From assembly GCA_902809825.1 (NCBI GenBank), contig LR778114.1, positions 248,001 to 312,000 of the forward strand: a DNA stretch of 64,000 nucleotides, read 5' to 3'. The stretch's first letter is position 1. Each line of letters begins with the position of its first letter. Shown here one piece after another: positions 1 through 64,000 of the stretch. The notes beneath the pieces were generated by a model, which searched no databases, was not told the origin of the DNA, and worked only from the letters and a program-made list of their open reading frames with translations. The position numbers and the translations under genes were made by a program. This stretch comes from Candidatus Hydrogenisulfobacillus filiaventi. Its GTDB lineage: Bacteria; Bacillota; Sulfobacillia; Sulfobacillales; R501.

Positions 1-422
1 CGGAAGTGCAGCCACAGGAACACGGTGAGGCCGGCGGCACCGGCGGCGTGGAAGCTGATCTGCCACCAGCGGGTAATCACCGTGAAGCTGAGGGTCCAGG
101 CCGCCGCCACCAGGGCCAGGTGCCGGGTGAGGGTCGTGGCCGGCATGCGGGTCAGCAGGGCGGCCACGACCAGGGTGACCAGCGCCACCGGAATCAGAAA
201 GCGCAGGCGGGCTGCCCGGTCCGCCACGTCCGGGTCGCGCCACCAGCCGGCGTGGAGGCCCCAGGCCAGCCAGAGGCCCGGGAGCCCGAAGTCCCCCACC
301 GCCAGCACCAGCCAGGCGTCGGGATCCTGGGGGCGGACGGCCGCCAGGGCCGCGCTGGCTGCGGCCAGCAGCAGGAAGGGATGCCCCAGGCGGGAGAGGA
401 GCTGCGCCGTCCGCTGGTTCAC
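1..422 (-). CDS. Polytopic membrane protein, possibly PAP2-like (partial)
   Basis: The minus-strand frame begins with GTG at 422, with a GGAGG ribosome site at 431-435, and runs off the left edge of the window. About 140 residues are visible. They form several hydrophobic segments separated by short Arg-rich loops. A late motif WWQISFHAAGAAG resembles the W-K-I-S-x-H signature of atypical phosphatidic-acid-phosphatase (PAP2) membrane proteins, but the rest of the active site would lie outside the window. It is the last gene of the Pel-like minus-strand block, about 70 bases after the preceding gene. A lipid-phosphate or carrier-recycling role would suit that context but is only inference. Confidence is good for a gene and low for the family. 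Confidence 0.55.
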   Translation of the reverse strand, partial: MNQRTAQLLSRLGHPFLLLAAASAALAAVRPQDPDAWLVLAVGDFGLPGLWLAWGLHAGWWRDPDVADRAARLRFLIPVALVTLVVAALLTRMPATTLTRHLALVAAAWTLSFTVITRWWQISFHAAGAAGLTVFLWLHF

Positions 423-492
423 GGTTACCGCCTCCTTCCGGGGATGCGGCCGGCCCGGTTCTCATCATAACCGGTCCGGCCGCGGGCAGGGT

Positions 493-1527
493 TCAGGCGG
501 TGCGTCCGCCGGGGGCGTAGCGGACGCGGTCGCCCGGCCACAGCCGCAGACGGTGGGGCCGGCCGCCCGGGACCTGGACGGTGACGGTCAGGGGGCCGTC
601 CCGGGCCGGGCGCGGGATCACGACCTGCCTCCGTTCTACGGTCAACCGCCGGCCGCCGGCCCGCACGCGGGTGCCGGGCGGCAGGCCGACCAGGCGGACG
701 GTGCGGCCCTGCACCGCCGCGTAACGGGCGTAGGCCACGGCATAGGCGGTGCCCCGGGCCTGCACCTCCAGGTAGGGCTCAAAGGGGGGCGTCACCGCCA
801 GATGCAGGCCGCGCGCCCGCAGCAGGCAACGGCCGTTCACGTACACGCTGAGGCGGTGGCGGCCGTCGGTGCGGATCGCCAGCCGGTTGAGGACGCCGGC
901 CGGGGGCGGGAAGCGGGCGACCGCGACCTTGGCCAGGCGCCGTTCGTGGGCGTTGCGGATGCGGCCCCGGGCGTCGCCCGCCTCCCACCAGCGGCCACGG
1001 GGGGTGACCAGCTGGGCGACCCAGACATAATTGATGAGGCCGGTGCGGGTGGTGGAGGCGGTCTGCAGCGCAAACACCAGCTCTCCGACGCCCTGTCGTA
1101 CCGGCGGGGGCGGGGTGGCCCAGGCCTCAAAGGTGTAGGCGGGGGGCAGGGCATGGGTGGCTGTCAGGAAGAAGCCGCGGAAGCGGGCATGGGGATGGGC
1201 GACGCCAACCCGGAGGAAGCCCCCGGCGACCCGCACCCGGCCGTCGGCGCCGGCACTGCCGTTGGCTTCCCAGCCCGGATAAGGGGCCAGGACCAGGGAG
1301 GTGTTTCCTTGCAGCGGCCGCGGCCGCCGGGCCGGGACGCGGAAGGTGGTGATGCGGGCGCTGCGGCGGGTGAGGAGCCAGCGGCCGTGGGGGCCGGCGG
1401 CCAGCACCCGGATGGGGGCCGGGGCAGGGGCGGCGAGGTAGCCCCAGAACATCAGGGCCAAGGCCGCCCCCAGCATGAGGAGGGCGGGCCCGGGCCCGCC
1501 TTCCCGCCGGCGGCTAAAAGGCTGCAT
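493..1527 (-). CDS. Membrane-anchored extracellular protein of unknown function
   Basis: A 344-residue protein. The N terminus is Arg-rich and is followed by one hydrophobic segment (about residues 15-33), which reads as a signal anchor, so the rest is probably outside the cell. The middle part (about residues 110-270) is beta-rich, with phrases such as LNRLAIRTDG and LSVYVNGR, typical of LamG/concanavalin-like jelly-roll domains. The C-terminal 70 residues look like a small beta domain. The start overlaps the end of pelG by 14 bases, so the two are probably translationally coupled. I do not recognise a named family. A glycan-binding or cell-surface role beside the Pel genes is inference. Confidence 0.7.
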   Translation of the reverse strand: MQPFSRRREGGPGPALLMLGAALALMFWGYLAAPAPAPIRVLAAGPHGRWLLTRRSARITTFRVPARRPRPLQGNTSLVLAPYPGWEANGSAGADGRVRVAGGFLRVGVAHPHARFRGFFLTATHALPPAYTFEAWATPPPPVRQGVGELVFALQTASTTRTGLINYVWVAQLVTPRGRWWEAGDARGRIRNAHERRLAKVAVARFPPPAGVLNRLAIRTDGRHRLSVYVNGRCLLRARGLHLAVTPPFEPYLEVQARGTAYAVAYARYAAVQGRTVRLVGLPPGTRVRAGGRRLTVERRQVVIPRPARDGPLTVTVQVPGGRPHRLRLWPGDRVRYAPGGRTA

Positions 1528-3170
1528 AGTACGTTTCCTCCCCGCGGGCCAGGCTCCACCAGGCGGCGGCGGCCGTGCCGGCCGTGAAGACCAGGCTGCC
1601 CGCCAACAGGCCCCGGACGGCGTGCGCGTCCCCGCCCCCCAACGCCCACGCCCCTACCCCCAGATTGACCAGGGTGCCGAGAACGGCCGCGGCCAGGGGA
1701 GGCCGGGGCCGGCCCAGGAAGAACAGGTACTGGCTGGCCAGGAGTCCTGCCGGCAGCAGGCCGTAGGCCAGGGCCGCCTGCGCCAGCGCCCGGCGGAAGG
1801 GCGCCGCGGTGGGGCCCAGCAGCGGGCCGGTGAGGGCCGGTGGCAGGGCGGTGAGCAGCAGGCCCGGCAGCAGGTGGGCGGTGAGGAGGCCGGCCGCGGT
1901 CAGGACCAGGAGCTCCCCCGCGAAGCGGCGGGCCAGCTGGCGGCGCAGCCCGCGGTAGCGGTGCAGGGGGGTCTGCCGGGCGAGGGCGGGGAAGCGGCGG
2001 CCGAAGGCCTCGATGAACAGGAACACCAGGCCGGTCAGCGGGAGCAGGACCAGGAGGGCCAGGTCGGTGGCGGCCTCATAACCGGCAGGATACAGGTAGG
2101 CGCTGCGGCCCAGGCGGAGCCCGTAGTGGACCCCGGCGACCAGGCGGTCGGCGAAAAGGAGGGCGAAGTAGGCCGCCCCGTAGAGCCCGTAGGGCAGGGT
2201 GAGGGTCACCACGACCCCCCAGTGCGGGGGCCGCACCTGCTCCGCGGGGGCGGTGGCCAGGGGATGCTCCCCCACCAGCCCGGCTTCGGCCTGGCGGACC
2301 GCCCGCCGCCCGAAGGCGGCGGTGAGGGCGGCGGCGGTCCCCACCGCCAGCCCCAGCAGCTGCGCGCGCCGCAGGGCCGCCCCGGCCAGGGAGGCGGGGC
2401 CGGTCAGGGGCCAGAGCCAGTGTACGGCGGCCACTGTGACCGCGAGGGCGGCGGCAGTGGCCAGGGCCAGGCTCAACGCCCGCCGCAGCATGTAGAGTGG
2501 GGCCAGGGCGAGCTGGAAGGCCAGGATGGCCAGGGCGAACTCCAGAAACACCAGGCCGTCGGCGCGCGGGTAGCGGGGGGCCACGCCCAGCCGGTAGACC
2601 AGGGCAATGAGGAGCAGGGCGGCGGCCCCGCCATCCACCAGGAAGCGGCGCAGGGTCCAGCGGAAGAGAGGCCGGTTGCGCTGCAGGAGGTAGAAGAGGC
2701 CGCGGCGCGCCATCATCTGCGCCACCGCCCCGGCAGCCAGGGTGGCGGTGAAGAAGGCCAGGCTGATGACGGTGGCGATGCGGGGGGCGGTGGAGAAGGC
2801 GGCCCAGAGCGCCACCCGGAAGCCGAACAGCACCCCTACCGACAGGATCCAGGGCAGGCTGTAGCCCAGGCCGCGCAGGTAGTCGGCGGTGGCCTGGCGA
2901 ACCCAGCTGTCCGGGACGGGGGCGGGGAGGGGCTGGGGAATGGCGTAGAGGGGCAGTACCGCCTCCACCGCCTCCGCCAGGCGGAAGACGTTGGCGTACC
3001 CCAGGCGGCGGGCCACGGCGTCCACGTAGCCTTCCGCCTCCAGCACCACCGCCACGTCCAGCAGATTGCGGGGGGGCGGGGTTACGGGCCAGCACCAGGC
3101 GGGCCAGGGCATGGACGTCCTCAAAACCGGGGTCCAGCGCCGGCGGTTCCGGGTCCCCCGGTCCTGCCAT
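1514..3170 (-). CDS. pelG: PelG-like exopolysaccharide exporter (frameshifted)
   Basis: Polytopic membrane protein of about 550 residues with roughly a dozen hydrophobic segments, directly downstream of PelF. That order and topology match PelG, the MATE/Wzx-like inner-membrane transporter that exports the Pel polymer. The natural start appears to be the ATG at 3168-3170 (protein start MAGPGDPEP). The reading then slips at a G run near 3069-3081, after which the frame ending at 1514 carries the rest (from RNLLDVAVVLEAEGYVDAV). Downstream ATGs in the second frame would give a spurious N terminus. The slip sits in a homopolymer and the protein continues sensibly, so I read it as a sequencing indel. 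The gene overlaps both neighbours, which suggests an operon. Confidence 0.7.
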
Positions 3171-4636
3171 GCGGCTCCCCCCTTCCGGCCGGCGGGGGTC
3201 CCGCCAGCTCCGTATACAGCGCCCGGTGCGCCGCGAGGAAGCGCGCCAGGCTGAAGCGGGCGACCATTGCCGCCCGGCCCAGCTCCCCCAGCCGGGCCAG
3301 GTCCCGACGTTGGCGGGCGAAGGCCAGCACGGCCCTGGCCAGCTCCCGCGGCCGCTGGGGCGCCACCAGCTGCCCGTAGGGCGGCGCCCCAGCGGCCGCC
3401 CCGCCATCAGGGCTTCGACGGCGGCGAAGGGGAAAACCTTCCGAGATGCTGGACAGCAGGGCAATGTCCCCCTGGTTGAGGGCGGCTTCCACGTCCGCGG
3501 TGGGACCGGCAAAGGTGACCCGGTCCCCGAGCGCCAGCTCCTCCGCCAGCCGGCGGCAGGAGCGGGCGTAATCCGGGTCGCTTTCCGGGCCCCAGAAGGT
3601 GAGGCGGATGCCGGCCAGGGCCGGTTCCGCCGCCTCCCGCTTCCGCAGCAGGGACAGGGCCCGCAGGGCGGTATGCTGGTCCTTCAGGGGATCGAGGCGG
3701 GCCACCTGCACCAGCGTCAGCGGGGCCGTCCCGCTGCCGGCCGGGCGCCGGATGCGGAACTGGTCCGGGTCCACGCCGTTGGGGACGGGGCGGATGCGGG
3801 CGGGGTCCACCCCCAGCGCTTCCTCCCAGGCCTGGTTGAAGCGGGCTACGGGGGCGATGCGGTCGGCCGCCCGGTAGACCAGGCGCACCACCAGGCCATA
3901 GAGGGCCGCCAGGAAGAAGCGGTAGGGCGTGGTGGCCTCCAGCCGGCCCAGGGCCAGCAGCCGTTCCCGGTAGTAGACCCCGTGCTCGGTCAGCAGGAGG
4001 GGTACCCCCCACCGTCGCTTGAGCACGATCAGGGGCAGGGCGCTGAAGGCGGCGGCGGAGGCATGGGCCAGACGGGGCCGGGGCGGGATAGGCCAGGGGG
4101 GCCAGGTACCGGTAGAAGAGGCGGCCCAGGTCCACCGCCTCCAGGGTGCTGAGGTGGCGGAAAAGAGGATGGGTCAGCAGCCGGTCCCGGAACAGCCGCC
4201 AGACGGCGGGCCGGCGCAGGGCGGCCCGCAGGGCGCCGGCGGCGGCCACGTCGGCCAGGTCCAGCAGGGCCGTCTCCGCGTCGGCATAGGCCGCCGCCGC
4301 CGGCTCCAGCAGCGCGTGCAGCAAGGCCTCATAGGCAGGCAGGAAGCGGCGCCGGACGGCGTCCCCGCCGCGCCGGGGCCGGGCCCACCAGCCGGGATGG
4401 CGGCCGTATTCCGCGTGGGACTCGGTCCCCCACAGCGGCACGGTCCAGACCGCCTCCACGTTGGGGGGCAGCCGGTAGCGGAGGACCGCGTAGGGGTTGG
4501 CCACCACCGCGTACAGGGTGAAGCGGCGCTCCGGCAGGCCGCGGACGAGCTGATCGGCCCACACACTCACCCCGCCGACCGCGAAGGGATAGGTACCCTC
4601 GGTGGCCAAGAGGATGTCGGTGTCGCTGTCGTTCAC
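3121..4636 (-). CDS. pelF: PelF-type GT4 glycosyltransferase (frameshifted)
   Basis: The N terminus contains TEGTYPFAVGGVSVW, the hallmark of the PelF (DUF3492) group of GT4 glycosyltransferases, which polymerise the Pel exopolysaccharide in the cytosol. The middle has LLLTEHGVYYRERLL and the nucleotide-binding half has VARLDPLKDQHTAL and SISEGFP. The protein needs three frame changes: near 4073-4087 (after FYRYLAPLAY), near 3430 (an extra C after SEGFP) and near 3400 (after ALMAGRP). Between GRP and YGQLVAP about a dozen residues usual in GT4 enzymes (the VVATDVGG region) are missing, so a small deletion or collapsed stretch may be present as well. The start overlaps the TPR gene (ATGA-type coupling). 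Confidence 0.78.
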
Positions 4637-5073
4637 AGCCGTTCCTGCCGCGGGCGGGGCCGGCCCGTCCGCGGCGGGACGGGGGCTGCAGCCGGATCCC
4701 CCGGAGGCGGGGTCTCGGGCCCCACCGGAAAGACCGGCTCGGTCAGCAGCAGGTCCACCTCCTTGGCCCGGGACAGGCTCTTGGTGGAGAGGTCCAGGTT
4801 CTCCACCTCCAGAAAGCAGCGGGCAGCGGCCAGGGCGGCCTCCCGCACCTGGCTGGCGGGGGCGGCGGGGTCCTCACTGGCGTGCAGGTACTCGCGGCCC
4901 GCGAGCCGCATCCAGTGGTCGAAACGGTCGGCGCTGCCCCGGCGGGCGGCGGCCAGGGCCGCCTGCCGGTAGGCCAGGGCCGCCCGTTGCGGGTAGCGGC
5001 TCTCCTGGGCCTGCGCCTCCGCCAGGAAACGGGCTTCCGCACCGGCATAATCACCGGCGGCATATAGGGCCAT
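4633..5073 (-). CDS. TPR-like protein coupled to pelF
   Basis: A 146-residue, Ala-rich helical protein. It opens with MALYAAGDYAGAEARF, the classic helix-turn-helix phrasing of a tetratricopeptide repeat, and a second similar pair follows (AALAYRQAALAAARR). The last 30 residues are Pro/Arg-rich and probably disordered. The stop overlaps the pelF start. In other bacteria PelE is a TPR protein that works with PelD and PelG, so a PelE-like scaffold is possible, but I cannot see PelE membrane segments here. In-frame sequence upstream of the ATG stays open (RQG before the Met), so the protein may continue into the preceding gene if a C/G-run indel near 5100 is an error. Confidence 0.6.
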   Translation of the reverse strand: MALYAAGDYAGAEARFLAEAQAQESRYPQRAALAYRQAALAAARRGSADRFDHWMRLAGREYLHASEDPAAPASQVREAALAAARCFLEVENLDLSTKSLSRAKEVDLLLTEPVFPVGPETPPPGDPAAAPVPPRTGRPRPRQERL

Positions 5074-5429
5074 GCCTTGTCGCCGTCCGGCGGCGGAGCC
5101 GGGGGCGTGGCGGCCGCCGGCCGCCGGCGCCGGACCCGGGCGGTCCCCGGCAGGCGCCCGGCGGAAACCGCCACCGGCTCCGGATCGGGTTCCACCGTGG
5201 CCGCATAAGTCAGGCCGCAGCGGGTAACGGGGCCCAGACGACCCAACAGCCGCACCGGCCCCACCACCGCGACCCGGGTCCCGGCTGCAGGCGGTCGTAA
5301 GGCCACCCCTACGATGGTCCGGCCGCTGACCCGGACCCGGCCCAGGGCCCGCACCGGCTGCGGCCAGAGCCGCACCAGAATACCGGCCCGCCGGGACGGC
5401 GCCGGCGGCATCGGCACGCGCGCAGCCAT
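5074..5429 (-). CDS. Small beta-rich protein of unknown function, possibly fused to the TPR gene
   Basis: From ATG 5429 about 118 residues look like real protein. An Arg-rich start is followed by alternating hydrophobic beta strands (phrases GILVRLWPQPV, GRTIVGVAL, GTRVAVVGPV) and a Pro-rich linker. The arrangement is loosely like an NfeD/OB-type barrel, though I cannot assign it. The frame stays open to 4743, but beyond about 5080 its translation becomes the Arg/Pro/Trp-rich kind expected of an out-of-frame shadow, while the other frame becomes a clean TPR protein. A single indel in the G run near 5100-5105 would fuse the two genes. The start lies 29 bases after the DivIVA-like gene. Confidence 0.45.
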
Positions 5430-5458
5430 ACCGGCCCTCCTTGCCGGGCTTGCCGGCC

Positions 5459-6037
5459 CTAGTTGCGGACGACGGTCAGATTGGGCGCCGGCACGGCATC
5501 GGGGGCGGCTTGCAGGCGCGCCTCCGCCTGCCGGGCGGCCTGCCGGAGCTGCTCCGCGCCCAGGTCGAGGCCGTGGAGGGCATCCAGTACCGGCCCCAGA
5601 CTGGCGAGGTCACGCAGGGCGGCGCTGCGGGCCGTCTCCAGGCGCGTGATCTCGGCCCGCAGGGCGGTCGCCCGGTCCTCCAGCTCCTGCACGCTGCGCC
5701 GGGTCGCAGCCAGGCGGGTGTCGGCCTCGGCGCGGGCGGCCTCGGCCTCCCGGGCTGCCGCCTCGCGGAGGGCGCCGGCCTGGCGGCGGGCGTCCTCCAG
5801 CAGGGCCTCCGCCTGTTGCCGGGCCTCGGCGGTGAGGCGGTCGGCAGCCCGGCGGGCCTCATTGAGAGCCTGGACGACCTCGGTCGCGTCCGGCCCCCGC
5901 CGGGCGGCCTCCAGTTCCGCGCCCAGCCGGCGCAGCTCCTCCGCCACCGCCAGGAGGAAAGCTTCCACTTCGGCCCGCCGGTACCCGCGGAAGGCGCGCG
6001 GGAAGGTTTGGGATTCCACCGCATCCGGTTCCAGCAT
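5459..6037 (-). CDS. DivIVA-domain protein
   Basis: A 192-residue protein with an N-terminal DivIVA signature (FPRAFRGYRRAEVEAFL, about residues 12-28) followed by a long, almost uninterrupted Ala/Glu/Arg-rich coiled coil (about residues 35-175). DivIVA/GpsB-type proteins bind curved membranes at cell poles and septa of Gram-positive bacteria and recruit division or sporulation factors. The start ATG at 6037 has a good GGAGG site eight bases upstream. It is the first gene of the minus-strand run leading to the Pel genes, so it may position envelope or polysaccharide machinery, although DivIVA paralogs are often just division proteins. The family call is secure; the specific role is unknown. 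Confidence 0.85.
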   Translation of the reverse strand: MLEPDAVESQTFPRAFRGYRRAEVEAFLLAVAEELRRLGAELEAARRGPDATEVVQALNEARRAADRLTAEARQQAEALLEDARRQAGALREAAAREAEAARAEADTRLAATRRSVQELEDRATALRAEITRLETARSAALRDLASLGPVLDALHGLDLGAEQLRQAARQAEARLQAAPDAVPAPNLTVVRN

Positions 6038-6190
6038 GATCCACCTCCGCGGACCGGCCGTCCGGCCGGCGGCAAGCCGGCCGGGATCCGCTAAACAGCC
6101 TGCATCCGGTTCCGATTATACCGGTTCCCGGCGCGAATAGCGGTCCGGACGGCAGAATCCCGACGGGAAGAATCCGGACGGCCGTGGCCG

Positions 6191-6586
6191 TCAGGCTTTT
6201 CCCAGGAAGAAGCTGGCGATGAGGACCAGTAGCACATAGGCGGTGGTGGCGCTGAGGGCCCAGTCGCGCTCGCGCAGGTAGCCCACGAGACCGATGGCGA
6301 CCCGGGCGATGGGGGTGAGGACCAGCAGGAAGAGGCCGACGCCGATTACGGCGAAGGCGTGCCCCGCCAGCAGCCCGTGCCAGAAGGGGTGGTGTCCGGG
6401 GGCGGCCAGGGTCTCGGGCATGCTGCCCGGGCGCAGCCAGCCCTCGGCTTCGTAGAGGGCCAGGCCGGCGGCAACGATGAGGATGCTGAGGCTGACCCCG
6501 ATGCGGAGCACGGTACTGATGATGGGGATGAGTTCCTCCGACGCCCGGGTTTCCGGCGTGGGAACCGAATCCGGCTGGCTCGACAT
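6191..6586 (-). CDS. DUF1634 membrane protein
   Basis: A 131-residue protein with three strongly hydrophobic segments (about residues 25-45, 72-92 and 108-128) separated by short charged loops. The pattern STVLRIGVSLS near residue 25 and a final LIASFFLGKA match the DUF1634 family. Members are regularly encoded next to TauE/SafE permeases, as here, where the gene starts 19 bases downstream of the TauE gene. The two probably form a two-gene transport operon. The function of DUF1634 is not established; an accessory membrane subunit is the usual guess. Confidence 0.85.
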   Translation of the reverse strand: MSSQPDSVPTPETRASEELIPIISTVLRIGVSLSILIVAAGLALYEAEGWLRPGSMPETLAAPGHHPFWHGLLAGHAFAVIGVGLFLLVLTPIARVAIGLVGYLRERDWALSATTAYVLLVLIASFFLGKA

Positions 6587-6605
6587 GACAACCTCCCTTC
6601 GCAGG

Positions 6606-7448
6606 CTAAATGCCCCGGATGAGCATTTCCAGCGCCACCGCCGACAGCACGGGGAAGAAGGCGTAGCGCAGGGTGCGGTTGCGCAGGCGCACCATCCAAC
6701 GCACGCCCACGGTGGCGCCGATCAGCACCCCGATGGCGACCGGGGCGGCGATCAAGGGGCGGATATCCCCGCGGGCGAAATACACTCCGGCACTGGCCGC
6801 GGCCGTCACCCCGATCATGAAGTTGCTGGTGGCGGTCGATACCTTCATGGGCAGCTTCATGATGGTGTCCATGGCCAGCACCTTGAAGAGCCCGCTGCCG
6901 ATCCCCAGTAGGCCGGAGATGAGGCCGGCCAGCCACATCATGCCCAGGCCGCCATAGGGATTGGCCACCTCATAATGCACCGTGCGGCGCAGGGCCTGAT
7001 CGTAATAAAAGCTGGGAAAGCGCAGGCGCCGGGCCAGGGGGTGGCTCCGGTCGAGCTCGGGCAGCTCCACCCCCCGGTTGCGGACCAGCGCCCAGGCGGA
7101 GTAGGCCAGCATAAGGCCGAACAGCAGGTACAGCCAGCGGGCGGGGATGATGCCGGCCAGGTAGGCGCCCATCACGGCGCCGGTGGTGGTGGCGATCTCC
7201 AGGAACATCCCGATCCGGAGATTAGTAAGGCCATCGCGCACATACGCGACAGCCGCCCCGCTGCTGGTGGCGATGACGGAGATGATGGAGGCCCCGATGG
7301 CCAGGCGCAGGTTGATGTGGAAGAGGAGCGTGAGCACCGGGACCAGCAGCACCCCGCCACCCAGGCCCAGCATCGCCCCCAAGATACCGGCGGCGATGGA
7401 CGCCCCCAACAGCAGCAGGATGGCACCGGTTACAGCAGCCAACGACAT
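6606..7448 (-). CDS. TauE/SafE-family sulfite or sulfonate exporter
   Basis: A 280-residue polytopic protein with about eight membrane segments. The N-terminal half has ILGAMLGLGGGVLLVP and the second half repeats the motif as GLLGIGSGLFKV, the paired glycine-rich signatures of the TauE/SafE permease family (PF01925). Members move small organic or inorganic sulfur anions or organic acids across the cytoplasmic membrane. It starts at ATG 7448 and is followed immediately by the DUF1634 gene. In an organism that appears autotrophic and possibly sulfur-oxidising, sulfite or thiosulfate export would be reasonable, but the substrate cannot be read from sequence. Confidence 0.88.
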   Translation of the reverse strand: MSLAAVTGAILLLLGASIAAGILGAMLGLGGGVLLVPVLTLLFHINLRLAIGASIISVIATSSGAAVAYVRDGLTNLRIGMFLEIATTTGAVMGAYLAGIIPARWLYLLFGLMLAYSAWALVRNRGVELPELDRSHPLARRLRFPSFYYDQALRRTVHYEVANPYGGLGMMWLAGLISGLLGIGSGLFKVLAMDTIMKLPMKVSTATSNFMIGVTAAASAGVYFARGDIRPLIAAPVAIGVLIGATVGVRWMVRLRNRTLRYAFFPVLSAVALEMLIRGI

Positions 7449-7789
7449 CGCCTCGGATCTGCAGAAGGTGAGGGGAAGGGTCAGCCCTTCCCGGGAATCC
7501 GAATCCCTGCAACCTGTGGTCTACTTTCATCCCGACTATATGTCGCGCGGGGCGGGCCAAGGGGCTTAATCTTGCGGGAAGGGCAGGCCTTCTGCTGCCG
7601 GCCGCGTCGAATCCTGATGCCAATCCCGCCTAGTTCATTCGGGGGATTTGGGCGACCGTCCGCAATTGTCCGCGGTGCGAAGCAGGATTCCGGCCGTGTA
7701 GGCAAAACCTGTTCATGATGAGGGCAAAAACCTGGCGGCGCGGGGCGTCACCCCCGCCGGGGATGACCGGAGCAAGGCAGGGGGGCGGC
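7449..7789. other. Intergenic region between tauE-like gene and a small ORF
   Basis: About 340 bases without a supported gene. It must hold the promoter of the minus-strand transporter operon. The AT-rich patch around 7528-7542 reads as TATAGT on the minus strand and could be a -10 element. I see no convincing -35 partner, riboswitch or repeat. Confidence 0.3.
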
Positions 7790-8020
7790 ATGCACACGGG
7801 ACGGATCCGGGCCTGGCAACTGACGGTGCTGCACCTGCGGGTGGCGGCCGGCCGCTGGTGCCTGGTGCATGCCCCTGGGCCGGGGGCGCGTCTGTGGTGG
7901 AGCCGGCAGCTCGACCGCTGGATCCTGGCTCTTTACCGGGCCGATCCTGCCCTGCAGCCGGAGCCGGCCGCTGACCGCCCCCCGCAGCCCATCTCGCCGC
8001 GGGATGTCTTTTCCGCCTAA
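7790..8020 (+). CDS. Small hypothetical protein (76 aa)
   Basis: The frame begins with ATG at 7790 behind a G-rich purine run (caggggggcggc). It encodes a small basic protein with several Trp residues (AWQLTVLHLRVAAGRW, ARLWWSRQLDRW, ILALYRADP) and a Pro-rich tail. The composition looks like a real protein rather than a shadow, but I do not recognise a family. An upstream in-frame ATG at 7715 would add 25 low-complexity residues and lacks a better ribosome site. The gene ends converging with the cbbR-like gene, overlapping its last bases. Confidence 0.45.
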   Translation: MHTGRIRAWQLTVLHLRVAAGRWCLVHAPGPGARLWWSRQLDRWILALYRADPALQPEPAADRPPQPISPRDVFSA

Positions 8021-8958
8021 AAGGCCGCCGGCGTTTCCGGTCCGCGGGCCCCGGCCAGCAGCAGGGCCTTGAAGGCCGCCGCCGGTGGGGGCAGGAAGCG
8101 GTCCCGCACCTGGGCCACGTGCCAATAGCGCAGGCGGGGGAAGCCTTCCACATCCAGTACCACCAGCCGGCCGCTGGCGACCTCGAGGTCAATCGCCCGC
8201 CGCGACATCACGGCGATGCCCAGGCCGTGCGCCACCGCCTGCTTGATGGTGCTGTTACTGCCCAATTCCATCCCGCTCCGGATCTGCACCCCGGCCTCCG
8301 CGAAGAACCGCTCGGTGGTGGCGCGGGTGCCGGACCCCGGCTCGCGCATGAGCAGGGTTTCCGCCTCCAGCTCCTGGACCGGGATGTGCGTGCGGCCGGC
8401 CAGGCGGTGGTCCGGGGAGGCGATGACCACCAGCTCATTGACCAGGAAGGGGGTCGCCTCCAGCTCCTCCTCCTGGCTGGGCAGCTGGCCGATAACGGCC
8501 AGGTCCACCTCCCGCAGCAGCAGGCGCTCCAGGGCCGATTCCCGGTTGGTGACCTCCAGGGCCACCATGACCTGCGGGTGGGCGCGCCGGAAGCGTCCTA
8601 AATAGGCCGGGACTACATAGACGCCGGCGGTGGTGTCGGCGGCCACCCGCAGGTGGCCCTGCTCTGCACCCCGCAGCGCATCCATGGCCTCCGCCGTCTC
8701 CTGCAGGAGGGCGAACAGGCGCTGGCTGTAATGATAGAGCCGCTCCCCCGCCTCGGTCAGCCGGATGCGACGTCCCACCTTCTCGAACAAAGGCAGGCCG
8801 ATAACCCGCTCCAGGTGCTTGATGTGCATGGACACTGCCGGCTGGCTCAGGATCATGTCCTCCGCCGCCCGGGAAAAACTCATGTGGCGGGCCACGGTCT
8901 GGAATACCTGCAGGTGATACAGGTTCAGCCGGCTTAACGGGGGTTCGGGAAACGCCAG
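8017..8958 (-). CDS. cbbR: LysR-family regulator, CbbR-like
   Basis: A LysR-type transcription regulator of about 300 residues. The N-terminal winged helix-turn-helix includes MSFSRAAEDMILSQPAVS and HIKHLERVIGLPLFE, followed by the periplasmic-binding-like effector domain (LRVAADTTAGVYVVP onwards). It is divergently oriented to cbbLS, the classical arrangement of CbbR, which activates Calvin-cycle genes in response to metabolites such as RuBP or NADPH. The GTG at 8895 would cut off the first helix. In-frame sequence upstream reads LSRLNLYHLQVFQTVARH, so the true start lies further up, most likely a CTG at 8958 placed eight bases after AAGGAGG. The start codon is therefore uncertain; the family and role are well supported by context. 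Confidence 0.85.
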   Translation of the reverse strand: MAFPEPPLSRLNLYHLQVFQTVARHMSFSRAAEDMILSQPAVSMHIKHLERVIGLPLFEKVGRRIRLTEAGERLYHYSQRLFALLQETAEAMDALRGAEQGHLRVAADTTAGVYVVPAYLGRFRRAHPQVMVALEVTNRESALERLLLREVDLAVIGQLPSQEEELEATPFLVNELVVIASPDHRLAGRTHIPVQELEAETLLMREPGSGTRATTERFFAEAGVQIRSGMELGSNSTIKQAVAHGLGIAVMSRRAIDLEVASGRLVVLDVEGFPRLRYWHVAQVRDRFLPPPAAAFKALLLAGARGPETPAAF

Positions 8959-9016
8959 GGGACTCGCCTCCTTCCGCCTCCCGGCCTGCTGCCGGAAGCT
9001 CTTCGCAATTCATAAT

Positions 9017-11100
<2,084 letters not shown>

Positions 11101-11114
11101 GGGACGGGACCGGG

Positions 11115-11149
11115 ACCGGGGGGCGGGGAACCGTCCCCCGCCCGGTTTT
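11115..11149 (+). terminator. Probable intrinsic terminator of cbbLS
   Basis: A G-rich arm (ACCGGGGGGCGGGGA) and C-rich arm (TCCCCCGCCCGGT) separated by four bases form a strong, slightly imperfect hairpin followed by TTTTG, 15 bases after the cbbS stop. Confidence 0.55.
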
Positions 11150-11229
11150 GCGGGGCGGAACGGGCCCGGCCCGGCCGCGGTAGACTGTCGGTAATGGCAG
11201 AAGCCGGATCGGAGGGGAGGTTGAGCGGG

Positions 11230-11640
11230 ATGCTGGAAGGGAAGGAAGCGCGGCAACACGTCGTGGAGGCCTTGCGGCAGGCCTTGCCGGATCTGCTGGC
11301 GGTGTACGGATTCGGCAGCCGGGTGCATGGCACCGCTACGCCGGATAGCGATTGGGACTTGGCCATCCTGGTCCCCGGCAAGGTGGACCCGGCGCGGCTT
11401 TGGGACTTGGCGGGCGACTTGGCGGACGTCCTGGGCAGTACGGTGGATCTGGTCGATCTCCGAGCCGCTTCCACCGTTCTGCAGTATCAGGTGATCACCA
11501 CCGGTGAGCGCTGGTGGAGACGTGATTCCCGGGCGGATCTCTATGAAACTGCGATTCTAAGCGAAAAAACCGCCCTCGACGAGGCCCGGGCGGGGCTCAT
11601 TGGCGACATCCTCCGGGAGGGACGGGTTTATGGCCGATGA
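11230..11640 (+). CDS. mntA: MntA-type minimal nucleotidyltransferase (antitoxin)
   Basis: A 136-residue nucleotidyltransferase. The motif GFGSRVHGTATPDSDWDLAI is the GS-X10-DxD signature of the minimal nucleotidyltransferase (MNT) fold, and a third acidic residue follows in VDLVDL. In HepT/MntA (type VII) toxin-antitoxin modules MntA AMPylates and so inactivates the HepT ribonuclease. The start ATG at 11230 has GGGAGG nine bases upstream; an in-frame ATG at 11194 is possible but has no ribosome site. The gene overlaps hepT by 11 bases, the usual coupling for this pair. Confidence 0.88.
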   Translation: MLEGKEARQHVVEALRQALPDLLAVYGFGSRVHGTATPDSDWDLAILVPGKVDPARLWDLAGDLADVLGSTVDLVDLRAASTVLQYQVITTGERWWRRDSRADLYETAILSEKTALDEARAGLIGDILREGRVYGR

Positions 11641-12058
11641 TGTGGTCATCAATAAGGCCGCCGGCATTGAGCGGGCGGTGGCCAGGGCCCGGGAGGAATA
11701 CTATCGGGATCCTGCCGGGTTTGCCGCGGATTTTACCCGCCAGGACGCCGCCATCCTGAACATTGAGCGCGCTTGTGAGGCGGCATTGGATCTGGGGCAG
11801 CACCTCATCCGGCGGGACCGGCTGGGCGTGCCTCAGAGTGCGCGCGACGTGTTCACACTCCTGGAACGGGCCGGCCGCCTGCCGGCGGAACTGGCGGACA
11901 GCCTGCGGCGGATGGTCGGCTTCCGCAATATCGCTGTGCATGACTATCAGGCCCTATCCCTGCCGGTGGTGGTCCGGGTCATTGAGCACGGGCTACCGGA
12001 TTTGGAACGGTTTTCCGCCCTCTGCCTGCAGGCGGAGCCGCCTGCCCGGGAGGGGTAG
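11630..12058 (+). CDS. hepT: HepT-type HEPN ribonuclease toxin (DUF86)
   Basis: A 142-residue all-helical protein of the HepT/DUF86 family. The HEPN active-site motif R-x4-H with the family-typical final Tyr is present as RNIAVHDY near the middle of the C-terminal half. Upstream, ILNIERACEAALDLGQHLI is the standard second helix. HepT cleaves RNA (tRNA ends in studied cases) and is neutralised by its MntA partner, encoded immediately upstream with overlapping ends. The module sits just after the Calvin-cycle operon; such modules are mobile and the position carries no obvious functional meaning. Confidence 0.9.
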   Translation: MADDVVINKAAGIERAVARAREEYYRDPAGFAADFTRQDAAILNIERACEAALDLGQHLIRRDRLGVPQSARDVFTLLERAGRLPAELADSLRRMVGFRNIAVHDYQALSLPVVVRVIEHGLPDLERFSALCLQAEPPAREG

Positions 12059-12107
12059 CCCCGGCACGGTAGGGCGTGTTCTCCGGCCCGGCCCGGGGGC
12101 AGCCCGC

Positions 12108-12644
12108 TTAGCGCAGGAGCCAGGCGCCGGCCGCCATCGCGGCCACCATCACCAGCGCCGGCGGCAGCCGCAGGCCTTTCAAGGCCGCCAGTCCCAGCAC
12201 AAAGAATCCCAGGGTGGCCCCCAGGCGCTCGCGCGGGAAGGCCGGGGGCAGCAGGTCCCACACTAGCAGCACCAGCAGGGCCACCACCACCGGCCGCACC
12301 CCGCGGATGAGGCCCTGCACGTAGGGGTTGCGGTGATAAGCCAGCAGCAGGCCGTAAAAACTTAGCAGCAACAACAGCGAGGGCAGGACCACCCCGCTGA
12401 CAGCTGCCAGCAGTCCGGGCAGTCCTCCGGTCTGGTAGCCGATCACCCCCGCCATTTTGGTGGCGATGGGGCCGGGCAGGGCGTTGGCCACTGCCAGCAA
12501 CTCGGCAAACCGGGTGTTATCCATCCAGTGCCGTTCCCCGACGGTGACCGCCTGAATCAGGGCCAGGGAGCCGGGCCCCCCGCCGAATCCCAACAGGCCG
12601 ACCTTGGAGAAGCCCAGGAACAGCGCCCACCACGTCCGCCACAT
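12108..12644 (-). CDS. Chromate transporter (ChrA-type) single domain
   Basis: A 178-residue membrane protein starting MWRTWWALFLGFSKVGLLGF. The sequence GFGGGPGSLALI, ANALPGPIATKMAG and a run of later hydrophobic segments match the CHR domain (PF02417) of chromate ion transporters. This is the short, single-domain form; such proteins usually work as pairs of adjacent genes, but no second CHR gene is visible here. I chose ATG 12644 because the longer frame to 12704 adds an Arg/Pro-rich, non-membrane stretch. Its substrate in vivo is uncertain; many CHR proteins are annotated only by homology. Confidence 0.8.
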   Translation of the reverse strand: MWRTWWALFLGFSKVGLLGFGGGPGSLALIQAVTVGERHWMDNTRFAELLAVANALPGPIATKMAGVIGYQTGGLPGLLAAVSGVVLPSLLLLLSFYGLLLAYHRNPYVQGLIRGVRPVVVALLVLLVWDLLPPAFPRERLGATLGFFVLGLAALKGLRLPPALVMVAAMAAGAWLLR

Positions 12645-12748
12645 CCGCACCGGTACCCCTTCCGCCGCCGCCCGCCTTCTGCGGGGGTCCCCGGGGATTA
12701 CCATAACCCCGGCGGGCGCGGGGCGGGAATAGGCAGGGGTGCCAGAGT

Positions 12749-13240
12749 ATGGGACCCATCGGTCTGTTGCTGGCGGCGTTTCTGCTCGCCGTGCTCTACA
12801 TCCTGCTGACGCTCGGCTACTCCATCCGCAAGAACGGACTGGTCATTCTGGTCGCGATGCTTATCCAGGCCACCTTGCGCCTGGTGACGGGGGATCCGTT
12901 CGGGTTCATCGCCCTGCAGGCCTATCTGGTGGGGGGGGCCTTGATCTGGCTTGCCACCACCTTCTTCCGGGACTACCGCAACTCCTTCGCGCAATGGCTG
13001 CTGATCGGATCCCTGTGTCATTTCCTGGTCGAAGGGATTTTTTATCTCTACCTGGGCGTGGCCCCCCTCTTCGGTTCAGCGCTGCTGGGCTATCTCTGGG
13101 CCTACGGCGGGGCCAGCCTGGTTACCGGCAGCCTCATCGCCCTGGGCCAGATCCGCCTGTACAGCAGCCTGGCGCGGGCCCGGGCCATCCGTCCCATCTG
13201 GGTCGAGAACCGCGAAACCTGTCTGGCCCAGGCCTCATAG
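12749..13240 (+). CDS. Five-helix membrane protein of unknown function
   Basis: A 163-residue protein with about five hydrophobic segments (beginning IGLLLAAFLLAVLYILL and then near residues 32-50, 57-72, 82-102 and 110-135) and a short polar tail. The start ATG 12749 has a GGGGTG element upstream. I do not recognise the family. The next gene downstream is a fragment of an ABC ATPase that resembles the energy-coupling-factor (ECF) kind, so this could have been a transporter partner such as an S or T component, but no T-component motif is visible and this is speculation. Confidence 0.6.
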   Translation: MGPIGLLLAAFLLAVLYILLTLGYSIRKNGLVILVAMLIQATLRLVTGDPFGFIALQAYLVGGALIWLATTFFRDYRNSFAQWLLIGSLCHFLVEGIFYLYLGVAPLFGSALLGYLWAYGGASLVTGSLIALGQIRLYSSLARARAIRPIWVENRETCLAQAS

Positions 13241-13320
13241 GACAGCGAGCCCCCCGTCGCCGCCGGCTGGCGCCGGCAGGCGGCGGAGGGTCGTGACAAG
13301 AGAGGATGGGGGAGCGCGCC

Positions 13321-13560
13321 ATGTCGACGATGCTGGCCGACCTGGCGCCGGATGCGGGTCCGCAGCCGCTCATCACCGTCCGGGATCTGACGGTGCAGTA
13401 CGAGGGGGCTCCAGATCCGGCTTTACAAGGGGTCAACCTGAACCTGATGCCGGGGGAACGGGTGCTGGTCCTGGAGCCGAGCGGGGGCGGCAAAAGCAGC
13501 CTGCTGATGGTGCTGGCCGGTCTCTTGCCCCGCATCATCCCCGCCCGCCTGACGGGGGAG
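13321..13560 (+). pseudogene. N-terminal fragment of an ABC transporter ATPase (EcfA-like)
   Basis: About 80 residues of an ABC ATPase: LITVRDLTVQYEGAPDPALQGVNL, cut here to its pattern of first strand and A-loop, then Walker A as EPSGGGKSS, then LMVLAGLLPRIIPARLTGEV. The wording resembles ECF transporter ATPases. Homology ends abruptly near 13560, before the Q-loop, signature motif, Walker B and H-loop, so no functional ATPase can be made. The frame then runs into sequence belonging to a formamidase in another frame. Two ATGs (13306 and 13321) are possible; 13321 is better placed after GGGGAG. Confidence 0.65.
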
Positions 13561-13564
13561 GTGC

Positions 13565-14230
13565 TTGTTCCGGCTGGACGCCTTCAGCGGCCAGGCGGTC
13601 GCCCTCTTCGCCTGCGACTTTCCCGGCCGCTATGACCTGCCCGCCCAGGAGGTGGACCTGGCGGCGGTGCGGCGGGAGCCGGCCCTGACCGGCTTCCGCA
13701 TCCCCTTGCGGCCGCATATCGGGACCGCCGGGGTGGCCCCGGCTGTGGCCGGACCCGTCAGCACCATACCCCCCGGGCCGCATGGCGGCAACATTGACAA
13801 CTGGCGCATCGGGCCGGGCAGTATCATGTACTATCCGGTCTGGGTCCGGGGCGGGCTCTTGTCCTTCGGGGATCCGCACGGGCCCCAGGGGGATGGCGAG
13901 ATCAACGGCACCGCCATCGAAGCGTCCCTCGACATGGTGGTGGAGGTGCGGGTCCGCAAGGGCTGGCGGCTGGGGGCCCCGTTGCTGGAGACGCCGGACG
14001 CCTGGATCAGCCACGGCTTTCATACCGATCTGGACCAGGCCACCCGTGACGCCATCCTGGCCATGCTGGACTTCCTGTGCCGGCCCGGCCGCCTAAGCCG
14101 GGAGGATGCCTACACCCTGATCAGCGTGGCCGGGGATGTGGCGGTGACCCAGGTGGTGGACCAGCGGCAAGGGGTACACGTCCTGGTGCCGAAGCGGGTG
14201 TTCCCGCCGGATGCGGAGGGGGACTGGTAA
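13565..14230 (+). pseudogene. C-terminal portion of acetamidase/formamidase
   Basis: About 221 residues matching the FmdA/AmdA acetamidase-formamidase family, which hydrolyses short amides to acid and ammonia. Characteristic phrases are GNIDNWRIGPGSIMYYPVWV, LLSFGDPHGPQGDGEINGTA and LDFLCRPGRLSREDAY. The first 70-100 residues usual in the family are absent and replaced by the ABC-ATPase fragment. The frame can only begin at a TTG around 13565 with no good ribosome site, so expression is doubtful. The stop at 14230 is normal. A deletion joining two genes is the simplest reading; a genuinely short amidase is less likely. Confidence 0.7.
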
Positions 14231-14417
14231 GGCCCGCCGGGGCTCGCCCGGGCTGGAAGGGGGGTGGGGTGACCGCCCCCCTTGGGCCGTCCGGGGTGCG
14301 CAAAGGGCAGATGCTGCCCGGTATCCCGGGGAAGGGCGGGAAAAACCCATCCGGCCCCGGCCGGCCTGCCTGTCAGGGGGCGGGCTCAAACCGGAGCCGG
14401 GATGGGACGGGGCCTCC

Positions 14418-15476
14418 TTACCGCTGGCGCAGCCGGTCGAAGTTGAGGCGCGCGGCCGCCTTATGGTAGTTGCCCACCTTGGCCTCGAAGAAGTCGGTCT
14501 TGGTGGCGTTGAGGCTGGCAAAGGCGTCCAGCCATGGCAGGGGGTGCTCGGTGGCTTCCGGGTAGAGGGTGCCGAGCCCGATGGCCTGGGCACGCTGGTT
14601 GCCGAGATAGCGGATATAGGCGGCCAGCACCTCATCCGGCAGGCCGGCGATGCGGTTCTGGGTCACGTAGGTGCCCCAGGCGATCTCATGCGCCACCGCC
14701 GTCCGGATCATGTCGGCCAGCTCGGCGTCCATCTCCGGCGTGAACCACTCCGGGTTCTCCTGGCGCAAGGTGCGCAGGATTTCGGTGAAGAGGGCCAGGT
14801 GGGTGTTCTCGTCCCGCTGAATGAGGCGGATGACGGAGACCGTCCCCGACATCTTGTCCTGCCGGCCCAGGGTGTAGAAGAAGGCGAAGCCGGAGTAGAA
14901 GTAGATGCCCTCCAGGCAGAAGTTGGCCACCGCCGAGCGCAGGAAATTGGTCTCGGTGGGGTCGTGGATGAAGCGTTCGTACTGATCGGTGATGAAGCGG
15001 TTGCGCTGGAGCAGCACGGGGTCGTCCCGCCACATGGTGTAGACCTGCTCGCGGGTGCGGGCGTCCACCACCGAGGTCAGGATGTAGTCGTAGCTCTGGG
15101 CGTGGATGGTCTCGAAGAACGCCTGGGTCTTCAGGCACACGTCCACCTCGGGATCGGTGACGTAGGCCGCTAGGATGCCGAGGTTGTCCGGCTGGATGCT
15201 GTCCAGGAAGATGAGGAACGACAGGGTCTTGAGATAGGCGCGCTGCTCCGCCTCCGTCAGGGTGAGGAAGCGCTGCTTGTCGTCGCCCAGCGGCACCTCC
15301 TCCGGGATCCAGAAGAAGGAGCGCATCTTCCGGTAGAGGGCCTCCGCCCACGGATAGCGGGCGTGGTTGAACTCGATGAGGTTGGTGGTGCTGCCGCCCA
15401 CCAGCCGGCGTTCGGCGGGCTCGCGCCGGCCGTCGGGGTTGAAGAGCGGCTTCATGGCCAGCCGCGTGGTCTGCAT
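14418..15476 (-). CDS. nrdB: Class I ribonucleotide reductase, beta subunit
   Basis: A 352-residue diiron subunit that generates the radical used by the alpha subunit to reduce ribonucleotides. Metal ligands and the radical tyrosine can be read directly: Asp in FLDSIQPDN, Glu-x2-His-x3-Tyr in ETIHAQSY, Glu in FCLEGIYFY and Glu-x2-His in ENTH. The Tyr of the SY motif is retained, so a tyrosyl-radical enzyme is expected. ATG 15476 follows AAGGAGG at the usual distance. It lies 25 bases downstream of nrdA on the same strand, forming an nrdAB operon. Confidence 0.93.
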   Translation of the reverse strand: MQTTRLAMKPLFNPDGRREPAERRLVGGSTTNLIEFNHARYPWAEALYRKMRSFFWIPEEVPLGDDKQRFLTLTEAEQRAYLKTLSFLIFLDSIQPDNLGILAAYVTDPEVDVCLKTQAFFETIHAQSYDYILTSVVDARTREQVYTMWRDDPVLLQRNRFITDQYERFIHDPTETNFLRSAVANFCLEGIYFYSGFAFFYTLGRQDKMSGTVSVIRLIQRDENTHLALFTEILRTLRQENPEWFTPEMDAELADMIRTAVAHEIAWGTYVTQNRIAGLPDEVLAAYIRYLGNQRAQAIGLGTLYPEATEHPLPWLDAFASLNATKTDFFEAKVGNYHKAAARLNFDRLRQR

Positions 15477-15501
15477 GACCGGAACCTCCTTCAGGCGGGA
15501 A

Positions 15502-17772
15502 CTAAACGGTGCAGGATTCGCAGACCGGGGCCGGGTCGGGCGCGGCCTCGTCGGCGGTGAAGTTGCGGAAGTAGTAGAGGCTCTTCAGCCCGCTCTTCCA
15601 GGCCAGCAGGTACCACTCCAAGAAGGTCCACTCGTCCAGGTCCTCGGTGGCGTACAGGTTGACCGACTGGCTCTGGTCCAGATGCCGCTGGCGGACGGCG
15701 GCGGCCCGGATGCTCCAGCGCTGGTCGATGCGGTGGGCCTCCTTGTACAGGGGTGCGGTGCGGGCGTCGAGGCCCGGCGCCACCGTACGGATGAGGAAGC
15801 CCTTCTTCTCCTCCGTGAACACCGGCTTGAAGATGGGGTCGGTGGAAGCGGTGGTACCGGCAATGACGCTGGTGGATCCGGTGGGGGCGATGGCCATCAG
15901 GTAGCCGTTGCGCAGCCCGTGCCGGTGCACCTCCGCCGCCAGCGTCTGCCACTCGGGGCTGGTGTAGCCCCGCTTGGTGAAATAGGCCCCGGTATCCCAA
16001 TCGCTGCCGGGGAAGAGGGGGTAGGCCCCCCGTTCCTTGGCCAGCTCCATCGAGGCGCGGATGGCGAGGTAGTTGATGCGTTCGAACAGCCGGTCGGCGT
16101 AGGCTAGATGCTCCTCCGACTCCCAGTCGATGCCGTGGCGCACCAGGTGCTCGTGGTAGCCCGACACCCCGATGCCGATGGCCCGGTACCGGCGGTTGGT
16201 CCGCACCGCCTGCGGCAGGGGCAGGTGGTTCAGGGTGATGACATTGTCCAGCATGCGCACCTGCACCGGGATGATGGTCTCGAGGTCCTCCAGGCGGTCC
16301 ACCCGTCCCAGGTGGATGGAGGACAGGTTGCAGACCACGAAGTCGCCGGAGCGGGCAGTGGTGGTGAGGGTGCCCTCCCCGCTTTCAGCAGCCCCTTCCT
16401 CAATTGTGCTGCTCTGGTTCTGCAGGATCTCCGTGCACAGGTTGGAGCTGTAGATCATGCCGGCGTGGCCGTTGGGGTTCAGGCGGTTGGCGGTGTCGCG
16501 AAAGAGCAGGAAGGGCCCGCCGGTTTCATAGGCCGACTTCATGATGGCGGCCATGAGGTCGAGGGCGGGCAGGGTCACCCGCGACAGGCGCGGCTCGGCC
16601 ACGCAGGCCTGGTAGCGCCGCTCCCACTCCTCGCCCCAGCTATCCTCCAGCCGCCAGCCCATCACCTGCTCCACCTCGTGGGGGTCGAACAGGGACCAGG
16701 GCTCATCGGCCTCCACCGCCCGCATGAAGGCGTCGGGGATGGTCACGCCCGGGAAGACGTCGTGGGCCTTGCGGCGCTCGTCGCCGTTGTTGGTCTTGAG
16801 GTCCAGCCAGTCCACGATGTCCTTGTGCCAGACGTCGAGCCACAGCGCCACCGCCCCCGCCCGCTGGCCGAGCTGGTTCACGGACACGGCGGTGTCGTTG
16901 TAGAGTCGTGCCCAGGGGATGACCCCGTTGCCGGTGTCCTTATAGCCCCGGATGGTGCTGCCCAGCGCGCGCAGGTGGCCGAAATAGACCCCCATCCCGC
17001 CCCCGTTCTGGGAGACCTGGGCAAAGGCCTTGAGGCCGCCGAAGATGCCCAGGATGGAGTCCTCCGGGGTGTCGATGAAGCAGGAGGAGAGCTGGCCCCC
17101 GGGCTTGCGGGCGTTGGCCAGGGTGGGGGTGGCCATGGTGATGGACAGGGTGGACAGGAGGGTGTAGAAGCGCTCCGCCCACGCGAGCCGGTCCTCCGGC
17201 CGCTCCGCCAGGGCCAGGTAGGCGGCCACCCCTAGGAACACCTCCTGGGGCAGCTCTCGGACCTCGTTGTCCAACCCCTTGATGGCGTACCGGTCGGCCA
17301 GGTGCTTCAGCCCGGGGTAGTTGAGCAGCCGGTCGCGTTCCGGCCGGATGAGCGCTCCCAGCGCCCGCAGCCCCTCCTCGCCGTAGGCCTCCAGCACGGC
17401 GGGGTCGTAGCGGCCGATGGTGGTCAGGTGGCGGACCAGGCCAGGGAAGTCCCCATAACCGGGGGCGGCCAGGCCGCGGTTGGCGGCCGCCTCCTCATAC
17501 AGGCGGGCCAGGAGCAGGCGGGCGGCCACGAAGGTCCAGTGCGGCCGCTCCACGCTCACCTTGTCGTTGGCCAGGCGGACCAGGGTGTCCTCCACCTCCT
17601 GGCGGCCGGGTTCGGCCGTCAGGTGACGGGCGGCGTCCTCCAGCAGCTCTGCGGCCGGGCAGTCGGGAAACCCTTCGGTGGCAGCTTCCACCAGGGGCAC
17701 AAAGGGACGCAGGTGTTCCCCCGCGGGGTGGTGCGCCAGCACCGGCGGCAGAAAGATTGTAAAGACGCTCAC
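15502..17772 (-). CDS. nrdA: Class I ribonucleotide reductase, alpha subunit
   Basis: A 756-residue catalytic subunit. Recognisable elements are QLSSCFIDTPEDSILGIF (active-site Cys), QNGGGMGVYFGHLRA, NLCTEI (thiyl-radical Cys region), the PTGSTS loop and a C-terminal CESC pair that relays electrons from thioredoxin. GTG 17772 follows AAGGGG and gives a protein starting MSVFTIFLPPV; the frame extends to 17913 but that part is low-complexity. I see no ATP-cone at the N terminus. It is the first gene of the nrdAB operon and its upstream AT-rich region holds a likely promoter. Confidence 0.93.
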   Translation of the reverse strand: MSVFTIFLPPVLAHHPAGEHLRPFVPLVEAATEGFPDCPAAELLEDAARHLTAEPGRQEVEDTLVRLANDKVSVERPHWTFVAARLLLARLYEEAAANRGLAAPGYGDFPGLVRHLTTIGRYDPAVLEAYGEEGLRALGALIRPERDRLLNYPGLKHLADRYAIKGLDNEVRELPQEVFLGVAAYLALAERPEDRLAWAERFYTLLSTLSITMATPTLANARKPGGQLSSCFIDTPEDSILGIFGGLKAFAQVSQNGGGMGVYFGHLRALGSTIRGYKDTGNGVIPWARLYNDTAVSVNQLGQRAGAVALWLDVWHKDIVDWLDLKTNNGDERRKAHDVFPGVTIPDAFMRAVEADEPWSLFDPHEVEQVMGWRLEDSWGEEWERRYQACVAEPRLSRVTLPALDLMAAIMKSAYETGGPFLLFRDTANRLNPNGHAGMIYSSNLCTEILQNQSSTIEEGAAESGEGTLTTTARSGDFVVCNLSSIHLGRVDRLEDLETIIPVQVRMLDNVITLNHLPLPQAVRTNRRYRAIGIGVSGYHEHLVRHGIDWESEEHLAYADRLFERINYLAIRASMELAKERGAYPLFPGSDWDTGAYFTKRGYTSPEWQTLAAEVHRHGLRNGYLMAIAPTGSTSVIAGTTASTDPIFKPVFTEEKKGFLIRTVAPGLDARTAPLYKEAHRIDQRWSIRAAAVRQRHLDQSQSVNLYATEDLDEWTFLEWYLLAWKSGLKSLYYFRNFTADEAAPDPAPVCESCTV

Positions 17773-17930
17773 GGCTATCCCCTTCCCTGGTTGTGCCGGT
17801 TGTCGGGTATGTAAAAGGTGCGGGCCCCGGAACCAGGGCCGACAGAAGATGGGACCGGGCCAGGCAGCCGCAGCGGAACGGGCTGCATCACCTAAGTATG
17901 GTATTAAATGCAAGACCCGGCTCTAGATAT

Positions 17931-17961
17931 AGTATAGCCTGTCCCGGAACCGGATGGACAA
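17931..17961 (-). promoter_or_regulatory. Possible promoter of nrdAB
   Basis: On the minus strand TTGTCC (17956-17961) and TATACT (17931-17936) are separated by 19 bases, in the only AT-rich stretch before nrdA. The spacing is one or two bases long for a sigma-A promoter. I found no clear NrdR box. Confidence 0.35.
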
Positions 17962-17991
17962 TCCTTATCCATCAATTTTCGATACCGGGCT

Positions 17992-19824
17992 TCAGGCGGC
18001 GGAAAAAGGGAAAAAGACGGGGATGAGCCAGAGGGAGGCGGCAAACACCAGCAGGGTGAGGGGCAGGCCGACCCGCAGGTAGTCGGCGTAGCGGTAGCCG
18101 CCGGGGGTCATGGTCATGAGGAAGACCTTGTTGGCTAGGGGGGTGAGGGGGGCGGCGGACAGGGCTACGACCATGGCCATGAGCAGCGGGTCGGGGGACC
18201 AGTGGTTAAGGCGCGCCACCCCGATGGCCACCGGGCTGAGCACCAGGGCGGTGGCCACGTTGCTGATCACCTGGGTGAGCAGGGCCGCCAGCCAGAAGAA
18301 GGCGGCCGTCACCGCCAGCGGGCCGTAGGGGCTCAAGGCGGCTACCAGGGCGTGCACCGCGCGGGCGGTGAGCCCGCTGTCAACCAGCGCCGTTCCCAGC
18401 GGGGTCAGCCCGCCCACCAGGAGCAGGATCCGCCAGTCCACCGCCCGGTAGATCTGGCCCAGGCTGACGATGCCGGCCAGCACCATGCCCGTCACCACCA
18501 GGGTGGCGGCCAGGGTGACAGGCAGCAGCCCGGCTGCCGCCGCGCCCAGCAGGACGGCCAGCAGGGCGACCGCCAGCCCTCCTTTCCAGGCCGGGACCGC
18601 CTCCGCGTGCGGGGCCGGCCCCAGCACCACCAGGACCCGTTCCAGGTCCAGGCGGCGGATGGCGGCCGGCGGGCCTTCCAGCAGCAGGATGTCCCCGGCT
18701 TGCAGGCGGATATCGCCCAGGGTCCGGGTCAGGGTGCTGCCCTGCCGGTAGATGGCCAGCACGGTGGCCCCGTAGCGGGTGCGGAAGTCAAAGGCGCGCA
18801 GGGTGCGCCCCGTCAGCCGGGACCCGCTGGGCACCACCGCCTCCACCACCTGTGCTTCTCCTTCCCGCAGGCGGCGGGTGGCGGGGTCCCGGTCACGCAC
18901 GGCCTCCAGGCCCTGGCTGTCGGTCAGGGTCAGCACCGTCTCCCGGCTTCCATGCACCAGCAGCCGGTCGCCCGCCTGCAGCACGGTGTCCCCGCCCGGT
19001 GCCACCACCGCATGATCCCCCCGCAGGATGCGCACGATGGTCACATGATGCTGCCGGAAGTAAGGCACCGCCGCCAGGGGACGGCCGGCCAGGGGCGATC
19101 CGGGCAGGACCCGGATTTCACTCAGGAACTCCTTGACCGCGCCATAATCGGAGACGAACTCCCCGGTGGCCCCTGCCGGCAGCCAGCGCTGGCCCGCCAG
19201 CAGCAGGAAGCCCAGGCCGAGGATGGTGAGGAGGAGACCCAGCGGGGTGATGGCAAAGAGTCCGATCTGGGGCAGGCCTGCCGCCCCCAGGGCCGCGTTG
19301 GCAAGGATATTGCCGGCCGACCCTACCATGGTCAGCAGGCCTCCCAGGGCGATGGCAATGGCCAGGGGCATGAGGGTGCGGCCCGGCGGCAGGTCGAGCC
19401 CCTCGCGCAGGCGCATGGCAGTAGGGAGGAGGATGGCCATCAGGCCGACATCGGAGATGAAGGCTGAGGGCAGGGGCGGCAGGGCCAGCAGGGCGAGCCG
19501 CAACAGATGCGGCCGCCGGCGCCCCAGACCTTCCAGCCAGCGGGCGAGGGCGTCGGTGACCCCTGAGCGGCGCAGCCCTTCGCCCACGGCCAGCATGGCC
19601 CCGATCAGGACCACCGCCTCCGAGCTGAAGCCGGCATACAACCGGGAGGCCGGCACCAGTCCGCTCAACCCGGCCAGTACCAGCACCAGCAGGCCCACCA
19701 GGTCGATGCGGACCCGGTTGGACGCGAGCAGCACCATGGTCAGGGCCAGCAGGCCCAAGGCGATGGACTGCGCCGTCCTGTCCGCCCCCTTCCGTCCATC
19801 CTTCCGGCTTGCCGCCGGGGACAT
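17992..19824 (-). CDS. SLC13-family anion permease with two TrkA-C/RCK domains
   Basis: A 610-residue protein: about five to six N-terminal membrane segments (from IALGLLALTMVLLAS), a cytosolic middle with two TrkA-C-like modules (about residues 215-300 and 310-385, each ending in phrases like LQAGDRLLVHG and LQAGDILLLEG), then a second membrane half. This is the layout of bacterial SLC13/DASS-like permeases that import sulfate, phosphate or dicarboxylates with sodium. ATG 19824 is chosen; the open frame to 20583 overlaps the opposite-strand stress gene and is a shadow. A sulfate-type substrate is plausible but not shown. Confidence 0.87.
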   Translation of the reverse strand: MSPAASRKDGRKGADRTAQSIALGLLALTMVLLASNRVRIDLVGLLVLVLAGLSGLVPASRLYAGFSSEAVVLIGAMLAVGEGLRRSGVTDALARWLEGLGRRRPHLLRLALLALPPLPSAFISDVGLMAILLPTAMRLREGLDLPPGRTLMPLAIAIALGGLLTMVGSAGNILANAALGAAGLPQIGLFAITPLGLLLTILGLGFLLLAGQRWLPAGATGEFVSDYGAVKEFLSEIRVLPGSPLAGRPLAAVPYFRQHHVTIVRILRGDHAVVAPGGDTVLQAGDRLLVHGSRETVLTLTDSQGLEAVRDRDPATRRLREGEAQVVEAVVPSGSRLTGRTLRAFDFRTRYGATVLAIYRQGSTLTRTLGDIRLQAGDILLLEGPPAAIRRLDLERVLVVLGPAPHAEAVPAWKGGLAVALLAVLLGAAAAGLLPVTLAATLVVTGMVLAGIVSLGQIYRAVDWRILLLVGGLTPLGTALVDSGLTARAVHALVAALSPYGPLAVTAAFFWLAALLTQVISNVATALVLSPVAIGVARLNHWSPDPLLMAMVVALSAAPLTPLANKVFLMTMTPGGYRYADYLRVGLPLTLLVFAASLWLIPVFFPFSAA

Positions 19825-19935
19825 GCCAGCGCCTATAATGGCACAGCGCCGGAACCGGAGCCAGTCCCTGCCGCCGGCTGTCCGGCCGGCGGTGTACTCC
19901 GCACAGCGGCCCCGGGCGCCGAAAGGAGCGGAAAC

Positions 19936-20484
19936 ATGGCCGAACCCGAAGACGCGCTGACCGATGCCCACTCCCACCACGTGGCTGCGGTTTATGCCAC
20001 CTATGGCCAGGCGGAAGCGGCCCTCCGCAAGCTGCACGACCGCGGCATCCCCTTCGAGCACCTCTCCCTGGTAGGCAAGGACTTCTCCTTTCACGCCCAG
20101 CCTGTCGGCTTCACCTCCATCGGCCGGGTGGCCCGCCAGGGCGGCCGGCTGGGGGCCCTGTGGGGCGGCCTGCTCGGCCTCCTCATCGGGGTGACGGTGT
20201 TCTTCTCGGCCGGCGGGGCCATGGTGGTGTTCGGGCCGCTGGCCTACGCCGTCGCCACCGCGATTGAGGGTGCCGCCTTCGGCGGCCTGGCGGGGGTGCT
20301 GGTCGGCTGGGGGCTGCGCCATGAGAAGGCCATTGAGTTCGAGCAATCGGTCCAGCAGGGGCAGTACCTGGTTGTAGTCAGCGGGGATGAGGAGCTGGTA
20401 GGGCGGGCCACCCTGCTGTTCCAGGGGACGGATGCCCTCCAGATTGAGCCCTTTGGGGAGGAGGGCGCGAAGGAGCCGGCATAG
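19936..20484 (+). CDS. General-stress-protein 17M/YflT-like membrane protein
   Basis: A 182-residue protein with an N-terminal alpha/beta part beginning HVAAVYATYGQAEAALRKL and FEHLSLVGKDF, the signature of the general stress protein 17M-like domain, followed by two hydrophobic, Gly-rich segments (about residues 70-92 and 93-115) and a C-terminal part containing GQYLVVVSGDEE. The combination is common in Gram-positive and other stress proteins of unknown mechanism. AAAGGAG precedes the ATG at the correct distance. It stands directly upstream of an encapsulated-ferritin gene. Confidence 0.75.
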   Translation: MAEPEDALTDAHSHHVAAVYATYGQAEAALRKLHDRGIPFEHLSLVGKDFSFHAQPVGFTSIGRVARQGGRLGALWGGLLGLLIGVTVFFSAGGAMVVFGPLAYAVATAIEGAAFGGLAGVLVGWGLRHEKAIEFEQSVQQGQYLVVVSGDEELVGRATLLFQGTDALQIEPFGEEGAKEPA

Positions 20485-20529
20485 GGGGTACACGCAGGGC
20501 CGGGCGACCGGCCTGAAGGAGGCGTCCTG

Positions 20530-20815
20530 ATGGCCGCTGGATATCAGGAGGAGCGGCTCTCGGCTGCGGCTCAGGACCTGCATCGGGCGTTGCAGTCCCT
20601 GGTTGAAGAGCTGGAGGCGGGACTGGTACCATCAGCGGGCTGACGTCTGTACCGATCCGGAGCTGAAGGCCATCCTGGAGCACAAACGGGATGAGGAAAA
20701 GGAACACGCCACCATGCTGTTGGAATGGATCCGGCGCCGGGATCCGGCCCGGGACCGGGAACTGAAGGCGGGATTGTTCCGCGCCGGGCCCATTACCGGC
20801 GACCATTCCCGTTAG
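20530..20815 (+). CDS. Encapsulated ferritin-like protein (EncFtn), frameshifted
   Basis: The start MAAGYQEERLSAAAQDLHRAL with GAAGGAGG upstream, then SLVEELEA, then (in another frame) DWYHQRADVCTDPELKAIL, HKRDEEKEHATMLLEWIRRR and DRELKAGLF reproduce the EncFtn family almost end to end: a single helical pair with the ExxH iron ligands (EEKEHA) that forms a ferroxidase ring inside encapsulin shells. The frame slips near 20612-20622, where GCGGTGGAC expected for A-V-D appears as GCGGGAC, two bases short. The tail GPITGDHSR could include a cargo-loading extension. No encapsulin shell gene is visible on either side. Confidence 0.85.
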
Positions 20816-20872
20816 GAGGCAGCCGGAGGCCCGGCCGGGCAGCCCCCGGCCGGGTCCGCCTGTCCACCGGTT

Positions 20873-21784
20873 TCAGGAGGGGCGGCGCCGGCGGGTCAGG
20901 AAGAGGGCAGCGGTGCCCGGGGCCAGGGCGGCACTGCCCCAAAGCAGGTCGGATCCGAAGGCGACCCCTGTCGTCACCCCGGTTGCGCCGGGTACCGTGG
21001 CCGGGGCGGCGGGCCGGGCCGGAATATGGGAGGCAGACCGGGTCGCGACCCCCGGGGCAGAGGCGGCCGGGGCCCTGGCCCCCGTGACACCTGACGGGGC
21101 CGGGGCGGGGGAGCTGCCGGTAGCGGGGGCAGGGCTACTGGAGGTACGCGGGCTGGAAGGGCCGGTGCTGGCCGGCGGGGGGCTGGAGCTAGCACCGGCG
21201 CCGCTGGCCGGGGGCGTGCTGCTCACCGGAGCCGGGTTGGAACGGGAGCTGGAGGAAGCTGGAGGACTGGTGCTGCTGCTGCCGGACGGAGAAGAGGTGC
21301 CCGCCGGGGCGGGCGCGCTGCCGGACCCGCACGTGGCGGTTGGGCAGCCTGCGGGCAGGCCGGTGAGGTCATGCAGGGCAGCTTGTGCGGCCACTGTCAG
21401 GTTGGAGGCCATCTGATCCGCCACCGGGGTCAGGGAGGGTAGCACCGGCAGCGGTGGCAGGACCGGGGCTTGGGCAGGGGAGGCGGCCGGGGTGGTGGGA
21501 GCGGTGGCGGCGCCGGCCGTCGTCCCGCCGGAGGCCGCGGAGGAGCCGGTGGCGGCGGGCGGCGCAGACGTTCCGGCCGCGGTCGTGGTGCCGGCCACCT
21601 GGGCGAAGGCACTGGCCGGCGTGAAGGCAAACATCGGTGCGCTGCTCAGCGCGGGCAGCCCGGCGTGGGTCAGCCAGCCGGGCCAGTTCCCGGACGCCGC
21701 CCAGGCGGTGGCCGGCAGCAGGGCTCCCAGGGCGCCGGCGGCGAGCGCGGGACCCCAGCGGTGCGGGCGATGGTAATGAATCAT
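20873..21784 (-). CDS. Secreted Ser/Pro/Thr-rich surface protein
   Basis: A 303-residue protein with a clear signal peptide (PALAAGALGALLPATAWAAS), a short folded-looking part, and about 170 residues of Ser/Pro/Ala/Thr low-complexity sequence. Near residue 150 a Cys pair occurs (GCPTATCG). The C terminus is a hydrophobic stretch followed by TRRRRPS, the layout of sortase-like or other C-terminal membrane-anchoring signals, although no LPXTG motif is present. It is likely a wall-associated, perhaps glycosylated, stalk protein. A long leader region with potential RNA structure lies upstream. Confidence 0.7.
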   Translation of the reverse strand: MIHYHRPHRWGPALAAGALGALLPATAWAASGNWPGWLTHAGLPALSSAPMFAFTPASAFAQVAGTTTAAGTSAPPAATGSSAASGGTTAGAATAPTTPAASPAQAPVLPPLPVLPSLTPVADQMASNLTVAAQAALHDLTGLPAGCPTATCGSGSAPAPAGTSSPSGSSSTSPPASSSSRSNPAPVSSTPPASGAGASSSPPPASTGPSSPRTSSSPAPATGSSPAPAPSGVTGARAPAASAPGVATRSASHIPARPAAPATVPGATGVTTGVAFGSDLLWGSAALAPGTAALFLTRRRRPS

Positions 21785-22003
21785 TGTGACGAATCCTCCC
21801 GAATTTTTTTGATCTCATGACGGTCATGGTGATGCAACACAACAGGGCTTCCAACACGCCCCCTCCACTTAATCGCTTTGTCCGTTCCGCCAAAAGTCGG
21901 AATGATATCACCCAGGGGACGGAAAACGCCCCGACAGCGAGGTGTCCGACCGGACGGGCCGGACGGCGGTTGTCCTCTGGATTGTCGAAACAATATTGCC
22001 GAA

Positions 22004-22166
22004 CCTCCTCCTGCTGTTGCGGTTCGGCGCTCCTCCTTTCGGGCGGGGGTATGGTCGCCTGACGGCTGGCGCCGGCCCGGCGCCGGGAGGCTGAAACCCG
22101 CATGGGGAGCGGGTTTGGCGCCCAGCGGCGCCGCCGGACCTGGTGGCGGGCAGGTTCCGCCCCCGC
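22004..22166. ncRNA. Candidate structured RNA / leader element
   Basis: A nested set of inverted repeats in the 558-base gap between two secreted-protein genes. An outer 7-bp stem pairs 22043-22049 (GCGGGGG) with 22160-22166 (CCCCCGC). Inside are the 8-bp hairpin AAACCCGC/GCGGGTTT (about 22094-22116), repeated GGCGCC elements that pair with one another, and CTGGCGCC with GGCGCCCAG. Next to it lies GCCGAACC-N15-GGTTCGGC (about 22000-22030). On the minus strand this order is domain, AAAGGAGGA, then hairpin, resembling a riboswitch and expression platform ahead of the gene ending at 20873. No known class matched by eye and the strand is uncertain. The remaining gap bases show nothing I can name. 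Confidence 0.35.
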
Positions 22167-22342
22167 ATAGCCCGGCGGGGAAATGTCGGATATATCTCCA
22201 CCACTTGGTGATAAAACTCCGACTGTTCCGCGTTGTGATTTCAGGATTGAATGCCAACGGGATGGATCCGGCAGGCGCCGATACATATTAACCCGCCCGG
22301 CATCCCGGTTCCGTCCGACTTTGAGATGCGGGAGTGAAAAGG

Positions 22343-22744
22343 ATGCAAAGGAAGCAGGCGATCGCCGGCACGTTGATGGGGATGGCCCTGAGCGTGGCGG
22401 CGGTGGCGCCCGCCTTCGCCAGCAGCGGTGGCGGCCTCGGCAACATTCTGGGCGCGGTGGCCAACCTGGTCGGCAGCTCCAGCGTGCAAACCCAGAGCGG
22501 GGCCGTGGTGAATGTGGGCGGGGTGACGGTGACCGCCAAGGCGGTCAACACCACCGACCAGAGCGGCCTGACCGGCCTCTTGAGCGCCGGGGTGCTGGGG
22601 GGCACCAGCGGCACCGCGGCCTCGGCCAGCTACGCCGGCTACTGCGCCAGCACCTCGGCCAGCGGCAGCTGGGGCCTGGCCTCGTCGGTGCAGGCCATCG
22701 GCGGCCTGTTGGCGGCCCTGGGCAACGCTCTCGGGCAGGGCTAG
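22343..22744 (+). CDS. Small exported Gly/Ala/Ser-rich protein A
   Basis: A 133-residue protein with a signal peptide ending APAFA before SSGGGLGNILGAVANLVGSS. The mature part is Gly/Ala/Ser-rich, with DQSGLTGLL in the middle and SWGLASSVQAIGGLLAAL at the end, and it is strongly hydrophobic with almost no charge. It is paralogous along its length to the next gene. Such uncharged, self-associating sequences suggest a fibre, coat or amyloid-like surface layer, which is inference. A GTG at 22334 is an alternative start; ATG 22343 keeps a normal signal-peptide n-region. Confidence 0.75.
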   Translation: MQRKQAIAGTLMGMALSVAAVAPAFASSGGGLGNILGAVANLVGSSSVQTQSGAVVNVGGVTVTAKAVNTTDQSGLTGLLSAGVLGGTSGTAASASYAGYCASTSASGSWGLASSVQAIGGLLAALGNALGQG

Positions 22745-22796
22745 GCCCCGACGGCGGGACGGATGTAGCAGACATACCAGGGGAGGAATCCATAGC

Positions 22797-23219
22797 ATGC
22801 GCATGCATTTGCGTCGGCAGGCGGTGACGGTGGGCTTGGCCGCGGCCCTCAGCCTGGGGGCGGTGGCCCCGGCCTTTGCCAGCAGCGGCGGTGGTCTGGG
22901 TAGCATCCTGGGGGCGGTGGGCGCCCTGGTCGGCAGCACCTCGGCCCAAAGCGGCAGCCTGGTCTCGGCTAACATCCCGGCCACCAGCACCACGCCCGCG
23001 GTCAGCCTCAGCGCCGGGTCCACCTACACCAACAACCAGAGCGGGCTGACCGGCCTCCTGGGCGGCGTCCTGGGTGGGACCTACGCCACCAATGCGACCC
23101 TCTCGGGTCCTAACGGGCTGGCGGCTTCGGCTTCGACCAACGGCGGCTACGGCCTGGCCTCCTCGGTGCAGTCGCTGGCGGCGGGCCTGGCAGGCCTCCT
23201 GGGCGGCCTCCTGAAGTAA
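22797..23219 (+). CDS. Small exported Gly/Ala/Ser-rich protein B
   Basis: A 140-residue paralog of the preceding gene: signal peptide ending APAFA, then SSGGGLGSILGAVGALVGST, a longer Thr/Ser region, NQSGLTGLLGGVLGG and a C terminus GYGLASSVQSLAAGLAGLLG. GGGGAGGA precedes ATG 22797. The tandem arrangement indicates duplication. The signal peptidase gene 50 bases downstream probably belongs to the same transcription unit. The function is unknown; a secreted structural protein is the best guess. Confidence 0.75.
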   Translation: MRMHLRRQAVTVGLAAALSLGAVAPAFASSGGGLGSILGAVGALVGSTSAQSGSLVSANIPATSTTPAVSLSAGSTYTNNQSGLTGLLGGVLGGTYATNATLSGPNGLAASASTNGGYGLASSVQSLAAGLAGLLGGLLK

Positions 23220-23268
23220 GGCCGCGCCCGCGCACCTGAGCGGAGCGGAGTCCATCGTCGGGGAGGGG

Positions 23269-23796
23269 ATGGGCATGGCAGCGGAAGCGGCGCCCCGGCG
23301 GCCCGAGCGCGGCGCCCGCCTCCGGGCCGCGGTCAGCACCATCTTCTGGGCGGTGGTGGTGTTCAGCGCCCTGCACGCCGCCATCCGGCTGTTCCGGGTA
23401 CAGGGCATCTCCATGCTGCCGGCCTACCGCAGCGGGGACCTGCTGGTGGTACTGCGCCGCCCGCTGTGGAGCGGGCAGCCGCGTCCGGGTCAGGTGGTGG
23501 TGCTGCATCCCCCCATCCCTTCTCGGGTGGAATTTGTCAAGCGGGTCGTGGCGACCGGTGGCGAGGTGGTGGCGATGCAGCAGGGCCGGGTCTATGTCAA
23601 CGGACGGCCCCTGACGCCCGCCTACTGCCGCGCCTGCGGCCGTGCGTCCTTTGCTCCCTACCGGGTCCCGGCCGGGAGCGTGTTTGTGCTGGGCGACAAC
23701 CGTCCCGTCAGCGAGGACAGCCGCTTCTTCGGCCCGGTGCCCGACGGGGCCGTGAGCGGCCTCGTGATTGCCCGGCTCCCGCTGCCACAGTTCTGA
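23269..23796 (+). CDS. lepB: Type I signal peptidase
   Basis: A 175-residue membrane-anchored serine protease that removes signal peptides. One N-terminal transmembrane helix (IFWAVVVFSALHAAIRLF) is followed by the catalytic Ser in GISMLPAYRSGD, the Lys in FVKRVVATGGE and the box E motif GDNRPVSEDSRFFGPV, so all S26A catalytic elements are there. GGGGAGGGGATGGGC precedes the start. The gene sits directly behind the two exported Gly/Ala/Ser-rich proteins and before two further exported proteins, so it may be a dedicated processing enzyme for this secretion cluster. Confidence 0.9.
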   Translation: MGMAAEAAPRRPERGARLRAAVSTIFWAVVVFSALHAAIRLFRVQGISMLPAYRSGDLLVVLRRPLWSGQPRPGQVVVLHPPIPSRVEFVKRVVATGGEVVAMQQGRVYVNGRPLTPAYCRACGRASFAPYRVPAGSVFVLGDNRPVSEDSRFFGPVPDGAVSGLVIARLPLPQF

Positions 23797-23822
23797 GACT
23801 CCGGGGAGGATTTCATCCATCA

Positions 23823-24475
23823 TGCGCGCCGCCTCGCAGGCCCGGTTCCCCGTCTGGTTGCGCACGGCCCTCGAGGCCGTGCTGGCGGCGGGCCTCTTGA
23901 TCACCGATTTCCCCGGTGCCCTGGCGGGGCATGCCCCGCCCGCAGCGTCGGTGGACCCCCGGCCGGTAGCAGCGGCCACCCTGCACGCCTGGCTGGCGGC
24001 CCCGCCCGGCACCGCGCCGAATGCCCTTCAACTGGTGGCGGCGCGCCTGCCGGCGGCGGCTGTGGCCCGCCTGGTGGCACGGGACCGGCGGAACCCGGCC
24101 TGGGTGGCGGAGGTGTTCACGGCCGCGGCCATGGACCGGCGCTACCGTCTGGCAGCGGCCCTGGCCGGGCATCGTCTGGCTGTCCGCCTCACCGCCACCG
24201 CGGCGCAGGCGGCCGTCCTGGCCCGTCAGCAGGGTCTGTCCGGGCGGGTGGAGGGCCTGCGCGCCCTGGCCCGCACCGGGGCGGGGTCCCGGCGCGTGCA
24301 GTGGCTGCTGGTGGGGTTTGACGAATCCCTGGCCGGGCATACCTGGCCGGTGGTCAGCGCGGAGGTGGCGGTCAGTCTGCGGCAGGTCGCTTCCGGGGCG
24401 GGCTGGGAGGTCAGCGGGCTTCAGGTGGCGCATGAACGGGCGCTGGCCGGGCCGTGGACCGCCAGTCCCGGCTAG
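23823..24475 (+). CDS. Exported protein of unknown function
   Basis: A 217-residue Ala-rich protein. The N-terminal hydrophobic segment (WLRTALEAVLAAGLLITDF) looks like a signal peptide or anchor. The mature part is helical with repeated Ala/Arg-rich stretches and ends in a more beta-like section (WLLVGFDESLAGH, WEVSGLQVAHE). GGGGAGG lies upstream of ATG 23823. I do not recognise the family. It follows the signal peptidase by 26 bases and precedes another small exported protein, so it belongs to the same secretion cluster. Confidence 0.6.
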
Positions 24476-24518
24476 GGCGGGCCGGCCGGTGCTGGAATGG
24501 AAAGGAGGGCAATCAGTG

Positions 24519-24812
24519 ATGCAGAATCTGACCGCGTTGTGGGCCCTGTTGGCGGCCATGATGGCCGCCGGGCCGTCTTCACAAGCGATGCAGCCGCATG
24601 GTCAGGTAACGGTTTCGGTCAGCACTCCGGCCGGCACCCGGACCGTGACGGCTCCCCTTAGCCAGGTGGCCCCCGGCCTTTACGGGGCGGCCGCCTCCCT
24701 GCAGCAGACGGCCGGCACCGCTCAGGTCAGCGCCGGGGCCACCGCGTCGGCGGCAGCCATCAGCCCCGCCACCTGGGACGCCTTGTGGTCGCTGCTGGCG
24801 TCGCGGTTGTAA
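24519..24812 (+). CDS. Small exported protein (97 aa)
   Basis: A hydrophobic N terminus (LTALWALLAAMMAAGPSSQA) reads as a signal peptide. The mature part is Ser/Ala/Thr-rich with a Val-rich beta stretch (GQVTVSVSTPAGTRTVTA). AAAGGAGG stands upstream; GTG 24516 is a nearly equivalent start. It closes the run of exported proteins and is followed by a hairpin terminator. No family recognised. Confidence 0.6.
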   Translation: MQNLTALWALLAAMMAAGPSSQAMQPHGQVTVSVSTPAGTRTVTAPLSQVAPGLYGAAASLQQTAGTAQVSAGATASAAAISPATWDALWSLLASRL

Positions 24813-24852
24813 GCCCCGCCGTAGTTTGAACCCCTGTCAAGCAGGAAGCCAG

Positions 24853-24880
24853 GGCGGAGGCGCGAACCTCCGCCTTGTTG
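24853..24880 (+). terminator. Intrinsic terminator
   Basis: GGCGGAGG, six-base loop, CCTCCGCC, then TTGTTG. It closes the exported-protein/signal-peptidase cluster. Confidence 0.7.
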
Positions 24881-25004
24881 CATCCAGGCAGGTAGTGACT
24901 GGCCGCCCGGCCGTTTTTCCGGATGCGGCCGCAGGGCGGGGAAACGGAGGCGTTCCATCGCGTCGGTTATACGCAGCGGGGCAAACGGGAAGGAGCGGGG
25001 ACCG

Positions 25005-25676
25005 GTGCCGGCGCCACGGCCGGGACGGCCGGGGCCGGTGACGGTGGTCCTGGCGGAAGGAGAGATGAGCGGCCGGCCGCCCCTGCCGCTGGCGGCGTGG
25101 GCCGCGGCCGGCATCCGGGTGACTTCCACCGTGCATGAGGCTAGAGCCCTGGTGCAGGCGGTGGCGGATACCCGGCCCGACCTGGTGGTGGTGGATTGCG
25201 CCCTGCCGGGAGCGGGCCCAGCCGAGGTGGTACGGGCGGTGGCAGCGGCGGCGCCGGCGGCGCGGGTGGTGGTCGCCGGCAACGGCCGGGGCATGCCCTG
25301 TCTGAAGGCGGCGCTGGCGGCCGGGGCGCGGGCTTGGCTGCGCCGGGAAAGTTTGACCTCGCTGCGGGCGGTCTGGGCCTTGCAGGCGGTGGCTCACGGT
25401 CACCGGGTGCTGGACGGCCAAATCCCGGGGCTGGTCAACGAACTGCTGGGGCCCGAGGGCTGGTTCCTGGCCCGGGACCGGCGCCTGGAGGGGTTGCTGC
25501 CGCGGGAGCGCGAGGTGGTGCGGCTCATCGTCATGGGTCACACCGTGGCCGAAATTGCGGCGGAGATGGGCGTCAGCGTCAAGACCGTGCATACCTACCG
25601 GGCGCGGGCCATGCACAAGCTGGGGGTGGCGACGCGGGGCGAGCTGGTGCGTCAGGTTTTGGGAGGCGGCCCGTAA
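25005..25676 (+). CDS. NarL/LuxR-type response regulator
   Basis: A 223-residue regulator with an N-terminal receiver-like domain and a C-terminal LuxR helix-turn-helix (LLPREREVVRLIVMGHTVAEI, shortened here as the first helices, then GVSVKTVHTYRARAM). The likely phospho-acceptor is Asp64 in VVVDCALPG. The usual N-terminal acidic pair is weak (AEGE), so the phosphorylation site may be atypical. It is followed after 15 bases by a second regulator of the same build. No histidine kinase is encoded nearby. GTG 25005 is used, with AAGGAG upstream. Targets are unknown; the exported-protein cluster just upstream is a candidate. Confidence 0.83.
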   Translation: MPAPRPGRPGPVTVVLAEGEMSGRPPLPLAAWAAAGIRVTSTVHEARALVQAVADTRPDLVVVDCALPGAGPAEVVRAVAAAAPAARVVVAGNGRGMPCLKAALAAGARAWLRRESLTSLRAVWALQAVAHGHRVLDGQIPGLVNELLGPEGWFLARDRRLEGLLPREREVVRLIVMGHTVAEIAAEMGVSVKTVHTYRARAMHKLGVATRGELVRQVLGGGP

Positions 25677-25691
25677 CGGCGGAGGGGGCAT

Positions 25692-26408
25692 ATGAAACGG
25701 ACGACGCGGACGACCGTGTGGGTGATTGATCCGGATCCCATCCTGCGCCGGGGCCTGCGGGCGGTGCTGGGCCCCGCGGCCGGCATTACCGTGCTGGGGG
25801 AATCGGCCGGGGTGGCGGAGGCGCTGGCGGCCTGGGCGCGGCAGGTGCCCGCAGTGGTGGTGCTGGAACCGGCTGCCCTGGGGCCGCAGGCCCCGGCGGC
25901 GGTGGCCGGGTTGCGTGCGGCGGGGCCGCACGTGCTGCTGTTGGCCGAGCGCCCGGCGGCGGGGGAGATGGAACGGCTGCTCCTGGCCGGGGCCGGCGGC
26001 TACCTGGCTAAGACCGCCGGCGGGGAGGTGCTGGCGGCGGCGGTGCGGAGTGTGGCGGCCGGGCACCGTGTGCTCGACGGCGGGTTCCGCCCTCTCCTGG
26101 CCGGGCCCGCCCCGGAGGCCCAGCCCCGCCCGGCCGATGTGCGGCTGGTCCGCCGGCTGTCCGCCCGGGAACGGGCGGTGGTCAAGCTCACCGCCTGGGG
26201 CATGACAGCGCGCGAGATTGGGGAACGGCTGTCGGTGAGCGCGAAGACGGTGGAAACCTATCGCAGCCGGGCCTGCGCCAAACTGGGGGTGCAGTCGCGG
26301 GCAGAGCTGGTCCAGTGGTGCTTTCAGGCCGGGTTGTGGACCCCCGGCGACCTCGAGCGGGAACCCGCCGGGCCGCCCGGAGGGGTCCAGCCGGGCGGGG
26401 CCGGTTGA
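25692..26408 (+). CDS. NarL/LuxR-type regulator with Glu at the phospho-acceptor position
   Basis: A 238-residue paralog of the preceding regulator. The receiver begins VWVIDPDPILRRGLRAVL, so the acidic pocket is present, but the phospho-acceptor position reads VVVLEPAALG with Glu59 where Asp is expected; the conserved Lys is retained (GGYLAKTAGG). The C-terminal LuxR domain is normal (LSARERAVVKLTAWGMTAREI, VSAKTVETYRSRA). A Glu can mimic a phosphorylated Asp, so this could be always active or answer to another signal. GGAGGGGGCAT precedes ATG 25692. It is probably co-transcribed with the first regulator. Confidence 0.85.
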   Translation: MKRTTRTTVWVIDPDPILRRGLRAVLGPAAGITVLGESAGVAEALAAWARQVPAVVVLEPAALGPQAPAAVAGLRAAGPHVLLLAERPAAGEMERLLLAGAGGYLAKTAGGEVLAAAVRSVAAGHRVLDGGFRPLLAGPAPEAQPRPADVRLVRRLSARERAVVKLTAWGMTAREIGERLSVSAKTVETYRSRACAKLGVQSRAELVQWCFQAGLWTPGDLEREPAGPPGGVQPGGAG

Positions 26409-26419
26409 GGCGGATCCCT

Positions 26420-27706
26420 TTACACGGTCTCCACGCGGCGCGTGGCGGTGCCCATGACCCGCTCGAATAACAGTGCATAGAGCAGCTGCAATCCTGCCGA
26501 GAGCAGGAAGGGCAGGACAAAGGACCCGCGGTCGAACAGCCAGCCCGCCACCACCGGTCCCAGGGCGGCAGGCAGGTTGAAGGTGACCACATTGAGGGCT
26601 GCGGCCAAGCCGCGCCGCTCATTGCGGACCAGGGCGGTCCCGAAGGCCTGCCGCACCCCGAAGGTGCTCTGATTGGAGACGGAGCGCAACAGGAAGAGGA
26701 TGCCGGCCAGGCCGAAGGAGGGGGCGAAGGGCAGCAGCGCCAGCAGGATGACGCTTACCAGGCGCAGGAGCACGATGAGGCGCGCCATGCCCACCCGGGC
26801 CGAGGCGGATCCCACCGCCAGGGATAGAGGCCCGGCCAGCAGGAAGGTCAGCCCGTAGAGGGGGGCGATGTGGGCCGCCCCCAGATGGTAGCGGACCGCG
26901 AACCAGTAGGGCAGCAGGGGGGCCACCATGGTCACCCCCAGGGCGTTGACCGCGTTCAGCAGCCCGAAACGCACCAGGTCCCGGTTCTCCTCTCGCCGCA
27001 GGCGGGTTTCCACCGCCGGCCGGCCGGCGGCAGCCGGGCGGGAGGGCCGTTGCTCCGGCAGCACCCAGATCTGGTAGAAGTTCAGGGCGGCAATGGCGGC
27101 GGTGAGCCAGAAGATAGCGGTGTACGGTGTCAGCCGCCATCCGGTCAGCCAGGGGGCCAGGCGGGCGAACCCCGCCGCCAGGCCGGCTCCCACCCCCATC
27201 CCGACAAAGCTGGCGGCGGCGTTGAGGCTGAACAGCGGTCCCCGGTGGCGGGGCGGGAGGTCCTGGGCCAGCCAGGCCTGTTCCGCCGGCCCGAAAGGGC
27301 CGGCGGTGCCGTTGGCCCCCCGCCCGAACCCGAACAGCACCGCTGCCACCGCCAGCACGGTCAAGGACCGGGTGAGCAGCAGGAAGGCGGTGAGGCCGGC
27401 CAGGGCGGCCTCGTACCCCAGGAGGAACCGGCGCCGGCCCAGGCGGTCGCTGGCCACTCCGATGAGCAGGCTGAACCCCGCCCCCGCCAGCGACCCCCCC
27501 ATCAGGAGCAGCCCGATGGCGGTGGCGTTCCAGCCCAGGCTCTTCAGGTACAACACGAAATCCACCGCCAGCGCGCCCTGGGAGATGCTGCGCAAGGCCC
27601 GCACGGTCACCAGCTGGCGGGTGGTGGCCCCCGCCTCCCGCCAGGCGGCGCGGATGCCGCGCCCGCCGGCATCCGCCGCCGCCGGCCCGCTTCCCGCCAA
27701 ACCCAT
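26420..27706 (-). CDS. MFS transporter
   Basis: A 428-residue major facilitator protein with about twelve membrane segments and the loop 2-3 motif GVASDRLGRRRFLLG. Phrases ALFGFGRGANGTAG and SVSNQSTFGVRQAFG fall in the expected helices. The start ATG 27706 has AAAGGGGAGGA upstream; the frame continues to 27763 without a better start. It converges with the regulator gene, only 11 bases between their ends. Substrate cannot be told from sequence; the family resembles drug or metabolite exporters. Confidence 0.83.
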   Translation of the reverse strand: MGLAGSGPAAADAGGRGIRAAWREAGATTRQLVTVRALRSISQGALAVDFVLYLKSLGWNATAIGLLLMGGSLAGAGFSLLIGVASDRLGRRRFLLGYEAALAGLTAFLLLTRSLTVLAVAAVLFGFGRGANGTAGPFGPAEQAWLAQDLPPRHRGPLFSLNAAASFVGMGVGAGLAAGFARLAPWLTGWRLTPYTAIFWLTAAIAALNFYQIWVLPEQRPSRPAAAGRPAVETRLRREENRDLVRFGLLNAVNALGVTMVAPLLPYWFAVRYHLGAAHIAPLYGLTFLLAGPLSLAVGSASARVGMARLIVLLRLVSVILLALLPFAPSFGLAGILFLLRSVSNQSTFGVRQAFGTALVRNERRGLAAALNVVTFNLPAALGPVVAGWLFDRGSFVLPFLLSAGLQLLYALLFERVMGTATRRVETV

Positions 27707-27942
27707 CGGTCCGGTCCTCCCCTTTCCTTCCCGCGAACTCCTCCGGCATGGTAGCACCGGCATCCACCGCCGCCAAGGCGCGGGCGTCCGTACCGGTCGC
27801 GTCCGGAGGATGTTCGGATCGCAAACGGTTCAGAGTATCTGTGCCAATTGACCGTGAAGCATACACTATCCCCTGCGCCCTTGACGGCGGTTCATCCGCC
27901 TTGGTAGGGTGGACCTAGGTTAAAAGAGGGGCAGGCGGGCTG

Positions 27943-29229
27943 TTGGTGGGAAACGAGAGTGATTATCTTTATGGCACGGCTTCCCGACCCGCCGCCACTC
28001 ATGCCGCCGCCTGGAGCGGCTGGCGCCGCTGGGTACGTCTCCTGGGCCCCGGGGTGATGGTCATGCTGGCGGATACCGATGCCGGCAGCATCATCACCGC
28101 CGCCCAGAGCGGGGCCGCCTGGGGCTATCACCTGATCCTGCCCGAGCTGCTCCTGATTCCCATTCTGTACGTGGTGCAGGAGATGACCGTGCGGCTGGGG
28201 ATGGTCACCGGGCGCGGGCATGGGGAACTCATCCGGGATCACTTCGGCTGGGGCTGGGCGCTGTTGTCGGTGGCCACCCTGTTCGTGGCGGCGGCGGGGG
28301 CCCTGGTGACCGAGTTCGCCGGCATCCGGGGGGTGGCCCGCCTGGTCGGCATCCCGGGCTGGCTGGCGGTGGCGACGGTGGTGGGGGTCCTGGGCACGGT
28401 GGTGCTGCGGGGTGGCTACCGCCAGGTGGAGCGCATCGGCATCGCCGCCGGGCTACTGGAGCTGGCCTTTGTGCCCGCCGCCTTCCTGGCCCGTCCCTCG
28501 TGGGCTGCGCTGGGGCGGGCGCTGATCTCCCTGCCCTGGGGGCGGCCCGGCTACCTGTTTCTACTGGCCGCCAACGTGGGGGCGGTCATCATGCCCTGGA
28601 TGGTGTTCTACCAGCAGGGGGCAGTGATCGACAAGGGTCTCACCGTGCATGACCTGCGCACGGCCCGTTGGGATACCGCCCTGGGGGCGGTGGCCACCCA
28701 GGGCATCATGGTGGCGGTGCTGGTGGCGGTGGCGGCCACCGTCGGCCGCCACGCCGCCGCCCTCTCCGGGGTGGGGCAGATCGCCCAGGCCCTCACCCCC
28801 TTTCTGGGACCGGTCGGGGCGGTGGCGGTCTTCGGGCTGGGCCTGCTGGGGGCGGCGGTGATCGCCGCCCTGGTGGTCTCCATTGCCGGCGCCTGGGGGG
28901 TGACGGAGGTGCTGGGGCAGCCTCGCAGCCTCAACCACCGCTGGCATGAGGCCCCGCTCTTCTACCTTTTGTATATCCTGGCCAACCTTACCGGCGCCGC
29001 GCTGGTCTTCAGCGGCATCCCGCTGGTTCGCCTCACCCTCGATGTCGAGGTGATGAACGCCCTGCTGCTGCCGGTGGTGCTGGGGTTCCTGCTGGCTCTC
29101 GAGGCCCGCGTACTGCCCGCCCGCTACCGCATGCGCGGCGCCTACCGCCTGGCGGCCTGGACCGCCTCGGCCCTGGTAATCGGCTTCGGCCTCCTCATGG
29201 CCATCCTGACCCTGGCGGGGCGCTCCTGA
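27943..29229 (+). CDS. NRAMP-superfamily metal transporter, DTDAG variant
   Basis: A 428-residue protein with about eleven membrane segments and the NRAMP fold layout. In canonical Mn/Fe transporters helix 1 carries DPGN and helix 6 MPH. Here helix 1 reads ADTDAGSIITAAQSG and helix 6 reads MPWMVFYQQG, so the metal-coordinating Asn and His/Met pattern are changed. Related variants are known to differ in ion choice, including Mg-transporting NRAMP-related proteins, but I cannot assign the ion here. TTG or GTG start at 27943 follows AGAGGGGCAGGCGGGC. A promoter for this gene should lie in the AT-richer bases 27835-27930. Confidence 0.85.
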   Translation: MVGNESDYLYGTASRPAATHAAAWSGWRRWVRLLGPGVMVMLADTDAGSIITAAQSGAAWGYHLILPELLLIPILYVVQEMTVRLGMVTGRGHGELIRDHFGWGWALLSVATLFVAAAGALVTEFAGIRGVARLVGIPGWLAVATVVGVLGTVVLRGGYRQVERIGIAAGLLELAFVPAAFLARPSWAALGRALISLPWGRPGYLFLLAANVGAVIMPWMVFYQQGAVIDKGLTVHDLRTARWDTALGAVATQGIMVAVLVAVAATVGRHAAALSGVGQIAQALTPFLGPVGAVAVFGLGLLGAAVIAALVVSIAGAWGVTEVLGQPRSLNHRWHEAPLFYLLYILANLTGAALVFSGIPLVRLTLDVEVMNALLLPVVLGFLLALEARVLPARYRMRGAYRLAAWTASALVIGFGLLMAILTLAGRS

Positions 29230-29359
29230 AAGCGGATGATGTTGAAACAAGGAAAACATTGCCCCTTGGCGAAGGTTTCCCTCGAAGTGACGCAACCGGG
29301 GGGATGGCACCGTGGGGCTACAGGGGAGCGACCGCAGGGCAGCAGGCTGGGTGCAGGGC

Positions 29360-30196
29360 ATGGCGGTCACCCTGGCCCCCCCGGCCACCCGCATCCGGTC
29401 GTGGAGCTTTGCCGGCGGCCGGGCCTGGGCGGGATGGTCCTGGGCTCGGGCGGCAGGCCACCGCCGGTTCCGGGCCGCCCTCCGGGAACTGAATCTGTAC
29501 GCGCAGCCGCTGGTGGACCTGGCGGACGGGCGCACGGTGGCCTATGAGATCCTGGTGCGGGGACCGGCCGGGCCGCTCTTCGCCCCCGCCGAACTCTTCG
29601 CCCTGGCTGAAGCCTTGCACCGGGTGGTGGAGCTGGAGAGCGCGATTCTGGGCCGGATCCGGCGGGAGGTGCCGGTCAACGGCTCCCGTTTCTTTATCAA
29701 TGTGCGCCCCGACACCCTGGTGCATCCCGGCTGGTTGCACGAGCTGCTGCTGCCTTCCCTGGGGGAACGGGCCGGGGCCTTCGTGCTGGAACTGACCGAG
29801 AGCGCCCGGATTCCCCTGGCCGAGCTGCGCCGGGTGCGGGAGCAGCTCCGGGACCACGGCTTTGCCCTGGCGGTGGACGACCTGGGGGCCGGCTACGCCT
29901 CCTTGACCGAGGTGGTGGCCTTGCGCCCGGACTTCGTGAAGCTGGACCGGGCGCTGGTGACGGGACTGGGCCGGGACGGGGTCCGGCAGAGCCTGGTGGA
30001 AAGCCTCACCCGGTTCGCTGCCGCCAACGGCATCCATGTGGTGGCGGAAGGTGTGGAGACCGAGGAGGACGCCCGCGCCTGCCGGGAGGCGGGGGTACCC
30101 TGGGCGCAGGGGTTTCATTTCGCCCGGCCCCGGCCGCTGGAGGAATGGTTCCGGGAACCATCCCCGGCCGCACGGCCGGATCCGGAGGCCGGTTAG
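29360..30196 (+). CDS. EAL-domain c-di-GMP phosphodiesterase
   Basis: A 278-residue protein that is almost only an EAL domain (from about residue 40). Catalytic motifs are complete: YEILVRG (E-x-L), FINVRPD (Asn), LELTES (Glu), VDDLGAGYASL (Asp pair), FVKLDR (Lys), VVAEGVE (Glu) and AQGFHFARP (Gln), so the enzyme should hydrolyse c-di-GMP. The short Trp/Ala-rich N terminus carries no sensor domain. ATG 29360 is used; upstream in-frame sequence is not protein-like. A GGDEF protein lies 1.5 kb downstream, and Pel synthesis in other bacteria is c-di-GMP controlled. Confidence 0.9.
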   Translation: MAVTLAPPATRIRSWSFAGGRAWAGWSWARAAGHRRFRAALRELNLYAQPLVDLADGRTVAYEILVRGPAGPLFAPAELFALAEALHRVVELESAILGRIRREVPVNGSRFFINVRPDTLVHPGWLHELLLPSLGERAGAFVLELTESARIPLAELRRVREQLRDHGFALAVDDLGAGYASLTEVVALRPDFVKLDRALVTGLGRDGVRQSLVESLTRFAAANGIHVVAEGVETEEDARACREAGVPWAQGFHFARPRPLEEWFREPSPAARPDPEAG

Positions 30197-30305
30197 GGAT
30201 TGACAACGGTTCCGGCTGTGGTGCCTCCTGAAGGCAGGCCGCCGCGCCCGCCCGCGGAGGCGGGCGGCGGTCATCCGGGCCGGTGACGGAGGAGGCTGTC
30301 CCGCG

Positions 30306-30689
30306 GTGCGTGTCTTGCGGGTGGCGGGCAATCCCCCCTGCGGGTGCCCGCCGGACGGCAGTGTGGTGGTGGACCTGGTGCGCCGCACCCTGGTCTGCCG
30401 CCGCCACCGCCATCCTCAGACGGTGGCCGTGGTGGCCGACCATCCCCTGGAGACCCTGGACAGCCTGGCGGCGGAAGCCCTGGCCAACGGGCTTGACCTG
30501 GCGGCGGGGGAGGGCGGCGGGCCGGGGGAGGATGCCTACCTGGATGTGCGCCGGGGAACCCGGGAGGAGTTAAGCCGCTATTACCGCCTGTGGGCGGACC
30601 TGCCCCCCGGCACGCATGTCGCGTGGGTGCCGCCCTTCCTCTGGTTCCGTCACGACGGACAGGCAGGGGTCCGCCGCCTGCCCCGCTGA
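30306..30689 (+). CDS. Hypothetical protein (127 aa)
   Basis: GTG 30306 opens a 127-residue frame. The N-terminal half has a Cys-rich patch (NPPCGCPPDG) followed by VVVDLVRRTLVCRRHRHPQ. The C-terminal half has a helical RGTREELSRYYRLWADLPPG and ends WVPPFLWFRHDG. The Cys cluster could bind a metal. I do not recognise a family. It converges tightly with speE (one base between the ends), which supports it being a real gene. Confidence 0.5.
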   Translation: MRVLRVAGNPPCGCPPDGSVVVDLVRRTLVCRRHRHPQTVAVVADHPLETLDSLAAEALANGLDLAAGEGGGPGEDAYLDVRRGTREELSRYYRLWADLPPGTHVAWVPPFLWFRHDGQAGVRRLPR

Positions 30690-30690
30690 C

Positions 30691-31551
30691 CTAGGCCTGC
30701 CGCTCCCGCACCGCCGCCGGGACCAGGTCCGCCAGCAGTGGGGGCAGGGCGAAAGCCGCCTCATGGACCCGGGGGGTGTACCAGCGCGCCCCGGCGGGTA
30801 CCGGGTGCTGCGGCCGGCGCAGGTCCGGCCCCTTGGAACCGGCGGTGAAGGTGAAGAGGCCGCCGGGGTAGGTGGGGACCGTGGTCCAGTACACCCCGGC
30901 GACCGGAAAGCGCACCGCCACGTCCGCGCTTACTTCCTGCACCACCTCCGGGTTGTAGAAGGGGGCGCCGGTCTGTTGGACGTAGATGCCGTCGGCATCC
31001 AGCACGCGCAGGATGTCCGCCCGGAAGGCGTCGGTGTAGAGCACCTGGCCCGGGCCCCCTTCGGGATCGGTGGAGTCCACCAGCACCAGGTCGAAGGAAG
31101 CTGCCGGGGCCTGGGCCAGGAAGGCGCGGCCGTCCTCGTACCGGATCTCCACCCGCGGGTCGCGCAGCCCGGTGACATGGGCGGGCAGGAAGCGGGTGGC
31201 CGCCTCCACCACCTGGCGGTCGATCTCCACCATCACCACCTGCTCCACCTGGGGCCAGCGCACCACTTCGCGGCAGGTGCCGCCGTCCCCGCCCCCGATG
31301 ATGAGCACGCGCCGGGGATGGGGATGCACGCTCAGGGGCACCCAGGTCAGCATCTCATGGTAGATGAACTCATCCCCCTGGGTGGTCTGCATGATGCCGT
31401 CCAGCACCAGCGAGGGACCGAAGGCCTCCGTCTCCAGAACCTGGATGTGCTGGTAGGGGGACGCCTGGTCGAACAGCACCCGCCGGACCTTCCACTCCAG
31501 CCGGTGGGCCGGCGACGCCTGTTCCGCGAACCATAAAGCCAACCCTGCCAC
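30691..31551 (-). CDS. speE: Spermidine synthase (polyamine aminopropyltransferase)
   Basis: A 286-residue enzyme that transfers an aminopropyl group from decarboxylated S-adenosylmethionine to putrescine. The N-terminal beta part has SPYQHIQVLET and LDGIMQTTQGDEFIYHEM, then the SAM-binding motif VLIIGGGDGGTCREV, the acidic loop VEIDRQVVE and the catalytic Asp in LVDSTDPEGGPGQVLYT. All family hallmarks are intact. The start ATG at 31551 is preceded by a GGAGGTGGCAGG element. No speD or arginine decarboxylase gene is visible nearby. Confidence 0.93.
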   Translation of the reverse strand: MAGLALWFAEQASPAHRLEWKVRRVLFDQASPYQHIQVLETEAFGPSLVLDGIMQTTQGDEFIYHEMLTWVPLSVHPHPRRVLIIGGGDGGTCREVVRWPQVEQVVMVEIDRQVVEAATRFLPAHVTGLRDPRVEIRYEDGRAFLAQAPAASFDLVLVDSTDPEGGPGQVLYTDAFRADILRVLDADGIYVQQTGAPFYNPEVVQEVSADVAVRFPVAGVYWTTVPTYPGGLFTFTAGSKGPDLRRPQHPVPAGARWYTPRVHEAAFALPPLLADLVPAAVRERQA

Positions 31552-31696
31552 CTCCCGGAGGAATGCGGGCGTCCAAGCCCGCCCGTTCCCCCATTATACC
31601 AGCCTCCTCCGGCCGCCCCGGGCGTCGGGGGAATTCCCGACGGGTCCGGCAGGAAGCCATACGCCGCCGTCGAAGTTACAATGTTCAGGCCTGAGG

Positions 31697-32995
31697 GTGG
31701 CGGCTCCGGCGGGGGCCGGAACGGAGGAGGCGGAACCGGTGGCGGGGGCGCGGCGGTGGAACCGGAAAGGGGGGCGACCCAGCTCCCTGTTCCGTTTTCT
31801 CTGGACCCGGGCCCTGCTGGTGCTGATGCTGGGCATGGCCGGACTGGGCCTGTTCCTGTGGGCCCAGGCCCGGGCTGCGGTGATCGCCGCTGCCGGGCAG
31901 CGCCTCCAGGCGCGGGCGGCCTGGGTGGCGCGCGCCTGGTCCCGGGGGCCGCGCACCGAAGCTGCTTTTGAGGCCGACGCCGCCCCCTGGCGTGTGCTCG
32001 CGGGCTGGGCCCTGCTGGGCGGGTCCCGCGAGACCGTGATCGCCCATTATGCGGTGATCGGATCCGACGGCCGGGTACTGGCCGCCACCCTCCCTGACCT
32101 CATCGGCCAGCCGGTGCTGGCCCTGCCGCCCGACCTCCTGGCCCGTTCCCCGGCCGGTTGGGAGGTGGCGGTTACCCCGCGCCTGCGCACGGAGTCGGTG
32201 GTGGCCTGGCAGGCGGTCGGACCCGGCCTCACCGCCGTGGGGTCGTTGCCGGTGGGGCGGCTGTTGTCCGCCGCCCTCTTCAGCCTGGCCTGGCGCCTGG
32301 CCCTGGGCGGCGCCGCGCTGGCGGCGGTGCTGGCCTGGGCCGAAGCGGTCCTGGCCCGGGACCTCCGGCGCGGGCTGGATTGGGCGGCCAGCCCCGGCGA
32401 GCCGGGGCCGGCCCCCGTGCCCCTGAGCGACCTCCTGGGCGCGCGGCGGCGGGTCCGCCAGCAGCTGGACGCCCTGGCCGACGCCGCCCGGCGGGATCCC
32501 CTGACCGGTCTCTTCAACCGGGGTGGCCTGGAACAGGTGCTGGAAAGCTATTTCGCCCTGCCGCAACCGCCGCCGGCGGTGTTCATCCTGGCCGACCTGG
32601 ACCGCTTCAAGCAGCTGAACGACACCCGCGGCCACGCCGCCGGGGATGAGGCCCTCATGCGGGTGGCGCGCAACCTGGCCGCCGGGGTGAAGGCCGAGGA
32701 CGTTGTGGCCCGCCTGGGCGGGGACGAGTTTGTGGTGGTCCTCTTCGGCATCCGCTGCAACCCCCGGGTCAAGAACCGCATCACGGCTGTGCTGAGCCGG
32801 GTCGCCTCCCTGGAAAGCGAACTGGGGGTAAGCGCGGGGGTCGTCGACCTGCCGGCGGAGGCCGGCACCTTCGCCGCGGCCTATCGCCTAGCCGACCGGC
32901 GGCTCTACGCGGCCAAGGGAGCGGGGCGCCACCGCTGGATCGGTCCCCACACCGGGGTGGTGGAGATCCCCACCGGCCCTCCTCCCGCCCTCTAG
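31697..32995 (+). CDS. Membrane-bound diguanylate cyclase (GGDEF)
   Basis: A 432-residue protein: one N-terminal helix (ALLVLMLGMAGLGLFLW, about residues 38-54), a 140-residue extracytoplasmic sensor region of unknown type, a second helix (about residues 195-215), and a C-terminal GGDEF domain from DPLTGLFNRGGLEQVL with DLDRFKQLND and the intact active site RLGGDEFVVVL. It should make c-di-GMP. An inhibitory RxxD site is not obvious. Start GTG 31697 follows a GC-rich leader. With the EAL gene upstream and Pel genes elsewhere in the window, it suggests regulated biofilm formation. Confidence 0.92.
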   Translation: MAAPAGAGTEEAEPVAGARRWNRKGGRPSSLFRFLWTRALLVLMLGMAGLGLFLWAQARAAVIAAAGQRLQARAAWVARAWSRGPRTEAAFEADAAPWRVLAGWALLGGSRETVIAHYAVIGSDGRVLAATLPDLIGQPVLALPPDLLARSPAGWEVAVTPRLRTESVVAWQAVGPGLTAVGSLPVGRLLSAALFSLAWRLALGGAALAAVLAWAEAVLARDLRRGLDWAASPGEPGPAPVPLSDLLGARRRVRQQLDALADAARRDPLTGLFNRGGLEQVLESYFALPQPPPAVFILADLDRFKQLNDTRGHAAGDEALMRVARNLAAGVKAEDVVARLGGDEFVVVLFGIRCNPRVKNRITAVLSRVASLESELGVSAGVVDLPAEAGTFAAAYRLADRRLYAAKGAGRHRWIGPHTGVVEIPTGPPPAL

Positions 32996-33032
32996 GGCGG
33001 TTGTAAGCGCGCATCTCCCACATAACCTCCGT

Positions 33033-33199
33033 ATTCCTTGGGAATGTGTCAGCTATCCTTGGCCAACCTTCCGGGCCTGAATGGGCCGGGTGTCCGTGAA
33101 TTGTGTGAAAAATGCCCTAGAAATGGGAAGTAATTGACATCGTCATGACACATATGCTAGCGTATCAGCCGTAGACATTCCTTGAGCCTGGCCAAGGAT
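33033..33199 (+). promoter_or_regulatory. amtB upstream region with repeats and promoter
   Basis: Two half-elements face each other: ATCCTTGGCCA (33055-33065) and its exact inverse TGGCCAAGGAT (33189-33199). ATTCCTTG also occurs twice (33033-33040 and 33177-33184). Between them TTGACA (33134-33139) and TAGCGT (33158-33163), 18 bases apart, could be the promoter. The arrangement suggests binding of a nitrogen or stress regulator at two sites, with looping possible. Function is inferred from placement only. Confidence 0.4.
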
Positions 33200-33283
33200 G
33201 TCCGGCTCTACGTAAGCTGGGGCTAACACCTGACACAAAAATGGTGAGGAAGGCCTTAAAACCGCCAATGAGGAGGTTCTGCA

Positions 33284-34660
33284 ATGTACGTGCCTGATCC
33301 ATCCTATCTGAACCCCGGCGACACGTCCTGGCAGTTGACGGCCGCCACCTTTGTGGGGTTGCAGAGCGTACCCGGGCTGGCCATCCTTTATGGCGGCATC
33401 GTGAAGAAGAAGTGGGCCTTGAACTCAGCCATGATGGCCTTATACGCCTTTTCCGTCGTCCTCATCGTCTGGGTGCTGTGGGGCTTCAACATGGGTTTCG
33501 GTGCCCCCGCCAAGCTGGGGCCGGGGATCCTGTCCGGCCTGGTCGGCATCCCGGGCCCGGCCCTCAACGCGGCCTCCGAGACCGGTCGCGCCGTCATCCC
33601 CTTGCTCAGCAGCGGCATGCCCGGCATCCGCTTCCCGGGGTCCGCGCTCACCTACTTCCAGTTCGTGTTTGCCGGCATCAGCCCCGTCATCCTGGCGGGG
33701 GCGGTGATGGGGCGCATGAACTTCAAGGCCTGGATGCTGTTTGTGCCCCTGTGGTCGACCTTCGTCTACAGCGTGAATGCCTTCATGCTGTGGGGCGGCG
33801 GCTGGCTGGCCGAGATGGGGGCGGTGGACTACAGCGGTGGCTACGTGATCCACGTGGCCGCCGGGGTGTCCGGGTTTGTGGCGGCGGCGGTGGTCGGTCC
33901 CCGGATCGCGCAGGACCGGCAGAACTTCAACCCCAACAACCTCATCATGGCGCTGGCCGGCGCCGGTATCCTGTGGCTGGGCTGGAACGGCTTCAACGGT
34001 GGCGACCCCTACTTCGCCAATGCTGACGCCGCGGCGGCCGTGCTCAACACCAACATCGCCACCGCGGGTGCCCTGCTGACCTGGCTGTTCCTGGACGTGT
34101 TCAGCCAGGGCAAGGCGTCCCTGGTCGGCTCCATCAACGGCATGATCGCCGGTCTGGTGGCCATCACTCCCGCCGCCGGTTATGTCAACGGTACCGGGGC
34201 CATCATCATCGGCCTGGCGGCCGGCGCCATCCCCTGGTTCACCATGAACAAGCTGGGCGCGACCGCGCTCTTCAAGAAGGTGGATGACACCCTGGGCGTC
34301 TTCCACACCCACGCGGTGGCGGGGGCGCTGGGCGGGCTGCTGACCGGCGTGCTGGCCGACCCCAACATGGTGGAGTACCTGGGTACCAAGGGCACCTCCC
34401 CGGTGGCGGTGGCGGGCCTGCTCTACGGCGACCCCGCCCAGCTCTGGAAGCAGTTTGTGGCCTTGGTGGTGGTGGCAGTCTGGGACGGTGTGGTCACCTT
34501 CCTGCTCCTGAAGCTGGTGTCGGTGTTCGTGCCCCTGCGCCTGCCCGAGGCCTCCCTGGTGGTGGGGGACCAGGCGGTGCACGGCGAGGTGCCGATTCCC
34601 TCCGAACCAGCGGGCACTCCGGCCCATTCGGGCGTGCTGGGCATGGTGGAGGAACAGTAA
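33284..34660 (+). CDS. amtB: Ammonium transporter (Amt family)
   Basis: A 458-residue integral membrane protein of the Amt/Mep/Rh family, about eleven helices. Recognisable parts are TAATFVGLQSVPGLAILYGG, YVIHVAAGVSGFVAAAVVG, LWLGWNGFNGG and the pore His in FHTHAVAGALGG, so the twin-His conduction path is present. AGGAGGTT precedes ATG 33284. The leader of about 280 bases holds repeats and a promoter, and a strong terminator follows. No glnK/PII gene is adjacent. The gene imports ammonium under nitrogen limitation in known relatives. Confidence 0.94.
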   Translation: MYVPDPSYLNPGDTSWQLTAATFVGLQSVPGLAILYGGIVKKKWALNSAMMALYAFSVVLIVWVLWGFNMGFGAPAKLGPGILSGLVGIPGPALNAASETGRAVIPLLSSGMPGIRFPGSALTYFQFVFAGISPVILAGAVMGRMNFKAWMLFVPLWSTFVYSVNAFMLWGGGWLAEMGAVDYSGGYVIHVAAGVSGFVAAAVVGPRIAQDRQNFNPNNLIMALAGAGILWLGWNGFNGGDPYFANADAAAAVLNTNIATAGALLTWLFLDVFSQGKASLVGSINGMIAGLVAITPAAGYVNGTGAIIIGLAAGAIPWFTMNKLGATALFKKVDDTLGVFHTHAVAGALGGLLTGVLADPNMVEYLGTKGTSPVAVAGLLYGDPAQLWKQFVALVVVAVWDGVVTFLLLKLVSVFVPLRLPEASLVVGDQAVHGEVPIPSEPAGTPAHSGVLGMVEEQ

Positions 34661-34685
34661 GGCGTTCCGGCCTTCCAGGAAGGGC

Positions 34686-34715
34686 AAGGGCGGGCAGATT
34701 GCCCGCCCTTGTTTT
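34686..34715 (+). terminator. Intrinsic terminator of amtB
   Basis: AAGGGCGGGC, loop AGATT, GCCCGCCCTT, then GTTTTG. Ten perfect base pairs, 25 bases after the amtB stop. The rest of the gap to 34938 has no gene I can support. Confidence 0.88.
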
Positions 34716-34938
34716 GTCCGGCTTCCGGGGCCGGCTCCCGCCTGCTGCCGGGCGGCGGCGCCGCTTGCCGGCGCGTCTGAACGGCCGGGATCCTCCAGCG
34801 CCCGCAAGGCTCCGGGTCCGGCATGCCGGCCTGTTCTGCGGGGGGCCGGGGGCATCCGGCACCAGTCCTGCCCCGGCCGCCGGAACGTTGCCCGTCTGCC
34901 GCACGGGCCTGGCGTGGCAGGGGGGGCGGGCCGGCGGG

Positions 34939-34944
34939 TATAAT
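34939..34944 (+). promoter_or_regulatory. -10 element of the nitroreductase gene
   Basis: A perfect TATAAT within a G-rich region, about 20 bases ahead of an AGGAGG site. No good -35 hexamer is seen 17 bases upstream, so this may be a weak or extended -10 promoter. Confidence 0.5.
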
Positions 34945-34974
34945 GGCGGGCAAAGACCTGAGGAGGCGAGCCCT

Positions 34975-35538
34975 ACGAACGCGCCCGACGCCCATCCCCT
35001 GCTGGAGGCCATCCGCCGGCGCAGCAGTGTCCGCCGGTTCGACCCCCGTCCGGTGGAGCCCGCCCGCATCGCAGCCGTACTGGAGGCGGCGGTGTGGGCC
35101 CCCAACCATCACCTGACCGAACCCTGGCGGTTCGCGGTGGTGACCGGCTCGGCCCGCGCCCGGCTGGCGGAGCTAGCCGGCGCTGCCGGGGCCGACCCGG
35201 CGCGGGCAGCGCGGGACCGGGAGCGCCTGCTGCATACCCCAGCCCTCATCGCGGTGTTCGCCCTGCCCGGGGAGGGGCCATTGGCGACCCGCGAGAACCT
35301 CCTGGCCACGGCGGCTGCGGTCGAGAACCTGCTGCTGGCGGCCCACGCCCTGGGCCTGGGGGCCATCTGGCGCACCCCCGGCTTCCTGAGCCATCCGTCG
35401 GTGCAGGCCTTTCTGGCCCCGGAACCGGGCGCGGACCCGGTCGGGTTGATCTTCCTCGGTTATCCCGCAGCCGGCGAGGCGGACCGGCCCCGCCGCCGGC
35501 TTCCCTGGAAGGCCGTCACCCGGTGGTTGGGGGACTGA
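34975..35538 (+). CDS. Nitroreductase-family flavoprotein
   Basis: A 187-residue FMN-dependent nitroreductase-like protein. The FMN-binding start LLEAIRRRSSVRRFDPRPV, then AAVWAPNHHLTEPWRFAVV, ATAAAVENLLLAAHALGLG and the final LPWKAVTRWL are standard. No ATG, GTG or TTG lies at the right place: AGGAGG is followed at nine bases by ACG (34975-34977), giving TNAPDAHPLLEAI. Either ACG is used as a rare start or an ATG was miscalled. The longer frame back to 34699 is low-complexity and overlaps the promoter. The substrate is unknown. Confidence 0.82.
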   Translation, partial: TNAPDAHPLLEAIRRRSSVRRFDPRPVEPARIAAVLEAAVWAPNHHLTEPWRFAVVTGSARARLAELAGAAGADPARAARDRERLLHTPALIAVFALPGEGPLATRENLLATAAAVENLLLAAHALGLGAIWRTPGFLSHPSVQAFLAPEPGADPVGLIFLGYPAAGEADRPRRRLPWKAVTRWLGD

Positions 35539-35579
35539 ACCGCGCATCGGGGCGGTGCAGCTGAAGCAGTAGCTCCACA

Positions 35580-36031
35580 CTGGGCCTGGTTTCCTCGGCC
35601 GGGGCCTTCAGCGCGTTCTTCGGGGCCCTCTTCGGCGGCTACCTGGTGGATAAGACGGGCCGGCTCAAGATGTTCCTCCTGGACCCGTACTTCCTCGTAG
35701 TCTCGGCGGTGGGGGCCGCGCTGTCCACGCACCTCGGGATGCTGGTCGGATTCCGGCTCAGGATGGGCACCGGGGCGGGGCTTGACTTCCCGGTTTTGTG
35801 ACCGCGCATTCGCCGCAGGCCTCGCGCGGTCGCTTCGTCAATCTGAGCTACACCCATCGGTACCTGGCTGCCGTGGCCGGCTACGCCTTCTCGTATGTCA
35901 TGTACGCGCTGGAAGCAGGGAGCGCCCCCGGGCGGTAGGCGGTCGGCTTCGGGGCCGTGCCGGCGCTCATCATCCTCACCCTGCGCTTCCCCGGCCCGCT
36001 GAAGGGGGAAGGGGGCAGCCGGATGCTGTGA
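35580..36031 (+). pseudogene. Decayed MFS transporter remnant
   Basis: Translation from 35580 gives LGLVSSAGAFSAFFGALFGG, then YLVDKTGRLKMFLLDPYFLV (loop 2-3 MFS motif D-x-x-GR-x-x) and GFRLRMGTGAGLDFPV, after which a stop ends the frame at about 35801. Homology resumes in another frame with SRGRFVNLSYTHRYLAAVAG, is stopped by TAG near 35938 and continues as AVGFGAVPALIILTLRFPG. These match the first half of a sugar/metabolite-type MFS protein. The start, the second half and several loops are absent, so this is a genuine pseudogene rather than a sequencing slip. Confidence 0.7.
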
Positions 36032-36226
36032 GGGCCGGGCATCCCGCGCCGGGTGCGGACCGGCCGGGTGGGAGCCGGTAGGGGGACTGGCCGGCCGCGT
36101 GCAGGGTTGTCCCCGGGAAGCGCTGTCTCTTGCCGTCGCGGCAGGGCCATGGTACCGTCACAGGTAGGTCCATGAGGGCGGCACGCCGGCCCCGCGACCG
36201 GCGCGGACGAAAGGGATGGCGAGGGA

Positions 36227-37327
36227 GTGACAGCGCTGCGGATTGCGGTCGATGCCCTGCTGTACTCCCGGCAGGCGGCCGGCATCGGCCACTACATCCG
36301 CCATCTGGTGACGGCGTATGCCGCCGTGTTTCCCGAAGATGAGGTCTGGGCGGTGCTGAATCCGGGGCTCAGTCTGCCGGTCTCCCGGTGCTTTCATCCG
36401 GCGCACCCCTTGAACGGCAGCGGGGCCCGCATCCTCTATGAGCAGATGGTGCTGCCCCGGCTGCTGGGCCGGGTGGGGTATGATGTGGCCCACTTTCCCG
36501 ATTACCAGCTGCCGATTGCGGGCCGGGTGCCGCGGGCGGTGATTACCGTGCATGACCTGGTGGCCTTCCGCATGCCGGAGACCTTCCCGCCCCGGGCCGG
36601 GCGGGTGAAACGCTACCTGATGGCCCAATCGGTCCGGCGGGCGGCGCACGTCATCGTGCCCAGCCGGGCCACCCGGGACGACCTGGTCCACGTGCTGGGC
36701 ATCCCGCCCGAACGCATCACCGTCATTCCCCATGGCGTAACCCACCTGCCCCGAGACGACGGCCCCTCACCCTGGCCGCGGCCGTACTTCCTGGCGGTCG
36801 GCACCCTGGAACCGCGCAAGAACCTGGTGCGGCTCATTCAAGGCTACAGCCGCCTCTGCCGGGCGCGCGGCGGCGACTGCCCCGATCTGGTGGTGGCGGG
36901 TAAGCCGGGCTGGATGTACGAGCCCATCTACCGCGCCCCGGCCGAAAACGGGGTGGAGGGGCGCGTAACCTTTCTGGATTATGTGGCGGAATCGTTACTG
37001 GTGAAGCTGTTCAGCCATGCTGAGGCCCTGTGCTTCCCCAGCCTGTATGAGGGCTTCGGCCTGCCGGTGGCGGAGGCCATGACCATCGGCACCCCGGTGG
37101 TGGCCTCCAACCGGGGGGCGCTGGCGGAAATCGGGGAAGGGGCGGCCTTTCTGGTCGACCCCCTGGACCCGGATTCCATTGCTGCCGGCCTGGAAACGGT
37201 GCTGACCCATCCGGCGGAGGTGGAGGTCCGCCGGCGTCTGGGGCAGGAGCGCATGCGGCGGTTGACCTGGGAGGCGGCGGCCCGGGCCACCCGGGCGGTC
37301 TATGAGCGGGTCGCGACGGCCCGCTGA
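36227..37327 (+). CDS. GT4-family glycosyltransferase
   Basis: A 366-residue GT-B glycosyltransferase. The N-terminal domain starts LRIAVDALLYSRQAAGIGHYI and includes VITVHDLVAFRMPETFPP. The donor domain has FLAVGTLEPRKNLVRLI and CFPSLYEGFGLPVAEAM with the EAM-type Glu. Enzymes of this type add mannose or related sugars to surface polysaccharides. GTG 36227 follows AGGGAG. It opens a four-gene cluster (GT4, ligase, methyltransferase, GT4) that probably builds and finishes one glycan. Confidence 0.88.
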   Translation: MTALRIAVDALLYSRQAAGIGHYIRHLVTAYAAVFPEDEVWAVLNPGLSLPVSRCFHPAHPLNGSGARILYEQMVLPRLLGRVGYDVAHFPDYQLPIAGRVPRAVITVHDLVAFRMPETFPPRAGRVKRYLMAQSVRRAAHVIVPSRATRDDLVHVLGIPPERITVIPHGVTHLPRDDGPSPWPRPYFLAVGTLEPRKNLVRLIQGYSRLCRARGGDCPDLVVAGKPGWMYEPIYRAPAENGVEGRVTFLDYVAESLLVKLFSHAEALCFPSLYEGFGLPVAEAMTIGTPVVASNRGALAEIGEGAAFLVDPLDPDSIAAGLETVLTHPAEVEVRRRLGQERMRRLTWEAAARATRAVYERVATAR

Positions 37328-37349
37328 GGAACGGAAAGGAGGAACGCGG

Positions 37350-38855
37350 TTGCAGAGCGTGCTACAGAGGGGGACCGCGCCGGTGCCCGGCGCCTGGCTG
37401 CCGGCCGGCAGCCGCTGGCCGCTGGCGGCGGTAGTGCTGGCGGTGCTGATCGGGCTCCTTAACCCGCTGGCGGGACTGGCCGCCTTCCTGGCCGCCTCGG
37501 TTTGGCTGGCGTGGGTCTCCCTGCCGCTGGCCCTGGGGCTCTACATCCTGCTGGCCCCGTATCCCCTGGGGCCCGTGCTGCACCATCACAAGTTCTTCGC
37601 CACCGACATGCTGGCCCTGGCTATGGCGGCGGTGCTGCTGTGGCGGGTCTGGCGGGGGGGCGGCTTCCGGGCCGCCTGGGAGACCTTTTTGACCCGGGAG
37701 TACCGGGCCCCGTTGCTGCTGCTGCTGGCGTTGTCGGTGCTGTCCCTGGCGGTAGCCTTGAGCCGGTTCGGCACCACCGTCAAGATCCTGGAGTACATCG
37801 AATTCTTCGTGGTGGTGGTGGCCCTCTTCAAGGTCAGCGGGCGGGACCGCTCCACCTGGGAGACCTACCTCTATGCCTTTCTGCTCACCGCGGCGGTGAT
37901 GGTGGTGTACGGCACGGTGCAGTACCTGTTCGCCCTGGGGCCCGCCTCCAACCAGATCGCGGGCGGGTATCACGTGCGTGCCACCGGGCTCTGGGGGCAG
38001 CCCAACGTGTTCGGGGCCTTCAACGAGTTCCTGTTCCCGCTGGTGCTGGGCCTGCTGGCCTTCGGGCCCAGGGACCTGAAGCGGGGGTGGCTGGCGGCGG
38101 GGCTGGCGGTTTTAGCTTGGGGGGTGGTCATCTCCTATTCCCGGGGGGCCTGGGTGGGGGACGCGGCCGCGGTCGGCTTCATGGGCCTGGCCGCCATCTT
38201 CACCTGGCGCCGGGAACCCCTGGCCCGCTGGCTGCCCCGGTACGCCTTCTGGGGGGTGGGGGTGCCGGTGCTGGCCTTCCTGCTGGTCACCGGGCTCAAC
38301 CACCTGCACCTGGCGCACGTGTACACGCCCGTGACCTTCCATGACCGGGGCGCCTCCTCCCGCCTGCTCTCCACGGTGACGGCGGTGGCCAACCCCCGTT
38401 CCAGCTACGACACCATCCAGCGCCTCCTCATCTGGAAGACGGCCCTGGCCGCCCTCCTGAGCCATCCCCTCCTGGGCACCGGGCTCGGCAACTTCCACCT
38501 CTACATCGCCCAGCATCCCCCCAAGGGGCTGGTGGGCGGCATCCCGCCCATGGCCCACGACCTCTACCTGGAGTGGGGGGCCGACCTGGGGGTGGGGGGC
38601 ATCCTGGCCGCCCTCTGGCTGCAGTGGCGCTGGGTGACGGCGCCGCTCAAGGTGCTGGCGGGGCGCTACGGGGCGCTGGACCGCTTCTGGTATGGCCTCG
38701 GCTTGGGTGCCTTCGGCACCGTGGTGGCCTTTATCGTGCACGACTGGGTGGACTTCCTGATCGACCACGGCGTGGTGGTGCCCCTGCTGCTGGCGCTGGG
38801 GCTCATTGCTGCCCTGGCCTCCGGGCGCCGGGAGGCGGAACGGCATGAGGCCTGA
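37350..38855 (+). CDS. O-antigen ligase/polymerase-family membrane protein
   Basis: A 501-residue protein with about twelve membrane helices. The large loop region around residues 325-400 has SSYDTIQRLLIWKTALAALL, then HPLLGTGLGNFHLYI and AHDLYLEWGADLGVGG, the Wzy_C/O-antigen ligase signature (G-x-G-x-x-N-F and the conserved His). Members polymerise or transfer glycan chains at the outer face of the membrane. TTG 37350 lies seven bases after AAAGGAGG, better than the ATG at 37302 which overlaps the previous gene. It overlaps the methyltransferase start downstream. Confidence 0.85.
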   Translation: MQSVLQRGTAPVPGAWLPAGSRWPLAAVVLAVLIGLLNPLAGLAAFLAASVWLAWVSLPLALGLYILLAPYPLGPVLHHHKFFATDMLALAMAAVLLWRVWRGGGFRAAWETFLTREYRAPLLLLLALSVLSLAVALSRFGTTVKILEYIEFFVVVVALFKVSGRDRSTWETYLYAFLLTAAVMVVYGTVQYLFALGPASNQIAGGYHVRATGLWGQPNVFGAFNEFLFPLVLGLLAFGPRDLKRGWLAAGLAVLAWGVVISYSRGAWVGDAAAVGFMGLAAIFTWRREPLARWLPRYAFWGVGVPVLAFLLVTGLNHLHLAHVYTPVTFHDRGASSRLLSTVTAVANPRSSYDTIQRLLIWKTALAALLSHPLLGTGLGNFHLYIAQHPPKGLVGGIPPMAHDLYLEWGADLGVGGILAALWLQWRWVTAPLKVLAGRYGALDRFWYGLGLGAFGTVVAFIVHDWVDFLIDHGVVVPLLLALGLIAALASGRREAERHEA

Positions 38856-39657
38856 GGAACCGGCCGCCCCTTACGGCGACGACTTCGGGCCGGAGGCGGT
38901 GGCACGCTGGTTCCAGGAGGAGGCGGCCTACCATGACCGCTTCCAGGGGGGGCGGGTGGACCGGTATCCCGCCCCTTACGCCGTCTTCGACGACGCCTAC
39001 CTCTTCCGGGGACGCTTCCGCCCCCGTCCGGGGGAGGCGGTGCTGGACTTCGGCTGCGCGGAAGGACTGGCCTTAGCCCGGTGGCGCCGCCGGCAGCCCT
39101 TCCGCTACGTGGGCGTGGATGCCTCCCCCGCCCTGCTGGAAGCGGCCCGCGCCCGGGTGCCGGACGGGGATTTCCGCCTCATGCCCGATTCCGGCCGTAT
39201 CCCGGCCGCCGACGGGGAGTTCACCGCGGTGGTGGTGCTGGGGGTGCTGCACCACGTGCCCACGGTTAGCCGGTACCTGGCGGAGCTGGGGCGGGTGTTG
39301 GCTCCGGGCGGCCGCCTCTTCCTGCGCGAGCCGGTGCACGCCATGGGCCGCCGCCCAGGCAGCGGGCAGGCCCGGCCCGGGCTGTCCCCTAACGAACGGG
39401 GCATCCCCCTGCCCTTCCTGGTCCGCACCCTCACCACCCTGGGGCTGGAGGTGGAGACGGCCCGCTACGCCTTTGCCGCCCCGGCGGTGCTGGCGATGCG
39501 CCTCCTGCACACACCCGCGCGTGCGCCTTGGGAGCTGGTGCGCCTGGCCGACGGGCTCTTCACCCGGGCGCTGGGCACCCGGGTGCCCTATGAACGGCCG
39601 CGCCTGGCGGACAAGCTGTATCCCACCGTCGGCTACCTGGTGGCCCGCAAGCCATGA
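38845..39657 (+). CDS. SAM-dependent methyltransferase
   Basis: A 270-residue class I methyltransferase. Motif I is VLDFGCAEGLALARW, motif II includes YVGVDASPALLEAAR, and the post-motif region has AVVVLGVLHHVPTVSRYLAEL with the typical VLHH and the following GGRLFLREP. The C-terminal hundred residues are helical. It overlaps the ligase gene by 11 bases and the next glycosyltransferase by 4, so the cluster is tightly coupled. It probably methylates a sugar or lipid carrier of the glycan made here. Confidence 0.85.
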   Translation: MRPEEPAAPYGDDFGPEAVARWFQEEAAYHDRFQGGRVDRYPAPYAVFDDAYLFRGRFRPRPGEAVLDFGCAEGLALARWRRRQPFRYVGVDASPALLEAARARVPDGDFRLMPDSGRIPAADGEFTAVVVLGVLHHVPTVSRYLAELGRVLAPGGRLFLREPVHAMGRRPGSGQARPGLSPNERGIPLPFLVRTLTTLGLEVETARYAFAAPAVLAMRLLHTPARAPWELVRLADGLFTRALGTRVPYERPRLADKLYPTVGYLVARKP

Positions 39658-40829
39658 GGCGGCCGGGGCACGTGCTGGTGGTGGCGCGCAGCACCGGCCT
39701 TCACCGCCTGGGGGGGATGGAGCGCCACACCGACGGCCTGCTGGGGACCCTGCGCACCCGTGCCGGCCGCGTCAGCCTCATCACCACTCCCCTGCCGCCG
39801 GGGGCGGTTCCCTGGCCGGGGGTGGCGGTGGTGCCTGCCGGCGATCGTCCCGGCGCCTATTCCCGGCGCTGGTGGCGGGAGGTCCCGCGCCGCGTCCGGG
39901 AGCTGGCGGCCCGCGATACGCCCGACCTGGTCATCAGCCAGTCCACCGCCGCCCAGAGCGCCGTGCCCGGGCTGCTGGCCGCCGGCATCCCCCTGGTCTA
40001 CATCCTGCACGGCTCGGCGGCCGACACCCTGCGCAGCCTGGCCGGGCATTACGACCCCCGCAGCCTCTACCGCCGCTGGCGTCTGGCCCGGGCCTGGGCC
40101 TGGAACCGGCGGGTGCTGCCGCAGGTGCCCCGCCTGGTGGCGGTCAACCGGCGGCAGGCCCAAAGTCTGTTGCGCGACCTACCCCTCGACCCCGCCCGCC
40201 TGCTGGTGCTGGAGAATCCGGTGGACCCCGGCTTCCGACCGGCTCGGGACGGGGCGGAACGGGCCGCCGCCCGCCGCCGGTTGGGGCTGCCGGCAACGGG
40301 GCCGGTGGCGGGCTACGCCGGGCGCCTGGCGGCCGGTAAAGGGGTGGACCTGCTGCTGGCCTGGGCCCGCAGCCGGCCGGGGGTGACCCTGGCCCTGGCG
40401 GGGGAGGGACCGCTGGCGGCGGTGGCTGGCGGGTTGGCGCCGGCGGTGCGCCTGCTGGGGCGCCTGGCTGGGGAGGAGCTGGCGGTTTTCTACCGCGCCC
40501 TGGATTGTCTGGCCCTGCCCAGCCGGGAGCCGGAGGGGCTGCCGCTGGCCGCCCTGGAGGCAGGGGCTTCCGGGGTGCCGCTGGTGGCCTTCGCCACCGG
40601 CGGCCTGGCTGATCTGGCCGAGGAGGGCAGCGTGCTGGGGGTGGTGCCCGGGGATATCGCCGGACTGTTCGCGGCCCTCGACCGGGTGCTGGCGGATGAG
40701 GCCCTCCGTCGGCGGCTGGCGGCCGCGGCCGCCGCCCGCCCCCGCCGCAGCTGGGAGGAATGGACGGACACCCTGCTGGCATTTGCCCTCGCGGACGTGG
40801 GGGAATCCGGTTCCGGAAGGATACAATAG
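39654..40829 (+). CDS. GT4-family glycosyltransferase
   Basis: A 391-residue GT-B enzyme. The N terminus has VLVVARSTGLHRLGGMERH (the GG-x-E/H loop of the acceptor domain), and the donor domain has VAGYAGRLAAGKGVDLLL, LALAGEGPLAAV and LALPSREPEGLPLAALEAGA with the catalytic E-x7-E. The start ATG overlaps the methyltransferase stop. It is the last gene of the 36.2-40.8 kb glycan cluster; the next gene starts 42 bases on with its own ribosome site. Confidence 0.87.
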   Translation: MRRPGHVLVVARSTGLHRLGGMERHTDGLLGTLRTRAGRVSLITTPLPPGAVPWPGVAVVPAGDRPGAYSRRWWREVPRRVRELAARDTPDLVISQSTAAQSAVPGLLAAGIPLVYILHGSAADTLRSLAGHYDPRSLYRRWRLARAWAWNRRVLPQVPRLVAVNRRQAQSLLRDLPLDPARLLVLENPVDPGFRPARDGAERAAARRRLGLPATGPVAGYAGRLAAGKGVDLLLAWARSRPGVTLALAGEGPLAAVAGGLAPAVRLLGRLAGEELAVFYRALDCLALPSREPEGLPLAALEAGASGVPLVAFATGGLADLAEEGSVLGVVPGDIAGLFAALDRVLADEALRRRLAAAAAARPRRSWEEWTDTLLAFALADVGESGSGRIQ

Positions 40830-40871
40830 GGGGACGGACCGGGGGTACCCGGGGAGAGGAGGTATCCGCCT

Positions 40872-42068
40872 GTGGCGGCCAGCGCACATGCCCATCCCGC
40901 GCCGCCGCCGGCCCGGCCGGCGGCCTGGCGCACGGGCTTCTATACCGTGGCCCATTTCCTGAACGACACCTATCCCAACCTCTATCCCTCCCTGCTGCCG
41001 GTGCTGATGGCAGCCCTGCACTTCTCGGTGGCGCTGGCGGGCCTCCTGAGCAGCATTGCCGCCCTCACCACCCAGCTGCTGCAGCCGGTGATGGGCCTGT
41101 GGGCCGACCGGGCGGGCGGGCGCGGGTTTGTGGTGGGCGGCCTCCTCCTCGGCAGCCTGGTCTCCGCCCTGGCCCTGGCCTTCGCCCCCAGCTACGGCTG
41201 GTTCGCCTTCGCCCTGCTGCTGGGCGGACTGGGCAACGCCGCCTTCCATCCGCATGCTTCCGCCCTGGTGGGGGAGCTGTCCGGCCGCCGCAAGGGGCTG
41301 GCCATGAGCTTCTTCATGATCGGGGGCAATCTGGGGCGCGCCCTGGCCCCGGTGGCCGCCACCACCGCCTATTTGTGGCTGGGGGGCCGCAGCGGGCTCT
41401 GGCTGCTGGCCCTGCCGGGGGTGGCGATGGCGGCGGTCATGTGGGGGGTGATGCGCCCGGCCCCTGCCCCCCAGCCCCGCACCGGCTCCATCTGGACCCC
41501 GGAGTTCCGGCGCGGGCTGCGGCATGCCGGCAACCTGCTGGTGGTGGTGATGCTGCGCAATCTGGCCTCCATGGCCACCGTCACCCTGCTGCCCATTCTC
41601 TGGCACCGGCTGCACCGGCCGCTGTCGGAGGCCGCCGCCCTCCTGATGGTGCTGTTCCTGGTGGGCAGCGTGGGCAACATGAGCGGCGGGGCGCTCTCTG
41701 ACCGGGTGGGGGCCAAGCCGGTGCTGGTGGGCTCCGCCCTCTTCTCTGCCCTCTTCCTGTGGCTGTTCCTGCACGCCTCCGGCTGGTGGCTGTGGCTGGA
41801 CATCGGCTTTTTGGGGCTGGCCCTCTACGCCACCGGCTCGGTGGTGATGGTCTACGGCCAGCTGCTCTTCCCCCGCAACAAGGGCATGGCCTCCGGGCTC
41901 ACCCTGGGCTTCGGCAACACCCTGGGGGCGCTGGCGGTGGGCCTCATCGGCCTCCTGGCCCACCGCATCGGCATCCCCGGCGCGCTGGAAGTGACCGCGG
42001 GCCTGCTGCTGGTCTCCATCCCCTTCAGCCTCCGGCTTTCCCCGCGGCCGGTGCCGGACGTTGCCTGA
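40872..42068 (+). CDS. MFS transporter, fosmidomycin-resistance-like
   Basis: A 398-residue MFS protein of the Fsr-like group. The first helix carries YTVAHFLNDTYPNLYPSLLP, the conserved N-D-x-Y motif of that group, followed by the loop motif GLWADRAGGRGFVVGG, and GGNLGRALAPVAATTAYL in helix 5. A long Pro/Ala-rich N-terminal tail precedes helix 1. GAGAGGAGG lies upstream. Known relatives export small drug-like or sugar-phosphate compounds; the natural substrate is unknown. Confidence 0.85.
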   Translation: MAASAHAHPAPPPARPAAWRTGFYTVAHFLNDTYPNLYPSLLPVLMAALHFSVALAGLLSSIAALTTQLLQPVMGLWADRAGGRGFVVGGLLLGSLVSALALAFAPSYGWFAFALLLGGLGNAAFHPHASALVGELSGRRKGLAMSFFMIGGNLGRALAPVAATTAYLWLGGRSGLWLLALPGVAMAAVMWGVMRPAPAPQPRTGSIWTPEFRRGLRHAGNLLVVVMLRNLASMATVTLLPILWHRLHRPLSEAAALLMVLFLVGSVGNMSGGALSDRVGAKPVLVGSALFSALFLWLFLHASGWWLWLDIGFLGLALYATGSVVMVYGQLLFPRNKGMASGLTLGFGNTLGALAVGLIGLLAHRIGIPGALEVTAGLLLVSIPFSLRLSPRPVPDVA

Positions 42069-42161
42069 GCGATAACCCGCCTGCGGCCCGCGGCATAGAA
42101 CGGGGGTGAGGGCGCCGGCCGCCGGCCGGCGCCTCATCACGGCAGACGGGGCGTGACACCG

Positions 42162-42812
42162 ATGGCAGAGGAGACGGGCGTACCCGCCCCCCTCAGCGGT
42201 CTGCTGGTCACCGTGCAGGCCGGACCCGGCTTGGAGGGGGCCGGGGAGGAGCTGGTGGCACGGTTGAAGGCCTGGGGGGCGCAGGTGGGGACCATGGTCC
42301 CGGCCGGGGGGGTGCTGGTGCGCTACCATCCCCCCGACCCGGTGGCGGGGGTCCGCACCGCCTATCCCTGGGGGGAGGCCGGCACCCTGGCCCGCATCGT
42401 GGCCCATCAGCTGGGGCGGCCGCTGGGCTTCCTCTGGCGGCAGCCGGCCGGCGGGCTGGCGGTCCATGTCTACGGGCCCGGACCCGGCACCGCCCTGGGG
42501 CTGGCCCGGGCCTTGTTCCTCTGGCTGGCCCTCCGGGATCCCCACCGGCTGGAGGGGGTCCTGCCGCTGGCGGCCCTCGACCCTCCACCCCCGGCCCCGC
42601 CGGTGCCCCCGCCCCCGGCAGTTCCGCCGGAGGGGCCCGCCCCCTCGCCCGGCGTCTGGGACGGGGGGCTGCCGCCGGGGCCGGCGGTGCGCTTCCGGCA
42701 GGCCTTCCGTCCGCCCCTGGGCTCGCCGCCCTACCGGGCGGCACCCCCGCCGGGGCCGGGTCTCATCCCCGCCGCCGCCGCATATAAGGGGGAGCAGCAG
42801 AGCGACGGCTAG
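42162..42812 (+). CDS. Protein with Pro-rich C terminus, unknown function
   Basis: A 216-residue protein. The first 130 residues look like an alpha/beta domain (LSGLLVTVQAGPGLEGAG, ELVARLKAWGAQVG, VAHQLGRPLGFLWRQ, LGLARALFLWLALRD) and the remainder is a Pro-rich tail. The opening loosely recalls N-acetylmuramoyl-L-alanine amidases, but zinc ligands are not visible. ATG 42162 and GTG 42153 are both possible starts. It is 11 bases ahead of another unknown gene, so the two are probably an operon. Confidence 0.6.
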   Translation: MAEETGVPAPLSGLLVTVQAGPGLEGAGEELVARLKAWGAQVGTMVPAGGVLVRYHPPDPVAGVRTAYPWGEAGTLARIVAHQLGRPLGFLWRQPAGGLAVHVYGPGPGTALGLARALFLWLALRDPHRLEGVLPLAALDPPPPAPPVPPPPAVPPEGPAPSPGVWDGGLPPGPAVRFRQAFRPPLGSPPYRAAPPPGPGLIPAAAAYKGEQQSDG

Positions 42813-42823
42813 GGGTGGCGGCC

Positions 42824-43869
42824 ATGGGGCGCATCTACCGCGTGGAGTTCCGGCGGGTGGCCTGGTGGCTGGAACTGGAGGCCGGCCGCCTCTGGCTGCT
42901 GGGCCCCGGGTTCGCCCGCCGGCGGCTGCTGGAGGAAGGGGTGACGGCGGCTTATCCGGTGGCGGGACCGCTGGCGGTGGGGACCTGGATGGCCACCGCG
43001 GACGGGCGCCTGCGCTGGCTGGCGGATGTGGGGGTGCCGGGGGCGGCTGAGGACCGCGGGCCCGGCCGCCTGCTGGGCGGCCGGGGGCGCACGGTGGTGC
43101 TGAGCCGGGGCGGCGAGTGGGTGGTGTGGCGGCCGGAGGGGGTGGTGTACCGGGGACCAGCCCCGGTGCCGGTGGCCGCCGTCGGCACGGGCTGGGTGGA
43201 AGGCCCCGGCCGGCGCCTGTATGCGCTGGTGGCGGATGCCGCCGCCGGGTGCTGGTGGGTGGTGGGCTGGGATGCTGCCGCCGGCTTCTTCCGGCAACCG
43301 GAGGCGGTGGAGCCGCCCGGGACCGCCGCCGCCCTGCATGGCGGACCGGACAGCCTGCACCTCCTCTGGTGCACCCCGGAGGCGGTCTATGTAGAGCGGC
43401 GCAGTTATGCGGGCTGGCCCCGGCCCCGCATCCTGGCCCGCGGCCGGTTTCCGCCCGCGGCGGGCGAGCCCCTGTGGCACTACGGGCCGGAGGGGCTGTC
43501 CGCCTGGCTGGTGGGCCCGGGGGGACCGCAGGCGGTGTTGCCGGCGCCCGGCGCCCCACCCCACCCGCCACCGAAGCCCGGGTGGTGTACGACAGCGCCC
43601 GGGGGCCCCAGCTATGGTGGCCCGACCCTCCCCCGGCTCGTCCGGCCCCGCCGCCCGCCTGGGAGGCGCGCCTCACCGCCCTGGAGCGTCAGGTACGCCA
43701 GCTGCAGGCGGCCCTGCAGGCCCGCCCCCGGCCCCGGCGGTGGCCGCCCCCGGATCCGCCCCCACCCCCGCGTGCGGCCGCGGAACCGCCGCCCCGTCCG
43801 CCCCCGGCCCGTCACCGCTGCCGGTGGTGGCTCCGCCGGCCGGATCCGCATAGCCTACCCTGGAGGTGA
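42824..43869 (+). CDS. Trp-rich beta protein, unknown function (frameshifted)
   Basis: From ATG 42824 the first 245 residues are rich in Trp, Gly, Arg and Val, in a repeated pattern of short strands (WWLELEAGRLWLLGPG, LSRGGEWVVWRPEG, YRGPAPVPVAAVG, LWHYGPEGLSAWLVG) reminiscent of a beta-propeller. Near 43555-43565, in a run of Cs, the frame must slip; the other frame continues TPPATEARVVYDSARGPQLW and a helical ARLTALERQVRQLQAALQ before a Pro/Arg-rich end. The combined protein is about 349 residues. No family recognised. Confidence 0.6.
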
Positions 43870-43875
43870 TGGGCC

Positions 43876-44040
43876 ATGGCAGAGGCAATCCGGGTGCCGG
43901 TGCCACCCCCTGCCGGGGTGGCCGGCTGGAGTCCGGGCGTGAGCGCGCGCTGGGTCCCGGGGCCCCCGCCGGCGGCCGTGAGCGTGCGCCGGCTGGTGTA
44001 CGACCCCCGCTTGCAGCCCCCGCACCCGCGCCGGCCTTGA
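43876..44040 (+). CDS. Small Pro-rich protein (54 aa)
   Basis: ATG 43876 lies behind GGAGGTGAT, a near-perfect ribosome site that overlaps the previous stop. The 54-residue product begins MAEAIRVPVPPPAGVAG, continues with Trp/Pro-rich sequence and ends VRRLVYDPRLQPPHPRRP. The RRLVYDPRLQP end resembles ARVVYDSARGPQL of the preceding protein, hinting at relatedness. A hairpin pair follows directly. The function is unknown; the ribosome site is the main support. Confidence 0.5.
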   Translation: MAEAIRVPVPPPAGVAGWSPGVSARWVPGPPPAAVSVRRLVYDPRLQPPHPRRP

Positions 44041-44090
44041 CATTGACCCCGGGGGTTTGGGGCAAACCCCGCAGGGCCGGCCGGCCAAAG

Positions 44091-44115
44091 AGCCCTCCCG
44101 CGGGGCGGGAGGGCT
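44091..44115. terminator. Bidirectional hairpin terminator
   Basis: AGCCCTCCCGC, loop GGG, GCGGGAGGGCT: 11 perfect base pairs between convergent genes. A second smaller hairpin, GGGTTTG-GGG-CAAACCC, lies at about 44053-44069. Neither has a long T run. Confidence 0.65.
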
Positions 44116-44135
44116 CCCCTATGCGGCGGGCCGGC

Positions 44136-44756
44136 TCAGGCGTCCACGATGGGCGGGGTGACCGGCACGGTGCTGGTCACGGTGGTAGTGGTCGGGGTCT
44201 GCTGGGGCGGGAAGGGCGAGGGGCAGACGGCGGCCACCTGGCAGGGCGGCTCGACGCAGTAGCCGTAGGTGGGCACCAGCAGCTGCACCCGCGCCACCGT
44301 CTTCAGCTCCAGGCAGACGTTGGCGGTGGCATAGATGGTCCCCAGCACGCCGCTGATGGTGCTGGGCACCACGGTGGCGGCGCAGCTGACCGAGAAGGGC
44401 AGGCACTCGGGGGTGGTACCGGGGGGGTTGTAGAGGCTGGCCACCACTTGGGCGGTGGCGGTCACCGAGCCGGTGGCCCCGCTGTTGCAGGTGTAGTCGA
44501 TGGGCACGCTCACCAGCCAGGACAAGGTGTTGATGTCATTGGAACCGGGCACGGCGTTCAAAAAGGTGCAGGTGGGGGTCCCGCAGGTGACCGAGGTCAG
44601 GGAGGTGCAGTTGAGGGTGACCGCCAGGGTGGTGGCGTTGATGGTCACGTCCTGCTGGCAGGAGCCGAAGACCTTGTCGACCCAGATGCAATCCACCTCG
44701 GTGGGGGTGGGGACCCCGCTCGGGTACGGGCCCGGCGTGACCTGATCGATGGCCAT
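44136..44756 (-). CDS. Cys-rich paralog A (possible spore or surface coat protein)
   Basis: A 206-residue protein starting MAIDQVTPGPYPSGVPTPTE, with a GGAGGA ribosome site. It is rich in Thr, Val and Cys, with conserved Cys in CIWVDKVFGSC, TCGTPTCTFL, CLPFSVSC and GYCVEPPCQVAAVCP. It lacks a signal peptide. The V-D-K-V-x-x-S-C beginning resembles Firmicute proteins of unknown function that are sometimes linked to spore coats; that link is a recollection, not shown here. It has a C-terminal Thr/Val tail missing from its neighbour. It is a tandem duplicate of the next gene. Confidence 0.75.
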   Translation of the reverse strand: MAIDQVTPGPYPSGVPTPTEVDCIWVDKVFGSCQQDVTINATTLAVTLNCTSLTSVTCGTPTCTFLNAVPGSNDINTLSWLVSVPIDYTCNSGATGSVTATAQVVASLYNPPGTTPECLPFSVSCAATVVPSTISGVLGTIYATANVCLELKTVARVQLLVPTYGYCVEPPCQVAAVCPSPFPPQQTPTTTTVTSTVPVTPPIVDA

Positions 44757-44896
44757 GATGGCTCCTCCTTTCCGAGCTGCGGCGGGGACAGGACCCGAAT
44801 GGCAGGAGGCGGCGCGCCGTCCGGTTTCCCCGGGACCGGACGGCGGCCGGTTCCGATGCACACGCTATGCCCCGGTGCCGGCGGGGGTGCTACCGC

Positions 44897-45442
44897 TTAT
44901 CCCCCCTGCTGGGGCGGGAAGGGTGAAGGGCAGACGGCAGCCACCTGGCAGGGCGGCTCCACGCAGTAGCCGTAGGTGGGCACCAACAGCTGCACCCGCG
45001 CCACCGTCTTCAGCTCCAGGCACACGGTCGCGGTGGCGTAGACGGTACCCGCGACCACGGTGGCGGCGCAGTTGACCGAGAAGGGCAGGCACTCAGGGGT
45101 GGTGCCGGGCGGGTTGTAGAGGCTGGCCACCACCTGGGCGGTGGCGGTCACCGAGCCGGTGGTGCCGTCGTTGCAGGTGAAGCCGATGGGCACGTTGAGC
45201 AGCCAGGAAAGGGTATTGACGCTGTTGGATCCCGGGACGGCGTTCAGGAAGGTGCACACAGGCGTGCCGCAGCTGACCGACACCAACGACGTGCAGGTGA
45301 GGCTGGGCGCCGGCGTGGTGGCATTGACGGTGACGTCCTTCTGACAGGATCCGAAGACCTTATCCACCCAGATGCAGTCCACCTCGGTGGGGGTGGGCAC
45401 GCCGCCGGGGTACGGTCCCGGGGTAACCTGATCGGTGGCCAT
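44897..45442 (-). CDS. Cys-rich paralog B (possible spore or surface coat protein)
   Basis: A 181-residue protein closely similar along its whole length to the adjacent paralog: VDCIWVDKVFGSCQ, CTFLNAVPGSN, PPGTTPECLPFS, VCLELKTVARVQLLVPTYGY and the same Cys-rich end, lacking the final Thr/Val tail. AAGGAGGG precedes the start at 45442. The 140-base spacer between the pair has its own promoter-like or leader sequence but no gene. Disulfide-linked coat or matrix protein is a reasonable guess for either. Confidence 0.75.
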   Translation of the reverse strand: MATDQVTPGPYPGGVPTPTEVDCIWVDKVFGSCQKDVTVNATTPAPSLTCTSLVSVSCGTPVCTFLNAVPGSNSVNTLSWLLNVPIGFTCNDGTTGSVTATAQVVASLYNPPGTTPECLPFSVNCAATVVAGTVYATATVCLELKTVARVQLLVPTYGYCVEPPCQVAAVCPSPFPPQQGG

Positions 45443-45807
45443 GCAGGGCCCTCCTTGTTGAGTCGTATCGGGAAATCCCGTTGCTGCCGGAGGCCGCCGG
45501 CGCCCGGCTTGATTCCGGTCGGGGGCCTTCTACCGGCACCGTATGCCGCGCCGGCTTGACCGGTACCCGGGGGACACGCAGTTTTCCCGGCAGCGGGGAA
45601 AATTGCCAGCAGGGCCTGCGCTTGCGCCTGTCCCGGCCGGAACGGGACCGGGGCCACCGGGGCAGGGGACAAGCCGGCTGGCGGGCGCAGGCGGGCGTTT
45701 CCTCCCTCGCCAGGCCGTGCCTACCATGGGAACGGGCCCCGCTCCCGCCGGGGCCCTGCTCCGGTCTCCATCCCCCAAAAATCGGTTCCGGAAAGGATCA
45801 CCAGCCG
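45443..45807. other. Intergenic region, nothing recognised
   Basis: 365 bases of divergent spacer between the Cys-rich pair and the CAP-domain gene. Open frames here are GC-rich shadows. It should contain two promoters; I see no repeat, tRNA or convincing hexamers. Confidence 0.3.
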
Positions 45808-46464
45808 ATGCTCTTCCTGGTTCCTGCCGACTTTCCGCAGGCGGGCTGGGTGGCCAGTGTCTGGCGGGCCCCCGGCGTCAGCCCGGCTCCGGTTTCCACC
45901 CCCGTGGTCGTTGCCGCCCGCCCCTGGGTCCTGTCCCCGGCCCCGGCCGCGCCTCCGGCGTCCGCAGCCCCGACCTCCGCGCCGGCTGCTGCCCCGGCTC
46001 CGTCCGCATACGGGCCCTGGCATCCCTCTGCCGCCCCCGCCGGTCCTGCCCCCGGCAGCAGCGCCTGGGAGGCCGCCCAGGCCCGCCTGCTGGTGGCACT
46101 GACCGATCAGGACCGCCTGCGCCACGGCTTGCCGGCCCTCACGGCCGACCCGGAGCTGATGCGCCTGGCCCAGGAACGGGCCACCGCCATGGCCCAGGAC
46201 GGGTATTTCAGCCACGACAGCCCCGTCTACGGCTGGCCGCTGCAGATGGAATGGCAGGCCGGCCTCCGCGCCCGGGAGATGGGGGCGGAGAACATCGCCG
46301 AGGAGGGCAACGTGGCGGAGGCCAACGCCGCCTTCATGGCCAGCCCGCCCCACCGGGCCAACATCCTGGACCCGGGTGAAACCCGTATCGGCGTGGGGGT
46401 GGCCCTGCTGCCGGGCGGCAACGGCGTGGCGGTCTCGGAGCTCTTTCTGGGCCCGCCGGAATAG
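45808..46464 (+). CDS. CAP-domain (YkwD/SCP-like) protein
   Basis: A 218-residue protein. The first 85 residues are Ala/Pro/Ser-rich; the start ATG 45808 sits after GGAAAGG. From about residue 92 a CAP domain follows: ALTDQDRLRHGLPALTADPE, ATAMAQDGYFSHDSPVYGW, MGAENIAEEGNVAEANAAF and SPPHRANILDPGETRIGVG, retaining the His and Glu that define the CAP cavity. A typical signal peptide is not evident, although the N terminus is mildly hydrophobic. In Firmicutes such proteins are frequent in spores and cell walls. Confidence 0.85.
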   Translation: MLFLVPADFPQAGWVASVWRAPGVSPAPVSTPVVVAARPWVLSPAPAAPPASAAPTSAPAAAPAPSAYGPWHPSAAPAGPAPGSSAWEAAQARLLVALTDQDRLRHGLPALTADPELMRLAQERATAMAQDGYFSHDSPVYGWPLQMEWQAGLRAREMGAENIAEEGNVAEANAAFMASPPHRANILDPGETRIGVGVALLPGGNGVAVSELFLGPPE

Positions 46465-46556
46465 GCGGGCCGGCCTCCGCCCGGACCTGCCGCCCGCCTC
46501 CGGCATAGCCTGGGGGCAGATGCCAAAACCCGGTCCGGCGGGGGAGGGAAGCGGCC

Positions 46557-47324
46557 GTGGACCCGCACACGGTCTCCTTCATCACCTGCGTGAACGACGA
46601 ACGGCAGTATGCCGGCTTGTGCCGCTCCATCCGGGCCCTGGCCGTACCCCGGGGATGGGAGCTGGAGCTCATCCCCGTGCGCGGGGCCCGGAGCCTGGCC
46701 GGCGGCTACAATGCCGGATTGCGCCAGGCCCGCGGGCGCTACAAGGTTTACCTGCACCAGGATGTCCGCCTGGCCTACCGCCCGCTCCTGCGCGACCTCC
46801 TCCGCCTCTTCCGGGCTCAGCCCGCGCTAGGGCTGGTGGGGGTGATCGGGGCGGTCGGGCTGCCGGCCAGCGGGGTGTGGTGGGAAGCCCGGCAGCTGGT
46901 GGGCACGGTCTGGGCCCGCCCCGGGCCGTGGGTGCTGCTGGCGCCGGCCCCGGCCCGTGCCCCCTTCACGCCGGTGGAGGCGGTGGACGGGCTCTTCATG
47001 GCTACCCAGTACGACCTCCCCTGGCGGGAGGACCTCTTCGACGGCTGGCACTTCTATGACGCCTCCCAATGCCAGGAATTCCGGCGTGCGGGCTACCAGG
47101 TCGGGGTCCCGCCCCAGGCCGAGCCCTGGTGCCTGCACGACTCCGGCCCCACCGACCTGACCGGGTTTGAGCCCTACCGCCACCGGTTTGTGGCCGAATA
47201 CCACCCCGGACCAGACCCCGGTCCCGCCCCGCCCCCCGGCGGGCTTCTCATCCCGTCCGGGCATTGGCAGCGGGATCCCGCCCCGGCCGGGGCCTGGACG
47301 GTCCGCCGGCTGCCCGTGCGGTAA
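46557..47324 (+). CDS. Glycosyltransferase-like protein (GT2-type, PF13712-like)
   Basis: A 255-residue protein starting VSFITCVNDERQYAGLCRSI, followed by ARSLAGGYNAGLRQARGRYK and the loop YLHQDVRLAYRPLL, a glycosyltransferase-like family 2 fold in which the DxD site is replaced by HQDV. Further markers are GVIGAVGLPASGVWWE and VEAVDGLFMATQYDLPWRE, then FDGWHFYDASQCQEFRRAGY. The pattern fits the Glyco_transf_2_5 family. GTG 46557 follows GGGGGAGGGAAGC. It may add sugars to protein or surface glycans. Confidence 0.78.
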   Translation: MDPHTVSFITCVNDERQYAGLCRSIRALAVPRGWELELIPVRGARSLAGGYNAGLRQARGRYKVYLHQDVRLAYRPLLRDLLRLFRAQPALGLVGVIGAVGLPASGVWWEARQLVGTVWARPGPWVLLAPAPARAPFTPVEAVDGLFMATQYDLPWREDLFDGWHFYDASQCQEFRRAGYQVGVPPQAEPWCLHDSGPTDLTGFEPYRHRFVAEYHPGPDPGPAPPPGGLLIPSGHWQRDPAPAGAWTVRRLPVR

Positions 47325-47533
47325 GGAGCCGGGCTGCATCCTGCTTACCCCTATTCGCTCCCATCGTGCCGGGGCCGGTTCCGCGCCGGCGGAGCCCCTC
47401 CTATCCTTGGCGGGACCGCGTTGTTCCCCGGGGTGTTGCCTTTTGTCGAACGATTGTCGTGGCGGGTGGGAGGAAAAGAACGGAAATCTGGCGTAATCCC
47501 TCCCATCGTGGCCGATAGAGGGGGAGAGTGCCG

Positions 47534-49159
47534 GTGTACTTGGCCTTGCTGGAGACCTCCGGAAACCAGGCCTACATTTTTGCCGGCAACCGCCTGCGGG
47601 AGGCGGTGGGGGCGTCCTACCTGGTCTACGCTGCCGGCGCGGAGTGGCCGCTGGAGGCGGCCGCCGCCATTAACACCAACCACACGGGGTGTCTCACCCA
47701 GGGGAAGGACCGGTGGGCAGCCTGCCGGGAGGCATGGGCTTGTCCCATCGAAAAGGACCCCTCCATCCGGCTGGAGGTGCTGGTGGCAGCCTCCGGTAAG
47801 GCGCTCGCCCTGGCCCGCCGGGCTGAGGATGCGGAGGAGTGGATCGCCCGGGTGACGGGCCAGGCGCTAAGACAGGCGGCGGGCCTCGAGGTGACAGGGG
47901 TCGTCAGCCCCTGCTTTGATTGGGACCGCCAGCCGCTATGGGAGATTGAACGGCAGTTGTTCCAGCGCCTGCCGGCCATCCGGGGGGCGCGTCCTGGTCC
48001 GCTAAGCCGCCACCAGCGTTTGCCCGTTGTGGCGGAATGTGAGAGCCTGGGAGGGCCGGCGGCATACCGGGTATTAGAGAAGCATGAGGATGGGGAACCC
48101 CGGGTCCGACTCCTCAGCCCGGAAGCGTACGCTAAGGACAAGGTTCGGGCGCTCGGCCAGCAGCGGTTGCGGCAGCTGAATCCCCGGCTCTCCGATTTGG
48201 ACGGCCTGGAATCCCGGATGAAGGACCGGCACCAGGTGCAGTGGGTAGCGCTGGTGCATGCCGACGGGAACCGGTTTGGGGCCTTATTTGCCAATTTGTC
48301 TCAGACGTTGGAACTCAAGGATCCCTCCCGAAACCGTGACTATGCCAATGCCCTGCGCGAGTTCTCCCGGGCACTCGATGACGCGGCGGTCGAGGCCTTC
48401 CAGAGCATGCTGCGGGAGGGCCGGGATACAGGCGAATATCTCCTGCCCGTGATTGTGGCGGGTGATGATGTGACCTTCTACCTGCCGGCTCACGGTGCCC
48501 TGCAGCAAGTGGAGCGGTTTTTGCAGGCATACCGGGACTACACCGGTAGCCATCCGGAATTTGCCCGCTGGAGCAAACGCCCGCACCTGACCATGAGCGC
48601 CGGCGTGGCCGTGGTCAAGCCACATTTCCCTTTTTACCTGGCTTACGGGCTGGCCGAAGCCCTGGCCGCATCCGCCAAGACTGGTGCGGGCGCCGATGAC
48701 CCCGATCTGCCGTCCTGTCTAGATTTTCATGTGCTGCATGACCCGGGCGGCCGGGATCTGGAGGCGGTACGCACCCGGCTGGAGGTTCACAGCCTGGGAG
48801 AACCCGCTCGGTTATGGGGAGGACCTTACACCGTTGATGGTCCGGGCGAGGCTGCCCGTTTCAGGTGGGATCGATTGAAGGCGATGGTGGAACACCTGAA
48901 CTCCGTCGACGACAACGGCGACTACCGGTTTCCCCGTCGCCAGGCGCATTGGCTGCGGGAAGGCCTGTTTCAGGGACGGAAGGAAGCGGATCGGCGGCTG
49001 GGATTGCTGGCGGGGCGGTATGACATCGGTCCCTTGGCTGTCTCCAAACTGCCTGACGGGTCTCCATCCTTGTTCGGGTCGGTGGCGGACGGGAACGGCC
49101 CAGTGCATACACCGTTCCGTGACGCCCTGGAGGCGTCCGCCATTTGGGGGGAGGGCTAG
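47534..49159 (+). CDS. cas10: Cas10-like protein, palm domains only (type III CRISPR)
   Basis: About 541 residues. The N terminus (YLALLETSGNQAYIFAGNRL and REAVGASYLVYAAG) corresponds to the palm region seen in Cas10/Cmr2 proteins. The cyclase palm has VHADGNRFGALF (Asp244) and VIVAGDDVTFYLP, with AGDD at 309-312 in place of GGDD; both metal-binding Asp are kept, so synthesis of cyclic oligoadenylate is plausible. There is no HD nuclease domain. GTG 47534 is preferred over 47528 because AGGGGGAG lies seven bases upstream. The gene begins a co-directional run of six genes, with the next start only two bases after the stop. Confidence 0.85.
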   Translation: MYLALLETSGNQAYIFAGNRLREAVGASYLVYAAGAEWPLEAAAAINTNHTGCLTQGKDRWAACREAWACPIEKDPSIRLEVLVAASGKALALARRAEDAEEWIARVTGQALRQAAGLEVTGVVSPCFDWDRQPLWEIERQLFQRLPAIRGARPGPLSRHQRLPVVAECESLGGPAAYRVLEKHEDGEPRVRLLSPEAYAKDKVRALGQQRLRQLNPRLSDLDGLESRMKDRHQVQWVALVHADGNRFGALFANLSQTLELKDPSRNRDYANALREFSRALDDAAVEAFQSMLREGRDTGEYLLPVIVAGDDVTFYLPAHGALQQVERFLQAYRDYTGSHPEFARWSKRPHLTMSAGVAVVKPHFPFYLAYGLAEALAASAKTGAGADDPDLPSCLDFHVLHDPGGRDLEAVRTRLEVHSLGEPARLWGGPYTVDGPGEAARFRWDRLKAMVEHLNSVDDNGDYRFPRRQAHWLREGLFQGRKEADRRLGLLAGRYDIGPLAVSKLPDGSPSLFGSVADGNGPVHTPFRDALEASAIWGEG

Positions 49160-49161
49160 GG

Positions 49162-51603
49162 ATGGTCGCGCATGCTGAAGAACCTCGGCCGCTGGAAGAA
49201 CCCTTCCGGGTGCGCATCCGGTTTTTGAGCGATTGGGCGGTGGGTGCCGGCTTCGGCCGGGCCGGGGACCTGGATAGCCTGGTGGCCCGGGACGAGGACG
49301 GGCTGCCGTTTGTCCCCGCCAAGAGCCTGGTCGGGGTGTGGCGCAGTGCCTGTGAATTTGTGGCTCAGGCATTGGATGCCGATCGGCTCATGAAATGGGT
49401 GCGGGCAATCTTCGGCGGACCGCTGCAGAATGAGCCGGTTCAGCCGGGACGCTTGTGGGTGCGTCCCGCCCGCCTGCCGGAATCGGTACGTTGTCGCGCA
49501 TTGGCGAAGCCCGCCCTACGGGAGGCACTCACGTCGGTCAAACCTGGGGTGGCCTTGAACCCGAATGGAGTGGCAGAGGGACGCCAGCTGCGGCTGATGG
49601 AGGTGGCCCGGGCCGGGGCCGAGCTGGAAGCGGAAGCGGGGTGGACCGTTCCCTGGAGGAAAGAGGAGGCGCAGGTCGCCACTGCCTTGCTGGTTCTAGG
49701 ACTGACCCAGGTCGATCATCTAGGTGCCGACCGCCGGCGGGGTCTGGGCCGCTGCCAGGTCACCATTGTGGAGGCTTCTTCTCCCGAGGCGTATCAGCAC
49801 TGGCTGCAGCGTACCTGGGAGGTGTTGCCGGATCCGGAGCCCGAACCGGCCGTAACGTCCAACGGCCATGGCCATCGCCGTTCGAGCGGACTAGCCCCCT
49901 TGTGGAGCCTGCCGGTGTCGGTCCGGTTGCAGCAACCGGTGATAGCCGCTGCCCGTTCGGTAGGCAATGTGGTGGAAAGCCTGGACTTCCTGCCTGGAAC
50001 CGTGCTCTTGCCACGCTTGGCCGGGATGTTGAGCGAGGCTGGCATTGATGCGGCGGTGGCCGCCGGTCGCGGAGATGTGCAGGTGCTGCCCCTGGTGCCG
50101 GAAGTGAACGGGGTGCGAGGTCGGCCGTTGCCGGCGGTTTGGGAAGCCCCGAAGGGGGAAGGGGTCAACGGGGCCTGGCGGAACCGTTTGCACGGGGCTG
50201 TCGCCGATGGCCAGTTCAAGCCCATCCGGGGGCATTGGGTCGGGACGTGGGAGGCCACCTCTCATCCGCCAACAATGCGGGTTCAACCCGCTTTTTATAC
50301 TCATAACCACCTTCAGGATAACCGCGGTATCCCCCGCCCGGCCGAGGGAGGCGGCGTGTACAGTTACGAGACCCTGCCGGCCGGCCTTCGGCTGGCGGGT
50401 GAAATTCGCCTGCGGGCGGACCTGTTGCGGATATTGGAGGAATGGGACGGGGACTGGTGGCAGCGGCTCAACGGGTCAGTCCGGTTGGGGCGTTCCCGGA
50501 AGGATGCTTACGGGGGCGCGGAATTGATCGTCAGCGCGCCCGAGCCCTGGCAGCCTGCGGCGCGGGAACCGGTGAGGGACCATCTTACCGTATGGGTGTG
50601 GAGCCCTGTGCTCCTTCGGGATGAGCGGCTACGGCCCGCGGCCACCATTAAGACCCTGCGTAGGGTGCTCACAGCGTTAACCGGGCTTCAGCTGGGTGAT
50701 CCCGGGGGAGACGTGGCGGTGGTGCCCTTTCGGTTGGAGAGCTGGCAGAGCCGCTGGGGACTGGCCCGGCCGAGTCTCGTTGGCCTCGGGCCCGGCACAG
50801 TGGTGCGCTTTCCTGTAACCGGAGCGGTTCCGGCCGATCTGAAGGCGGTGCTGGATCGGATTGAGGCCGAGGGGCTGGGCGAGCGACGCGGCGAAGGTTT
50901 CGGGCAGGTCCGTTTTCAGGATCCGGTGCTGGAGTGGTCCGAGGTAAGGAAGGCGGCCGCCGAACCGGTGGTGTCCCCGATTACGGCCAACGGCAAGGGA
51001 TGCCCGCCGTTGGGCTGGGATTCGGACCCAGATGGGACTTGGGCGCGGTTCTTGGAGGCAGCAGAAACGGCTGCCTGGGACAATGACCTGGGGACCCGCG
51101 TGCGGGTGGCTATGGCCACCCTTGAGGGCCGATTGCAGGCCATTCAGTCCTTCTTGGGCGAGATACCGTCCGGCGCCGAGGCGCTCAGGCGGGGTCAGGT
51201 TGAGGCCCTGCGGGAAGCTCTGCTGGCGGGCCCGGCGCATGCTCGCGCTTGGTGGTGGCACCTAATGGCGGCTGAAGGGCAGGAGCCGGGTGAGAGGACG
51301 TCCGCTAGGCAGCGGGCCGCCCGGAACCGGCCCACTCAGCGCCGGCGGTGGCCGGAAGCCTGGGTGAGGGTGTGGGCGAAGCTTTTCGGGTGGTCAGCCG
51401 CATCCCCCTCGTCGTTGGACGACCTTGGCGCCCTGCTTCGCGCGGTAACCGGAGACGCGAGCCTCGACCCGGGCTGGTGGCTGTGGGAGGGCGCTGCGGC
51501 ACCGCCGGGCCGGCGGGAAGCCCTCTGGTGGCGGCTGGGTTTCCTGTGGGCGGATGCCTTGGCTGAGGCCCTGCGGAAGGAGGAGGCCAATGGCGCGTTT
51601 TGA
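49162..51603 (+). CDS. csx10: Cas7-Cas5-Cas11-like fusion RAMP protein (Csx10-like)
   Basis: A 813-residue fusion. Residues about 15-215 form a Cas7-like RAMP: FLSDWAVGAGFGRAGDLDSL with candidate catalytic Asp36/Asp38, GLPFVPAKSLVGVWR, and the Gly-rich loop GADRRRGLGRCQV. Residues about 245-590 form a second RAMP of Cas5/Csx10 kind, ending with the Gly-rich loop GLGERRGEGFGQVRFQ. The last 220 residues are helical and Trp/Ala-rich (WARFLEAAETAAWDNDL, VAMATLEGRLQAIQSF) and may act as a fused small subunit (Cas11). This matches the Cas7-5-11 subunit of type III-Dv complexes. The end overlaps the next gene by 14 bases. Confidence 0.82.
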   Translation: MVAHAEEPRPLEEPFRVRIRFLSDWAVGAGFGRAGDLDSLVARDEDGLPFVPAKSLVGVWRSACEFVAQALDADRLMKWVRAIFGGPLQNEPVQPGRLWVRPARLPESVRCRALAKPALREALTSVKPGVALNPNGVAEGRQLRLMEVARAGAELEAEAGWTVPWRKEEAQVATALLVLGLTQVDHLGADRRRGLGRCQVTIVEASSPEAYQHWLQRTWEVLPDPEPEPAVTSNGHGHRRSSGLAPLWSLPVSVRLQQPVIAAARSVGNVVESLDFLPGTVLLPRLAGMLSEAGIDAAVAAGRGDVQVLPLVPEVNGVRGRPLPAVWEAPKGEGVNGAWRNRLHGAVADGQFKPIRGHWVGTWEATSHPPTMRVQPAFYTHNHLQDNRGIPRPAEGGGVYSYETLPAGLRLAGEIRLRADLLRILEEWDGDWWQRLNGSVRLGRSRKDAYGGAELIVSAPEPWQPAAREPVRDHLTVWVWSPVLLRDERLRPAATIKTLRRVLTALTGLQLGDPGGDVAVVPFRLESWQSRWGLARPSLVGLGPGTVVRFPVTGAVPADLKAVLDRIEAEGLGERRGEGFGQVRFQDPVLEWSEVRKAAAEPVVSPITANGKGCPPLGWDSDPDGTWARFLEAAETAAWDNDLGTRVRVAMATLEGRLQAIQSFLGEIPSGAEALRRGQVEALREALLAGPAHARAWWWHLMAAEGQEPGERTSARQRAARNRPTQRRRWPEAWVRVWAKLFGWSAASPSSLDDLGALLRAVTGDASLDPGWWLWEGAAAPPGRREALWWRLGFLWADALAEALRKEEANGAF

Positions 51604-53158
51604 GCGCTATAGGGTCCAGGGCATCTTGACGGCCCATGGGCCCATCCGGGTAGGGGGAGCCGGGGGAGGGCCCGGGATTGACCTTCTGCCGGCTGCCAAC
51701 GGCATGGGTCAATGGATTCTGCCCGGGAGCAGCGTTGCCGGGGCGCTGCGGGCGGTCGACTTTCGCCTCCATGCCCAGGATGGCCTTGAGAACCAGCTGC
51801 GCGCCATGTGGGGGCCGTTGGATGAGGACCAGCGGCCGCTGGGGGCCTCCCGCATCTGGGTGGAGGACGCCGTCACCAAGGAACAGGCTGTGGCGGAAAT
51901 CCGGGACGGGGTCGGGATTCACCGCCGGAGTGGGGCGGCGGCCGCCCGGATCAAGTACAACCAGCTGGTGCTGCCGGCCGGCACACGCTTCGCCTGGGAA
52001 ATGCGATGGGACCGGTTGGTGGCGGTGGACGACGGGGAGCAGCCGGACCCGACGCCGGAGGCGTGGTTGTTTCCGTTGCTGTTCTACCTGGTTTCGCGTG
52101 GACTGCCACTAGGTGGGGGAAAAACCCGGGGACTTGGGTGGGTGCGGCTCAAGAAGTCGACCCTGCAGGTCCGCCGGGAGGATTGGAGCACCCGGGAAGG
52201 GGCATGGCGAGCCCTTGCGGGCGGCGAGCCGGTTGGGTTGACGTGGCCGTCGTCGCCGGGCGATGCCGGACGGTTGCTCACTATTACGGTGGAATGGGAT
52301 CCGGACGGGCCGGTACTGGTGGCGGCCGGGGGTCAGGGCATCGGGGTGGACACGGTACCGTTAACCACCCGGGGGCCGGATGGCAAGCGGTATCTGGTGT
52401 TACCCGGTTCCAGTCTGAAAGGGGTTCTCCGGTCCCACGCCGAGCGCATCGTACGCACGGTCATCGGCCCCTGCGAGGAAACCAAAAAGTGGCTAGATCT
52501 GCATGACCGTTTTGAAGCCCTATTGGATGTGCCCTTGGTGCGGGAACTGTTCGGAAGCCCACGACGGAAATCGCCAGCAGCCGGGAGTGAGGCGGCGGCG
52601 GGAATGATGGGTGCACTGCGGGTGGAGGACGTGCGCTCGACCGTGGGTTGGGATGAGGAGACCTGGGAGGCGATCACCGCCAAGCCCCAGGAGCAGGGGT
52701 GCGGGCATCAGCCAAGCCGGGTTGGCGAAGGGGTGGAGGACGATACCCTGCAGCTGGCCCAACACGTGGCAATCGACCGTTTTACAGGCGGGGCGGCTCC
52801 GGGACTCCTCTACGACGTGTTGGAGCCGCACCGCATGAAGTGGAAGCCATGGCGGCTTCAGCTAGACCTGGCTCGCCTCCCGCAGCTGGAGCAGCCGGCC
52901 CTGGCATTACTGCTGCTGGTGCTGGACGATGTCGCAGCCGGCCGGGTGGGCATCGGATTCGGGACCCAGCGTGGCCACGGCGTCGTGCGCATCCGAAGGG
53001 TGACAGTGGAACCGGTTCCCGAGGATTGGCCAGGCCGCCCCAAGTGGGAGGCGGGGTCCGCCGTGATCCGGGAGCTGCCCTCGGAGGTCCGGGACTGGCT
53101 GCGACGCGGCTGGGAGACCTGGTGGCGGCCACTGGCCCCATCCTCGAAGGGGGCGTGA
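51590..53158 (+). CDS. Double Cas7 (Cas7-2x) RAMP protein
   Basis: A 522-residue tandem of two Cas7/Csm3-like modules. Module 1 has GGGPGIDLLPAANGMGQWIL with Asp31, LPGSSVAGALRAVDF and GLPLGGGKTRGLGWVRL. Module 2 has GQGIGVDTVPLTTRGPDG with Asp254, LPGSSLKGVLRSHAERI, ELFGSP, ALRVEDVRS, HVAIDRFTGGAAPGLLYDV and the loop GIGFGTQRGHGVVRI. Csm3-type proteins form the backbone along crRNA and cut bound target RNA with an Asp at these positions, so both modules may be active. ATG 51590 lies after AAGGAGGAGG inside the preceding coding end. Confidence 0.86.
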   Translation: MARFERYRVQGILTAHGPIRVGGAGGGPGIDLLPAANGMGQWILPGSSVAGALRAVDFRLHAQDGLENQLRAMWGPLDEDQRPLGASRIWVEDAVTKEQAVAEIRDGVGIHRRSGAAAARIKYNQLVLPAGTRFAWEMRWDRLVAVDDGEQPDPTPEAWLFPLLFYLVSRGLPLGGGKTRGLGWVRLKKSTLQVRREDWSTREGAWRALAGGEPVGLTWPSSPGDAGRLLTITVEWDPDGPVLVAAGGQGIGVDTVPLTTRGPDGKRYLVLPGSSLKGVLRSHAERIVRTVIGPCEETKKWLDLHDRFEALLDVPLVRELFGSPRRKSPAAGSEAAAGMMGALRVEDVRSTVGWDEETWEAITAKPQEQGCGHQPSRVGEGVEDDTLQLAQHVAIDRFTGGAAPGLLYDVLEPHRMKWKPWRLQLDLARLPQLEQPALALLLLVLDDVAAGRVGIGFGTQRGHGVVRIRRVTVEPVPEDWPGRPKWEAGSAVIRELPSEVRDWLRRGWETWWRPLAPSSKGA

Positions 53159-53160
53159 GG

Positions 53161-53724
53161 ATGATGCGGGTGGGCTGGTTGATTTCCCGATCCCTGCAGC
53201 CAGGACCGTGGCAGGAGGCCCTGGCAGCGGGCTTGCCGGTGCTCCTCCGCGGGGGGCCGGTGACGGCGCTCGCCTATACCCCGGATCGGTGCAGCCTGTT
53301 GCGGGTCGGCCAGGATGGCGCCCTGGAGGGACCGCATGGCCCTGATCCCCTGCCAGGGCTTTATGAGCTGCGGGCGTTTTCCTCCTCGGCCGAACTGCGG
53401 TGGTGGCTGGGGCCCGACGGCCACGGACAGACCGTCCTCCTTGAGGACGGGACGGGGGATGCGCCGGCGGGAGCCACGCAGGTGGAGGAAGCCTTGGAGG
53501 GGTCCTATTTCCTTTGGGGAACCGTTCAGGATGTGAACGGACCATGGAGCGGCTTGGGCGAGGCCCGTCTGCCTCACCGGTTGTGGGTTCCGGTGGCAGC
53601 CCGGCGCAGCCAGCGGATCCAGCTCAGGTTTCGGGAATTTGTGCTGCGGTATGACGACGGCAACCTAGCGGTTGGGGAGGAGCGGCTCCTCGGCCTGCAG
53701 GTGGAGCGCGAGGAGGAGGCCTAG
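53161..53724 (+). CDS. csx19: Csx19-like CRISPR-associated protein (TIGR03984 type)
   Basis: A 187-residue protein. LPGLYELRAFSSSAELRWW, a mid-region SYFLWGTVQDVNGPWSGLGE, the following RLPHRLWVPV, QRIQLRFREFVLRYDDGN and LAVGEERLLGLQVE fit the TIGR03984/Csx19 family, which is found only in type III-D-like loci and is a structural subunit of the III-Dv complex. No catalytic motif is known or seen. It is spaced two bases from the gene before and two bases from the gene after. The assignment rests on pattern memory plus position, both consistent. Confidence 0.75.
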   Translation: MMRVGWLISRSLQPGPWQEALAAGLPVLLRGGPVTALAYTPDRCSLLRVGQDGALEGPHGPDPLPGLYELRAFSSSAELRWWLGPDGHGQTVLLEDGTGDAPAGATQVEEALEGSYFLWGTVQDVNGPWSGLGEARLPHRLWVPVAARRSQRIQLRFREFVLRYDDGNLAVGEERLLGLQVEREEEA

Positions 53725-53726
53725 GC

Positions 53727-56300
53727 GTGGAGACAGGATGGCTCACCGTCTTACATGGGCAATACCGGCTGCGGGATGGGCAAGGACAAGAGTGGTCCCT
53801 TGATCCGGCTGAACTGGACCAGGGGCTGGAACGCCTAACGCGTGCCCGGGACCTTCTGGTGGAGTTTCGCCGGGCGGCTGATGGTGGGCCTGTTCACGTG
53901 CGACTGCCCGGAAGTGCTGATGAACCAGAGGCAGACCCGTCGCCGGTTCCGACATCCGGCGACCGTGAGCCGGATCGTTTCCATAATCCTTACAATTTCG
54001 TGCCGCTGGCCCGGCGTCCCCGGGAGGGTCCTCTGGCGGACGGATTCCCGGCGGGTCATGAGTGCTGGTATCCGCGCCGGTGGAGCGGCCGGATCATGGT
54101 CCGAATGACCGTCAAAACCCCGCTTGTCATGCCGGACGCTGCCCGTCGATGGCCATGGCGAGAGAGCCGGACTGAGGACGGCGCCGAGGATGAGGGTGCT
54201 CATTACGTTTATCCGCTGCGGATGGTGGAGGGAAAGCCGTATATCCCCCCCACATCCGTCAAGGGCATGCTGCGGGCTGCCTATGAGGCAGTGACCAACT
54301 CCCGTTTTGGCGTGTTCCGCGACGATGTGCGGCTGGGGTACCGGACCCCGACGGAGGAGGCAAAGGACCTGGTGCCGGCCCAGGTGGTCAAGGCGAGCGA
54401 CGGTACCCTTGCACTACAATTGCTGCCAGGCACGGGGAAGAAGACGTGCCGGACGAAGTCCGGGCAGCAGAACGCCCCTGTGCTGTATGCGGCCTGGTTC
54501 CCCTCCTACCCAAAACCTAACCGGAAGGCTCAGCCGATCACTTACCCTGACGGGTCCTTTCCTCGCCATGGCGACTATGTGAAGGCCCGCCTGCGCCGGT
54601 TCCGGCGCTATGTATGCAATTCCGACCGGCGTCCGGAATTGACCTTTTGCTATTGGCGGGTAGTGGCCATTGCCAGACCGAATGAAACACTGCCTTCCCC
54701 GGATTATGACCAATTAGGAGCATGGCAGCCGGTACCGCAAGCGTGCTCCGCTCAGGACCCGGAAAAGCATTTCCATGAACTGGAGGAGGATATTAATATT
54801 AACCCGATAGAGGTGGAGGGCTGGGTGGTCAGGACCAACGACAATATTTCCAGAAAATACAATGAACGTCTCTTTTTTGATGACACAGGTAAGCATGTCC
54901 GGCTGCCTATCCCCGAAGCGGTAAAGAGTGCGTGGAAAACGTTGATTGAAGATTACCGGGGGACCAATGGCAAGATCATCGGGCAACTGCGGGCGGGCGA
55001 CCTGGAGTCATTGCGGCAGACTGGTCGCCTGCGCCAGGGGCGCCGGCTGGTGGGGACGAGGGCAAATCCCTCGCGGCACCTCTATGATCCCCCCTCTTCA
55101 GATTTGCAGGAAGGCGAGTTGGTGTATGCCGAACTGGACGCGGACGCTACTACGGTCGTCGCCCTTTATCCGGTCCAGCTGTCCCGCCGGTTGTTCCCGC
55201 TGTCGCCGGCGGACCTGCTGGAGGAGGAGTTTCGCCCGGCGCCCTCGTTGGAGGCCTGTTCGCCGGCGGATCGGGTTTTCGGATGGGTCGCCTCACGCCG
55301 GGTAGGGGCCGAGGCGGACCAACAAAAAGATCAGGAGGGAAAGCAGCACGCGCCGGACACCCCCAACGCCTGGCGGGGACACCTGCGGGTGGGTCCGGTT
55401 ACCTTGACGGACCAGCCGGGACATGTTCCCCTGCAGACCCTGGGTAAAGGTAAAGATAGCCTCCCCCTCGCCATCCTTTCGTCGCCCAAGCCCTCCCAGG
55501 TCCGCTTTTATCTGGTCGGACCCGATGGGCAGCCGTTGACAGCTCCGAAAGGCCGGGGCTACCAGGATGGTCATAGATTGCGGGGGCGCAAGGTTTACCC
55601 TCATCAGATGCTACCCGAAGGCTATTTCGCAGCTCGCCAAGGACCGGCTACAGGCGGTCGCTATCGGGAATTTCTGCGGACAGGCGGCAAGCGGGATGAT
55701 CAGAACTTTTCCATCGAAGCGTGGATCACGCCGGGGACGGTTTTTACCTTCCCGCTGTGGGTAACCAATCTCAGCGCTCAGGAAGCAGGGGCGCTCTTGT
55801 GGCTTTTGACGCTGCCGCGGGACCATTATTTCCGTCTCGGGGCGGGCAAGCCGTTGGGATTCGGCAGCGTGCGGCTCGAGGTGGTCTGGCAGCAGTCGGA
55901 CGTGCGCACCGGCGAGAAGTGGGCGGATGCCTACCGGGCATGGGATCCGGCGGAGTCTGAGGAGAATCCCGAGCATCGCCTTCGGTCGTTAATCCAATCG
56001 TTCCGGGAGGCAACCGAAAAGGATTACGGGCGCCCGTTCGAAAACGTTCCTTTCATCCAGGCATTTTTGCGGGCCGCCATCGGTTTCCGGGACGGTCTTC
56101 CTGTGCATTATCCGCGCTTAACCACTGCTCCGGATCCGGACGGGAAAAACTACAAATGGTTTATGGAGAACGAAAAGGGCCCGAAATATCCGTTGGCGCT
56201 CCTGATTGAAGATGAAGGGCTGCCCTACAAGCCCGAAGGGGCGGATAAGGGACAGCGCCGCCCGCGATCCGGAGGTCCACGGCGACGGCCGGTGCCTTAG
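53727..56300 (+). CDS. Large Cas7-type RAMP protein (TIGR03986-like; Cas7 with insertion)
   Basis: An 857-residue RAMP. FHNPYNFVPLARRPREGPLA near residue 85 and YPRRWSGRIMVRMTVKTPLV are TIGR03986 hallmarks. Next come KPYIPPTSVKGMLRAAYEAV (Cas7 R-loop), a long insertion of about 400 residues including KHFHELEEDININPIEVEGW, then TPGTVFTFPLWVTNLSAQEA and the final Gly-rich loop GAGKPLGFGSVRLEVV. This is the size and layout of the Cas7-insertion subunit of III-Dv complexes. GTG 53727 follows AGGAGGAGGCCTAGGC. The coding sequence here is visibly richer in A and T than flanking genes. Confidence 0.83.
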   Translation: METGWLTVLHGQYRLRDGQGQEWSLDPAELDQGLERLTRARDLLVEFRRAADGGPVHVRLPGSADEPEADPSPVPTSGDREPDRFHNPYNFVPLARRPREGPLADGFPAGHECWYPRRWSGRIMVRMTVKTPLVMPDAARRWPWRESRTEDGAEDEGAHYVYPLRMVEGKPYIPPTSVKGMLRAAYEAVTNSRFGVFRDDVRLGYRTPTEEAKDLVPAQVVKASDGTLALQLLPGTGKKTCRTKSGQQNAPVLYAAWFPSYPKPNRKAQPITYPDGSFPRHGDYVKARLRRFRRYVCNSDRRPELTFCYWRVVAIARPNETLPSPDYDQLGAWQPVPQACSAQDPEKHFHELEEDININPIEVEGWVVRTNDNISRKYNERLFFDDTGKHVRLPIPEAVKSAWKTLIEDYRGTNGKIIGQLRAGDLESLRQTGRLRQGRRLVGTRANPSRHLYDPPSSDLQEGELVYAELDADATTVVALYPVQLSRRLFPLSPADLLEEEFRPAPSLEACSPADRVFGWVASRRVGAEADQQKDQEGKQHAPDTPNAWRGHLRVGPVTLTDQPGHVPLQTLGKGKDSLPLAILSSPKPSQVRFYLVGPDGQPLTAPKGRGYQDGHRLRGRKVYPHQMLPEGYFAARQGPATGGRYREFLRTGGKRDDQNFSIEAWITPGTVFTFPLWVTNLSAQEAGALLWLLTLPRDHYFRLGAGKPLGFGSVRLEVVWQQSDVRTGEKWADAYRAWDPAESEENPEHRLRSLIQSFREATEKDYGRPFENVPFIQAFLRAAIGFRDGLPVHYPRLTTAPDPDGKNYKWFMENEKGPKYPLALLIEDEGLPYKPEGADKGQRRPRSGGPRRRPVP

Positions 56301-56342
56301 CTGGCGGGATTGGGGAGGGTTCTGAAACGAGGGGAATATGCC

Positions 56343-57653
56343 ATGGGAACCGCTACGAATGCGGTACTGATTACCGCCCTGGGAACGGGCAAATATGTCC
56401 CGATTAGTTACCATTTTACCGGACGGGATGCCGTGGGGGACGTAAAGACTTGTTTTCCCAGCCTGGCGATGTGGAAGCTACTCGATCCGCATCCCAAAGA
56501 GTTGTGGGTGCTCTTGACAGATGAAGCCCGCCATAAGTGGTGGGGTACATTCCGCCTGGTTGCCTCCCGCTTGGGCGTTGTGAATCCCCGCGAGATCCCC
56601 ATTAAAATCGGACCTCAGTCCGACGGGCGGGAAGTGTTTGCACCCCTGGCGAAAGCCTTGAGGGAGAGGAATCTTCCGCCGGTGGTCCTGGACATTACGT
56701 TCGGGTTCCGGATGCTTCCGCTGGCATATCTCCTGACTATGACCTACATTTATGGACTTAAGCAACCATTGGTGGATAAGAAGGACGTGTTCGACCAGCG
56801 ACCGGTCTCTGTTTATTACGGAGCCCGTGAAATGCCGAAGAATGGTGCAGCGCCGATTGTAGACCTTACCCCTGCATTTTACCTGGTGGACTGGTTTTAT
56901 GCCGCCCGCACGTTCAGTCATGCAGGGGCTTTAGGGCCTTTTGTGGAGGCGTGGGAAGCCAACAAATCCCACTCTCCCTCATCCAGAGCGGTGGGCGAAT
57001 TCGGGACAACCATCCGGAAGCTAGGGCACGCGCTCGACAACGGACTGGCCATTGAGGTCGGAAAACTGGCCAAAGACGCCCTCCAACACATTAGAGAACT
57101 GCAGGAGGAAGATTTCATCGGCAATCTGGAGCCGGTCGCGCACATGCTGGGCCGCCTCCAGGAGGGGCTGGAGGGCCTAGCATTCTCGAGTGACAAAAAA
57201 ATCCTCGATCAAGAGGAATTACAACGGGAACTCCATGGCATTCGATGGTACCAGCTTCATAATCGCCCTTCTCTAGCCTTGGCGTGGTCCCGGGAGTGGT
57301 TGATTAACTGGGTACTTTGGCGTGAGGGCAAGACCGATGCCGGAAGGTGGTTGAATTACCGGGAGGTTCGCCGGCCTATCGAACAGCTCCTGGGTTGTTT
57401 AAGTAACTTCATGGATGATAAAAAACAGAAACATGGACTCAATGAGTTACAGCGGGAGGTCGGGTCCTTGTGGAAATCTATTAGTGGCGCCCGCAACTAT
57501 TATCAGCATGCGGGATTTGCTGACTCTCCTTCCAGGAGTACTATTCAGGTGGAACGGATGGAACAAATCCTGGCAGATACCCGTCCTATCGGGTTGCTGC
57601 GGGAGGGCACTGAAAAATGCCGGGCCACTACGCAGGACCCGGACGAGGGATGA
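56343..57653 (+). CDS. CARF-HEPN ribonuclease of the Csx1/Csx2 (TM1812) kind
   Basis: A 436-residue protein. The N terminus NAVLITALGTGKYVPISYHF and the later KELWVLLTDEARHKWWGTF form a CARF (cyclic oligoadenylate sensing) Rossmann fold. The DxTHGFR motif of TM1812-type proteins appears as DITFGFR (Asp117), with Phe for His. The C terminus is helical and contains a HEPN active site, R384-N-Y-Y-Q-H389 in SGARNYYQHAGF, so RNase activity switched on by Cas10-made cyclic oligoadenylate is expected. ATG 56343 follows GAGGGGAAT. It is the last gene of the CRISPR run and the least GC-rich. Confidence 0.82.
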   Translation: MGTATNAVLITALGTGKYVPISYHFTGRDAVGDVKTCFPSLAMWKLLDPHPKELWVLLTDEARHKWWGTFRLVASRLGVVNPREIPIKIGPQSDGREVFAPLAKALRERNLPPVVLDITFGFRMLPLAYLLTMTYIYGLKQPLVDKKDVFDQRPVSVYYGAREMPKNGAAPIVDLTPAFYLVDWFYAARTFSHAGALGPFVEAWEANKSHSPSSRAVGEFGTTIRKLGHALDNGLAIEVGKLAKDALQHIRELQEEDFIGNLEPVAHMLGRLQEGLEGLAFSSDKKILDQEELQRELHGIRWYQLHNRPSLALAWSREWLINWVLWREGKTDAGRWLNYREVRRPIEQLLGCLSNFMDDKKQKHGLNELQREVGSLWKSISGARNYYQHAGFADSPSRSTIQVERMEQILADTRPIGLLREGTEKCRATTQDPDEG

Positions 57654-57701
57654 GCCGCTCCAGGTATGCGCATGCCGCTCAAAGAAAGAAGGGAAGCAGT
57701 C

Positions 57702-58232
57702 TCAGGTCTGCCAGATGACCCCGATCCCGTACCCCCCCTGGCCCCAGTTCTCCACCAGCTCCAGGTGGGGACGGCCCCGCTTGAGGGCCTGCCAGTCCTG
57801 GGGCACGGTGCCTACGTCGGAGGGCGGGCCAGGCACGATGTCGTGAAAGGCGATGATCCCGCCGGGGTGGACCAGCGGGCCGTACTCGGCGAAATCCTGC
57901 AGGGCGGCCCGGTGGTCGCCATCGATGAAGAGAAAGTCCAGCTGGTGGCCGTCGAGGATGTCCACTACCTGGGCCCGTACGAAGGCGTCGCGGGCATTGC
58001 CAGCGATGAGCTGCAGGCGCTGGAGGGGGCCATGGGGCACAGTGGGGGGAGGCGCCAGGTCGATGCCCAGGATCAGCGCCCGCGGCGCCGCAGCGGTAGC
58101 GAAGCGGGCCAGGCTACCGCCCTGAAACACCCCGATCTCCAGCAGGCTCTGGGGCCGGAGGTCACGGAGGATGTCCAGCAGACGCTGAAACTCGGACGGC
58201 TTTTGCACCATAACGGGCAGTTGCGTGGACAC
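57702..58232 (-). CDS. Class I SAM-dependent methyltransferase
   Basis: A 176-residue methyltransferase of the cephalosporin-hydroxylase/Methyltransf_24 type. SLLEIGVFQGGSLARF is motif I, LILGIDLAPPPTVPHGP carries the acidic residue, and LDFLFIDGDHRAALQDF is the IDG-x-H motif that binds metal in these enzymes. GTG 58232 lies behind GGGAGAGGAG. It is convergent with the CRISPR operon, 48 bases from its end, and belongs to the glycan genes downstream. A degenerate copy lies 500 bases away. Confidence 0.8.
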   Translation of the reverse strand: MSTQLPVMVQKPSEFQRLLDILRDLRPQSLLEIGVFQGGSLARFATAAAPRALILGIDLAPPPTVPHGPLQRLQLIAGNARDAFVRAQVVDILDGHQLDFLFIDGDHRAALQDFAEYGPLVHPGGIIAFHDIVPGPPSDVGTVPQDWQALKRGRPHLELVENWGQGGYGIGVIWQT

Positions 58233-58739
58233 CCCGGCATCTCCTCTCCCTTGGAGCGTGGGCACCTGCGTTGGTCAAGGCAGGCGGGATTCATTGTCAT
58301 CCTATGCCGCCATGCACATGTTCAGGCACATCGGCCTGGAAGCCTTGGTACGGTGCTGGCATAAAGGTGGAATTTTAGATGGGTCACAGGCAAAAAGCTA
58401 CAGGCCTAATAGGTTTGGCTGGCGTTGGTATCCGACCATGGGCCCTAACGTCCAGTATCCCGGCTGTGGGGAGCCCTTAGGGGTCACGCCTTGCAACTAT
58501 AGGGGAACCGGTGTCTATTGCGGACTGTGTCCGGTCCCTCCCGCAATCCGGGACGGTTTGGCGGGGAAATGGCCGGTATAACTCGAGCAGCCGGCCAGAG
58601 GGCTTAGTGTGGGCATTCGAATGCAAAATCCGGACAAGACGGCGTCCTCTGGGGTGGCGCATTCGCGATCCTGGCCGCCTTGGAAGACATGGCGAGTGCT
58701 GCAGTGGCCACGCTGCTAATGCCCTTGTGCGTTTCTCGG
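58233..58739. other. Non-coding stretch, probably degraded sequence
   Basis: About 500 bases between the methyltransferase and its broken copy. Six-frame reading shows only short, unconvincing frames. It is lower in GC than the surroundings. I looked for CRISPR repeats and insertion-sequence ends and saw none. Confidence 0.4.
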
Positions 58740-58990
58740 CTGTACTCGCCGTGGCCTGGATGCGCTCGGCGAGCAGCAGGTGACGGGGACCGTGGGGCAC
58801 GGCCGGGGGCGCCAGGTCGATGCCCAGAGCAGGGCCCACGTGGCGGCGGCCAGGGCGAACCGGGCCGGGCCGCCCTGGAACACCCCGGTCTCCCAAAAGG
58901 CCCGCGGATTTAGGTCATGCACAATCTCCAGCAGCCGCCGGAACCCCGGCTCCTTGTGGATCATCCCGGGCAAATGGGCTGCCATCCTGC
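58740..58990 (-). pseudogene. Decayed copy of the methyltransferase
   Basis: Minus-strand reading gives LPGMIHKEPGFRRLLEIVHD, LNPRAFWETGVFQGGPARFA and, in a shifted frame, ALGIDLAPPAVPHGPRHLLL. These align with LPVMVQKPSEFQRLLDILRD, EIGVFQGGSLARF and GIDLAPPPTVPHGP of the intact gene at 57702-58232. Everything after the acidic loop, including the IDGDH motif, is missing and the frame is shifted, so it is a duplicate that has been lost. Confidence 0.7.
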
Positions 58991-59136
58991 CCACCTCCGG
59001 CTCCACTGTGCGGTACCCTCCGCCTCTTCTGCCTCCCTTTCCATGCTATGCGTCCGCGTTTGCAGGCAGGCCCGCCCGCCCAGGCACGTCCTCGCCCCCG
59101 CCCGGCATAGGCTCAGGAGGAACGGGAGGTGGGCTC

Positions 59137-60612
59137 ATGAGCGGGGAACGGCCGGACCCGGAGGCGGAGCGGCAGCGCCTGCAAGCGCTGCTGGAGCAGG
59201 GCCGGGCGGAGGAGATTGTGCGGGAGGCGCGGCGGCGGCTGAGCGTGGAGCCGGCGGACGCCGGCTGGTGGTGGTGGCTGGGCCGGGCGCTGGAAGCCGG
59301 GGGGCGGCCTGCGGCCGCCCGCGCCGCCTTCGGGCGGGCCGCCTTCCTGGACCCGCGCCTGCCGGAGGGGGAGGCGGCGGCCGGCCCGACGCCGGCCTGG
59401 CTGGAGCAGTTGCTGGCGGTGCCGCCGCACACGGTCAGCGCCTGCCTCATCGTGCGCGACGAGGCGGAGCACATCGGGCGGGTCCTAGCCTCCCTGGCGG
59501 GGGCGGTGGACGAGGTGGTGGTAGCCGACACCGGCAGTCGGGACGACACGCCCCGGCTGGCGGCCCGGGCCGGGGCGCGTGTCTTTCACGTGCCCTGGCA
59601 GGACGACTTCAGCGCCGCCCGCAACGCCGCCCTGGAACGGGCGGGGTCGGAATGGGTGCTGTGGCTGGACGCGGACGAGACCCTAGACCCCCGCGACCGG
59701 GCGGGGCCGCGCCTGGCGGCTGGCCTCTTCCATGAACGCCGCCCGCCGGCGGTGGTGCAGGTGACGGTGGTGAATGACCTCGGCAGCGGGCCGCCCGAGG
59801 TGCACCACGACGTGGCCCGCCTCTTCCCCCTGGGCCGGGGCTTGCGCTTCTTCGGCCGCGCTCATGAGCAGGTGGGCCCCGACCCCGGCGGTCCCCTGGT
59901 CGGCCCCGTGCTGCGGCCGGCGGTCCGCATCCGCCTGCATCACGATGGCTACCGGCCCGACGTCCTGCAACACCGCCGCAAGCTGGAGCGCAACATCCGC
60001 CTACTGGAGCTGGCCGTGGCCGAGGACCCCGACGACCTGCTAGCCTGGGCGTTCTTAGGCCGGGAACGCCTGCTGCACGGGCAGCCGCAGGCCGCGGTGG
60101 AGGCGCTGACGCGCGCGGAGGCCCTGGCCGAACGTACCCCCGCTTACGGCCGCCTGCCCGAGCTCCGCACCTACCTGCTCTCGGCGCTGCTGGCGCTGGG
60201 GAGGCGGGAGGAGGCGGTGGAGGTAGGCCGGCGCGCGGTGGCCGCCCACCCTGAATACCCGCCCCTATGGTTCGGGTATGGGCAGGCCCTCTTCCTCCAG
60301 GCGCTCGCCCTGGCCGGGGCGGCGGGGGCCGCCTACCGGGAAGCGGTGGAGCGCTCCCGCCGCTACCAGGGCCTGCTGCCGGCCGACCCGGCCTTGGGCG
60401 GGTGGAAGGGGCTGCTGGCCCTGGGCGATGTGGCCAAGCTGCAAGGCGACTGGACCACCGCCTACACCTATTACCGGCAGGCGGCCGCCGAACAGCCCGA
60501 TGCCCCCGGCATCGCCGCCTCCCTGACTCACCAGCGGCAGCAGGTGGAGCAGCTGGCCCGGCTGCTGGCGGCAGAGGCGGCCGGGGACACCCCGCCCGCC
60601 GACGGCGCATAG
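59137..60612 (+). CDS. GT2 glycosyltransferase with flanking TPR regions
   Basis: A 491-residue protein. The first 85 residues are TPR-like (ALLEQGRAEEIVREARRRL, RPAAARAAFGRAAFLDP). From about residue 100 a GT2 domain follows: VSACLIVRDEAEHIGRVLAS, VVADTGSRDDTPRLAARAG, WQDDFSAARNAALERAG and the DxD-like WVLWLDADETLDP. After LRFFGRAHEQVG the C-terminal half returns to TPR helices (AWAFLGRERLLHGQPQAAVE, GDVAKLQGDWTTAYTYYRQ). This layout is common in Firmicute SPBc2-type glycosyltransferases. ATG 59137 follows GGGAGGTGGGC. Confidence 0.87.
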   Translation: MSGERPDPEAERQRLQALLEQGRAEEIVREARRRLSVEPADAGWWWWLGRALEAGGRPAAARAAFGRAAFLDPRLPEGEAAAGPTPAWLEQLLAVPPHTVSACLIVRDEAEHIGRVLASLAGAVDEVVVADTGSRDDTPRLAARAGARVFHVPWQDDFSAARNAALERAGSEWVLWLDADETLDPRDRAGPRLAAGLFHERRPPAVVQVTVVNDLGSGPPEVHHDVARLFPLGRGLRFFGRAHEQVGPDPGGPLVGPVLRPAVRIRLHHDGYRPDVLQHRRKLERNIRLLELAVAEDPDDLLAWAFLGRERLLHGQPQAAVEALTRAEALAERTPAYGRLPELRTYLLSALLALGRREEAVEVGRRAVAAHPEYPPLWFGYGQALFLQALALAGAAGAAYREAVERSRRYQGLLPADPALGGWKGLLALGDVAKLQGDWTTAYTYYRQAAAEQPDAPGIAASLTHQRQQVEQLARLLAAEAAGDTPPADGA

Positions 60613-60672
60613 GCTGGAAACGGCGCCGGGCCGCCTGGCCCCGCCTCCGGCCTGCGTGAAAGGAGGGCTCCC

Positions 60673-61182
60673 GTGCAGATTGACCGCGAAACCCTGCTGC
60701 GTCAGATCGGCCACTCCACCCTCGATCAGCTGACCTTGAACGAGCTCCGTCTCCTCCTGTGCGAATGGCTGGGCTGCGCCGCCGCCAGCCCGGAGCCGGC
60801 GGCCCTGGCCGTCCTCCACGGGACGGTGGCCGGGGATGCCTTCCATTTCGGCCTCACCCTCACCGGCCCGGCCGGCAGCCAGCCGGTGGAGTTCGTGCTC
60901 GACACCGGCGCCTTCGAGATGCTGCTACCGGCCTCGGTGGCCTCGGCGTTGGGCCTGCCCGACCTCGGCAATCTCAACATCTCCGGCATCGGCGGCTCCA
61001 GCCCTGCCTACACCAGCCAGGTGGGCTTCACCCTGGGGGCGCATGCCTTCAACGAGGTGCACTGTGTGGTCGACCCCACCTTCCCCGGTCCCGCCCTCTT
61101 CGGCCTGCGCTTCTTTATTGACCACGGCTTGAGCCTGTCCCTGGATCCGGGGGCGGGGGAGCTCACCATCCGCCAGGGGTAG
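60673..61182 (+). CDS. Retropepsin-like aspartyl protease-fold protein
   Basis: A 169-residue protein. After a helical N terminus (LLRQIGHSTLDQLTLNEL) comes VEFVLDTGAFEMLLPASVAS, the D-T-G active-site motif of retropepsin-like aspartic proteases, then a small beta barrel with ISGIGGSSPAYTSQVGF and ALFGLRFF. A second DTG is not needed because these enzymes dimerise. GTG 60673 has GAAAGGAGG upstream. Whether it is a working protease is unknown. It lies in the same direction as the lysozyme-like gene 20 bases later. Confidence 0.75.
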   Translation: MQIDRETLLRQIGHSTLDQLTLNELRLLLCEWLGCAAASPEPAALAVLHGTVAGDAFHFGLTLTGPAGSQPVEFVLDTGAFEMLLPASVASALGLPDLGNLNISGIGGSSPAYTSQVGFTLGAHAFNEVHCVVDPTFPGPALFGLRFFIDHGLSLSLDPGAGELTIRQG

Positions 61183-61202
61183 CAGAAAGGGGTGCCCGTA
61201 CC

Positions 61203-61991
61203 GTGCAGTCCGTCCAGCCCGGTCTGGCCCGCGGCATCGACCTCAGCCAGTTCAACGGACCCCAGGATTGGCCGGCCCTGAAGGCGGGCGGGCAGACCGC
61301 CTTCGCCCTCATCCGGGCCACCGACGGCCTGAGCCTGGTGGATACCCAGCTGGCGGCCAATGCCGCCGGGGCCCGGGCCGCCGGGATCCCCCATGGCTTC
61401 TACCACACCCTGGCCTTGCCGGCGGTTCCTCCGGCCGACCTGCCGGGCTTCGGCAACGCCCAGGCCGCCGCCTTCCTGGCCGCCCTCGACCGCCTGGGCG
61501 GTTACCAGGGCTGGATGCTGCCCCCCTTCATGGCGCTGGAAGGGGTACCGCCGGCCTGGACCCCGGAGCAGGCGGTGACCCTGCTGGCCCAGTTCGGGGA
61601 CTCGGTGGATGTGGCCATCGGCAATCCGGCGCAGCGCACGGGCATCTACGCCAACGTGAACACCCTGGGGGTGCTGGCGGCTGCTCCCTCGGTAAGGCGG
61701 GTGGCCGTCCGCCCCTTGTGGGTGGCCTGGTGGAGCCCCACTCCCCCGCCCGATGTGGGGCCCTGGACGGCGTGGACGGTCTGGCAGCTGACCGATGCCG
61801 CCCGCGTGGCTGGGGAGCCGCGGCCGGTGGACGCCGATATCTGGGATGTCCCCGCGGCAGCCCTGCCCTATCCCCCGGGGGCAGCGGGGCCGGCGGCCGA
61901 GATTGCCGACGCCGCGGCGGCGGTGACCGCAGCCCAGACTGCGCTGGCTCAGGCCCAGGCCGCCCTGGCCCGCGCCTTGCGGGCGCTTTAG
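61203..61991 (+). CDS. GH25-type lysozyme-like glycoside hydrolase
   Basis: A 262-residue protein. LARGIDLSQFNGPQDWPALK, FALIRATDGLSLVDTQLAAN, IPHGFYHTLALP and WVAWWSPTPPPD, WTVWQLTDAARVAGEPRPVD, VDADIWDVP follow the GH25 (1,4-beta-N-acetylmuramidase) plan. The usual catalytic Asp/Glu pair is only partly recognisable (GIDLSQ and MALEGV), so activity is uncertain. No signal peptide is visible, but lysozyme-like proteins of spore formers may leave by other routes. The last 40 residues are an Ala-rich helix. It ends in a 4-base overlap with the convergent wecB. Confidence 0.8.
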   Translation: MQSVQPGLARGIDLSQFNGPQDWPALKAGGQTAFALIRATDGLSLVDTQLAANAAGARAAGIPHGFYHTLALPAVPPADLPGFGNAQAAAFLAALDRLGGYQGWMLPPFMALEGVPPAWTPEQAVTLLAQFGDSVDVAIGNPAQRTGIYANVNTLGVLAAAPSVRRVAVRPLWVAWWSPTPPPDVGPWTAWTVWQLTDAARVAGEPRPVDADIWDVPAAALPYPPGAAGPAAEIADAAAAVTAAQTALAQAQAALARALRAL

Positions 61992-63061
61992 GGGTCCGCA
62001 GTCAGGTTCGCCAGCAGCAGGCGGGCGATGCGGGGGGCAGCGCGGCCGTCCCCGTAGGGGCTGCCCCGCCGGAAGGGCAGGCGGCCCTTGAGGGCGGCCT
62101 CGGCCAGGGCCCGGATGCGGGCGGGGTCGGTGCCGGCCAAGTAGCCGTGCCCGCCGGCCGGTACCTCCGGCCGTTCCGTCTCCTCGCGCAGGATGAGCAG
62201 CGGGACCCCTAATACGGGGGCCTCCTCCTGCACCCCGCCCGAGTCGCTCAGCACCAGGTCGGCGGTGCGCAGCGCCGCCAGCCACTCCAGGTAGTCGAGG
62301 GGCGGCAGCAGCCGCACCCGGGATCCGGCTAGCCGCTGGGCGGCGGCCTGCACCGCCGGGTGGGGGTGGAGCGGTAGCCAGACCTCGCGGTCGCGGGCGG
62401 TGGCCAGCCCGGCCAGGGCGGCGAAGAGCGCGGGCAGACGGGGATGGTTTTCCCGCCGGTGCAGGGTAGCCAGGATCCGGCGCCGGCGGCCCTTGGGGGG
62501 CAGAGGCGGGGGCGGCAGCCAGGGGCGGGCGGCCAGAAGGGCGTCCACCACCGGGTTGCCGGTGACCCAAATCCGGCCGGGGGTGCGCTCGGCGGCTAGG
62601 TTGGCGGCGGCGCCGGGAGAAGGGGCGAAATTCCAGCGGGCGAAGGCGGCCAGGGTGCGGCGGGCGGTCTCCTCCGGGAAGGGGCGGTCGGGGATGCCGG
62701 TGCGCAGCCCCGCCTCCACATGGGCCACCGGAATCCCCAGCAGGAAGGCGGCCAGACCGCCCAGGCAGGCGCTCAGGGTGTCTCCCTGCACCACCACCGC
62801 CTCCGGGCGGCGGGCGGCCAGCCAGGCACCCACCTCCTCCAGCACCCGGGCCCCCAGCCGCGGCAGGCTCTGCCCCGGCTCCAGCACCGCCAGGTGCTCC
62901 TCGGGCGGCAGCCGCCAGGCGGGAGGTAGATGGGGGATGAGGCGGTCGTGCTGGCCGGTATGGAGCCGGCGCACGCGGCCGGGGGCCAGGGCCTCCAGCG
63001 CTGCCGCCACCGGCGCCAGCTTGATGGCCTCGGGCCGGGTGCCGTAGAGGATCACGATCAC
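61988..63061 (-). CDS. wecB: UDP-N-acetylglucosamine 2-epimerase (non-hydrolysing)
   Basis: A 357-residue enzyme interconverting UDP-GlcNAc and UDP-ManNAc. Canonical motifs are VILYGTRPEAIKLAPV, RLHTGQHDRLI, VVVQGDTLSACLGGLAAF, HVEAGLRTG, FPEE, VTGNPVVDALL, ATLHRRENHPR and LVLSDSGGVQEEAPVLGVPL with LREETERPE. All catalytic acids and the His of the HR motif are kept. It overlaps the methyltransferase gene upstream on the same strand by 4 bases. ManNAc is used for wall polymers or teichoic-acid linkage units in Gram-positives. Confidence 0.93.
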   Translation of the reverse strand: MIVILYGTRPEAIKLAPVAAALEALAPGRVRRLHTGQHDRLIPHLPPAWRLPPEEHLAVLEPGQSLPRLGARVLEEVGAWLAARRPEAVVVQGDTLSACLGGLAAFLLGIPVAHVEAGLRTGIPDRPFPEETARRTLAAFARWNFAPSPGAAANLAAERTPGRIWVTGNPVVDALLAARPWLPPPPLPPKGRRRRILATLHRRENHPRLPALFAALAGLATARDREVWLPLHPHPAVQAAAQRLAGSRVRLLPPLDYLEWLAALRTADLVLSDSGGVQEEAPVLGVPLLILREETERPEVPAGGHGYLAGTDPARIRALAEAALKGRLPFRRGSPYGDGRAAPRIARLLLANLTADP

Positions 63062-63726
63062 GGGCCGGCCTCCGTCCGCTGCAGCAGGGCCCGGAAGCAG
63101 GACAGGCGCCCCCAGGGGCTGGCGAACACCGCCTCCGGCGGACGCAGGAAATCCACCGGCCCCGCGAACTCGAGTCCCGCCTCCGCTACTAGGAAGTGTA
63201 GGTCCCCGGTCGTCAAGGGGGGCACGTCCACCGTGAGCACCAGCAGTCCCTGCGGCCGCAGCACCCGGGCCAGCTCGCGCAGGGCGGGCAGCTGATCCGC
63301 CTCCGGCAGGTGCTCCAGGGTGGAGAGGCAGAAGACGCGGTCGAAGCTGGCATCCGGCCAGGGCAGGGCGGTCAGGTTACCAACCTGGCGCTCAAGGCGC
63401 TCGGGCCAGGACGGGGGCAGGCGGCGGAGGGCTGCGGCGCCGGCCTCCGCCACCACCGCCGCTCGGATGGCGGCCGGATCGGCTAGGCGGGGGTCGAGGT
63501 CGAGGGCGGCCGCCCGGTGGCAGAAGGCGGCCAGCCAGAACTTGAAGGGATGGGGGATGCCCGCCCCTGCGTCCAGCACCGCCGCCTTCGGTGTGGCGAA
63601 ACGGGCTGCCCAGGCATACTCGTAGGGACGGCTCCACCAGGCGGCGGGCAGGGGATACACAAAATGGGCCGAGCGGGGGTCATCCAGGCGCACAAACCGG
63701 GAGCAGCGGGGATCGGGGTCCCTCAC
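63058..63726 (-). CDS. SAM-dependent methyltransferase
   Basis: A 222-residue class I methyltransferase with motif I AAVLDAGAGIPHPFKFWLAA, the acidic strand AALDLDPRLAD, and post-motif FDRVFCLSTLEHLPEADQL followed by LARVLRPQGLLVLTVDVPP. GTG 63726 with GGAGGAGGCG upstream is preferred over ATG 63783, which lies inside the preceding gene; starts and stops overlap by 4 bases on both sides. It belongs to the minus-strand glycan operon (GT4, methyltransferase, wecB). Confidence 0.85.
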   Translation of the reverse strand: MRDPDPRCSRFVRLDDPRSAHFVYPLPAAWWSRPYEYAWAARFATPKAAVLDAGAGIPHPFKFWLAAFCHRAAALDLDPRLADPAAIRAAVVAEAGAAALRRLPPSWPERLERQVGNLTALPWPDASFDRVFCLSTLEHLPEADQLPALRELARVLRPQGLLVLTVDVPPLTTGDLHFLVAEAGLEFAGPVDFLRPPEAVFASPWGRLSCFRALLQRTEAGP

Positions 63727-64000
63727 GGTTGCGCCTCCTCCCGCACCGGCGGGCCGTAGACCCGCAGCAGGGTCTCGGCCCACATCCGCCGCCAGCGCTC
63801 ATGGCCGAGGGCCTCTGCGGTGGCGCGGGCAGCCGCGCCCAGCCGCCGGCGCAGGGCGGCATCGGTCAGGAGCTGGGCCAGCGCCCGGGTGAAGTCGGGC
63901 GCACGGGGTGGGACCAGGATGCCGTTGAAGCCGGGGATGACCAGGTTGGTGAGGCCGCCCACCTCGCTCGCCACCACCGCGCACCCGGCCGCCATCGCCT
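63723..64000 (-). CDS. GT4-family glycosyltransferase (C-terminal part)
   Basis: The gene enters from the right edge. The visible C-terminal 92 residues read AMAAGCAVVASEVGGLTNLV, then FNGILVPPRAPDFTRALAQL and RATAEALGHERWRRMWAETL, the end of the nucleotide-sugar domain of a GT-B glycosyltransferase. It is coupled to the following methyltransferase by a 4-base overlap. Substrate unknown. Confidence 0.85.
   Translation of the reverse strand, partial: AMAAGCAVVASEVGGLTNLVIPGFNGILVPPRAPDFTRALAQLLTDAALRRRLGAAARATAEALGHERWRRMWAETLLRVYGPPVREEAQP

Follow-up and report, generated by a model that had tools for sequence, protein, structure and literature searches.

In the window (the whole 64,000-nucleotide stretch of DNA analyzed here), we identified an operon that in all likelihood encodes a complete type III-Dv (fused III-D) effector together with a linked Csx1 ribonuclease, acquired horizontally by a high-GC Bacillota host. 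The operon was originally predicted to comprise six abutting same-strand genes, and it appears as six consecutive open reading frames on the + strand (47528/47534-57653), with neighbors adjoining or overlapping and every frame intact. The likely start codons are GTG 47534, ATG 49162, ATG 51590, ATG 53161, GTG 53727, and ATG 56343, with purine-rich sites upstream in most of the six genes; for cas10, GTG 47534 is the best fit because it follows a GGGGGAG ribosome-binding site at a distance of 7 nt and relatives start at the equivalent residue. The features are as follows.

47534..49159, + strand: cas10, 541 aa; phmmer match to 8s9t_C, PADLOC Cas10
49162..51603, + strand: cas7-cas5-cas11 fusion, 813 aa from the ATG, with a longer TTG start at 49144; phmmer match to 8s9t_A
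~49195-49800, + strand: Cas7 part of the fusion
~49897-50937, + strand: Cas5 part of the fusion
~51037-51588, + strand: Cas11 helical domain of the fusion
51590..53158, + strand: cas7-2x (double Cas7), from ATG 51590; phmmer match to 8s9t_D, PADLOC Cas7_IIId
53161..53724, + strand: csx19; TIGR03984, phmmer match to 8s9t_B
53727..56300, + strand: cas7 with a large insertion, 857 aa; TIGR03986 family, phmmer match to 8s9t_E
56343..57653, + strand: csx1-type CARF-HEPN ribonuclease, 436 aa from the ATG, with TTG 56310 as a possible start; PADLOC Csx1/Csm6

The III-Dv parts list recognized in the original prediction (Cas10, Cas7-5-11, Cas7-2x, Csx19, and Cas7 with an insertion) is borne out by sequence comparison: the best PDB matches of genes 1 to 5 (47534-56300) in phmmer searches are chains C, A, D, B, and E, in that order, of the Synechocystis type III-Dv effector 8s9t, all five of whose protein chains are matched. 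The E-values were 2.9e-62 for Cas10 (residues 4-537; PADLOC Cas10, 3.4e-87), 1.4e-86 for the fusion protein, 1.5e-76 for Cas7-2x (over 17-523; PADLOC Cas7_IIId, 7.3e-100), 4.2e-12 for Csx19 (TIGR03984, 4.8e-26, above the NCBIfam cutoff), and 2.5e-121 for the Cas7 with an insertion (TIGR03986, 2.3e-86, above the NCBIfam cutoff); values of 1e-121 to 4e-12 against solved chains exclude a chance match. PADLOC labeled genes 1 to 3 as Cas10, Cas5/Cas7 III-D, and Cas7 III-D, and the gene order differs from those of both III-A and III-B loci. The structural comparison with the III-Dv complex that had been proposed as a check was run for the fusion, whose AlphaFold2 model (pLDDT 77) shows a helical tail after two RAMP parts; residues 18-819 of the model superposed on 8s9t_A with a Z score of 41.5 over 718 residues, covering Cas7, Cas5, and Cas11 in one chain, and the next structural family scored well below this (Z 19.6). 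The expected RAMP glycine loops were located as PGSSLKG and PTSVKG. The hallmarks of III-Dv found in the operon are Cas7, Cas5, and Cas11 in a single polypeptide (from both the sequence and model matches to 8s9t_A), a double Cas7, a Cas7 with a large insertion, a Csx19 subunit, a Cas10 without an HD nuclease and with palm cyclase residues, and catalytic aspartates in three Cas7 domains. Type III-E, a single-protein Cas7-11 without Cas10 or Cas5, is ruled out by the presence of separate Cas10 and Cas5-bearing proteins.

The residues that cut target RNA in the Synechocystis complex are D26, D33, and D246 (PMC11026444), and the candidate Asp nuclease sites of the original prediction align with these three residues. 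Each of the three Cas7 domains of the window proteins retains its equivalent: the catalytic Asp of the fusion is encoded at 49273-49275 (D44, invariant in the family alignments), and the D33 and D246 equivalents of Cas7-2x are encoded at 51680-51682 and 52349-52351. The catalytic-base arginine (Synechocystis R678) aligns with an invariant arginine, R690, in the family alignment but not in the pairwise alignment, which is ambiguous at this position. For the seed gate of the Cas7 with an insertion, an Asp equivalent to D616 is present, and R400 and K396 fall in a poorly aligning region. By homology, we infer that Cas7-5-11, Cas7-2x, Csx19, the Cas7 with an insertion, and Cas10 would assemble once each on one crRNA, and that target RNA would pair along this crRNA, with metal-bound Asp residues of the three Cas7 domains cutting it at three positions spaced 6 nt apart.

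The sixth gene had been described as a CARF-HEPN RNase with an RNYYQH site joined to the operon, and this description agrees with both motif and fold. The HEPN motif RNYYQH lies at 57492-57509, and R395, N396, and H400 are invariant across 10 aligned proteins (the window Csx1 and nine from III-Dv loci). PADLOC assigns the protein to Csx1/Csm6 (2.6e-52), and it matches TIGR02221 below the cutoff (2.3e-13). A PDB sequence search with this protein gave no significant match; however, a fold search with its model (pLDDT 72.5, of moderate quality) matched Csx1-Crn2 of Marinitoga (8y6z; Z 19.0 over 381 residues) and Csx1 of Sulfolobus islandicus (6qzt; Z 16.6), which share its CARF-linker-HEPN fold at 14-19% identity; the window protein has no Crn2 fusion. 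It has a CARF-HTH-HEPN fold with an RX4H motif, that is, the combination of CARF and HEPN with RX4-6H by which Csx1 is recognized, and its CARF motif reads DITFGFR, in which most relatives have H for the first F. Csx1 proteins bind cA4 by the definition of a survey (PMC11229360), making cA4 the presumed ligand here.

The palm of Cas10 carries the motifs HADGN and AGDD, the latter, as predicted, found in Cas10 at 48458-48469. There is no HD motif at the N terminus, the sole HD string being at residue 402; HD domains occur in only 3% of III-D in the same survey of 1113 type III loci (PMC11229360). Synechocystis and nearly all aligned III-Dv Cas10 proteins read GGDD instead of AGDD, which also occurs in the Cas10 of two other loci (L043 and L049), and our literature search found no assay of AGDD in a III-D Cas10. 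In a separate case, the III-Dv Cas10 of Candidatus Parabeggiatoa (L065, 325-2082) has GGDS for GGDD, and its cyclase may be lost.

The presence of AGDD in the window Cas10 raises the prospect that the III-Dv complex still cuts RNA while its Cas10 makes no cyclic oligoadenylate, with Csx1 left idle or served by another Cas10. Such a source would be at hand in a separate type III-B locus (~349-358 kb; L014:4241-13776) that lies ~47 kb downstream of the operon and has its own Cas10, with GGDD, and a Csx1-like CARF-HEPN gene. We nevertheless regard a dead cyclase as unlikely: both motif aspartates and HADGN are retained, AGDD is among the motifs of likely active cyclases from effector-bearing loci (PMC11229360), activity is known for VCA0965, a diguanylate cyclase with the related motif AGDEF (PMC3974145), and the retention of csx1 in the same operon would be left unexplained. 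If, as we prefer, the operon encodes a cutting and signaling effector, target binding would switch on the Cas10 palm to produce cyclic oligoadenylate, probably cA4, which would activate the CARF-HEPN Csx1 and thereby trigger the degradation of cellular RNA until target cutting ends the signal. Both target RNA cutting and Csx1 activation by III-Dv have been shown experimentally in Synechocystis (PMC11026444), and the conservation of key residues in the window proteins is consistent with the original prediction of an RNA cutter that also signals through cyclic oligoadenylate to the RNase. Another CARF-type gene in the III-B locus is related to the one in the Csm6 position in Synechocystis (178 bits).

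The operon itself lacks an array, cas6, and cas1-cas2. No CRISPR array was found in the window or within 290-364 kb of the genome, around the operon, and no repeat-like sequence was found in the window, where the best candidate had 11/30 mismatches. The genome is a single contig of 2.57 Mb whose sole cas1 match, at 72.5 kb, is far from the window in a type I-B-like locus (~65-74 kb), after which comes an array with 89 repeats (88 spacers); a second array, of 79 repeats (78 spacers), lies at 1.57 Mb and has an identical repeat. We read this repeat as GTTCGTAGCCTACCTATGAGGAATTGAAAC, a direction that places the decayed repeats found at one end at the trailer end, and it ends in the handle ATTGAAAC, compared to ACTGAAAC at the end of the Synechocystis repeat. 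The 88-spacer array (G000:C1:73803-79628; L010:13804-19628) contains a four-spacer block duplicated in tandem, and 161 of the 166 spacers in both arrays are unique; those of the first array had no match in phage records. A search of the genome with PF10040 (Cas6) gave no match; judged by position, the likely Cas6 candidate is the gene that opens the I-B locus (L010 4802-5779).

Because there is no local array, the I-B arrays have a compatible repeat end, and Cas6 apparently comes from other loci in most type III loci (PMC12669027), supply in trans is the simplest reading: crRNAs for III-Dv probably come from the two I-B arrays, most likely with the help of the I-B Cas6, and arrays with a different repeat may exist elsewhere in the genome. 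The same lack of a local array, along with the failure to find a PF10040 Cas6, could instead mark an orphan, nonfunctional effector island that receives no crRNA. We consider this improbable, since six intact frames and retained catalytic residues speak against decay, the I-B-like locus includes a protein placed where Cas6 would be expected, the repeats of the two arrays (166 spacers in all) have a compatible end, and trans use of Cas6 is apparently usual. We favor a genuine, diverged, and probably functional III-Dv operon with a Csx1 partner. One genome houses three effector complexes, and a more tentative proposal, possible though well short of probable, is that the operon represents a divergent III-Dv lineage without its own array or Cas6, in which one I-B spacer set guides I-B against DNA and both III-B and III-Dv against RNA, and in which the AGDD signal may differ in kind or amount.

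The operon sits among unrelated genes, which encode glycosyltransferases, a CAP protein, methyltransferases, a GH25 lysozyme-like protein, and a UDP-GlcNAc 2-epimerase. It looks acquired from its GC content of 64%, compared to 73% on both flanks, and from the GC3 of its genes, 0.61-0.79 compared to ~0.89 around them. Within the operon, GC also declines: it is 65-69% for the first four genes, ~61% for the cas7 with an insertion, and 55% for csx1, a hint that the components may not all share one origin or age. None of 40 genomes of the same order had a close match, and no relatives were recovered in viral contigs with search patterns that were window-specific and weak. Elsewhere in the window, two neighboring paralogous genes on the - strand (44136-44861 and 44897-45442) share 82-88% DNA identity; the one member tested had no Pfam match, and they possibly encode secreted or spore-surface proteins.

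Among 50 loci collected via the Cas7 with an insertion, about 25 show the same gene order and fusions, in Cyanobacteria, Planctomycetota, Acidobacteriota, and Pseudomonadota, and a Csx1-like gene directly follows the cas7 with an insertion in eight. The best-known relative, the III-Dv system on pSYSA of Synechocystis PCC 6803 (8s9t/u/v/x; Schwartz et al. 2024, PMC11026444), has the same five genes, order, and fusions, three catalytic aspartates, no working HD domain, and Csx1 nearby. The window operon differs from it in 31-41% identity across the five core proteins, in AGDD instead of GGDD, in the absence of adjoining cas6, cas1-cas2, or array, and in a csx1 that is on the same strand directly after the cas7 with an insertion. 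Trees of the Cas7 with an insertion and of Cas10 place the window in the III-Dv group on a long branch with no well-supported sister, apart from a III-D clade of other Bacillota. The phylogeny of the fusion that had been suggested alongside the original prediction likewise places the window in the III-Dv group, where it pairs on long branches with a contig of a same-class genome (SH-aLRT 92). This contig (L104, genome G113) encodes cas10, a fused Cas7-5-11 (41% identity), Cas7-2x, and Csx19 in order; it differs in having GGDD in Cas10, and it is a 7-kb contig, ending before the cas7 with an insertion, from a draft genome with 7% contamination.

The fusion protein matched 14 of 398 sampled Bacillota genomes, including the window's own, most matches being partial. 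In four Bacillota regions that we read (L117-L120), cas10, a fused Cas5, a double Cas7, and a TIGR03986-type protein occur in the same order, and Csx19 was confirmed in all three of those tested, including L117 and L118. Bacillota and Chloroflexota III-D loci (L049, L054, L056, L117, L118, and L120) resemble the window in cas10, a Cas7-Cas5 fusion of 749-857 aa, a double Cas7, and a TIGR03986-type protein in this order, but their sequences are far more distant and form a separate clade in trees. The suggested possible novelty of the combination for this kind of organism is therefore not upheld: III-Dv is also present in a second genome of this class, more distant versions with the same genes are found in other Bacillota, and linkage to a Csx1-like gene is common. 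Given these same-order fused loci, the architecture is not new to Bacillota, although III-Dv proper is rare there. A misreading of a standard III-A, III-B, or unfused III-D1 locus as III-Dv can be set aside almost entirely, since profile matches to Csm3, Cmr4, and Csx10 are partial only, whereas most of the fusion aligns with 8s9t chain A, most of the double Cas7 aligns with chain D, and the structural match spans Cas7, Cas5, and Cas11 within one chain.

Type III-Dv is a proposed step between multisubunit and single-protein type III effectors, and its range now reaches a deep branch on a Bacillota chromosome. As a diverged homolog, the window operon is useful for comparing which residues matter in these complexes, and, if the sharing of guides proves true, it would provide a natural test of III-Dv loading crRNAs made for another system.
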